A stretch of 34,008 bases of DNA from Winogradskyella sp. (GTDB taxonomy: Bacteria > Bacteroidota > Bacteroidia > Flavobacteriales > Flavobacteriaceae), in NCBI RefSeq assembly GCF_013042245.1, contig NZ_JABDQL010000055.1, positions 1-34,008 on the forward strand. Reading direction: 5' to 3'. Shown piece by piece: positions 1 through 34,008 of the stretch (the first letter of the stretch is position 1; every line of letters starts with the position of its first letter). Position numbers and translations under genes: made by a program. Below the pieces are notes generated by a model. It was not told the DNA's origin and did no database searches. It saw nothing but the letters and a program-made list of their open reading frames with translations.

Positions 1-78
1 TAACGTTTTTTGCTTTCTAAGAAGGTTGTTCAGTTCAACAACAGTTTCTTTAATGTTTAATACCGCCTTTTTTCCCAT
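1..78 (-). mobile_element. Probable transposase N-terminus (IS630-like first ORF), runs off the left edge
   Basis: An open frame starts at the ATG read at 78-76 and continues without a stop to base 1, giving 26 residues that begin MGKKAVLNIKETVVELNNLL. This basic, helical start resembles the N-terminus of helix-turn-helix transposases of the IS630 kind common in Flavobacteriaceae, in which a leader of this type precedes the DNA-binding domain. That resemblance is from memory, and no catalytic domain lies inside the window. The gene heads away from a 5'-truncated ompH pseudogene, which fits insertion or deletion at this edge. It could instead be an unrelated small regulator. Confidence 0.45.
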
Positions 79-111
79 AGGTAAATATACGAAATATATA
101 CGGCAATACAT

Positions 112-529
112 AACTTAAATGGTATTATTAGTTCTATGCCGGAAATGAAAGCTGCTAAAGCTGAGTTTGACAAACTTCAAAAAATTTTAGGTGCAGATAT
201 CCAAGCTTCAGTAACAGAGTCTAGAAAAAAGCTTACACAATATACTAGAAGCACCTAATAAAACAATTGCTGAAAAATGATGCTAGAAAAAAAATAGCTG
301 AATTAGAATCTAGAATACAAGAAGCCCCACATCTTCGCAAAAAACTGCTGCGCAAAAGTATTTTGACCTAACTAAACCTATACAGGAAAAAGCCTTAAAA
401 ACCATACAAAAAGTTGGACGCGAAAAAGATTTTAAATATGTTTTTGGCTCTACACCTGTTTCTGGTTTACTTATGACTGAAGGAACCGATTTAATGGAAG
501 CTGTAAAAAAAGAAATAGGTATAAACTAA
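112..529 (+). pseudogene. OmpH/Skp-family periplasmic chaperone remnant, frameshifted
   Basis: Three reading frames joined end to end give one OmpH/Skp-like protein. It begins with NLNGIISSMPEMKAAKAEF at 112 and continues ADIQASVTESRKKLTQYT. After a shift near 250 and another in the A-run near 273-277 it reads RKKIAELESRIQEAP. After a third shift near 323-330 it reads QKYFDLTKPIQEK and KDFKYVFGSTPVSG, ending in AVKKEIGIN and a stop at 527-529. Intact members are secreted coiled-coil proteins of about 160-180 residues that hold outer membrane proteins in the periplasm. Here the ATG and signal peptide are missing and at least three indels break the frame, so no chaperone can be made. The neighbouring transposase start suggests a mobile-element role in the 5' loss. 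Confidence 0.8.
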
Positions 530-544
530 GAGTTACTTACTCTA

Positions 545-2491
545 TTATCTACGTTTTTTCTTTGCCTTAAATTTTGCCTTGTTCTTACGTTGGTTAAAAG
601 GAATTGCATCGTCAAAAGTATGTTTTGCCTTTTTTGGTTTGTTTTTTCGCCACTTATCATTTTCTGGCAATAATACGTTGAGTAAATCCTTTCGTCCCAA
701 CTTATTCAATGTTTTACGAATCCAATTTTTATTTTCCTTTTTATACCAGAAGAAAAAACGGTGTTGCTCATCTTTTTCCTTTTTAGTCTTTGGTGTTTTA
801 GTTGGTTTTAAAGTATAAGGATGATAACCACTATAATAAATCACCGTAGCAACCGTCATTGGCGTAGGTGTAAAGCCCTGAACCTGCTCTAACTGAAAGC
901 CCATATTTTTAGTTTCGGCAGCTAGATTTGCCATATCTTCAACTTCACAAGCTGGGTGATTAGAAATGAAATATGGAATTAATTGAAGATTGAGGTTCTT
1001 CTTAATATTTATCTTATCGAAGCGTTCTTTAAACTTATGGAAATAAGTAAATGATGGCTTTCGCATTAACTTTAAAACTGGATCGCTAGTGTGTTCTGGC
1101 GCCACTTTTAATCGGCCAGAAACGTGCTTTGTCATTACCTCTTCTGTATAATCATCTAGCTCTTTAGCATCAGCATTCTTATTAAATTCTGGCACCAACA
1201 TATCATGTCTAATTCCACTTCCAATGAATGATTTTTTAACTTTTGGATGCTTATCTACCGCTTGATATAATTCTGTTAGAGGTTTATGCGATGTATCTAG
1301 ATTGCTACAAATCACAGGTGAAATACAACTTGGTGCGACACACTTATCACAGATAGATTGTACCTTGCCTTTCATCTGATACATATTAGCAGATGGACCA
1401 CCGATATCACTCAAATAGCCTTTAAAATCTGGCATATTAGCAACTTTATCTACTTCTCTTAAGATAGATTCTTTACTGCGGCTTGCAATAAATTTCCCTT
1501 GATGTGCAGAAATGGTACAAAAACTACAACCTCCAAAACAACCGCGATGAATATTGATGGATGTCTTAATCATCTCAAACGCTGGGATTGGTCCTCGCTT
1601 ATTGTACTTAGGATGTGGTAATCTTGTGTATGGCAAATCAAAAGAAGCATCAATTTCTTTTTCCGTCATTGTAGGATAAGGCGGATTAATCATCAATGTT
1701 TTATTACCTACTTTTTGAAATATGCGTCTTGCCTTAAGTTTATTAGATTCTTGCTCGATTATTTTAAAATTCGATGCAAACTTCTTTTTATCTTTTAAAC
1801 AAACTTCGTGCGATACAATTTCAACATCTTCCCAGTTTGAATTTTTAGGAATTGTCTCATTTTTATTGATTAAAACCGCTGTTTGCTCTATAGTTTTTAA
1901 ACTCGAAAATGGCACCCCTTTTTGAAGCAAACGCACGACTTCTCGCAATGGCTGTTCGCCCATTCCATAAACCAACATATCTGCTTTAGAACTTTCTAGA
2001 ATTGTTGGCATTAATTTATCACTCCAATAGTCGTAGTGCGTAACACGACGTAATGAAGCTTCGATTCCACCTAACAATACAGGCGTATTTGGGAATTTCT
2101 CCTTTAAAATATTTGAATATACTGTAGTTGCATAATCCGGTCTAAAACCAATATCACCATTTGGTGTATAAGCATCTTTATCACGACGTTTTTTACTTGC
2201 TGTATAATTACTTACCATCGGATCCATACAACCACCCGTAACTCCAAAAAACAAGTTTGGTGTTCCTAATTTTTCAAAATCTTGAAGATTGTCACTAACG
2301 CTTGGTTGGGGTATAATGGCGACCTTTAAGCCCATACTTTCTAGCAAACGTCCAATAACAGCAGGACCAAATGTAGGGTGATCTACAAAAGCATCTCCAC
2401 TAAATAATATAACATCTAGTGTTTCCCAACCACGTATTTTCACCTCTTTTCGGGTAGTTGGCAACCAGTCCGATAATTTTAGTTCTTGCAT
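545..2491 (-). CDS. ygiQ: YgiQ-family radical SAM protein
   Basis: This 648-residue protein belongs to the YgiQ family of radical SAM proteins, whose substrate is not established. The N-terminal third carries the conserved stretch FFGVTGGCMDPMVSNYTASK (about residues 81-100) and PVLLGGIEASLRRVTHYDYW (about 137-156), both hallmarks of the family. The radical SAM motif is C318-xxx-C322-xx-C325 within NIHRGCFGGCSFCTISAHQG, which should bind a [4Fe-4S] cluster and S-adenosylmethionine. The C-terminus is a very basic tail rich in Lys, which could bind nucleic acid. Length is normal for the family. It lies 63 bp downstream of the pseudouridine synthase gene and has a promoter-like box just before its ATG, so it may be transcribed separately. 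The family call is secure; the function is not. Confidence 0.92.
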   Translation of the reverse strand: MQELKLSDWLPTTRKEVKIRGWETLDVILFSGDAFVDHPTFGPAVIGRLLESMGLKVAIIPQPSVSDNLQDFEKLGTPNLFFGVTGGCMDPMVSNYTASKKRRDKDAYTPNGDIGFRPDYATTVYSNILKEKFPNTPVLLGGIEASLRRVTHYDYWSDKLMPTILESSKADMLVYGMGEQPLREVVRLLQKGVPFSSLKTIEQTAVLINKNETIPKNSNWEDVEIVSHEVCLKDKKKFASNFKIIEQESNKLKARRIFQKVGNKTLMINPPYPTMTEKEIDASFDLPYTRLPHPKYNKRGPIPAFEMIKTSINIHRGCFGGCSFCTISAHQGKFIASRSKESILREVDKVANMPDFKGYLSDIGGPSANMYQMKGKVQSICDKCVAPSCISPVICSNLDTSHKPLTELYQAVDKHPKVKKSFIGSGIRHDMLVPEFNKNADAKELDDYTEEVMTKHVSGRLKVAPEHTSDPVLKLMRKPSFTYFHKFKERFDKINIKKNLNLQLIPYFISNHPACEVEDMANLAAETKNMGFQLEQVQGFTPTPMTVATVIYYSGYHPYTLKPTKTPKTKKEKDEQHRFFFWYKKENKNWIRKTLNKLGRKDLLNVLLPENDKWRKNKPKKAKHTFDDAIPFNQRKNKAKFKAKKKRR

Positions 2492-2498
2492 AGCTTTG

Positions 2499-2506
2499 TA
2501 AAAATA
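2499..2506 (-). promoter_or_regulatory. Possible -7 box upstream of ygiQ
   Basis: On the minus strand the sequence reads TATTTTTA, one base from the Bacteroidota TAnnTTTG box. It ends only 7 bp before the ATG, so a transcript from it would be nearly leaderless. No clear -33 TTTG is seen. This is a weak call. Confidence 0.25.
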
Positions 2507-2554
2507 CGCTAATTCTAAATATTCTGGTATATTAGGACTTATAATGCTTGATGA

Positions 2555-3394
2555 TTAAAGCATCTTCAACGTGTTAATTTCCTGTGTAGTAAGCAATTTC
2601 CAATGACCTCTTGGTATATCCTTTTTGGTTAGGTGACCAATCGCCACACAATCAATTTTTACTAAATCGTATTTAAAATGGTCAAAAACAGTACGTAAAA
2701 TAGTATTGCCTGTATTCTTGATTTTTATGCCAACTTTATTTTTAGATTCACCTTCTATGTAGCTTATTTCTTCAACGGTAACAAGTTTACCATCAATCTT
2801 AAAACCTTCTTGGATTTGTCTTAAATCTTCGTATTTAAGATTCTTATCTAATTCAACTTGAAATAAACGTGCTACACCATTCTTAGAATTCGTGAATTTT
2901 TGCATGATTTTTTCATCATTGGTAAACAACAATAAACCTAATGAATTCCGTCCTAAACGACCAATTGGCTTAATCTTTGCTGATGTTGCGTTGGCTACCA
3001 AATCCATAACGGTACGCCCTTTTCCTTCAGCAGTTGTAGTTGCAAAACCCTTTGGTTTGTTTAATAAAACGTAGGCTTTAGGTTCTGGATTTATACGGCG
3101 TCCATCGAAACGTACATCATCCGTTGGCTTTACCTTATGACCCATTTCTGTGACAATTGTTCCGTTTACAGAAACTAATCCTATAGCTATATTTTCATCG
3201 GCTTCACGGCGGGAACACATCCCTGAATTGGCGATGTATTTATTCAATCTTATCTCGTCTGATTTTGAAATTTGTTTTGGAGCTGCTTTCTTTTTTGCCG
3301 CATATCTTGGTTTTGAAAATGGCTTTTTCCCTGCACCGGAGTTTTGCTTTCCGTCTCTCTTTCCTCGCCCTTTATTACCTTGCTGTTTGCTCAT
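2555..3394 (-). CDS. RsuA/RluB-type pseudouridine synthase homolog lacking the catalytic aspartate
   Basis: This 279-residue protein has a low-complexity basic N-terminus (residues 1-45), an S4 RNA-binding domain (about 48-105, with RLNKYIANSGMCSRREAD) and a pseudouridine synthase domain from about 106, including YVLLNKPKG. Enzymes of this family isomerise uridines in ribosomal RNA using an invariant aspartate in the motif GRLDxxTxGLLLxTND. Here that motif reads GRLGRNSLGLLLFTND at 145-160, with glycine (GGA) at position 148. The following segment, normally NDGEL and LTHP, is also altered (NDEKI, FTNS). The frame is otherwise intact. It probably binds rRNA without catalysing pseudouridylation, or it is early in decay. 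It has its own promoter box upstream. Family membership is secure; loss of activity is inferred from the missing residue. Confidence 0.9.
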   Translation of the reverse strand: MSKQQGNKGRGKRDGKQNSGAGKKPFSKPRYAAKKKAAPKQISKSDEIRLNKYIANSGMCSRREADENIAIGLVSVNGTIVTEMGHKVKPTDDVRFDGRRINPEPKAYVLLNKPKGFATTTAEGKGRTVMDLVANATSAKIKPIGRLGRNSLGLLLFTNDEKIMQKFTNSKNGVARLFQVELDKNLKYEDLRQIQEGFKIDGKLVTVEEISYIEGESKNKVGIKIKNTGNTILRTVFDHFKYDLVKIDCVAIGHLTKKDIPRGHWKLLTTQEINTLKML

Positions 3395-3408
3395 CGTTAA
3401 ATTTTTTG

Positions 3409-3416
3409 CAAAGGTA
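3409..3416 (-). promoter_or_regulatory. -7 promoter box for the pseudouridine synthase homolog
   Basis: Read on the minus strand this is TACCTTTG, a full match to the TAnnTTTG box of Bacteroidota sigma-A promoters. It stands 14 bp before the ATG, in the short gap after the nitrilase stop. A -33 TTTG at the usual distance is not clear. Confidence 0.5.
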
Positions 3417-3435
3417 ATACAATAACTAACATTAA

Positions 3436-4383
3436 CTACTTAATTTCTACAGTTGTTTGACGCTCAGTATTTACCGTTAACTTAGTAACATCTGGTCGTG
3501 AGTAATGACCAACAGCATCAAAATTTTGACGTTCTTCAAGTACACGATTAAAATCTATAGTTTGGTAAAATATACCTTCTTTGTGAAGAATTGGCTCTAT
3601 AATCCATTCGCCATCTGGCCCTGCGATACAACTTCCTCCGTTAGCTAAGGTGTCTGGCGCATTTTTAATGATTTCATCATAATAAATTATGCCTTTTGGA
3701 AAATCTGATTTTGACATTAAACTCGAAACTGAAATCACATAAGAGCGTGATTCTCGTGCAATAAAGCGTGTAATATCTTTGGTGTTATGGTCGCTACCAG
3801 GCCAGACCGCAATGTGTAGATTTTCGCCTTGACCATACAATGCTGTTCTTGGTAGTGGCATCCAATTTTCCCAACAATTGAGTCCACCTACAGTAAATGC
3901 TTTTAAAGGATGTACTTTAAGGCCATTTCCATCTCCTGGAGCCCAAGTTAAACGTTCATCGTAAGTTGGTTGTAACTTTCTGTGTACAGATTTAATTTCT
4001 CCGTTTTCATTAATATAAACTAATGATGCATAAATACTATGTCCACCGCGGTCTTCTGGGCGTTCCATGATTCCTAAATAAACGGCAATTTTATTCTCTT
4101 TTGCAAGTATACAAACCGAATCTAATTCGCCTTTTTCAATACAAATAGAATTGCTTACATAATGCGCATGTAACTTTTTGTTTACATCTGTATTCCACTC
4201 GGCACCACCAGTTAAAGCTAACCAAAATGGATAACCTGGTAATAATGCTTCTCCAAAAACAATGAGTTCTGCATTTTCTTTAGCGGCTTCGAAAATAGAT
4301 TTTTCTATCTTTTTGAGAGTTTCGGATTTATTAAGCCAAATTGGAGCAATTTGCGCCATGGCAATTTTTAAAGTCGTATTCAT
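3436..4383 (-). CDS. Nitrilase / carbon-nitrogen hydrolase
   Basis: This 315-residue cytoplasmic protein of the carbon-nitrogen hydrolase superfamily has the full Glu-Lys-Cys triad: E45 in VFGEALLPGYP, K136 in VHRKLQPTYDERLTW and C170 in GGLNCWENWMPL. The CWENWMP context and the K-L-x-PTxxER pattern are those of the nitrilase branch, which converts organic nitriles to carboxylic acids and ammonia, rather than of ureidopropionase or amidase branches. The physiological nitrile is unknown. Its ATG directly follows the TAA of the UbiA prenyltransferase gene (positions 4384-4386), so it is the last gene of the mevalonate-linked operon. Whether it serves that pathway is not evident. Length is normal. 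Confidence 0.9.
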   Translation of the reverse strand: MNTTLKIAMAQIAPIWLNKSETLKKIEKSIFEAAKENAELIVFGEALLPGYPFWLALTGGAEWNTDVNKKLHAHYVSNSICIEKGELDSVCILAKENKIAVYLGIMERPEDRGGHSIYASLVYINENGEIKSVHRKLQPTYDERLTWAPGDGNGLKVHPLKAFTVGGLNCWENWMPLPRTALYGQGENLHIAVWPGSDHNTKDITRFIARESRSYVISVSSLMSKSDFPKGIIYYDEIIKNAPDTLANGGSCIAGPDGEWIIEPILHKEGIFYQTIDFNRVLEERQNFDAVGHYSRPDVTKLTVNTERQTTVEIK

Positions 4384-5286
4384 TTATAGTCGGTTTAAAA
4401 CTAAGTTTATATCTATTAGTATTATCGAAAAAACACCTGTCACAATTATAAACTTCAAAATATTATGAAGCCACAAGTAATGAGTCTTTCTATTGGATTT
4501 CCATAACAGTAATCCGTAAATAATTAATAAAATTACACTGGTGTAGAAAAAATAATACATTCGCCCTATTTCGAAATAAAACACAAGTATAAAAGACGTT
4601 GCAATGGTTACTGCTACTGCTCCTGTCAATAGATATTTTGAAATTTTTTCGCCATAAACTACAGGGATTGTTCTATAATTCAGTGCAAAATCTCCCTTTA
4701 TGTTTTCTAAATCTTTAGTGAGTTCTCGCATTGAAACTAGCATAAATAAAAAGAGAGCGTGCATAAATACAACAAGTTCAAAGTTTCTATAATAAATAAA
4801 AATCACAAAAAAGGGTGTTACTGTTAAAATTGCCGAAACTAAATTGCCAGTTATGGGCATTTTTTTTAGCTTGTGGGAATAATACCAAATGGCAAAAATA
4901 TAGAGTGCAAAGAATATCACTGCCCTAAAAGACACGTAACTAGCAAATATTACTGCTAAGAAGTTAAGCGTAAAATAGATAGACAACTTCGTATTTTGAC
5001 TTACCAAGCGGTCAAGCATACTTTTATTTGGCCTATTTATTAAATCTTTTTCAGAATCGTAAAAATTATTAATAATGTACCCTGAAGCAATAACAGCTGA
5101 AGAAGCCAAGACCAATATCAATAGATTGATATCAAAGAGTACTTCTTTAAAATGTAAGTCTGGAGCAAAAATATAAATGGATGCTAAGTACTGTGCTAAT
5201 ACAACAATAAGAATATTATAACCGCGAACTACAGAAAAGAGACTAAAAACCTTTAAGATGAAGTGTTTTTGAGTCCTAGAAAGCAT
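4384..5286 (-). CDS. UbiA-family prenyltransferase (geranylgeranylglyceryl-phosphate-type)
   Basis: A 300-residue integral membrane protein with about eight hydrophobic helices. The two aspartate-rich motifs that bind the Mg-prenyl diphosphate are visible: NNFYDSEKDLINRPNKS (N73-N74, D77, D81) and MRELTKDLENIKGD (D192, D199). In Flavobacteriaceae this UbiA subgroup is usually annotated as geranylgeranylglycerol-phosphate geranylgeranyltransferase; the true acceptor is unproven, and menaquinone or heme-type prenyl transfer cannot be excluded by sequence alone. It lies 5 bp downstream of the mevalonate kinase gene, which supplies the precursor route to its prenyl donor. The nitrilase gene follows with no gap. 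The family call is secure; the substrate is inference. Confidence 0.85.
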   Translation of the reverse strand: MLSRTQKHFILKVFSLFSVVRGYNILIVVLAQYLASIYIFAPDLHFKEVLFDINLLILVLASSAVIASGYIINNFYDSEKDLINRPNKSMLDRLVSQNTKLSIYFTLNFLAVIFASYVSFRAVIFFALYIFAIWYYSHKLKKMPITGNLVSAILTVTPFFVIFIYYRNFELVVFMHALFLFMLVSMRELTKDLENIKGDFALNYRTIPVVYGEKISKYLLTGAVAVTIATSFILVFYFEIGRMYYFFYTSVILLIIYGLLLWKSNRKTHYLWLHNILKFIIVTGVFSIILIDINLVLNRL

Positions 5287-5291
5287 TGATT

Positions 5292-6221
5292 TTAGAAATT
5301 ATAAACTACTTCTAACTTTTGATCTTTAAGCGCTTCTCTAGCCTTATCAATATCCTCTGTAAATCCAAGAATATATCCACCACCACCAGAACCACAAAGT
5401 TTTAAGTAATAATCGTTAGTTTCGATACCATTTTTCCAAAGTTCGTGAAATTGCTTTGGTATCATTGGCTTAAAATTATTCAAGACTACTTTAGAAAGTT
5501 GCTTTGTATTTTTGAACAAAGATTTAATATCACCTTTTAAAAAATCATCTACACAAGCGTCAGTGTGCTTTATAAACTGCTCTTTAAGCATACTCCGAAA
5601 GCCTTCATTTTTCATCTTCTCCATGAAAATACCAACCATAGGTGCAGTTTCTCCAACAATACCACTATCTAATAAAAACACAGCACCTTTTCCTTCTGCT
5701 TTCTGAGAAGGAATACCTGTTGCTTCTATATTATTTTTAGAATTTATAAGTATCGGTAAACTTAAGTAACTATTTAAAGGGTCTAAACCTGAAGATTTCC
5801 CATGAAAAAAAGATTCCATTGTAGAGAAAATAGACTTTAATTTTAAAAGTTTCTCTCTGGTTAAATTTTCAAGAACTGTAATCTTATCACTTGCATATTT
5901 ATCATAAATAGCCGCGACTAAAGCACCACTACTGCCAACACCATAACCTTGCGGTATTGATGAATCGAAATACATACCGACATCAACATCTGCTTGAAGT
6001 TTAACTGCATCAAAAGTTACTAATTCTACATCTAAATCTTTTAAATAAGAGACAAAGCGTTTTAAACTTTCGTTAGACTTGATAGCTTCTTCAGACGAGT
6101 TATCATCTAATTTAAGTGCACCGTTGTAAAAATTATAGGGAATTGATAATCCTTTAGAATCTTTAATAATTCCGTATTCTCCAAAAAGAAGAATTTTTGA
6201 ATAAAATAATGGACCTTTCAT
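5292..6221 (-). CDS. Mevalonate kinase (GHMP family)
   Basis: A 309-residue GHMP-superfamily kinase. The N-terminal substrate region reads YSKILLFGEYGII (8-19), the ATP-binding loop is PQGYGVGSSGALVAA (about 90-104), the catalytic aspartate is probably D147 in GKSSGLDPLNSYLS, and motif 3 is KLCGSGGGGYILGF near the C-terminus. This pattern is that of the Bacteroidota mevalonate kinase, which phosphorylates mevalonate with ATP in the cytoplasm. It lies 21 bp after mvaD and 5 bp before the UbiA gene, so the operon holds an early and a late step of the mevalonate route plus a prenyl user. Phosphomevalonate kinase cannot be excluded by motif alone, but the start and the neighbourhood favour mevalonate kinase. 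Confidence 0.82.
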   Translation of the reverse strand: MKGPLFYSKILLFGEYGIIKDSKGLSIPYNFYNGALKLDDNSSEEAIKSNESLKRFVSYLKDLDVELVTFDAVKLQADVDVGMYFDSSIPQGYGVGSSGALVAAIYDKYASDKITVLENLTREKLLKLKSIFSTMESFFHGKSSGLDPLNSYLSLPILINSKNNIEATGIPSQKAEGKGAVFLLDSGIVGETAPMVGIFMEKMKNEGFRSMLKEQFIKHTDACVDDFLKGDIKSLFKNTKQLSKVVLNNFKPMIPKQFHELWKNGIETNDYYLKLCGSGGGGYILGFTEDIDKAREALKDQKLEVVYNF

Positions 6222-6242
6222 AGTTTCTATTTCGCTAGTAAG

Positions 6243-7319
6243 TTAGCCTATTTTTTTGGCACCTTTACCAACAACATCACAAATATAGTGACCATTTTGG
6301 CAATACACAACCAACTGGGTCTTAATGAATTCATAAACTTTATCTGCCTCAGCCTTTGGAAACAAGACATGTACATTAGCACCAGCATCTAAAGTGAAGC
6401 AAATATTAGAACCTGTTTCAGCTCTAAATTGCCATATTTTATTAATAATCTCAAGCGTATTTGGCTTCATTAAAATAAAATACGGCATGCTTGTCATCAT
6501 CATGGCATGGAGTGTTAGAGCTTCACTTTCAACAACTTCTATAAATCGTTTTAGATTTCCCGATATTAAAATATCTTTTAATTCAGATAGATTTTCGTGT
6601 GCCTGTGTAAAACGTTTTTTGGCAAATGGGTGACCGTACATCAGTTTATGACCAACAGTACTGCTTACTTGTTTTTCGCCTTTATCAACTAAAAGAATTG
6701 CATCTTGATAATTTTGAAAATTGGGGTGAATTTCATCTTCAAACTTTACACCAAATAAATCTGAGCTTTCTGTCGACTCATTCTCTCCCCAAACCACAAG
6801 CTCGCCTTCAATACTTCTACATGCACTGCCCGAACCCAAACGTGCTAAGAAAGATGCCTTTTGGTTGAAGTATTCATCCGAATAATCTATTCCTAAGTCT
6901 TCTTCAACGCTCATTAAACACAAAGCCAACGCACTCATTCCCGATGCAGATGACGCAATACCGGAACTATGTGGAAATGTATTTGAGGTTTTAATTTTAA
7001 AGTGGTAGTCTCTTAAAAATGGCATATAAGTTTCAATACGCTCAAAAAAGGTTTTAATCTTTGGTTTGAAAGCTTCGTTGTTTTCACCTTCAAAAATAAC
7101 ATCAAAGCTAAAATCGTTGCCTTCTTTTTTTTTGTATGTAACCTCAGTAATTGTTTTACAGTTTGAAAGTGTAAAACTTATCGAAGGATTTTCTGGAATT
7201 TGATTTTCCTTTTTTCCCCAATATTTTACCAAAGCTATGTTACTAGGAGATTCCCATTTTACGCTTCCGTTTTCGACGTTAGATGTATAGGATTTAAGAG
7301 TAAAATTTTGTTCTGTCAT
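6243..7319 (-). CDS. mvaD: Diphosphomevalonate decarboxylase
   Basis: The enzyme makes isopentenyl diphosphate from mevalonate diphosphate with ATP, the last step of the mevalonate pathway. From the ATG at 7319-7317 it has 358 residues. The motif ESPSNIALVKYWGKK (about 23-37) is diagnostic of the family. The phosphate loop TFPHSSGIASSASGMSALAL lies at about 114-133, with ARLGSGSACRSIEG at 159-172, and the catalytic Asp is in FTLDAGANVH near the C-terminus. The frame is open for 20 more codons upstream, but that stretch is hydrophobic and unlike the family, so the internal ATG is preferred. It is the first gene of the mevalonate-linked operon, 46 bp after the DUF1697 gene. Confidence 0.93.
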   Translation of the reverse strand: MTEQNFTLKSYTSNVENGSVKWESPSNIALVKYWGKKENQIPENPSISFTLSNCKTITEVTYKKKEGNDFSFDVIFEGENNEAFKPKIKTFFERIETYMPFLRDYHFKIKTSNTFPHSSGIASSASGMSALALCLMSVEEDLGIDYSDEYFNQKASFLARLGSGSACRSIEGELVVWGENESTESSDLFGVKFEDEIHPNFQNYQDAILLVDKGEKQVSSTVGHKLMYGHPFAKKRFTQAHENLSELKDILISGNLKRFIEVVESEALTLHAMMMTSMPYFILMKPNTLEIINKIWQFRAETGSNICFTLDAGANVHVLFPKAEADKVYEFIKTQLVVYCQNGHYICDVVGKGAKKIG

Positions 7320-7324
7320 TCCTG

Positions 7325-7332
7325 CAAAATTA
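7325..7332 (-). promoter_or_regulatory. Possible -7 box of the mvaD operon
   Basis: The minus strand reads TAATTTTG, a match to TAnnTTTG, in the 46-bp gap between the DUF1697 stop and mvaD. It ends only 5 bp before the ATG, so transcription from it would be leaderless. It may therefore be chance in AT-rich DNA. Confidence 0.3.
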
Positions 7333-7365
7333 TAGTACAAAAATAGGTAAATTCTATAGTTTGGC

Positions 7366-7899
7366 TTAGGTTTCCTCAACCATAGCCAATAATTTTAGCA
7401 TAGTTTTATAATTTCTGGCTGTAGCATTGACTTTTAGCTTTCTCTCAAAAAAATTTGAATTAAACTTTGTACGTCCATAACCAATGGCACTAAAGAAATA
7501 AATGCAATCATCGGTAATATAAATTTCTTCACCTGTGTACGACAATTTAGACACTTCTTCTAAACTAGATTTATCTGGCAGATTCTCAAACATCATAAAA
7601 TAACTTTTTTCCTTTTCTTTATCTTGAAAAGGACATGCATCAAAGATCATTTTTAATTCTGATTCAGTTTTTACAAGCGTCGTAACTTCAAAACCAAAAT
7701 GATGAAAGATTAATTTCTCTACTGTTGTTTTAATCTTTTTTGAGTCATCAGAAGATTGCAAAACCACATTACCACTTTGAATGTATGTTTGTACATTTTT
7801 AAAACCTGATTTAGAGAAAAGTTCTCGTAATTCTGCCATTGGGACTTTTCGATGACCGCCGACATTAATCCCTCTTAAAAGTACGATGCATGTTTTCAT
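7366..7899 (-). CDS. DUF1697 domain protein
   Basis: A 177-residue protein with the DUF1697 signature from its start: CIVLLRGINVGGHRKVPMAE (4-23), then QTYIQSGNVVLQSS (about 38-51). The rest follows the family: YFMMFENLPDKSS, IYITDDCIYFFSAIGYGRTKF and the C-terminal ATARNYKTMLKLLAM. No biochemical function is established for this family. It has no signal peptide or membrane segment, so it should be cytoplasmic. Its start overlaps the end of the DUF4174 gene by 35 bp, which ties the two into one transcript with the flavoprotein gene upstream. Confidence 0.9.
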   Translation of the reverse strand: MKTCIVLLRGINVGGHRKVPMAELRELFSKSGFKNVQTYIQSGNVVLQSSDDSKKIKTTVEKLIFHHFGFEVTTLVKTESELKMIFDACPFQDKEKEKSYFMMFENLPDKSSLEEVSKLSYTGEEIYITDDCIYFFSAIGYGRTKFNSNFFERKLKVNATARNYKTMLKLLAMVEET

Positions 7900-8302
7900 C
7901 TTTTTTATTTTTAGTTCTAATTTCGGACTGTCGCATTGGCATACTATCGATAAGGTCGAATATTTGTTTTGAAGTTATTGGTTTTTCAGACAAAAATTTA
8001 TCGCCACCATCTAAACCGTAGAGTTTAATTTCAAAATTTTCGGATTTAGTTTTAAGCTGAATCTCTTTTGGTTCTGAAATCCAATCGTAGTAAGTGCAAG
8101 TACTTTTAAAGCATTTGTAAATGACTAACTTTCGTTCTAAAAGCGCTTCTTTTTTTGTCTGAAAATCTTTGAATTGTTTTTCTACTTTGTCGGAATTTTC
8201 GGCAGTACCAGAAATAACAATCACACGACTCTTCCATTGATGCGGCACTATGTTTTGACTATAAATCATTGTTGAAAATAATAAGATGATTAAAAATCTC
8301 AT
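7865..8302 (-). CDS. Secreted DUF4174-like protein
   Basis: From the ATG at 8302-8300 the product has 145 residues. It begins with a signal peptide, MRFLIILLFSTMIYSQN, so it is exported. The mature part starts PHQWKSRVIVISGTAEN and ends with IFDLIDSMPMRQSEIRTK, the closing motif of DUF4174, a thioredoxin-fold-like family of unknown role. A longer frame upstream (to 8371) is rejected because it lies inside the flavoprotein gene and would hide the signal peptide. It starts 4 bp after the flavoprotein stop and overlaps DUF1697, so the three form an operon. There is a Cys pair (CFKSTC), but no CxxC redox motif. Confidence 0.75.
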   Translation of the reverse strand: MRFLIILLFSTMIYSQNIVPHQWKSRVIVISGTAENSDKVEKQFKDFQTKKEALLERKLVIYKCFKSTCTYYDWISEPKEIQLKTKSENFEIKLYGLDGGDKFLSEKPITSKQIFDLIDSMPMRQSEIRTKNKKDENMHRTFKRD

Positions 8303-8306
8303 GATT

Positions 8307-9560
8307 CTAATTTGAAATTGATTGCGAAACAATATAAGCACTTGTCCACGCATTCTGAAAATTAAAACCACCCGTTACGGCATCTACATTTATAACTTCG
8401 CCTGCAAAATATAAATTGGGAATGCGTTTACTTTCAAAAGTTTTGAAGTTTATCTCTCTTAAATCTACACCACCTGCTGTTACAAATTCTTCCTTAAATA
8501 TACTTTTTCCTGTAACTTGAAATACTGCATTGGTTAATTGGTTTGCAAGTGCTTCGAGTTGTATTTTATTTAACTCTGCCCAACGGTATGTTTCTTCAAT
8601 TTCTGAAGCTAAAACTAACTTTTTCCACAAACGTTTTGGTAATTCAAACTGAGTGCTGTTGTAAACTGTTTTCTTTGCTGAGTCTAGTTTTAAAAACTTT
8701 AAATTATTTAAGCAATCTTCAAAATGTTGGCGAATAAAATTGATGCTTATCTCAAAATTATAATTCAGTTTTGCTAATTCTACAGCACCAAAGGCAGAAA
8801 GTTTTAAAATCGACGGCGCGCTCATACCTACATGAGTGATTAAAAGTGGCCCGTCAGATTCTAAATTTGAACCAAGTACTTTTACTTCGACATGTTTTTC
8901 AACAACACCTGGAATATCCTTAATCCTCTCATCTTTAATATCAAACGTAAATAATGATGGCACAGGCGGTATTATTGTATGGCCTAAGTCTGACAATAGA
9001 TTCCAAATTTTAGGATTACTTCCTGTTGCAATAACAACTTTTTTACAGAACAAATTCCCTTGATTGGTTTCGATTTTGAAATGATTCTCCTTTTGAGATA
9101 TTTCAACAAGCTCAGTATGACAATCTTTTATTGATTTCACAGAATGGTTATAAAGTACCTCAACATCATATTTTTTTGCTTCATTTAAAAAACAATCGAT
9201 AATGGTCTGTGAGGAATTAGAGACTGGAAACATACGACCGTCATCTTCAATTTTAAGTTCAATTCCTCGTTCTTCAAACCAGGCAATAGTATCACCTGTC
9301 ATAAACGTGTGAAACGGTCCAAGAAGTTCTTTTTTACCTCTTGGATAATTACCTATAAGTTCTGAAGGTATAAACTCGGCATGTGTGACGTTACAACGTC
9401 CGCCACCAGAAATCTTCACTTTTTGCAAGCCTGTTTTTCCTCTTTCTAGGATAGCAATATTAAGATTGTTGTTGTTTTTAGCAATATTAATAGCTGCAAA
9501 AAATCCAGCGGCACCACCGCCAATAACTATAATATCTAAATCTGTCTTAAAATTGCTCAA
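8307..9560 (-). CDS. NAD(P)/FAD-dependent oxidoreductase, HI0933/YhiN type
   Basis: A 417-residue flavoprotein of the HI0933-like family. The N-terminal Rossmann dinucleotide motif reads IVIGGGAAGFFAAI (about 11-24), followed by the family-specific KVKISGGGRCNVTHAEF (about 47-63). The C-terminal FAD-contact segment is VTAGGVDLREINFKTFESK followed by NLYFAGEVINVDAVTGGFNFQ. The substrate of these proteins is generally unknown; a relative (BaiN) acts on bile acid intermediates, which does not transfer here. The apparent start is TTG at 9560-9558, since no ATG precedes the FAD motif. It heads the operon with DUF4174 and DUF1697. It is one of several redox genes here with no visible link to heme. 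Confidence 0.88.
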   Translation of the reverse strand: MSNFKTDLDIIVIGGGAAGFFAAINIAKNNNNLNIAILERGKTGLQKVKISGGGRCNVTHAEFIPSELIGNYPRGKKELLGPFHTFMTGDTIAWFEERGIELKIEDDGRMFPVSNSSQTIIDCFLNEAKKYDVEVLYNHSVKSIKDCHTELVEISQKENHFKIETNQGNLFCKKVVIATGSNPKIWNLLSDLGHTIIPPVPSLFTFDIKDERIKDIPGVVEKHVEVKVLGSNLESDGPLLITHVGMSAPSILKLSAFGAVELAKLNYNFEISINFIRQHFEDCLNNLKFLKLDSAKKTVYNSTQFELPKRLWKKLVLASEIEETYRWAELNKIQLEALANQLTNAVFQVTGKSIFKEEFVTAGGVDLREINFKTFESKRIPNLYFAGEVINVDAVTGGFNFQNAWTSAYIVSQSISN

Positions 9561-9685
9561 AAATTTACGGTCTTAACATTATCGCTGTAAATTTAGGGTT
9601 TTAAAAACTGATACTTTAATGCGAAAACTTTTTTAAATTCTTACAATTCTAACTTATGGCTGCGACACAGGTGACCTTAAAGTTA

Positions 9686-10058
9686 TTATGGACTTACCCA
9701 TTCCCCTAACAACCGCCGTGTCAAAATATCCATCGCTTCCTGAGAAATATCTATTGGCACATACTTAAAATTGACTTTCTTGTTGACCAAATATTCTAAC
9801 AGTTTAAAGGTTTTAAAACCATCTCCAGTGCCTAACTCTAGGAAATTAAAAGGTTCAGAAAACTGTAATGCTTCATATATGTGTTTGGATTGTATCGATA
9901 GAATTTCGGACTCAGATTCTGTCAGATAATATTAGGGCATATTCATGATTTCCTGAAAAATCCGACTCCCATTATCATCATAAAAATATTTTGAAGACAA
10001 GTACTTTTTTTTTAGCTGTGAGTCCAGCGAGTACATCTTTTGCAAAGGTATCTATCAT
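9686..10058 (-). pseudogene. egtD-like histidine methyltransferase remnant (N-terminal part)
   Basis: From the ATG at 10058-10056 the frame reads MIDTFAKDVLAGLTAKK. An extra A in a run of nine (plus strand 10005-10013) shifts the frame. After correction it continues KYFYDDNGSRIFQEIMNMP, then a TAA at 9934-9932 where the family has Glu (P-E-Y-Y-L-T). It resumes YYLTESESEILSIQSKHIYE, FNFLELGTGDGFKTFKLLEY (the SAM-binding GTGDG loop) and YVPIDISQEAMDIL before ending in two stops at about 9683-9688. The match is to EgtD, which trimethylates histidine in ergothioneine synthesis. Only about 130 of roughly 320 residues remain. With one indel, one nonsense change and the missing C-terminus, it is certainly inactive. 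Confidence 0.82.
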
Positions 10059-10059
10059 T

Positions 10060-10140
10060 CTATTTTGCTAATCTTATTCCAGAGAATTGCCATCTGGTTT
10101 CAGCTGAAAAAAGTTTCTGTAAGTTGGTCTACTGTGATTG
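10060..10140 (-). pseudogene. egtB-like C-terminal remnant
   Basis: On the minus strand one frame reads LFSAETRWQFSGIRLAK followed by TAG at 10062-10060. This is the characteristic C-terminus of EgtB, the formylglycine-enzyme-fold iron protein of ergothioneine synthesis, where FF..RWQFSGIRLA closes the protein. The stop lies one base before the egtD-like ATG, the spacing of a real egtB-egtD operon. Upstream of about 10113 the frame is lost in a T-rich stretch, and by about 10150 the sequence becomes IS200-type tnpA. So only the last 17 to 25 residues survive. The short length limits confidence; the adjoining egtD remnant supports it. Confidence 0.65.
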
Positions 10141-10387
10141 GATTGTCTAATTTTGTGATACTATAAGAAGGATCGCTTTGAATCAAAAAATGAACGTGGT
10201 TTTTGTCCGTTCCTATTTCTAAAAAATTAACTTCATAACGTTTTTCTATATCATCACATATTTCAACTATAACTTTGTCGACTGAATCGGTTATAACAAC
10301 CCGTCGATATTTTGCACTGCTCACAAAATGATATAGTAAAACTGTAACAGTATGACTTTTATGGATATATTTACTATTCTGTGACAT
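10100..10387 (-). mobile_element. tnpA: IS200/IS605-family TnpA, 3'-truncated
   Basis: The first ~80 of 95 residues match the single-stranded-DNA transposase TnpA of IS200/IS605 elements: YHFVSSAKYRRVVI, then the HUH-type metal-binding motif in TDKNHVHFLIQSDPSYSITK. Intact TnpA has about 130-155 residues and a catalytic tyrosine in a C-terminal helix. Here the sequence departs after SITKL and runs into egtB-like DNA, so the tyrosine helix is gone and the protein cannot transpose. The ATG at 10387-10385 lies in the loop of a long inverted repeat. The element sits in the same orientation inside a broken radical SAM gene, whose 5' part remains upstream. Confidence 0.85.
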
Positions 10388-10405
10388 CGAGTCACAAAAT
10401 AGTAA
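10371..10405. repeat. Inverted repeat around the tnpA start codon
   Basis: Arms of 15 bases, 10371-10385 and 10391-10405, pair with one mismatch around a 5-base loop (ATCGA on the plus strand). In the tnpA mRNA the AU of the AUG would lie in the loop and the G at the stem edge. IS200 transposase mRNA is known to be repressed by a 5' stem-loop, so a similar role is plausible here, though this copy is dead. Confidence 0.6.
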
Positions 10406-10408
10406 TAA

Positions 10409-10699
10409 TTAACGAGGCAAGCCTCGAGGTATTAAACCTGAAAGCGAATAAATGCAACCATGCTCACAACCTTGATATATATTCATAGAATATACCATAC
10501 CAACATCTGGGCTTGTAACTTTATTGACAATAGTTTTAGGAAACACATTGAGATATTGCGTTTTGTTTTTGCCTGTAACTTCGCCCTCTTTCCTACAATA
10601 TTCTAAAAAATCGTCAGGCATTTCGTAAGACAACTCAAAAAATCGATTGTGAATATTACGTTGCGCACCGCGACCTTTTATAATAGATATATTGCTCAT
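10409..10699 (-). pseudogene. PA0069-family radical SAM protein, N-terminal fragment cut by IS insertion
   Basis: The 96-residue frame begins as PA0069-family radical SAM proteins do: IKGRGAQRNIHNRFFELSYE, then TQYLNVFPKTIVNKVTSPDV and the cluster motif start YQGCEHGCIY. In the family the next residue is the third Cys of CxxxCxxC, followed by YARNSHEYWG. Here the match stops at that point (about 10447) and the frame runs SLSGLIPRGLPR to a stop. The new sequence is the end of the IS200-type element. The third iron-sulfur ligand and the remaining ~250 residues are gone, so no enzyme is made. No downstream half is seen beyond the element. Confidence 0.85.
10413..10426. repeat. Subterminal hairpin of the IS200/IS605 left end
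   Basis: CGAGGC-AA-GCCTCG is a perfect 6-bp stem with a 2-base loop lying between tnpA and the breakpoint in the radical SAM gene (near 10447). IS200/IS605 elements carry subterminal hairpins recognised by TnpA, and this is the expected place for the left-end one. It is also more GC-rich than its surroundings. Confidence 0.5.
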
Positions 10700-10812
10700 A
10701 CTAATTTAAAAAAATCTGTAAATGGACTTCTAAAATTAGATGTAATTTTATCTTAATACTGTTAATTACTCAAAAGGTTTTGAACAAATTTTGTAGGAAG
10801 AGTTATGTTATT
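10700..10812. other. Intergenic spacer without a recognised feature
   Basis: This 113-bp AT-rich spacer separates the crotonase gene from the broken radical SAM gene on the same strand. I see no clear promoter box, terminator or small gene in it. Confidence 0.4.
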
Positions 10813-11595
10813 TTATCTACCTGGAAAATCCGCTTTACGTTTCTCCAAAAAGGCAGTTGTGCCTTCTATAAAATCTTCGGTACCAAAACAGTTACCAAAA
10901 GCTACTATTTCGGCTTGGTAGCCATCGACGCCATCTTTGTAATTTGCATTTACTGCAGCAATTGCTTCTGCAATAGCTACTGATGAATTTCGCATAATTT
11001 TATTAGCTATTTTTTCAGCTAAAGGTAAAAGTTCTTCTTGCTCTACCACATGATTTACCAATCCATAGTTTAAAGCTTGATTGGCATCAATCATACCTGC
11101 GGTCATAACCATCTCCATAGCGCGACCTTTACCGACTAATTGCGGCAAACGTTGTGTGCCTCCATAGCCGGGAATAACACCTAAAGAGACTTCTGGTAAG
11201 CCCATTTTTGCATTGCTGCTCGCCACTCTAAAATGACAAGCCATAGCTAATTCTAAACCGCCGCCTAATGCAAAACCATTTACAGCAGCAATGGCTGGTG
11301 TACTTAAATTTTCTACAAAATCAAATAATAATTCTTGTCCTTTTGCTGCGAGTTTTCCACCTTCTTCGACATTAAAATCTGCAAATTCACTAATGTCAGC
11401 ACCTGCTACAAAAGCTTTTTCGCCGCTTCCTGTAACGATAATGACTTTGGTGTCTATAGATTGGTTAGCTTCATAAAATGCGTCGTGTAGTTCTTGAATT
11501 GTGTCACGGTTTAAAGCATTTAATTTACTTGGACGGTTAATAGTAATGGTGGTGATTCCGTTTTCGGTAGTTGAGAGTATGTTATTGTAGTTCAT
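10813..11595 (-). CDS. Enoyl-CoA hydratase/isomerase family protein (crotonase)
   Basis: A 260-residue crotonase-fold enzyme, typical in length. The oxyanion-hole segments are AFVAGADISEF (61-71) and FALGGGLELAMAC (108-120). Both glutamates used by enoyl-CoA hydratases are present: E115 in GGGLELAMAC and E135 in GLPEVSLGVIPGYGGTQRL. It should therefore hydrate trans-2-enoyl-CoA thioesters, as in beta-oxidation or short-chain acyl-CoA metabolism; the exact chain length cannot be read from sequence. It lies 51 bp downstream of the histidine kinase gene on the same strand and may share its transcript. Its normal partners (thiolase, hydroxyacyl-CoA dehydrogenase) are not in this window. Confidence 0.9.
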   Translation of the reverse strand: MNYNNILSTTENGITTITINRPSKLNALNRDTIQELHDAFYEANQSIDTKVIIVTGSGEKAFVAGADISEFADFNVEEGGKLAAKGQELLFDFVENLSTPAIAAVNGFALGGGLELAMACHFRVASSNAKMGLPEVSLGVIPGYGGTQRLPQLVGKGRAMEMVMTAGMIDANQALNYGLVNHVVEQEELLPLAEKIANKIMRNSSVAIAEAIAAVNANYKDGVDGYQAEIVAFGNCFGTEDFIEGTTAFLEKRKADFPGR

Positions 11596-11646
11596 GTATT
11601 AAATTTATAAGGATTCTAAATCAGGTTCAGAATTGCAATGTTTTTA

Positions 11647-13101
11647 TTATTTCTTTGGAAACGCTACTGTAAAGATAGTACCTTTTCCATATTCAGATGT
11701 AAAATTAATAGTTCCGTTATAAGTTTCTACTATTTTTTTAACCATCGCTAAGCCGAGTCCCATTCCACTTGTCTTAGTTGTAAATTTTGGCTCAAAAACC
11801 TTATGTTTATTATCCTCACTTATACCCAATCCATTATCTTCGACAGTAATATTAACATTAACTTCATCGGTATATACGCGAACTTCTATTCTTGGATTTT
11901 CAGCATCTTCGGGAATAGCTTGTATTCCGTTTTTTACCAAATTAGTTACAACACGAATGAGTTGTGTTCTGTCAAAATTGGCAATAATTTCTTTTTCCTG
12001 AGGGATGAAATGAATGTAATTTTCATTAAAAATATCTAAAGCCAATTTCACCACATGTACCACGTCAAGTTCTTCTTTTTGTTGTGCAGGCATTTTTGCA
12101 AAGTTTGAAAATGCCGAAGCTATAGAACTCATGGTGTCTATCTGCTGAATCAATGTATTGCTATATTCTGATACTTTTTGTTGAATATTTTCATCCTCAG
12201 GGTCAAATTTTCTTTGAAAACTTTGCACACTTAGGCGCATTGGTGTTAGTGGATTTTTAATTTCATGCGCTACTTGTTTTGCCATTTCACGCCACGCCTG
12301 TTCACGTTCGCTTGTTGCTAATTGCACCGCAGATTCTTCAAGCTCATCAATCATACTATTGTAAGACTTTACAAGTGTTTCAATTTCTGCACCTGAAGAT
12401 TCGATTTCTATTTTTTTATTTCGCTTTTCAAGTCTAATTTCATTCAGCTTATCACTGATACTTTTTAGTGATTGCGTAATGTATTTTGAAATAAAATATG
12501 CCAGTACAATGGCAGCCAATATCATAACGAGATAAGCATAACCTAGACGTACTAAAAATTCATTGAGCTCTCTATTAAAGATGTCATCATCTTCTAAATA
12601 CGGTATATTTAGAATAGCAATGTTCTTAAATTTTTCATCTGTAATATAGGAATATGATGATTGAAAAACCTTTCCGTTAGTTTCATTCTTTAATACATAA
12701 CGATGCTCTGCAGTATTTGATAATTGATTTAAAATTTCGGCACTTAAACACTCATTAACTGTATTTATTTGTAATGCCGCTTTTGAGGATTTAAGCAATT
12801 CTCCTTCTAAATCATATAAGTTAATCTGTAATCCATGAACATGAGCAATATTGAAAATCTCTTTTTGGAAAATATAAGGCAGTTTCTCTGGAATAACAGG
12901 GAAAGAAGTTTTGTCAATGACCAAATCTATACTTCGTCTTATCGCAGCTTCTTTACGTTCCAGTCTATCAGCATGGTATTCTCTAGCCTCTTCATTGTAT
13001 TGGTGTATGGTTACAGCACCAATTAAAACTGAAGCTAACAATACCAAAAGTATCATGGCTATGAATATACGCGAACGAAGAGATAGTTTTTTTAACGCCA
13101 T
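11647..13101 (-). CDS. NtrY-like membrane sensor histidine kinase
   Basis: A 484-residue sensor kinase. It has a first membrane helix at about residues 11-31, an extracytoplasmic sensor of about 150 residues, a second helix at about 187-205, a HAMP linker, then the kinase core. The phosphoacceptor is H279 in QVAHEIKNPLTPMRLSVQ, a sequence characteristic of NtrY-type kinases. The ATPase domain has the N box around N391 (NLVKNGIQAI), G1 box EDNGLGI (421-427) and G2 box SGMGLGLAMV (445-454). It should autophosphorylate in response to a periplasmic or membrane signal. No response regulator lies beside it, so its partner is encoded elsewhere. It could be co-transcribed with the crotonase gene downstream. 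Confidence 0.92.
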   Translation of the reverse strand: MALKKLSLRSRIFIAMILLVLLASVLIGAVTIHQYNEEAREYHADRLERKEAAIRRSIDLVIDKTSFPVIPEKLPYIFQKEIFNIAHVHGLQINLYDLEGELLKSSKAALQINTVNECLSAEILNQLSNTAEHRYVLKNETNGKVFQSSYSYITDEKFKNIAILNIPYLEDDDIFNRELNEFLVRLGYAYLVMILAAIVLAYFISKYITQSLKSISDKLNEIRLEKRNKKIEIESSGAEIETLVKSYNSMIDELEESAVQLATSEREQAWREMAKQVAHEIKNPLTPMRLSVQSFQRKFDPEDENIQQKVSEYSNTLIQQIDTMSSIASAFSNFAKMPAQQKEELDVVHVVKLALDIFNENYIHFIPQEKEIIANFDRTQLIRVVTNLVKNGIQAIPEDAENPRIEVRVYTDEVNVNITVEDNGLGISEDNKHKVFEPKFTTKTSGMGLGLAMVKKIVETYNGTINFTSEYGKGTIFTVAFPKK

Positions 13102-13144
13102 AAAGATTTTTAAATTCTTCTAAATATAGCAATAATCACGCCAA

Positions 13145-13708
13145 CTAAGCATTAGGATTTTTAGCTCTTATATTTTTATAAATTTTAAATCCTAACATAA
13201 TTAGAATCCCCAAAACTATGATACCAATAACTCCAAAAATCCAATTTAGACTGTTTTTTAGTACAACTAAAAATACGACTACAAAGAGAACAAAAGTGGC
13301 TCCCTCATTCCAAATACGCATAAAACTTGAAGATTTTTTTACAACATCTTTTTGAAGTTGTTTATAATAAACATGTGTTTGTATTTGGTAAATAATCAAT
13401 AGCAATACAAAACCTAATTTTATTTGCATCCAAGAATCTGTTAAGTAAAACAGTCTCGGTATAATCAACAAAACACCAAATAATATTGCCAAAATACTGG
13501 ATGGCCAAGTGATTATAAACCACAGGCGTTTTGCCATAAGTTTTAATTGAGCACCTAAAATCTCTTTATCTGGAGATGGTTTATGATAAGCCTCAATTTG
13601 GTAAACAAACAATCTTGGTATATAAAATAATCCTGCAAACCAAGTCACTACAAAAATGATGTGTAACGATTTGAAGTAGTAGTAGTATTCTGCTAAAAAA
13701 TCTGTCAT
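13145..13708 (-). CDS. hemJ: Protoporphyrinogen IX oxidase HemJ
   Basis: This 187-residue protein has four or five membrane helices and matches HemJ, the membrane enzyme that oxidises protoporphyrinogen IX to protoporphyrin IX. The signature near the start is FKSLHIIFVVTWFAGLFYIP followed by RLFVYQIEA, containing the conserved His (H16) and Arg. The conserved Lys is K97 in WMQIKLGFVLLL. The late helix segment WNEGATFVLFVVVFLVVLKN also fits the family. It is the only candidate in this window for the step between HemF and HemH; hemG and hemY are absent. Its ATG overlaps the stop of the BNR protein gene by one base (TAATG). A generic CopD-like label is the alternative, but the motifs favour HemJ. 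Confidence 0.85.
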   Translation of the reverse strand: MTDFLAEYYYYFKSLHIIFVVTWFAGLFYIPRLFVYQIEAYHKPSPDKEILGAQLKLMAKRLWFIITWPSSILAILFGVLLIIPRLFYLTDSWMQIKLGFVLLLIIYQIQTHVYYKQLQKDVVKKSSSFMRIWNEGATFVLFVVVFLVVLKNSLNWIFGVIGIIVLGILIMLGFKIYKNIRAKNPNA

Positions 13709-16700
13709 TAATCCTCAACGAATAAATAATTCAACTGTTTTGAGTTGAAAGCTACATTAAAGGCTTTTACCTCATCACTTAAAATAGTATTAAAGGCTGA
13801 AAGTTCTTTTTCTATCTTGTCTGTTAGTTCATTTTTAACCGCCATATCTTGTGCCGTTGGAGCAAAATCTCCCATACGAACTAATGAATTTAAATGGCCT
13901 AATTTATTGGTCAAACGAATTGGAAAATTTAATGGGTCTTGTCCACTTTGGTTTTTGGTTTGATACAAAGCTTTTTCTATATTCACTAGTTTTTCTTGCA
14001 ACTCTTTAGCTTTACCAACCAGCTCTTTTACGTTTTTATCGTCTTTATACTGCTTAGTAAATGCACTTAACTGCTTATTGATATTTCTAATTTTCTTGAT
14101 AGACTTGTGTGCTTTATCCATTGTGTTATTAACACCTTCAATAAACGCAAATTGTTGTTCCATATCTGACAATGTGCTTTCTGCTCTTGGGTCAGTTAAA
14201 ATTGTGAATAATTGCGATTGCTCATCATCGTTAACTTTTAAACTAACCTTATAAGTTCCTGGTATTGCTCTTGGTCCATCTAAACTCGCCCACCACAAAA
14301 TCATACCTGGCAAACGCTCTGCTCCATCATAAGTCATATTCCATACAAATTGATTTGCACCTTTTTTTACAGACAGCTTATTCTTTTTGTCTTTGTTTGA
14401 ATAGGTTTTAATCGTATCTCCTTTTTTATCGAAATACGTTAACGACACTTTATCATCATCTTCTAAGTCTTTCAAATTAAAATACGTAATAACTCCATTT
14501 GGATGGTTTGTTCCGGCAGTTTTACTCCCACTTCTACTTCCGCCTCTCATCCGATAGGTGTCCTTAGGTTTGAATAAGAAGTTACCTTTCAAGTCTGCAT
14601 TATATAATTGATGAATTACAGACAAATCGTCTATAATCCATAGGCTTCGCCCCTGTGTTGCCACAATTAAATTATTGTCTTTTATGGTTAAATCCGTAAT
14701 AGGCACAATTGGAAGATTTAACTGAAATGGTTTCCAGTTTTTACCGTCATTGAATGATATATACATTCCAGTTTCTGTACCTGCATATAATAGGCCTTTG
14801 CGCTTTGGATCTTCTCGAAGTACTCTTGTAAAGTGTTCTTCATTAATTCCGTTGGTGATTTTTGTCCAGCTTTTGCCATAATCTGTAGTTTTGTATAAAT
14901 ACGGTGCAAAATCTCCTGTTTTGTATTTAGTTCCGGCAACGTAACATGTACCCTCATCAAATGCACTTGGCTCTATGCTGTTGATCATCATCCAATAAGG
15001 CATGCCTTTCGGTGTGACATTATTCCAGTTTTTACCGCCATCTTTTGATACATGTACTAAACCATCATCGCTTCCAACCCAAATTAAACCTTCTTTTAAT
15101 GGTGATTCTTGAGCTGCAAAAATGGTACAGTAATACTCAACTGAGGTGTTGTCCTGTGTGATTGGACCACCTGAAGATTTTAGTTTTTCGGGGTCATTTC
15201 TTGTTAAATCTGGACTTATAATATCCCAAGATTGTCCTTCGTTTTCAGTAACATGCACGTGTTGTGAAAACGTGTACATTCTGTCGGGATTATGCTTAGA
15301 AAAAATAATTGGAAAATTCCACTGAAAACGGTATTTCATACCTTCAGCGCCATGCCCCATTGGATTATCTGGCCATACGTTTATTGCTCTAGTTGTTCCT
15401 GTTCTATGATTTTTTCGGGTTAAAAAGCCGTCGTAGCTTCCACCATAAACAATATCGTTGTCTTCTTCTGGATCTACAGCAATATGCGCCGACTCTCCAC
15501 CTGCTGTACTTTCCCAGTCGTCTTCAGTGATGGCTCTTCCATCTGTTCTGTGTGGAATTCTTACTGTAGAATTGTCTTGCTGTGCTGCGTAGATTCTATA
15601 CGGAAATGCGTTATCTGTAGTTACACGATAAAATTGTGATGTAGGTTGATTGTAATAGGTGCTCCATGTTTCTCCACCATCATAAGTGACTTGCGCACCG
15701 CCATCGTCTCCAATAATGATACGATTTGGGTCTTCTGGTGCAATCCATAAATCGTGATGGTCTCCATGAGGTGCCCGATAATTACCAAATGTTCTTCCGC
15801 CATCAGTACTTTTGTGATAGCTTACATTAAGTACATAAACAGTATTAATGTCTTTTGTGTCGGCATAAACACGTGTGTAATACCATGCACGTTGACGTAA
15901 TTTTCGTTCGCTATTAACTTGTATCCATGTTTCGCCACCATCATCACTGCGGTATAGACCACCTTTGTCCTTATTTTCAATAATAGCCCAAACACGTTGA
16001 TTGTTTAATGGTGAAACGGTTACTCCGATAATACCAAGTGTACCTTCAGGAAAACCTTTCATTTTAGAAATTTCTGTCCAAGTCTCACCACTATCAGTGC
16101 TTTTCCATAGTGCAGAACCATCACCTCCAGAATTTAAGCTGTAAGGTGTACGATTAATTCTCCATGTTGAAGCATATAAAATTCTTGGATTTGTTGGATC
16201 CATTATTAAATCTACAACACCAGCATTAGCGTTAGCAAACAAGGTTTTTTTCCATGTTTTTCCGCCGTCAATACTTTTGTAAACACCACGCTCTTCAGTT
16301 GGTTTGTATAGATTACCCATAACACCTGCAAATACGATATTGTGATTTGTTGGATGGATGGCTATACGCGGAATATGACGTGATTTTGGTAAACCTGAAG
16401 CTTTCCAAGTTTTACCAGCATCAACCGTTTTCCACATACCGTAACCTGAGGATACATTTCCTCTAACTGTCTTTTCTCCACCACCAGCGTAAATCACATT
16501 TGGGTCACTTTTAGATACCGCTATGGCACCAATACTCCCACCAAAATAACCATCAGAAATATTTTCCCATTGACGACCACCATTTGTTGTTTTCCAAATT
16601 CCACCACCTGTTGCTCCAAAATAATAGAGATTCGGTTGATTAGGCACACCTGTTACAGCGGCACTTCGTCCGCCACGAAAAGGACCAACAAGTCTATACT

Positions 16701-16797
16701 CTAATCCTGAGTAATGAGATTCGTCAAAATTTTGAGATTCAACATTTAAACTAAAAAACAATAGCAAAACTGCTACTAATAAAGTTGATAATCGCAT
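13708..16797 (-). CDS. Secreted BNR/VPS10 (sortilin)-like repeat protein
   Basis: A 1029-residue exported protein with a signal peptide (MRLSTLLVAVLLLFFSLNVE, then SQN). Residues of about 25-740 form a double beta-propeller-like region with at least eleven Asp-box (BNR) repeats, such as KTTNGGRQWEN, KSIDGGKTWKK, KSTDSGETWTE, RSDDGGETWIQ and VSKDGGKNWNN. This is the architecture of sortilin/VPS10-like proteins labelled as glycosyl hydrolases in Bacteroidota. Sialidase catalytic residues are not evident, so enzymatic activity is doubtful. The last ~150 residues are helical, charged and probably coiled coil. No C-terminal sorting domain of the type IX system is visible. The hemJ start overlaps its stop. 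A role in envelope protein binding or turnover is only a guess. Confidence 0.88.
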   Translation of the reverse strand: MRLSTLLVAVLLLFFSLNVESQNFDESHYSGLEYRLVGPFRGGRSAAVTGVPNQPNLYYFGATGGGIWKTTNGGRQWENISDGYFGGSIGAIAVSKSDPNVIYAGGGEKTVRGNVSSGYGMWKTVDAGKTWKASGLPKSRHIPRIAIHPTNHNIVFAGVMGNLYKPTEERGVYKSIDGGKTWKKTLFANANAGVVDLIMDPTNPRILYASTWRINRTPYSLNSGGDGSALWKSTDSGETWTEISKMKGFPEGTLGIIGVTVSPLNNQRVWAIIENKDKGGLYRSDDGGETWIQVNSERKLRQRAWYYTRVYADTKDINTVYVLNVSYHKSTDGGRTFGNYRAPHGDHHDLWIAPEDPNRIIIGDDGGAQVTYDGGETWSTYYNQPTSQFYRVTTDNAFPYRIYAAQQDNSTVRIPHRTDGRAITEDDWESTAGGESAHIAVDPEEDNDIVYGGSYDGFLTRKNHRTGTTRAINVWPDNPMGHGAEGMKYRFQWNFPIIFSKHNPDRMYTFSQHVHVTENEGQSWDIISPDLTRNDPEKLKSSGGPITQDNTSVEYYCTIFAAQESPLKEGLIWVGSDDGLVHVSKDGGKNWNNVTPKGMPYWMMINSIEPSAFDEGTCYVAGTKYKTGDFAPYLYKTTDYGKSWTKITNGINEEHFTRVLREDPKRKGLLYAGTETGMYISFNDGKNWKPFQLNLPIVPITDLTIKDNNLIVATQGRSLWIIDDLSVIHQLYNADLKGNFLFKPKDTYRMRGGSRSGSKTAGTNHPNGVITYFNLKDLEDDDKVSLTYFDKKGDTIKTYSNKDKKNKLSVKKGANQFVWNMTYDGAERLPGMILWWASLDGPRAIPGTYKVSLKVNDDEQSQLFTILTDPRAESTLSDMEQQFAFIEGVNNTMDKAHKSIKKIRNINKQLSAFTKQYKDDKNVKELVGKAKELQEKLVNIEKALYQTKNQSGQDPLNFPIRLTNKLGHLNSLVRMGDFAPTAQDMAVKNELTDKIEKELSAFNTILSDEVKAFNVAFNSKQLNYLFVED

Positions 16798-16853
16798 GGG
16801 TAGTTATAAATTAGTTTTAGAAACCTAAAAATAAAGAATAAATATTAGAAGAT

Positions 16854-18200
16854 TTAGACAGTCTCTAACTTTAACTTTACTTCGCGTTTTAAAAAGTAAT
16901 AAGTCACAATTGTAGACAATATATCAGAAATCGGAAACGCCATCCAAACACCCATTTCGCCATAAAAATTAGGTAGAATTAAAATAAGTGGGATAAAAAA
17001 TAATCCTTGTCGTGTAAGGGTTAACAGTAAGGCTGGTATCGCCTTACCAACAGCTTGAAAGTATGCTGCCCCAATTAACTGCAAAGCTATTATTGGTGTC
17101 GCAGCAAAAACCCAACGCATGGCTGATGGTGTTTCTTTTAAAACAGCAGCATCTTGGGTAAACATTGTAGTAATTGCTTCTGGAAATATCATTAAAAACG
17201 CAAATACAATAGTTGCTAAAATAGCAGCATATTTTATAGCAGTAAAAATTGTTTCCTTAACTCGATTATATTTATTTGCCCCATAATTAAAACCTGCTAT
17301 AGGTAGAAATCCTTGCGTAATACCATAAATAGGAAAGAGTGCAAACATTAGCATTCGACCAACTATAGCATAGGCTGTTACTGATGTTTCTCCTCCCAAT
17401 TCAAATAAAATATTATTCATTAATAAATAGGTAACACTAACGAGAGCTTGCCTCGAAAGGGTTACAAAACCTAGGCTTCCTATTTCTTTTACAATTGGCA
17501 ACCTTAACTTGAATTGACAATTAGTAAGTTTTAATTCAGAATTTTTTGATAAAAAATACCACACAATAAATACCAAACATAACATATAAGATGCTGTTGT
17601 TGCCCAAGCTGCACCGTACATTCCAAAATCAAAAACTTTAATAAGTAATACATCGAGCAAAAGGTTTCCAATAGAAGGAATCATCATCGCGTACATAGCA
17701 AATTTCGGCTTTCCTTCTGCACGAATTACTGTATTCCCCATCATACAAAGTGCTAAAAAAGGTACACCATAAAGTACAATAGTATAATAGATTTTTGCAG
17801 GCTCAAAAATAACACCTTTTCCTCCAAAAGCTGGGATAATATCATTAACGAATAATAAACCTGGAATAACAAAACTGACGGTAAAAATTAATGTGAGTGT
17901 AATTTGATTTCCAAAAGTTTGAAGTGCTTTAGCATCATTGTCTGCGCCTAAAGCTCTAGAAATTATTGATGACCCACCAACACCGATAGCCATACCCAAA
18001 GCCGCAATGAAAAATGAAACAGGAAGCACAACATTTATAGCTGCAATAGCTGTTGGACCAATCCAATTACCTACAAAAATAGTATCTACTAAGATGTTTA
18101 AGGACATGACCAAGATACCAATAGATGCTGGTACAGCTTGCTTTATTAAAAGTTTACCTATAGGCTCTATTCCTAAATCTGTTGAAGTCACTTTTGCCAT
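16854..18200 (-). CDS. MATE-family multidrug/organic cation efflux transporter
   Basis: A 448-residue inner-membrane protein with about twelve helices in two related halves, as in MATE transporters. The first half shows LIKQAVPASIGILVMSLNIL and VDTIFVGNWIGPTAIAAINV, the second GYGITQGFLP-like PIYGITQGFLPIAGFNYGAN, both standard MATE landmarks. MATE proteins export organic cations or metabolites using a Na+ or H+ gradient. Its ATG overlaps the hemH stop by one base (TAATG), so it is translated after ferrochelatase on the same message. That coupling hints at a tetrapyrrole or related cargo, but nothing in the protein proves it. Confidence 0.9.
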   Translation of the reverse strand: MAKVTSTDLGIEPIGKLLIKQAVPASIGILVMSLNILVDTIFVGNWIGPTAIAAINVVLPVSFFIAALGMAIGVGGSSIISRALGADNDAKALQTFGNQITLTLIFTVSFVIPGLLFVNDIIPAFGGKGVIFEPAKIYYTIVLYGVPFLALCMMGNTVIRAEGKPKFAMYAMMIPSIGNLLLDVLLIKVFDFGMYGAAWATTASYMLCLVFIVWYFLSKNSELKLTNCQFKLRLPIVKEIGSLGFVTLSRQALVSVTYLLMNNILFELGGETSVTAYAIVGRMLMFALFPIYGITQGFLPIAGFNYGANKYNRVKETIFTAIKYAAILATIVFAFLMIFPEAITTMFTQDAAVLKETPSAMRWVFAATPIIALQLIGAAYFQAVGKAIPALLLTLTRQGLFFIPLILILPNFYGEMGVWMAFPISDILSTIVTYYFLKREVKLKLETV

Positions 18201-19249
18201 TAAACTATGGCCGTTTCAGGTGTTTTAGCCCATTCTTTAATCCATTTGGCTAAAAGTGACACCCAAGCATCGTTATCATTTAGACAAGGAATTGTTGTAA
18301 ACTCTTTTCCACCAACTTCGTGGAAAATTTCTTCACCTTCCATAGCAATCTCTTCTAAAGTCTCTAAGCAGTCACTCACAAAAGCAGGTGTAACAATTGC
18401 CATTTTTTTCATGCCTTCTTTTCCAAAACGTTCAATAGTTCTATCTGTGTAAGGTCTTAACCACGGATCAAACCCTAAACGCGACTGAAAGCTTGATGAA
18501 AAAGTACCTTCATCTAATCCTAAATATTCTCCAACCAATCGCGTCACCTCAACACATTGGTGTCTGTAACAAAACTCATGTGCAGATGATGGCTTTTTAC
18601 AACATTCGCCACAGCCCTTAACACTTGGGTCACAGTGCGATTTTGTAATATCACTTTTACGAATATGACGCTCGGGAACGCCGTGATATGAAAACAATAA
18701 ATGCTCATAATCTTTACCCTCCAAATGCTTTGCTATACTTTTTGAAAGCACTTTTATGTAATCTGGGTTATTATAAAAAGGCTTCAAATCCGTAATTTGC
18801 ATATTAGGGAAATATTCTCTTCTAATATCTTCAGCAAGTACTAGAATAGTTTCTGTAGTTGCCATTGCATATTGTGGATATAATGGAATTAAAAAAACTT
18901 CTTCTACGCCCTTTTCTGCTAATTCCTTAAGGCCATTTTTTATGGTCATACTTCCATAACGCATAGCTAAAGCTACTGGATAGACAACCTGTTGTTGTAC
19001 TTTTTCTTGAAGTCTTTCGGATAATACAATTAACGGTGAACCTTCTTCCCACCATATTTTTTTGTAAGCTTTTGCCGATTGCTTAGGCCGTGTATTTAAA
19101 ATAATTCCTTTTACGAGAAGTGTACGCGCCCAAAGTGGCAGATCGATAACACGCTCGTCCATTAAAAACTCGCCTAAATAACGTTTTACGTCTTTTGGTT
19201 CTGGTGTATCTGGCGATCCTAGATTAACAAGTAATATTCCTTTTTTCAT
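18200..19249 (-). CDS. hemH: Ferrochelatase
   Basis: The enzyme inserts Fe2+ into protoporphyrin IX to make protoheme. The 349-residue product begins KKGILLVNLGSPDTPEPKDV. The metal-site His is H189 in LLFSYHGVPERHIRKSD, and the paired Glu is probably E296 in VSDCLETLEEI. Between them, residues 206-232 hold six cysteines (C206, C213, C216, C217, C227, C232), including GCGECC; some bacterial ferrochelatases carry a [2Fe-2S] cluster on internal cysteines, so that is plausible. It completes the pathway with hemJ upstream in the pathway and the hem genes on the other strand. It is coupled to the MATE gene and lies 92 bp after the AraC-type regulator. Confidence 0.96.
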   Translation of the reverse strand: MKKGILLVNLGSPDTPEPKDVKRYLGEFLMDERVIDLPLWARTLLVKGIILNTRPKQSAKAYKKIWWEEGSPLIVLSERLQEKVQQQVVYPVALAMRYGSMTIKNGLKELAEKGVEEVFLIPLYPQYAMATTETILVLAEDIRREYFPNMQITDLKPFYNNPDYIKVLSKSIAKHLEGKDYEHLLFSYHGVPERHIRKSDITKSHCDPSVKGCGECCKKPSSAHEFCYRHQCVEVTRLVGEYLGLDEGTFSSSFQSRLGFDPWLRPYTDRTIERFGKEGMKKMAIVTPAFVSDCLETLEEIAMEGEEIFHEVGGKEFTTIPCLNDNDAWVSLLAKWIKEWAKTPETAIV

Positions 19250-19268
19250 CTTTCAATTTTTCTTGATG

Positions 19269-19276
19269 TAAAGATA
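19269..19276 (-). promoter_or_regulatory. Possible -7 box upstream of hemH
   Basis: The minus strand reads TATCTTTA, one base from TAnnTTTG, 19 bp before the hemH ATG in the 92-bp gap after the AraC gene. A -33 element is not obvious. Confidence 0.35.
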
Positions 19277-19341
19277 CAATGCATATAAGAAATCGTATTC
19301 CTTATAAGTATAGTATTTTCTCATGACGTTATAATATTTGA

Positions 19342-20244
19342 TTAGGTATTGGTCTCTGTTATATATTTTTTTGGCGTCGTCCCAAACTTCTTTTTAAACG
19401 CCGCTATAAAATGACTTGCCGTACTGTAACCCACTTTTAACCCAACTTCATTAACGTTGTAAGCACCAGATTCTAAAAGTTTACGCGCAACTTCCATTTT
19501 ATAGTCAAATAAAAAGCTGTAAACTGTATCGCCATAAATCTGTTTAAAGCCCTCTTTTAGTTTTTTTAAGCTTAGGTCTATTCTGTCCGAAAGTTCCTGT
19601 AAGGTGGGTGGTTCGGCCATTTCGGCAATCATGATATCCTTAGCTTTTTTAAGTTTAGCCACATTTTCTTCATCAACTAAAAAAGGACATTGCTCAATAT
19701 CAGCATCTTCACTTCTGTTAAAAAAGAGACTTAAAAGCTCGTAAGCTTTTCCTTTAAAATACAATGATTTTATAGATGTATTTAAACTAAAACTCAACAA
19801 CTGATTTAAAACCACAGCCATTGATGGAGAAATTATACCATCTTTATAATATTTTTTATCACGATTGTCGTCTGATAAAAACGTAACATAAGATGTGTCC
19901 TGAGAGAATAAACTGTGAAATTTCTCTAAAGAAATCACTAAAGAAATAAGCCAACAATTCGGTTGCACTTCTAAGTGTATTGGTAAATCTCGCTGCGGAT
20001 TATACAATAGCAAGGACGTATCTTGCTGAATAGGCAGTCTGTAAGTCCCCTGATTAAATACAAAAGTCGCCTCACCTTTTGTACAAAAATGAAACTGAAT
20101 ATAGCTGCTGTCTATACGTCGCTCTACCACTTCAATAGCTTCAATATCATTCTTATAAGACAGAATAAAAAAGCCTTTTTCTAAATAGGTTTCTTCAAAA
20201 GACCCTTTAGCGATACTTTTTGAAGTTATATTTTCTAAATTCAT
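19342..20244 (-). CDS. AraC-family transcriptional regulator (PchR-like)
   Basis: From the ATG at 20244-20242 this is a 300-residue regulator. The N-terminal half is a cupin-like ligand domain with segments such as IQFHFCTKGEATFVFNQGTY and LLLYNPQRDLPIHLEVQPN, which resemble PchR-type sensors of siderophores. The C-terminal ~90 residues hold two helix-turn-helix motifs: LQELSDRIDLSLKKLKEGFK followed by YSFLFDYKMEVARKLLES and VGLKVGYSTASHFIAAFKKK, with the typical F-G-x-T-P-x-x-Y end. The frame is open to a TTG at 20274, but the ATG is preferred. It is divergent from hemA and upstream of hemH on its own strand, so control of heme genes by iron, heme or porphyrin is a reasonable inference. Confidence 0.9.
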   Translation of the reverse strand: MNLENITSKSIAKGSFEETYLEKGFFILSYKNDIEAIEVVERRIDSSYIQFHFCTKGEATFVFNQGTYRLPIQQDTSLLLYNPQRDLPIHLEVQPNCWLISLVISLEKFHSLFSQDTSYVTFLSDDNRDKKYYKDGIISPSMAVVLNQLLSFSLNTSIKSLYFKGKAYELLSLFFNRSEDADIEQCPFLVDEENVAKLKKAKDIMIAEMAEPPTLQELSDRIDLSLKKLKEGFKQIYGDTVYSFLFDYKMEVARKLLESGAYNVNEVGLKVGYSTASHFIAAFKKKFGTTPKKYITETNT

Positions 20245-20301
20245 TTTATTGTTATTTAGAATTGTTCTAAACAATAGCTTGTAAAACCCTTGCTTTTACT
20301 G

Positions 20302-20309
20302 CAAAAATA
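20302..20309 (-). promoter_or_regulatory. -7 promoter box for the AraC-type regulator
   Basis: The minus strand reads TATTTTTG, matching TAnnTTTG, 57 bp before the preferred ATG. This leader length fits the ATG at 20244 rather than the earlier TTG. Confidence 0.45.
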
Positions 20310-20403
20310 TGACAAATATCATATTTTATTTAAAAATGACGTTAAAAAACCAGAAACGATATTTAAAGTTCTTATAGCGTTATTTTTATCTTATTAACAG
20401 AAT

Positions 20404-20411
20404 TACTTTTG
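20404..20411 (+). promoter_or_regulatory. -7 promoter box for the hemA operon
   Basis: TACTTTTG matches TAnnTTTG. Transcription would begin a few bases downstream, which places the in-frame GTG at 20411 inside the promoter and supports the ATG at 20444 as the hemA start, with a leader of roughly 25-30 bases. Confidence 0.55.
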
Positions 20412-20443
20412 TGTCGTTAATTCCGAGTCAGGTAAACGAGCGA

Positions 20444-21691
20444 ATGCAACAAAAGCAAACCCATTTTTATGCGATTGGTCTCAGCTACAAGAAAGCTGAT
20501 GCCGAAATACGTGGTCATTTTAGTTTAAGTGATGATGCAAAGTCATCTATTTTAAAGGAAGCAAAAGCACATGGCGTAGAAAGTTTGCTTTTGGTTTCGA
20601 CCTGTAACCGAACAGAAATTTACGGTTTTGCAGAACGTCCATGCCAACTCATTGAGTTACTTTGTGAAAACACTAAAGGTACGGTCGAAGAATTCCAAAA
20701 GGTAGCTTACGTTTATAAAAATAAAGATGCTATAGCGCATATGTTTCGTGTTGGATCTGGATTAGACAGCCAAATTCTAGGTGATTTTGAGATTATTGGT
20801 CAACTTAAAGCTGGTGCTAGAAAATCTAAAGCCGCAGGTTTACTAAATTCTTACATTGAGCGTTTGCTTAATGCTGTTATCCAAGCAAGCAAGCGCATTA
20901 AAAACGAAACGGAATTATCATCTGGCGCAACATCGGTTTCTTTTGCCTCTGTGCAATATATTATGAACAATGTTCAGCATATTTCAGACAAAAATATTCT
21001 TCTTTTTGGCACTGGAAAAATAGGTCGTAATACCTGTGAAAATTTAGTAAAACACACTAAAAATCCACATATAACACTTATCAACAGGACTAAAAATAAA
21101 GCTGAGGCTATTGCAGGTAAATTCAACTTAATCGTAAAAGATTATGAAGATTTACAAGAAGAAATCAATGCTTCAGACATTATAGTCGTTGCAACAGGTG
21201 CACAAAACCCAACGGTTAAAAAAGCACTTATTGCAACAGATAAGCCATTATTAATATTAGATTTATCTATCCCGAAGAATGTTAACGAAGATGTGAAAGA
21301 ATTGGATAACGTTAATTTAGTACACATGGACGATTTGGCAAAAATCACTGATGATACTGTTGAAAAACGTAAGGCATTCATTCCCGCTGCACAAATCATT
21401 ATAGATGAAGTTTCTGCTGATTTCTACTCATGGTTAGACACATTAAAATTTGTACCTACAATCCAAGCTATAAAACACAAGTTGACGGAAATTAAAAATT
21501 CTGAAGTCAATACACAACGCAAAAAATTGAACGATTTTAATGAGGAACAAGCCGAATTGATTACTAATAATTTGATACAAAAAATTACCAATCAATTTGC
21601 GCACCACTTAAGAGAGGATTCAAACACTTCTAATGACAGCTTAGAGCTCATTAAAAAAATATTTCAGTTAGAAACCACCCAAAATGTCTAG
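20444..21691 (+). CDS. hemA: Glutamyl-tRNA reductase
   Basis: The enzyme reduces glutamyl-tRNA to glutamate-1-semialdehyde with NADPH, the first committed step of C5-route tetrapyrrole synthesis. From the ATG at 20444 it has 415 residues. The catalytic Cys is C54 in LLLVSTCNRTEIYGFAE, the NADPH Rossmann segment is ILLFGTGKIGRNTCENL, and SGATSVSFASVQYI is the conserved linker. The frame also opens at a GTG at 20411, but that lies within the promoter box, so the ATG is chosen. The end overlaps hemCD by eight bases. Its presence shows that the organism uses the glutamate route, not ALA synthase. The partner aminomutase hemL is not in this window. Confidence 0.96.
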   Translation: MQQKQTHFYAIGLSYKKADAEIRGHFSLSDDAKSSILKEAKAHGVESLLLVSTCNRTEIYGFAERPCQLIELLCENTKGTVEEFQKVAYVYKNKDAIAHMFRVGSGLDSQILGDFEIIGQLKAGARKSKAAGLLNSYIERLLNAVIQASKRIKNETELSSGATSVSFASVQYIMNNVQHISDKNILLFGTGKIGRNTCENLVKHTKNPHITLINRTKNKAEAIAGKFNLIVKDYEDLQEEINASDIIVVATGAQNPTVKKALIATDKPLLILDLSIPKNVNEDVKELDNVNLVHMDDLAKITDDTVEKRKAFIPAAQIIIDEVSADFYSWLDTLKFVPTIQAIKHKLTEIKNSEVNTQRKKLNDFNEEQAELITNNLIQKITNQFAHHLREDSNTSNDSLELIKKIFQLETTQNV

Positions 21692-23270
21692 AATAATTCG
21701 CATTGGCACACGCGATAGCCAGCTCGCTATGTGGCAAGCAAAAACCGTTCAATCTCAGCTTGAACAAATAGGTCATAAATCTGTTTTAGTTCCTGTAAAA
21801 TCTACAGGAGATATTGTTCTCGACAAACCTTTATATGAGTTAGGAATCACGGGTATTTTTACAAAAACATTAGATATTGCTATGCTTAATGGTAATATTG
21901 ATATTGCCGTACACTCCTTAAAAGATGTGCCAACGGTTTTACCAAAAGGGATTGTTCAAGCTGCAGTTCTTAAACGCGGAAATATTAATGACACACTAGT
22001 CTTTAAAAAAAATGAAGAGTTTTTATCCCAACGTGATGCAGTTATTGCAACGGGAAGTTTACGTCGTCGTGCACAATGGCTAAATCGCTATCCAACGCAT
22101 ACAGTTGTTGGACTAAGAGGAAACGTAAATTCTAGACTAGAAAAATTAGAAAGTAACGACTGGAATGCTGCTATTTTCGCAGCCGCAGGTTTAGGACGTT
22201 TAGGTATAAAACCTGAAAATGCTATTAATTTACATTGGATGATTCCAGCACCAGCTCAAGGTGCTGTAATGGTCGCGGCTTTAGAGGAAGATGAAGAAGT
22301 TAAAGCTATTTGTGCGGAAATTAACCACAGAGAAACCGAAATTTGCACTGGTATAGAGCGTGAATTCTTAAATAGACTCGAAGGTGGATGTACCGCTCCA
22401 ATTGGTGCTATTTGTTATATCAATAAGGAAGAAGAAATTAACTTTAAAGGCATTCTTTTAAGTAAAGATGGCACCAGAAAAATTGAAGTCACTAAGGTTG
22501 TTGAACTAGGAAAACATGATAAATTAGCAGAATTTTGTGCCGATTACGTTATCGGAAAAGGTGGAAAAACACTAATTGATCAATTACAACGTAGTGACAA
22601 AACGACGAATATCTACTCAACAAAAACACTGACGGACGACCAGCAATTGTTGTTTCATAATGACGTGGTTACCAAAAGCAATGATGCTATAAAAATTAGC
22701 TTAAATCGTATACCAAAAACGATTGTAAAGTCTGAAATTGAAAACGTTATAATTACCAGTAAAAATGCGGTTGAAGCATTATTGACTAACTTTTCGGCAA
22801 TAGAATTACAATTCAAAAATATTTATTGCGTTGGTAGACGCACTAAACGTATGATTGAAAAACGTATTGGAAAAGTCACGCATATGGAAGCGAATGCTAA
22901 GAAGCTTGCTGATTATTTAGTGGATTATATTGAAGGTACTGAAGTCACTTATTTCTGTAGTGATTTACGTTTAGATGATTTACCAAACATATTAACTGAG
23001 AATAATATCAAAGTGAATGAAGTTGAAGCCTACCAAACTAAATACGATGGAGAGAAACTAGAAAATTCAGTTGATGGAATTCTATTTTATAGCCCTTCTA
23101 CAGTTGATGCTTTCTTAAAGGTGAACAAAGCTAACGGTATTGCATTTTGTATAGGTGAAACTACGGCAAATACTGCTAAAAAACATTTTGAAGATGTTAG
23201 AATTGCAAAAATACCAACAGTAGAAAGTGTTATAGAATTAGTAAACGAATTTTATGCTGTTGACTCCTAG
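21684..23270 (+). CDS. hemC: Hydroxymethylbilane synthase / uroporphyrinogen-III synthase fusion
   Basis: A 528-residue fusion of two successive enzymes. Residues 1 to about 300 are HemC: IRIGTRDSQLAMWQAK (5-20), the catalytic D81 in HSLKDVPTVLP, the substrate arginines in ATGSLRRRAQWL (122-133), and C236 in RLEGGCTAPIG, which carries the dipyrromethane cofactor. Residues of about 335-528 are HemD-like: ENVIITSKNAVEAL, IYCVGRRTKRMI, VTYFCSDLRLDDLPN, and GILFYSPSTVDAFL with FCIGETTANTAKKHF. HemC polymerises four porphobilinogens and HemD closes the ring with D-ring inversion, so the fusion may channel the unstable hydroxymethylbilane. It overlaps hemA by eight bases. After the stop the operon is interrupted by a four-helix-bundle cassette. 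Confidence 0.94.
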   Translation: MSRIIRIGTRDSQLAMWQAKTVQSQLEQIGHKSVLVPVKSTGDIVLDKPLYELGITGIFTKTLDIAMLNGNIDIAVHSLKDVPTVLPKGIVQAAVLKRGNINDTLVFKKNEEFLSQRDAVIATGSLRRRAQWLNRYPTHTVVGLRGNVNSRLEKLESNDWNAAIFAAAGLGRLGIKPENAINLHWMIPAPAQGAVMVAALEEDEEVKAICAEINHRETEICTGIEREFLNRLEGGCTAPIGAICYINKEEEINFKGILLSKDGTRKIEVTKVVELGKHDKLAEFCADYVIGKGGKTLIDQLQRSDKTTNIYSTKTLTDDQQLLFHNDVVTKSNDAIKISLNRIPKTIVKSEIENVIITSKNAVEALLTNFSAIELQFKNIYCVGRRTKRMIEKRIGKVTHMEANAKKLADYLVDYIEGTEVTYFCSDLRLDDLPNILTENNIKVNEVEAYQTKYDGEKLENSVDGILFYSPSTVDAFLKVNKANGIAFCIGETTANTAKKHFEDVRIAKIPTVESVIELVNEFYAVDS

Positions 23271-23273
23271 CCT

Positions 23274-23284
23274 TTAGCTGTTAG
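23274..23284. repeat. Left inverted repeat of the first four-helix-bundle cassette
   Basis: TTAGCTGTTAG here is the exact reverse complement of CTAACAGCTAA at 23682-23692. The arms bracket the broken S23-type gene between hemCD and hemE. A further partial copy, reading AACAGCTAAAAGCC, lies at the end of the gene (from 23656). Confidence 0.7.
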
Positions 23285-23296
23285 TAGATAGAACAA

Positions 23297-23663
23297 ATGA
23301 GAAATTTTAGAACACTAGATATCTGTAAAAATGGAATTGAAATTGTTAAGCAAGTCTATGTTCTTTCTCAACAGTTACCTGCTGAAGAAAAGTTTGGATT
23401 AAGATGTCAAATCAAAAGAGCCTCTGTTTCAATCCCTTCTAATATTGCCGAAGGCTTTAGCAGAAATAGTGAAGTAGAATTTAAAAGATTTCTTGAGATT
23501 TCTTGAGATTGCGATAGCTTCACTTTTTGAAGTTGAAACGCAATTGATTATTATGTAAGAATTAAATTTTATAGAATCAGAAAAATTAAAATCCATTTTT
23601 CAACTATTAGAAAAAGAAGGCAAAATGATAAACGGAGTAATTAACACAATAAAAAACAGCTAA
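23297..23663 (+). pseudogene. S23/IVP-type four-helix-bundle protein, disrupted by a 10-bp duplication
   Basis: The frame opens MRNFRTLDICKNGIEIVKQV and shows the family core KRASVSIPSNIAEGFSRNSE, as in proteins encoded by 23S rRNA intervening sequences and in Avd-like proteins. A perfect tandem copy of TCTTGAGATT at 23491-23510 adds ten bases, shifting the frame to an immediate TGA. Reading on in the original frame gives AIASLFEVETQLIIM, then a TAA at 23556-23558, then ELNFIESEKLKSIFQLLEKE and a natural stop at 23661-23663. So one frameshift and one nonsense change make it a pseudogene of about 117 codons. It fills the gap between hemCD and hemE and is flanked by inverted repeats. Biochemical function of intact relatives is not known. 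Confidence 0.88.
23491..23510 (+). repeat. 10-bp tandem duplication
   Basis: TCTTGAGATT occurs twice in direct succession. Removing one copy restores the S23-type reading frame through KRFLEIAIASLF, so the duplication is the frameshifting event. Confidence 0.9.
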
Positions 23664-23680
23664 AAGCCAAGGGGCCAATA

Positions 23681-23700
23681 GCTAACAGCTAACAGCTAAC
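23681..23700. repeat. 7-bp tandem repeat forming the right end of the cassette
   Basis: Almost three copies of GCTAACA stand immediately before the hemE start codon at 23702. They contain two copies of CTAACAGCTAA, each complementary to the left arm at 23274-23284. Confidence 0.8.
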
Positions 23701-23701
23701 C

Positions 23702-24733
23702 ATGATTAAAAACGATTTATTTTTAAGAGCTTTAAAAGGAGAAACTGTAGAGCGTCCACCGGTATGGATGATGCGCCAAGCTGGTCGTTATCTACCAGAA
23801 TTCATGGAAATAAAGGCCAAGTACGATTTCTTTACACGCTGCCAAACTCCAGAACTAGCAAGTGAAATAACTGTGCAGCCTATTCGCCGTTATGGTATGG
23901 ATGCTGCTATTTTATTTTCAGATATTTTAGTCATTCCTCAGGCTATGAATATCGAAGTGCAAATGAAACCCAATTTTGGACCTTATCTACCAAACCCCAT
24001 ACGTTCTCAAAAAGATGTAGATAATGTCATCGTTCCTGATGTAACGGTTGAATTGGACTATGTTTACCAAGCGATAAAAGCCACAAAAGAAAAACTCAAC
24101 GATGAAATTCCACTTATAGGTTTTGCAGGTTCGCCATGGACCATTTTATGTTATTGTGTACAAGGTCAAGGTTCTAAAAACTTTGATAAAGCCAAAGAAT
24201 TTTGTTTTACAAATCCTATAGCTGCTCATCTATTATTACAAAAAATTACAGATACCACCATTGCTTATCTTAAAGAGAAAGTTAAGGCTGGTGTTAACGC
24301 TGTACAAGTTTTCGATTCTTGGGGCGGTATGCTATCACCTGTCGATTATCAAGAATTTTCTTGGCAATACATTCAGCAAATTATTGATGCCTTAAAAGAC
24401 GAAACTCCAGTGATTGCCTTTGGAAAAGGCTGTTGGTTTGCACTTGGCGAAATGGCCAAATCTGGAGCTTCTGCATTAGGAATCGATTGGACGTGTTCTG
24501 CTAGAAATGCACGTTATTTAACTGGAGGAAATATAACATTACAAGGTAATTTTGACCCAACACGATTATTTTCTCCGCCAGCCGAAATCAAAAAAATGGT
24601 ACACCAAATGATTAATGAATTTGGGAAAGACAGATACATTGTAAATTTAGGTCATGGTATTTTACCAAATATTGGTTTGGACAATGCCAAAGCATTTATT
24701 GATGCGGTTAAGGAATATAAAAGCCCATCTTAA
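23702..24733 (+). CDS. hemE: Uroporphyrinogen decarboxylase
   Basis: The enzyme removes four carboxyl groups from uroporphyrinogen III to give coproporphyrinogen III in the cytoplasm, without a cofactor. The 343-residue product has the diagnostic [17 protein letters not shown] with R25 and R29, and the catalytic D74 in [15 protein letters not shown]. Further family motifs are [16 protein letters not shown] and [11 protein letters not shown], with LGHGILPNI near the C-terminus. Length is normal. Its start codon lies one base after the tandem repeat of the preceding cassette, so its 5' leader has been replaced by inserted DNA. It is followed by a 128-bp gap with a weak hairpin, then the EI24-like gene. 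Confidence 0.96.
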
Positions 24734-24752
24734 TCTCCAAGATAGAAAGAAA

Positions 24753-24773
24753 TTATTACTTTAAACGTAATAA
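24753..24773 (+). terminator. Weak hairpin downstream of hemE
   Basis: TTATTAC and GTAATAA form a 7-bp AT-rich stem around a 7-base loop, 20 bp after the hemE stop. There is no long T-run after it, so it may not terminate strongly. It lies in the 128-bp gap before the EI24-like gene, where I see no clear TAnnTTTG promoter. Confidence 0.3.
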
Positions 24774-24861
24774 ATTCAGGTTTATATTCCATTGATTTGT
24801 AACATTGTTAATGGTTTAGCGTCGTATTTTATACAACACTTTACCACCAAAAACATAAAAA

Positions 24862-25650
24862 ATGATTAACAACATTTTTAAAGGCCTTCAAGTATATTCC
24901 GGAGCATATGGATTAATTTCTAAGCTAAAACTTTGGAAATACTTCGTTATTCCGATGATTATCAGCTTTGTTGTTTTTGCACTAATTTTTATTTCAGCTT
25001 ATGGTCTTTCCGATAATCTAGGAGAATGGATTGCGGGTATCTGGCCTTGGGAAACAGGCAAAACTACAGTAACTTTTATTTCGACAATTATTAGTGGAAT
25101 TATCATTTTTGCTTTGGGTTTAATTATGTATAAGCATATCATAATGGCATTATCCTCGCCGTTTATGAGCCCTGTTTCAGAAAAGATTGAAGAATACTAT
25201 ACAGGTCAAAAAGCTATAAATCGAACAAAAGCTTCGTTTGCTCAACAATTAATAAGAAGCATAAGGTTAGGGCTTCGCAATCTCGCTAAGGAATTGTTGT
25301 ATACCATTCCTATTTTACTATTAAAGTTTATTCCTGTAATAAATATATTTTCAACAGCCCTTTTATTTATAGTTCAAGCCTACTATGCAGGATTTGGAAA
25401 CATGGATTACACCTTAGAACGTCATTTTTCATACAAAGAAAGTGTTACTTTCATTAGAAAGAATAGGGGTTTTGCAATAGGTAATGGTATCGGGTTTTTA
25501 CTGCTCCTATTTATACCTGTAATCGGTGTTATACTGGTATTACCTCTAAGTGTAACCTCAGCGTCAGTGATTGCTGTAGATTTATTATTTGATGATGATG
25601 AAGGAGACCATATTGGTTTTGAACCTTTCGAAGTAATTGAAAATAGATAA
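24862..25650 (+). CDS. EI24/CysZ-like membrane protein
   Basis: A 262-residue inner-membrane protein with about four to five long hydrophobic stretches. It begins FKGLQVYSGAYGLISKLKLW followed by KYFVIPMIISFVVFALIF, a pattern of the EI24/CysZ family, and continues with SSPFMSPVSEKIEEYYTG and late helices around FAIGNGIGFLLLLFIPVIGV. CysZ imports sulfate in some bacteria, but EI24-like proteins of Bacteroidota have no proven substrate. The tail is acidic (DLLFDDDEGDH). Its TAA overlaps the ATG of the acetyltransferase gene, so both are probably part of the hem transcript. No direct role in heme synthesis is evident. Confidence 0.8.
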   Translation: MINNIFKGLQVYSGAYGLISKLKLWKYFVIPMIISFVVFALIFISAYGLSDNLGEWIAGIWPWETGKTTVTFISTIISGIIIFALGLIMYKHIIMALSSPFMSPVSEKIEEYYTGQKAINRTKASFAQQLIRSIRLGLRNLAKELLYTIPILLLKFIPVINIFSTALLFIVQAYYAGFGNMDYTLERHFSYKESVTFIRKNRGFAIGNGIGFLLLLFIPVIGVILVLPLSVTSASVIAVDLLFDDDEGDHIGFEPFEVIENR

Positions 25651-26189
25651 TGGTTGCACAATTCAATGATTTTGAAATTAGCTCTGTACACGAAGGAGAT
25701 GCTTGGGAAATCTGTGACTTATGCGTAGCAAATACAGACCGTTTTAAACGTTATTTTTCAAAGACTTTAGCACAAAATCTAAATCCAACATTATCACAAT
25801 ATTTTGTAGATAAAAAAGTAAAACAGTTTGAGGATAAGGTCGAATTTCTCTTCACTTTAAAACAGTCTAAAACTCGAAAACTCATGGGCCTTATTTACAT
25901 CAAAGAGCTTGACTGGGGTAAAAAACAAGGTGAATTTGCCTATTGTATTGATTATAATTTTGAAAAAAAAGGTTTAATTTCCAAATCTATAAAAGTATTG
26001 TCAGAGTACGCGTTTAAGAATTTAGGCTTAGAGACACTTCAAATTATATCTCATAAAACTAACTTAAGAAGCATAAAGATTGCCGAAAAGAATAATTTTA
26101 AGTGGATTAAAACGCTTAAAGGAGAATATACACCTCCTAATGAACAACCACTAGACATGGAGTTATTTGAATTATATGATGAAAGATAA
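25650..26189 (+). CDS. GNAT-family N-acetyltransferase (RimJ/RimL-like)
   Basis: A 179-residue GCN5-related acetyltransferase. The core strand and acetyl-CoA region are visible in MGLIYIKELDWGKKQGEFAY and CIDYNFEKKGLISKSIKVLSEYAF, followed by the typical LQIISHKTNLRSIKIAEKNNF, close to the RimJ/RimL pattern LxxxVxxxNxxSxxxxEKxGF. It should transfer an acetyl group from acetyl-CoA to an amine; the substrate is unknown. Its ATG shares an A with the EI24 stop (TAATG), and its end overlaps the hemF start, so it is translationally linked to both. No membrane segment is present. Confidence 0.85.
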   Translation: MVAQFNDFEISSVHEGDAWEICDLCVANTDRFKRYFSKTLAQNLNPTLSQYFVDKKVKQFEDKVEFLFTLKQSKTRKLMGLIYIKELDWGKKQGEFAYCIDYNFEKKGLISKSIKVLSEYAFKNLGLETLQIISHKTNLRSIKIAEKNNFKWIKTLKGEYTPPNEQPLDMELFELYDER

Positions 26190-27081
26190 ATTTTACGAAT
26201 ACATACAAAACCTACAAGACTTAATCACTTCAAAACTGGAAGCAATTGATGGTCTTGCTCAGTTTCAAGAAGATTTATGGGTACGTCCAGAAGGTGGAGG
26301 TGGACGAACACGAGTTATTGAAAATGGACGCGTTTTTGAAAAAGGTGGTGTAAATATTTCTGCCGTTCATGGAGAACTTCCAAAAACTATGCAGCAACAC
26401 TTTGGTGTTACAGATGCCCATTTTTTTGCATGTGGTTTAAGCTTAGTTTTACATCCTAAAAACCCAATGGTACCAACAGTGCACGCTAATTGGCGTTATT
26501 TTGAAATGTATGATGGTGACGGAAATATCGCAGACCAATGGTTTGGTGGCGGGCAAGATCTAACACCCTATTATTTGTTTGATGAAGACGCGAAACACTT
26601 TCATCAAGTATGTAAAACAGCCTGTGATAGACATCACCCAGAATTTTATCCAAAGTATAAAGCACGATGCGATGAATATTTTTACAATGCACACCGAAAC
26701 GAAGGCAGAGGCATAGGCGGTTTATTTTTTGACTATTGTAAAAAAACCAACGACATGAGTATGGAAAACTGGTATAACTTTGTAACCGAAGTTGGTGATA
26801 GTTTTTTGGATGCTTATGTTCCAATTGTAGAAAAACGAAAAGATTTAGATTATACTGAAGCCCAAAGAAACTGGCAGGAAATTAGACGTGGTCGCTATGT
26901 AGAATTCAATTTAGTACATGACAAAGGCACATTATTTGGGCTAAAAACAAATGGGCGTATAGAAAGTATTCTGATGAGTCTGCCACCACATGTGCAATGG
27001 GTATACGACCACCACCCCGAAAAAGGTAGCAAAGAAGAAAAACTAATTAAGATATTACAAAAACCAATTGACTGGGTATAA
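26179..27081 (+). CDS. hemF: Oxygen-dependent coproporphyrinogen III oxidase
   Basis: The enzyme oxidatively decarboxylates coproporphyrinogen III to protoporphyrinogen IX using O2. From the ATG at 26179 it has 300 residues. Conserved segments are WVRPEGGGGRTRVIENGRVF, GGVNISAVHGELP, VPTVHANWRYFEM, the long QWFGGGQDLTPYYLFDEDAK, and RYVEFNLVHDKGTLFGLKTN. Starts at a TTG (26167) and at an ATG (26176) are in frame; the second ATG fits the family best. It overlaps the GNAT gene end by 11 bases. Its presence implies aerobic growth; the anaerobic alternative hemN/hemZ is not in the window. After its stop the operon is interrupted by the second four-helix-bundle cassette. Confidence 0.95.
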   Translation: MKDKFYEYIQNLQDLITSKLEAIDGLAQFQEDLWVRPEGGGGRTRVIENGRVFEKGGVNISAVHGELPKTMQQHFGVTDAHFFACGLSLVLHPKNPMVPTVHANWRYFEMYDGDGNIADQWFGGGQDLTPYYLFDEDAKHFHQVCKTACDRHHPEFYPKYKARCDEYFYNAHRNEGRGIGGLFFDYCKKTNDMSMENWYNFVTEVGDSFLDAYVPIVEKRKDLDYTEAQRNWQEIRRGRYVEFNLVHDKGTLFGLKTNGRIESILMSLPPHVQWVYDHHPEKGSKEEKLIKILQKPIDWV

Positions 27082-27083
27082 AT

Positions 27084-27114
27084 AGTTAAAAGTTTTAAGC
27101 AGAAAGTTAAAAGT
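27084..27114. repeat. Left repeats of the second four-helix-bundle cassette
   Basis: AGTTAAAAGT occurs at 27084-27093 and again at 27105-27114, directly before the ATG of the four-helix-bundle gene. Between them AGTTTTAAGC (27091-27100) pairs with GCTTAAAGCT at 27475-27484 with one mismatch, giving an inverted repeat around the gene. Confidence 0.65.
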
Positions 27115-27474
27115 ATGGTTAACTACAAGAATTATACGGTATGGCAAAAATCACATCATCTAGTACTAAAGATTTATAAAACTACGGGGGCGTTCCAAAA
27201 ATCAGAACAGTTTAATTTTGTATCTCAAATAAATCGTACGGCACTATCTATACCTACAAATATAGCTGAGGGTTGTGGTAGAGAAACTCAAAAAGAACTC
27301 ATTCGGTTTCTTTATATAGCATCAGGTTCAGCTCATGAACTAGATTACCTTATCTTAGCATCTACAGAACTTGGCTTTGTAAAGAAGGTAGACTCTGAAA
27401 ACCTTATTAAAAATGTTGATGAAATTAAAAAAATGCTATTTTCTTTAATAAAAACTATCAAAAAAACACTTTAA
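27115..27474 (+). CDS. S23/IVP-type four-helix-bundle protein, intact
   Basis: This 119-residue protein belongs to the four-helix-bundle family first seen in intervening sequences of bacterial 23S rRNA and related to Avd of diversity-generating retroelements. It starts MVNYKNYTVWQKSHHLVLKI and has the core QINRTALSIPTNIAEGCGRE, then ELIRFLYIASGSAHELDYLI and a basic C-terminal helix. It probably forms a small oligomeric bundle that can bind nucleic acid; the actual role outside those systems is unknown. It stands alone between hemF and hemB, flanked by short inverted and direct repeats, like the broken copy before hemE. The two copies share the SIPxNIAEG core but differ widely elsewhere, so they are separate insertions and not a recent duplication. 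No reverse transcriptase or variable repeat is nearby. Confidence 0.9.
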   Translation: MVNYKNYTVWQKSHHLVLKIYKTTGAFQKSEQFNFVSQINRTALSIPTNIAEGCGRETQKELIRFLYIASGSAHELDYLILASTELGFVKKVDSENLIKNVDEIKKMLFSLIKTIKKTL

Positions 27475-27491
27475 GCTTAAAGCTTAATACT
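27469..27491. repeat. Right repeats of the second cassette, with a perfect palindrome
   Basis: CTTTAAGCTTAAAG at 27469-27482 is a perfect 14-bp palindrome that covers the stop codon of the four-helix-bundle gene. The pattern TTAAGC-TTAAAGC-TTAA continues to about 27487, a near 7-bp tandem repeat like the GCTAACA array of the first cassette, and lies 15-20 bp before hemB. Confidence 0.7.
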
Positions 27492-27505
27492 TACAACTAT
27501 AGAAT

Positions 27506-28495
27506 ATGTTCCCAATAAGACGCAATAGAAGACTAAGAACCAACGAAGCTATTAGAAGCTTAGTTAGGCAAACCATAATTTCTCCAAACGATTTTTTAGT
27601 CCCACTTTTTATAGTTGAAGGAAAAGGTATTAAAGAAGAAATTGCATCAATGCCTAATTACTATCGTTACAGTCTAGACTTACTTAAAGAGGAAGTTAAA
27701 TCGTTATGGCAATTAGGCCTTAAATCTGTTTTATTGTTTGTTAAGGTAGATGATACTTTAAAAGATAATAAAGGTACAGAAGCCTTAAATCCAAATGGCT
27801 TAATGCAACGTGCAATAAAAACCGTTAAGGATGTTTGCCCAGATATGTTAGTAATGACAGATGTAGCCCTAGACCCATTTTCTGCTTACGGTCATGATGG
27901 GATTATCGAAAACGGAAAAATAGTAAACGATGCTACTGTTGAAGTTTTAGCAGAAATGAGTATTTCTCATGCTGAAGCTGGTGCCAATTTTGTTGCACCA
28001 AGTGATATGATGGATGGCCGTATTTTGGGTATCCGTGAAGCACTCGACCAATCTAATCTCATTGATGTTGGCATCATGAGTTACTCTGCAAAATACGCAT
28101 CTGCTTTTTATGGGCCTTTTAGGGATGCTTTAAATTCTGCTCCTGTAGATATAGAAAATGTGCCAAAAGACAAAAAAACATACCAGATGGATTTTGCCAA
28201 CAAGGATGAAGCCATCCGTGAAACTGAAATGGATATTAATGAAGGGGCAGACATCGTCATGGTAAAACCAGGTTTAGCCTATTTAGATATTGTTCGCGAT
28301 ATTAGAAACAACTTTGAGATTCCTATTGCAGTGTATCAAGTATCTGGAGAATATGCGATGCTTAAAGCTGCTGCCGAAAAAGGTTGGTTAGACCATGATG
28401 CTGTAATGCTAGAACAAATAACTTCTATTAAGCGTGCTGGGGCAGATATCATAGCAAGTTACTTTGCTAAGGATGTTGTGAAATTGATTTCGTAA
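27506..28495 (+). CDS. hemB: Delta-aminolevulinic acid dehydratase (porphobilinogen synthase)
   Basis: The enzyme condenses two 5-aminolevulinate molecules to porphobilinogen. The 329-residue product has both Schiff-base lysines: K196 in MSYSAKYASAFYGPF and K254 in IVMVKPGLAYLDI. The metal region reads TDVALDPFSAYGHDG (118-132), with Ala121, Asp123 and Asp131 in place of the three cysteines of zinc enzymes, so this is the Mg-dependent, zinc-independent type. FVAPSDMMDGRI and YQVSGEYAMLKAA are also typical. It is the last hem gene of the cluster and is separated from hemF by the intact four-helix-bundle cassette. A small AT-rich inverted repeat (AATTAG/CTAATT) follows its stop, 30 bp before the CNNM-type gene. 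Confidence 0.97.
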   Translation: MFPIRRNRRLRTNEAIRSLVRQTIISPNDFLVPLFIVEGKGIKEEIASMPNYYRYSLDLLKEEVKSLWQLGLKSVLLFVKVDDTLKDNKGTEALNPNGLMQRAIKTVKDVCPDMLVMTDVALDPFSAYGHDGIIENGKIVNDATVEVLAEMSISHAEAGANFVAPSDMMDGRILGIREALDQSNLIDVGIMSYSAKYASAFYGPFRDALNSAPVDIENVPKDKKTYQMDFANKDEAIRETEMDINEGADIVMVKPGLAYLDIVRDIRNNFEIPIAVYQVSGEYAMLKAAAEKGWLDHDAVMLEQITSIKRAGADIIASYFAKDVVKLIS

Positions 28496-28525
28496 ATTAG
28501 CAATAACTAATTCAATACTCCATTA

Positions 28526-29644
28526 ATGGGTTTACTCGTTTTTTACTCAATTATTTCAATTTTCTTTTCTTTTTTATGCTCCATTTTAGAAGCTGTACTA
28601 TTAAGTATTACACCAACATTTCTTAATCTTAAAAAGAATGAAGGTAAAGCCTATGCTAATGATTTGGAAGCTTTAAAAAAAGATGTAGACAGGCCATTAA
28701 TTGCAATTCTTACACTAAATACAATAGCCCATACAGTTGGTGCTATATTAGTTGGTGTACAAGCAAAAGTGGCTTATGCTGAGCTATATGGTACAGAAAC
28801 GCGTTCTGTATTTGGTGTAGAATTTACCGAGGATGTCATGGTCGGTGTAGTCTCCACAATCATGACCATATTAATACTTGTAGCTTCAGAGATTATTCCT
28901 AAAACTATCGGCGCTACTTACTGGAAACAACTAGCAAATTTTACAACCAAAGCTTTAAATATTCTTATATTTCCATTAAAATGGACCGGGGTTTTATGGC
29001 TGTTGCAATTAACTACCAAGCTTATTGGCGGTAAAGGACATGGTAGTGTTTTAAGTCGTGAAGGTTTTGTTGCTATGACTGAAATTGCTCATGAGGAAGG
29101 TGTTTTTGAAGAAAATGAAAGTAAGGTCATTAAAAACTTACTCAACTTTAAAGATGTCCAAGCAAAAGATGTTATGACGCCTCGCACAGTCATGAAAACT
29201 GTAAATGAAACCATGACCGTCGAAGCCTTTTTTAATGCAAATTCTAATATTCGTTTTTCGAGAATTCCTGTTTATACTGATGATTCTGATAATATTACTG
29301 GTCTGGTTTTAAAAGATGACGCCTTTAAAGAAATGGCTTTTGGAAATGGCGATAAATTACTGTCAGAGCTCAAGCGCAATATTATTATCGTTAATCGTAG
29401 TTTACCCATACCAAAACTATTTGAACAATTGGTAGAAAGTAGAAATCACATGGCATTGGTTGTTGATGAATACGGTTCTGTAAGTGGCTTAGTAACTATG
29501 GAAGATGTCATCGAAACACTTCTTGGGCTTGAAATTATGGATGAAAGCGATAATGTTTCTGATTTACAATTATTGGCTAGAAAAAGTTGGGAAACAAGAG
29601 CAAAACGTTTAGGTATTATAGACGAAAAAAATACTGAAAAATAA
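28526..29644 (+). CDS. CNNM/CorC-type transporter with CBS domains
   Basis: A 372-residue membrane protein with an N-terminal DUF21/CNNM domain (about 1-175, four hydrophobic stretches, with SILEAVLLSITPTFLNLKK and LVASEIIPKTIGATYWKQL) followed by a CBS-domain pair (about 195-330: AKDVMTPRTVM, then MALVVDEYGSVSGLVTMEDV). Such proteins move or regulate Mg2+ or Na+/Mg2+, and are often mislabelled hemolysins. The C-terminal CorC/HlyC domain common in longer relatives is absent, since the protein stops about 40 residues after the second CBS. This shorter form is a known architecture, so it need not be a truncation. The Ogt gene follows with one base between stop and start. Confidence 0.88.
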   Translation: MGLLVFYSIISIFFSFLCSILEAVLLSITPTFLNLKKNEGKAYANDLEALKKDVDRPLIAILTLNTIAHTVGAILVGVQAKVAYAELYGTETRSVFGVEFTEDVMVGVVSTIMTILILVASEIIPKTIGATYWKQLANFTTKALNILIFPLKWTGVLWLLQLTTKLIGGKGHGSVLSREGFVAMTEIAHEEGVFEENESKVIKNLLNFKDVQAKDVMTPRTVMKTVNETMTVEAFFNANSNIRFSRIPVYTDDSDNITGLVLKDDAFKEMAFGNGDKLLSELKRNIIIVNRSLPIPKLFEQLVESRNHMALVVDEYGSVSGLVTMEDVIETLLGLEIMDESDNVSDLQLLARKSWETRAKRLGIIDEKNTEK

Positions 29645-29645
29645 A

Positions 29646-30119
29646 ATGCAAACCTGCACCATTGAAACGCCATTAGGTCATGCCATAATTGTTGGTGATG
29701 CTAATGGTATCTCTTCAGTTTCAATAGGTGATACTTCAAAAGAAATAAGTCAAATAATTCCCGAAGAACTTTTAGATTGTGTCACACAACTTAAAGAATA
29801 CTTTAGAGAAGAACGTGAGTATTTCGATTTAAAACTGAATCCATCTGGCACCGATTTTCAAAAGAAAGTTTGGCAGCAATTACAACAAATACCATTTGGC
29901 AAAACATGTTCATACTTAGAGCTTTCTAAACAACTAGGTAACCCAAAAGCTATCCGAGCTATTGCTAATGCTAACGGTAAAAATCCACTTTGGGTAATTA
30001 TACCGTGTCATCGTGTGATTGGAAGCGATGGCAGCTTAACAGGTTATGCAGGTGGTTTACACCGCAAACAATGGTTAATTAATCACGAAAATCAACACAA
30101 ACAACAAACCTTGTTTTAA
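29646..30119 (+). CDS. Methylated-DNA--[protein]-cysteine S-methyltransferase
   Basis: A 157-residue DNA repair protein that removes alkyl groups from O6-alkylguanine (and O4-alkylthymine) by transferring them irreversibly to its own cysteine. The active-site motif is IIPCHRVIGSDGSLTGYAGG, preceded by AIRAIANANGKNPLWV. The DNA-binding helix-turn-helix is FQKKVWQQLQQIPFGKTCSY followed by LELSKQLGNPKAIR. There is no AdaA domain, so it is an Ogt-like enzyme and not the adaptive-response regulator. It is one base downstream of the CNNM-type gene, with no functional link apparent. Length matches the family. Confidence 0.94.
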   Translation: MQTCTIETPLGHAIIVGDANGISSVSIGDTSKEISQIIPEELLDCVTQLKEYFREEREYFDLKLNPSGTDFQKKVWQQLQQIPFGKTCSYLELSKQLGNPKAIRAIANANGKNPLWVIIPCHRVIGSDGSLTGYAGGLHRKQWLINHENQHKQQTLF

Positions 30120-30152
30120 GGTTTAGTATATTTAAATTTCTAAATAACAAAA

Positions 30153-31307
30153 ATGAAATTCTTAAAAAAACTATTCAAATTCCTAATCCTGTTTTTTGGT
30201 TTACTAATTGCAATACTTTACATAACGGATACCGATTATCTATTAAAAGCGGTAAGGACCATATATTTTAGAGGGCATACCACAGCTTATCTTGAGGATT
30301 ACAAACATTTTGACAACAAGCCTGTCGCCGCAAGTAGCAATCCTCAAGCATGGCCAAATCATATAGACTACAATTCTGCCAAAGAAACAGCGCGCTTACA
30401 AAAAGCTAATAAAGATTGGGGTAGCATTGCCTACGTCATCATTAAAAACGACAGTATTTGGTTTGAGAATTATTACGATGGGTTTGATGAAGATTCAAAA
30501 TCTAATTCTTTTTCCATGGCAAAAAGTTATGTGTCTGGTTTAATGGGAAAAGCCATTATGCAAGGACACATCAAAAGCCTTGACCAACCTGTTTGCGATT
30601 TTTTACCAGCATTTTGTGATGGCAAAGCAGCAAAAATGACCGTTGGTGATCTTAGTAGTATGGCTTCAGGAACCAATTGGGATGAGGCGTACTATTCGCC
30701 ATTATCAATTACCACACGTGCTTATTTTGATGATGATTTGGCTAAAGTAATGAATGGTCTTAAAATGGAAACGGACCCTGGACAAGCTTTTAAATATGCC
30801 AGTGGCGATACGCAAATGCTGGCTATGGTTATAGAAAAAGCTACAGGAAAACCACTATATGATTATTTTCAAGAAAGCTTTTGGGAACCTCTTGGTAGCG
30901 AAAATGCAACGCTTTGGCAAGTGGATAGTGAAGACCACGATTTGGTAAAAGCGTATTGTTGTATTGCCAGTAATGCCAAAGACTTTGCACGCTTTGGAAA
31001 ACTCTACAAAGACCATGGCAAATGGAATGGAAAACAAATTCTTGATTCTACATTTATAGCTAAATCTGTAAAACCTCGTTTTTCTCAAAGTCCTGAATAT
31101 GGCTATGGATGGTGGTTAAAGAAACATTTAGGGAAAGACTTTTTTATGATGCGTGGACACTTAGGGCAATATGTTTTTGTACAGCCAGAAGACAATGTTA
31201 TTATTGTACGATTAGGACACCAAAAATCACCAGATATTGGTACTAAAACCTTTACCGATGATATTAGCTTATATATTGAAGAAGGTTATAAAATGTTAGA
31301 GAAATAA
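30153..31307 (+). CDS. Serine hydrolase, class C beta-lactamase/esterase fold
   Basis: A 384-residue protein with an N-terminal membrane helix (about 8-24), so it is anchored with its domain in the periplasm or exported. The catalytic SxxK is S121-M-A-K124 in NSFSMAKSYVSGLMG. The second motif is Y215-A-S in KYASGDTQML, where beta-lactamases have YxN, and the third region is RGHLGQY, with HxG in place of KTG. These variants are usual in the beta-lactamase-related esterases and D-aminopeptidases, so resistance should not be assumed. It lies 33 bp after the Ogt gene and 3 bp before the penicillin acylase gene, suggesting a two-gene unit of amide or ester hydrolases. The substrate is unknown. Confidence 0.88.
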   Translation: MKFLKKLFKFLILFFGLLIAILYITDTDYLLKAVRTIYFRGHTTAYLEDYKHFDNKPVAASSNPQAWPNHIDYNSAKETARLQKANKDWGSIAYVIIKNDSIWFENYYDGFDEDSKSNSFSMAKSYVSGLMGKAIMQGHIKSLDQPVCDFLPAFCDGKAAKMTVGDLSSMASGTNWDEAYYSPLSITTRAYFDDDLAKVMNGLKMETDPGQAFKYASGDTQMLAMVIEKATGKPLYDYFQESFWEPLGSENATLWQVDSEDHDLVKAYCCIASNAKDFARFGKLYKDHGKWNGKQILDSTFIAKSVKPRFSQSPEYGYGWWLKKHLGKDFFMMRGHLGQYVFVQPEDNVIIVRLGHQKSPDIGTKTFTDDISLYIEEGYKMLEK

Positions 31308-31310
31308 AAT

Positions 31311-33731
31311 ATGAAATACCTAAAACTGCTCCTATCCTTTGCATTAACAGTAGCCATTTTTTATGGCTTAAATAACAAGTTTGGAGAAATCCCTGCATTA
31401 GGCAAATTCTTAGCACCAAATCAAGGTGTTTGGCAAAATGAAACCGATGATATTGTCTCTGGAGAAGTTAATATACCTAGTCTTAACGATGCCGTTACCA
31501 TACATTACGATGCGCAATTGATTCCACATATTTTTGCAAAAAACGATAAAGACCTATACAAAGCGCAAGGATACATCACCGCAAAACATCGTTTGTGGCA
31601 AATGGAGTTTCAAACCTATGCCGCAGCCGGTCGTTTATCAGAAATTATTGGAGAAAGTGCACTAAACTATGATCGTTCACAACGTCGTAATGGAATGTTG
31701 TTTGGTGCAGAAAACAGTTTGAACGTCGTAAAACAAGACCCAGAAGCTCTAGCACTTCTCGAAGCATATAGCTCGGGTGTTAATGCCTATATCAAAAGCC
31801 TTGAACCCGAAAATTACCCTGTAGAATACAAGCTTCTAGGTTATAAGCCAGAAGCATGGACCATAGACAAAACCATGCATCTCCTGATGTACATGACCGA
31901 TATGCTTTGCGGTCGTGATTATGATTTGGAGTTTACCAATACCATTAAAAAATTTGGCAAGAAACGTTTTGATATGTTATTCCCTGATTTTTATGATAGT
32001 ATCGACCCCGTAATCCCCAAAGAAACTGATTGGAGTTTTATCGATACACCGATGGCTAAAATTCCAGATGGCAAAATGGTAAAAGACGCTATCTCAATTT
32101 CTGAGATGATGACAAAGCCACATCCAAATAACGGAAGTAATAACTGGGCTATTGGACCATCAAAATCTGTTTCAGGAAACGCTATTTTAGCCAACGATCC
32201 ACATTTAAGTTTAAATCTACCTTCAATTTGGTTTGTCATGCAATTATCTACACCAGAGCATAATGTTTATGGTGCTACTTTACCAGGAGCACTTGGTGTT
32301 ATTATTGGATTCAATGACAACATTTCGTGGGGTGTAACCAATGCAACTCGCGATGTAAAAGATTGGTACAAAATCGACTTCAAAGATGAAAATCGCAATG
32401 CCTATAAATATGATGGGCAATGGAAGGCAACGTCTACAAGGCTTGAAGAAATAAAAATAAAAGGTAAAAAAACCTTTATCGACTCTGTGATTTATACACA
32501 TCATGGACCAGTAAGTTACGATTACAAGTTTAAAAGCGATGATGAACTTAAAGGATATGCTATGAAATGGGCAGGACACATTGGTCATAATTTTACCGAT
32601 TTGTTTTATAAACTTAATCGTGCTAAAAATTATAATGATTACCGAAATGCTATAAAAGACCACGTAGCACCAGCACAAAACTTTGTATTTGCTTCTAAAA
32701 CTGGAGATATTGCTATGTGGGTACAAGGGCAATTTCCTAACAAATGGAAAGGCCAAGGTAAATTTTTAATGGCTGGAAGTAATCCTAATCATGACTGGAA
32801 AGACATTATCCCTTCAGACTATAATGCGCATACCAAAAACCCTGCACGCGGTTTTGTGAGTTCGGCAAATCAGCACCCAACGGATTCTATGTATCCGTTT
32901 TATGTATTTAACGATGGTTATGAAACTTACAGATCACGTATTATAAATAATTTCTTTAGATCTAAGGAAAAATTTAATATCAAAGACTTTAAGAATTTAC
33001 AGAACAATAATTTCAATTTAAAAGCAAGTGAGATTGTACCTTATTTAATTGAAAATTTAAACGTTTCAAATTTTAATGCCGATGAAAAAGAAGCTTTAGA
33101 TATTCTGAAAAATTGGGATTTTGATAATCATATAGACAGTAAAGCACCAGGCTTGTTTGCAAGTTGGAATAACAATCTTTATAGAATACTTTGGGATGAA
33201 TTTGATGTTGAGGACGAAACTTTAAAATGGCCTTTTACATACCAATATATGTATATGCTAAAAAATCATCCTAATGATAAGTTTATGGATATCAAAGAAA
33301 CTCCTAAAGTAGAAACAGCCCAAGATTTGATTCAGCAATCTTTTGAAGCAACTGTAGAGAAACTCTACACATGGAAAGCTGAAAATGGAGATTTTGACTG
33401 GAAGAATTACAAACGCTCTTATGTTGGCCATTTGCTACAAGCACTACCTGCGTTTTCAGTACAAAATATTCCTATTGGAGGAGATGGTAATACTGTAAAT
33501 GCAATGACAAGAAATCACGGGCCTTCATGGCGAATGATTGTTGAAATGGGAGAAACTCCAAAAGCCTATGGTATCTATCCTGGTGGTCAATCTGGTAACC
33601 CCGGCAGTAAATACTACGACAACTTTATTGATGATTGGGCAAAAGGCAACTATTTTGAAATCAATTATATGAAATCTGAAAACGATTCTACTTCTGTAAA
33701 ATCTACACAAACTTTAAAACCATCAAAATAA
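31311..33731 (+). CDS. Penicillin acylase family protein (Ntn hydrolase)
   Basis: An 806-residue precursor with an N-terminal hydrophobic segment (about 4-20) for export. The autoprocessing site is G275-S276 in PHPNNGSNNWAIGPSKS, where Ser276 becomes the N-terminal nucleophile of the beta chain after cleavage. The alpha chain has QGYITAKHRLWQMEFQTYAA and AAGRLSEIIGE, and the beta chain has ILANDPHLSLNLPSIWF, GVIIGFNDNISWGVTNATRD, and a C-terminal YPGGQSGNPGSKYYDNFID. Relatives hydrolyse penicillins, N-acyl homoserine lactones or other N-acyl compounds; the true substrate here is unknown. It is translated right after the serine hydrolase. Length is normal for the family. Confidence 0.93.
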   Translation: MKYLKLLLSFALTVAIFYGLNNKFGEIPALGKFLAPNQGVWQNETDDIVSGEVNIPSLNDAVTIHYDAQLIPHIFAKNDKDLYKAQGYITAKHRLWQMEFQTYAAAGRLSEIIGESALNYDRSQRRNGMLFGAENSLNVVKQDPEALALLEAYSSGVNAYIKSLEPENYPVEYKLLGYKPEAWTIDKTMHLLMYMTDMLCGRDYDLEFTNTIKKFGKKRFDMLFPDFYDSIDPVIPKETDWSFIDTPMAKIPDGKMVKDAISISEMMTKPHPNNGSNNWAIGPSKSVSGNAILANDPHLSLNLPSIWFVMQLSTPEHNVYGATLPGALGVIIGFNDNISWGVTNATRDVKDWYKIDFKDENRNAYKYDGQWKATSTRLEEIKIKGKKTFIDSVIYTHHGPVSYDYKFKSDDELKGYAMKWAGHIGHNFTDLFYKLNRAKNYNDYRNAIKDHVAPAQNFVFASKTGDIAMWVQGQFPNKWKGQGKFLMAGSNPNHDWKDIIPSDYNAHTKNPARGFVSSANQHPTDSMYPFYVFNDGYETYRSRIINNFFRSKEKFNIKDFKNLQNNNFNLKASEIVPYLIENLNVSNFNADEKEALDILKNWDFDNHIDSKAPGLFASWNNNLYRILWDEFDVEDETLKWPFTYQYMYMLKNHPNDKFMDIKETPKVETAQDLIQQSFEATVEKLYTWKAENGDFDWKNYKRSYVGHLLQALPAFSVQNIPIGGDGNTVNAMTRNHGPSWRMIVEMGETPKAYGIYPGGQSGNPGSKYYDNFIDDWAKGNYFEINYMKSENDSTSVKSTQTLKPSK

Positions 33732-33732
33732 T

Positions 33733-33840
33733 ATGAAAACCCCTAATGGGCATTTGGTAGCCAATGGCCCAATACCAAACGACATCATTAAATTATCAAA
33801 CGAGCATGCTAAACATATTATCACCCAAAGGAATGGTTAA
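33733..33840 (+). CDS. Small hypothetical ORF after the penicillin acylase gene
   Basis: An open frame of 35 codons starts two bases after the acylase stop (MKTPNGHLVANGPIPNDIIK is its first part) and ends at TAA 33838-33840. I do not recognise it. It could be a real small protein or the start of a gene lost by decay. It contains TTTGGT/ACCAAA arms (33752-33779), so RNA structure is an alternative reason for its conservation, if any. Confidence 0.3.
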   Translation: MKTPNGHLVANGPIPNDIIKLSNEHAKHIITQRNG

Positions 33841-33851
33841 TAGCGAACAGC

Positions 33852-33947
33852 ATGTGTCCTAAAAAAAACAATACATATAAACACATGAAACCTCCATTAC
33901 GGCGCAAAATAATTTTAGAGGAATCCATCACAAAAGGATATGAATAA
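33852..33947 (+). CDS. Small basic hypothetical ORF
   Basis: A 31-codon frame begins MCPKKNNTYKHMKPPLRRKI and ends at TAA 33945-33947. It is strongly basic and not recognised. With the ORF before it, it fills the space between the acylase gene and the hairpin at the window end. It may be non-coding. Confidence 0.2.
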   Translation: MCPKKNNTYKHMKPPLRRKIILEESITKGYE

Positions 33948-33949
33948 GT

Positions 33950-34005
33950 AAAAAAAGTCCGTCTATTATTACCTTAGGGTATTATTAACAAAAAAACAGA
34001 CGGAC
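33950..34005 (-). terminator. Possible terminator for a gene beyond the right edge
   Basis: GTCCGTCT (33957-33964) and AGACGGAC (33998-34005) form a GC-rich 8-bp stem with a 33-base loop. Read on the minus strand the stem is followed by seven T, as in an intrinsic terminator for a convergent gene outside the window. The large loop weakens the call. Confidence 0.35.
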
Positions 34006-34008
34006 ATG

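Follow-up and report, generated by a model that had tools for sequence, protein, structure and literature searches.

In REP/RAYT systems and insertion sequences, a gene is bracketed by inverted repeats and gene-less repeat pairs occur elsewhere, as is the case for the cassettes with genes of the S23/IVP family described here. Proteins of this family are frequent, being present in 157 of the 198 Bacteroidota genomes sampled, and one solved structure, 2gsc, dates from 2006; the portions of PMC4990558 drawn on here describe them as proteins without known function. In the 23S rRNA intervening sequence (IVS) of Coxiella, according to the same portions, the S23 frame is looped, heptamers are located at the stem, and RNase III cuts at the first repeat.

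Tandem arrays of a ~7-nt unit, mostly intergenic and partly arranged as inverted pairs, have been described in Xanthomonas (GGGAATC), Nostoc, and Beggiatoaceae (TAACTGA). The sections of the two source articles used here report 70 inverted-pair cases of heptamer arrays in X. campestris (PMC4692102) and TAACTGA arrays in Beggiatoaceae, cyanobacteria, and five Bacteroidetes (PMC4679880); the terms "S23" and "four helix" do not occur in the main texts of either article. In searches of the open-licence PMC literature, none of the papers listed describes S23 genes in the gaps of protein operons with inverted arrays in its title or abstract start.

The current study deals with two S23 genes in a heme operon of Winogradskyella sp., which is located in a stretch of 34,008 nucleotides (the window). 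Our best explanation, toward which we lean with some caution, is that both represent S23 cassettes, a widespread intercistronic class in which the arms and the gene probably move and S23 probably recognizes its own arrays. Such a cassette would consist of a single S23 four-helix-bundle gene, maintained by purifying selection, between two tandem arrays of opposite orientation whose ~7-nt unit is specific to the lineage.

Two S23 lineages in one heme operon

A sequence-only reading had located S23/IVP-type genes exclusively in the hemCD|hemE and hemF|hemB gaps, and the S23 profile indeed gave no further match in the window, while the genome contains PF05635 matches at six further places. The gaps measure 434 bp (hemCD|hemE) and 427 bp (hemF|hemB), counted from the last aligned codon and including the stop codon, and neither harbors a second ORF of at least 70 aa. 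The relevant features are as follows:

21684 to 23270, plus strand: hemCD fusion (Pfam PF01379, PF03900, and PF02602), upstream neighbor of cassette 1
23268 to 23291, plus strand: upstream arm of cassette 1, TTAGCTG-type repeats, starting at the hemD stop codon (inverted repeats I1, I2, and I5)
23297 to 23663, plus strand: S23a, broken member of the S23/IVP family, hemD|hemE lineage (two PF05635 pieces, 76.6 and 44 bits; ends read from sequence)
23486 to 23505, plus strand: 10-bp tandem duplication shifting the S23a frame (direct repeat D3)
23655 to 23699, plus strand: downstream arm of cassette 1, NAGCYAA-type array, ending beside the hemE start codon (repeat analysis)
23702 to 24733, plus strand: hemE (PF01208), downstream neighbor of cassette 1
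26179 to 27081, plus strand: hemF (PF01218; start read from sequence), upstream neighbor of cassette 2
27084 to 27114, plus strand: upstream arm of cassette 2, weak TTAAAAG/TTTAAGC-type repeats (repeats D1, D3, and I1)
27115 to 27474, plus strand: S23b, intact S23/IVP gene encoding a four-helix bundle, hemF|hemB lineage (PF05635, 123.1 bits; TIGR02436, 121.8 bits)
27468 to 27487, plus strand: downstream arm of cassette 2, overlapping the S23b stop codon (repeats D1 and I1)
27506 to 28495, plus strand: hemB (PF00490), downstream neighbor of cassette 2

The inverted arms of cassette 1 (23268-23284 and 23682-23698) are complementary over 17 nt at 88% and are accompanied by an AGCTAACAGCTAACAGCTAA array; the downstream arm matches the NAGCYAA-type pattern at positions 23658 (one mismatch), 23673, and 23680. 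The arms of cassette 2 (27090-27107 and 27468-27485) are complementary over 18 nt at 83%. Repeats thus bracket both S23 genes, as had been proposed, but those around S23b are weak. A correction concerns the first gene, which is not intact: the 10-bp duplication shifts the frame of S23a, which then runs into a TAA at 23556-23558, and its two PF05635 pieces contain an internal TGA and TAA. Piece 1 is 79% identical (54/68) to the intact S23 protein in the same gap of locus L014 (Winogradskyella wandonensis), and cassette 1 is best explained as a resident now in decay at hemD|hemE, which would be an old address. S23b shares 75% of its residues (89/119) with the S23 protein at hemF|hemB of locus L068, and a relative with similar arrays is present at hemE|hemN elsewhere; cassette 2 is best explained as an intact copy of a lineage that occurs at both hemF|hemB and hemE|hemN in other genomes.

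Judged by their sequences, cassettes 1 and 2 are two distinct S23 lineages, although the statement that the proteins share only the SIPxNIAEG core was too strong, since piece 1 of S23a and S23b are 33% identical (22/67). The former idea of independent arrivals therefore holds with respect to the separate lineages, but not in the sense of two fresh, unrelated insertions peculiar to one heme operon, which is rejected in view of the presence of both lineages in the same gaps of other genomes.

The 23S rRNA IVS with an S23 frame (Coxiella, Leptospira), as described in the parts of PMC4990558 at hand, shares several features with the cassettes: an S23-family frame in ~430 nt (428 nt in Coxiella) with complementary borders, tandem heptamers beside the frame, and a patchy presence at fixed sites. 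In contrast to the IVS, whose host is an rRNA helix, the S23 cassettes occupy gaps of protein-coding operons and have arrays at both ends. Both window cassettes lie between hem genes and not inside a 23S or 16S rRNA gene, and Rfam gave no match at the gathering score in seven S23 loci outside the window and one S23-less hem locus (L044).

Position in operons and flanking arrays

The comparison is based on S23 sets that comprise the best-scoring among the matches listed, and broken S23 copies are accordingly undercounted. Within the genus, 301 S23 matches were found in 68 genomes, of which 30 became loci, with 80 further regions added; the family search contributed another 30 loci and 100 further regions. 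Altogether, 261 of 289 profile matches were near full length, and 253 of these were distinct and had enough flanking sequence. All upstream (232/232) and downstream neighbors (231/231) with homology support are encoded on the S23 strand, and the same applies to all 32 addresses with such neighbors. The S23 cassette hence occupies the stop-to-start gap of operons in operon sense, which bears out the proposed tolerance of insertion between operon genes. The host operons serve heme, fatty acid, methionine, pyrimidine, tryptophan, and sugar nucleotide metabolism and have no evident common theme. Expression would presumably occur by operon read-through.

On both sides of the 253 distinct S23 genes from Flavobacteriaceae, a ~7-nt unit is repeated in tandem, the upstream array being reverse-complementary to the downstream one; due to this opposite orientation, the cassette ends are inverted repeats. 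The unit varies by lineage, yet both ends of one cassette match. The own partner ranked within the best 5% for 161 genes and outside for 92, with a median p of ≤0.05 at 40 of 69 first-pass sites, and own partners reached the same rank p in 15 of another 29 loci from Bacteroidota. Cyanobacterial plasmids, of which 14 of 22 records were analyzed, carry cassettes of like build, and there this rank p was reached in 8 of 14 loci. The arrays of one cyanobacterial locus (L372) are direct and not inverted. Inverted ~7-nt arrays are thus present around many other S23 loci, so that one of the two refuting outcomes named in the sequence-only reading, repeats unrelated to other S23-type loci, did not occur. 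In contrast to the heptamers of Xanthomonas, Nostoc, and Beggiatoaceae, the arrays bracket a gene and have a lineage-specific unit.

Chance repeats around ordinary small genes, without any element, would be compatible with the weak arms of cassette 2, which taken alone are no proof, and with the observation that, considered one by one, no more than 33 of 126 flank pairs exceed the 99th percentile of the controls. For the class as a whole this explanation is refuted and scarcely tenable, because the mean best flank-to-flank complementarity of these 126 S23 genes (13.0) exceeds that of swapped partners (8.5) and of 651 control ORFs (8.6), the arrays have a 7-nt period (self-match at lag 7 of 0.446 versus 0.317 after shuffling; 0.366 versus 0.313 at lag 8), and the same build recurs in other taxa.

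Within an address, own arms barely beat those of other genomes, the own partner winning a share of 0.33 to 0.65 of the comparisons at eight addresses and losing on mean at hemD|hemE (14.5 versus 15.7) and thiolase|fadE (10.6 versus 11.5). The match between the arms is accordingly kept between lineages only, and a locus-level coevolution of both arms inside an address is not clear. The abundance of one array type correlates with S23 copy number across 68 genomes (rho 0.43). Arrays are also present without S23, and some occur in S23-less genomes. The RAYCAAH type, a second array pattern, was dropped because its reversed control matched equally often, which reflects that this repeat reads nearly alike backwards.

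Occupancy of sites and relationship of lineages

Comparison of the hem gaps across relatives revealed the near-empty alleles that had been sought: 14 of 81 hemD|hemE loci (80 of them named, the best 80 of 543) are near-empty (e.g., L080 of W. vincentii), 16 contain S23, and 51 have other content. The other refuting outcome, fixation without empty alleles, therefore did not occur either. The near-empty spacer comprises 4 to 25 bp including the stop codon, it is replaced by the arms in the filled state, and it gave no assignable target-site duplication. Empty sites in combination with copies elsewhere correspond to the pattern of a transposon, and the change may have gone in either direction.

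A rival explanation is that the S23 genes have long belonged to their operons and serve a host function, e.g., operon feedback; they would be inherited vertically, repeatedly lost, and immobile, and the arrays would be slippage repeats that mark the gap. It is favored by the grouping of S23 proteins by address (22 changes for 21 groups, with a minimum of 20 and a shuffled value of 87.8), so that nearly each address holds one S23 clade, and by strong purifying selection (median dN/dS of 0.133 in 687 pairs, none above 0.6), a condition that also distinguishes the cassette gene from the Coxiella IVS gene, described in the parts of PMC4990558 used here as being under reductive evolution. Moreover, S23 distances at hemD|hemE moderately follow those of HemE and HemD (rho 0.41 and 0.46, 17 loci), which fits vertical descent with loss, and a single Winogradskyella clade of this lineage was not rejected (AU test, p 0.119); the lateral transfer between Polaribacter and Winogradskyella that the tree suggests is hence not significant.

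The distribution of S23 argues against this rival: the filled state at hemD|hemE, present in 16 of 81 rows, requires 14 changes on the hem tree, gains and losses being counted alike, compared with a mean of 14.9 for shuffled labels, and 152 of 500 shuffles were as low. Of the 69 first-pass sites, 5 hold two or more S23 lineages, defined by the absence of a link at a relative score of 0.52. Since some of the first-pass addresses were split by miscalled antisense frames, the Mantel test was based on 52 conservative addresses; the array type follows the S23 lineage across unrelated addresses (rho 0.239, p 0.0005). Examples of related S23 proteins with like arrays at unrelated addresses are L163, L320, L275/L124, L351/L301, and L209/L220. 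Opposite cases, i.e., close S23 proteins with unlike arrays at unrelated addresses, are represented by L339/L256, L250/L243, and the fadB|thiolase versus thiolase|fadE arrays (average of 8.5 in 70 pairs). The scattered presence, the sites with several lineages, the related S23 proteins with like arrays at unrelated addresses, and the absence of a common theme among the host operons make immobile host genes rather improbable. The correlation and the examples of a lineage with like arrays at another address indicate that the arms and the gene probably move together as one unit. A plausible cause of the scattered presence and absence is homologous recombination in the flanking genes, by which the cassette would be exchanged.

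Protein family and RNA-level alternatives

S23b clearly exceeds the curated cutoffs of PF05635 (123.1 versus 33.8 bits) and TIGR02436 (121.8 versus 24 bits). Its predicted model consists of four helices (pLDDT 97.1) and superimposes on 2gsc with a TM-score of 0.93. The suggested kinship was supported: the fold is shared with Avd of diversity-generating retroelements (DGR) and the family with rRNA intervening-sequence proteins. The absence of a transposase was borne out as well: Pfam identified PF05635 alone in S23b, thus neither a recombinase domain nor the Y1 transposase that lies between the repeats in REP/RAYT systems, which sets the cassette apart from the latter and from insertion sequences. 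S23b had no match in 50,697 phage records at an E value of 1e-5, and PADLOC gave none for three proteins; phage carriage and antiphage defense were dropped as readings on these results. One viral contig with an S23 match was observed.

An assignment of S23 as Avd, i.e., as part of a DGR or another reverse-transcriptase system, could be derived from the fold (TM-score of 0.80 with 4dwl, DGR ribonucleoprotein chains ranging within 0.75 to 0.80) and from a weak sequence likeness (PHROG 3206, 28.7 bits). However, S23b scored 20.5 bits, far below the curated Avd cutoff of 80, and RVT_1 had no match in the window genome (86% complete). Of the 68 genus genomes, another 52 likewise lacked a match, including the three with the most S23 matches (G024, G046, and G027). 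Dependence on a reverse transcriptase is therefore not supported, and this assignment is very unlikely.

Another alternative, which is compatible with the preferred explanation of a moving cassette, is an mRNA intervening sequence: the arms would pair, RNase III would cut the stem, and the S23 stretch would leave the polycistronic mRNA. The Coxiella 23S IVS, with its heptamers at the stem and its RNase III cut (PMC4990558, in the portions cited above), is the precedent. In the predicted folds of both window stretches the S23 frame is closed by the arms (z-scores of -2.69 and -0.91), and complementary ends surround the frame in both, weakly in cassette 2. This alternative is nevertheless doubtful, because the fold of cassette 2 was equaled or surpassed by 17 of 100 shuffles, and the wobble test gave no support for selected sense-RNA pairing: G-U mismatches in the arms are not in excess of A-C mismatches (161 versus 259), exceeding them at 10 addresses and falling below at 21. 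Selection at the RNA level, as judged by a G-U excess, is hence not supported.

Implications

Under the preferred reading of S23 cassettes as moving units, S23 would probably recognize its own arrays, as tandem sites or in a folded-back form, and would thereby keep or spread the cassette; the cutting and joining enzyme would be supplied by the host. S23 cassettes may thus be a little-noticed mobile element without a known moving enzyme. A more far-reaching possibility, which we put forward only tentatively, is that they form a mobile class of their own, in which a non-enzymatic, ring-forming four-helix-bundle protein would recognize the lineage-specific inverted arrays of ~7-nt repeats that flank its own gene and spread them between operon gaps via host enzymes alone; the rRNA IVS would then be a branch that settled in rRNA, and the scattered inverted heptamer arrays of Bacteroidota, cyanobacteria, and Xanthomonas would be gene-less derivatives. 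The pattern poses a direct question, namely, whether an S23 protein binds the array around its own gene but not the array of another lineage. S23 cassettes represent one possible origin of the heptamer repeats that have been described separately in several phyla, and they are a candidate class of small, recombinase-less elements residing between the housekeeping genes of operons.

The two S23 genes of the hem operon

The hem operon of the window has the gene order hemA, hemCD, hemE, an EI24-type membrane protein gene, a GNAT protein gene, hemF, and hemB, with hemA named from the sequence rather than from a family search. Counted from the final aligned codon up to the following gene, and with the stop codon included, the gap is 434 bp at hemCD|hemE and 427 bp at hemF|hemB (such a pair of flanking genes is hereafter called an address). 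Each gap holds an S23 cassette, i.e., one S23/IVP gene (PF05635) between opposed tandem arrays, the arms. The gene of the second cassette, S23b, is intact (119 amino acids; PF05635, 123.1 bits; TIGR02436, 121.8 bits), and that of the first, S23a, is broken, its PF05635 match falling into two pieces with stops:

23486-23505, 10-bp tandem duplication in S23a (cassette 1, hemCD|hemE)
23556-23558, TAA in S23a, read from the sequence
27115-27474, S23b (cassette 2, hemF|hemB)

These two S23a pieces, S23b, and six matches elsewhere make up the nine PF05635 matches of the genome. The upstream arm of cassette 1, TTAGCTGTTAG, starts at the hemD stop, and a AGCTAACAGCTAACAGCTAA array at the downstream end adjoins the hemE ATG; the arms of cassette 2, TTAAAAG and TTTAAGC, are weaker. 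In predicted RNA folds, the arms of both cassettes pair into a stem that encloses the S23 frame (z = -2.69 for cassette 1 and -0.91 for cassette 2).

The same gaps in related genomes

The comparison of hem gaps comprised 81 loci, namely, the window and those fetched by HemE (the best 80 of 543). The sequence-only reading had regarded the cassettes as insertions between operon genes, and near-empty alleles indeed exist: the hemD|hemE gap measures only 4 to 25 bp, hemD stop included, in 14 of the 81 loci. It contains S23, intact or broken, in 16 loci and other content in 51, e.g., leftover arrays, palindromic repeats, tRNA-Ser, or other genes where the operon is rearranged. The gap is filled, with an intact S23 gene, in the locus nearest to the window (L014, Winogradskyella wandonensis) and is 6 bp long in the next nearest (L012). 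The filled state requires 14 changes on a tree of HemA, HemCD, and HemE, and equally few were obtained in 152 of 500 label shuffles. A tRNA-Ser(GGA) gene occupies this gap in Lacinutrix and another genome (L035, L036, L056, and L079), and palindromes of the TTCCTGCCTTCGCAGGAATGAC kind fill it in further genomes. The hemD|hemE gap accepts several kinds of small insert.

The genes hemF and hemB follow each other in that order in 62 of the 81 loci, with S23 between them in three (the window, L068, and L074) and likewise in L277, a family genome beyond this set. The inserts at seven inspected hemF|hemB loci are other genes, of about 400 to 450 bp in five cases and of 1,006 bp in two. The shorter insert (L019, L022, L037, L055, and L024) is a gene for a non-S23 protein of about 125 to 130 amino acids with a CYCG start, presumably YchJ/SEC-C-like.

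A general class of cassettes in operon gaps

We compiled 253 distinct S23 genes of full length, each with its flanks, from the named hem loci and from genus and family genomes; PF05635 was found in 59 of 68 genus genomes (0 to 16 matches each), 145 of 199 family genomes, and 157 of 198 sampled Bacteroidota genomes. By plain ORF calling, 234 of the 253 genes have same-strand neighbors on both sides, 15 are bordered by an opposite-strand frame on one side or both, and 4 have one or both sides uncalled. When neighbors were counted as supported if they have a homologue beside another S23 gene (21 upstream and 22 downstream neighbors have none), all supported neighbors lie on the S23 strand (232/232 upstream, 231/231 downstream, 32/32 addresses). 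A median of 52 nt separates the upstream stop codon from the start of S23.

Family models, several of which cover only part of the cut gene and score below the full-length cutoff, named the addresses fadB|thiolase, panB|RluA-family, thiolase|fadE, split metH, rfbB|rfbA, cysN|cysQ, trpG|trpD, prfA|pyrF, gmd|fcl, and hemE|hemN, with one-sided matches to rlmD upstream at one more address and to groEL, tilS, and hppD downstream at three more. Judging from protein ends, we take further addresses to be groES, sufA|sufB, adk|obg, ffh|folD, hisB|hisH, paaE|paaA, and rpsI|rpsB. At L126, methionine synthase is encoded by two separate genes, with the cassette in the split between them.

The sequence-only reading had suggested a search for the same repeats around other S23-type genes. 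In the first 126 S23 genes, mean flank complementarity is 13.0, compared with 8.5 when partners are swapped, 8.1 after shuffling, and 8.6 in 651 control ORFs. Taken singly, 33 of the 126 flank pairs exceed the 99th percentile of the controls. Over all 253 genes, 161 have their own partner, i.e., the opposite flank of the same gene, ranked within the best 5%, and the median of this rank per site is ≤0.05 at 40 of 69 first-pass sites. The same threshold (P ≤ 0.05) is reached at 15 of 29 additional Bacteroidota loci, which include members of the same family, and at 8 of 14 cyanobacterial plasmid loci, with near-perfect arrays such as (GGGAACA)n | (TGTTCCC)n at L374 and L408. The flanks show a 7-nt period (self-match of 0.446 at lag 7 versus 0.317 when shuffled; 0.366 versus 0.313 at lag 8), with a repeat unit that, by eye, varies by lineage (TTAGCTN, GTGATGCG, TTAGATC, TATTGAG, and others). 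Within one address, own arms are hardly better than those of other genomes (0.33 to 0.65 of comparisons at eight addresses), so the match is maintained by lineage. A wobble test lent no support to sense-RNA pairing of the arms (161 G-U versus 259 A-C mismatches).

On the cyanobacterial plasmids L372, L412, and L415, S23 lies within annotated CRISPR-Cas operons (cas6/cas4 twice, cas10/cmr3 once); at one cas6/cas4 locus, the arrays on both sides run the same way.

Arrays without the gene

Besides cassette 1, the TTAGCTN-type pattern (≤1 mismatch) occurs at five places without an adjacent S23 match in the window's genome, one of which looks like a chance match in a coding frame. Inverted arrays without S23 are found in the fadB|thiolase gap of two genus genomes, the gap being named by protein ends shared with S23-filled gaps of other genomes, and long one-way arrays are also present outside operon gaps in the genus. 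Such one-way heptamer arrays, some serial, were seen in Winogradskyella L449, L450, L451, L452, and L460. Gene-less arrays, one a small inverted pair, also occur at L447, L454, L456, L457, and L459, in gaps that presumably resemble hisB|hisH, paaE|paaA, and rpsI|rpsB. Across 68 genomes, the counts of TTAGCTN-type arrays and S23 genes correlate (rho = 0.43, or 0.36 given genome size), and S23-free genus genomes still carry some of these arrays, one of them 21.

The S23 protein

S23 is under purifying selection (median dN/dS of 0.133 in 687 pairs from shared addresses, none >0.6). In an alignment of S23b and 39 relatives, the polar residues Q38, R41, S45, N49, E52, and E75 are invariant. The predicted S23b model (pLDDT 97.1) matches 2gsc (TM-score 0.93) and 2rld, and resembles Avd (4dwl) more weakly (TM-score 0.80). 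Since helix 2 of this model holds five of the six invariant residues and helix 3 holds E75, they probably form a binding site. To our knowledge, the S23/IVP family has no known activity.

Relation to known elements

The 23S intervening sequence of Coxiella, as described in PMC4990558, is 428 nt long with complementary ends, an S23p frame in the loop, and tandem heptamers before the start codon, with RNase III cutting at the first repeat. The operon cassettes follow the same layout but differ in their location in protein operons, the arrays at both ends, and the retention of the protein. A table of PMC5524665 places a four-helix-bundle gene of Flavobacterium columnare between guanylate kinase and nicotinate-nucleotide adenylyltransferase, filed under phage elements. 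Heptamer arrays are reported from Xanthomonas, where a single species has 70 inverted pairs (PMC4692102), and from Beggiatoaceae, cyanobacteria, and Bacteroidetes (PMC4679880); the main texts of these two papers do not contain the term "S23." Among the papers listed by our searches of the open-licence PMC literature, none reports, in its title or the opening of its abstract, S23 genes with inverted arrays in protein-operon gaps.

Descent and movement

When the first 126 proteins are placed in a tree, S23 lineage tracks the address, with 22 changes for 21 groups (minimum, 20; shuffled mean, 87.8) and high support for the hemD|hemE group (100/97) and the pair of S23b and L068 (100/98). More than one lineage, not linked at a relative score of 0.52, is present at 5 of 69 first-pass sites. 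As S23 distances at hemD|hemE correlate with those of HemE (rho = 0.41) and HemD (0.46), the history there may be largely vertical with loss; the correlation between HemE and HemD is higher than either (0.64; 17 loci each).

Close S23 proteins (relative score ≥0.6) occur at 32 pairs of unrelated addresses, and array likeness follows S23 likeness between such addresses (Mantel rho = 0.239; none of 2,000 permutations as high). Measured against an array score of ≤11 in 99% of pairs with unrelated S23, L163 (gmd|fcl) and the cysN|cysQ lineage reach a mean of 18.0 at 76 to 81% S23 identity, and L320 (hemE|hemN) reaches 14.5 with L068 (hemF|hemB) and 12.2 with S23b, both at 71% identity. Counterexamples with close S23 and unlike arrays are L339/L256 and L250/L243 (6.5 each) as well as fadB|thiolase versus thiolase|fadE (mean of 8.5 in 70 pairs). 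That arms and gene travel as one moving unit is the reading toward which we lean. From the analyses as a whole, we infer with high confidence that S23 cassettes are a real and general class.
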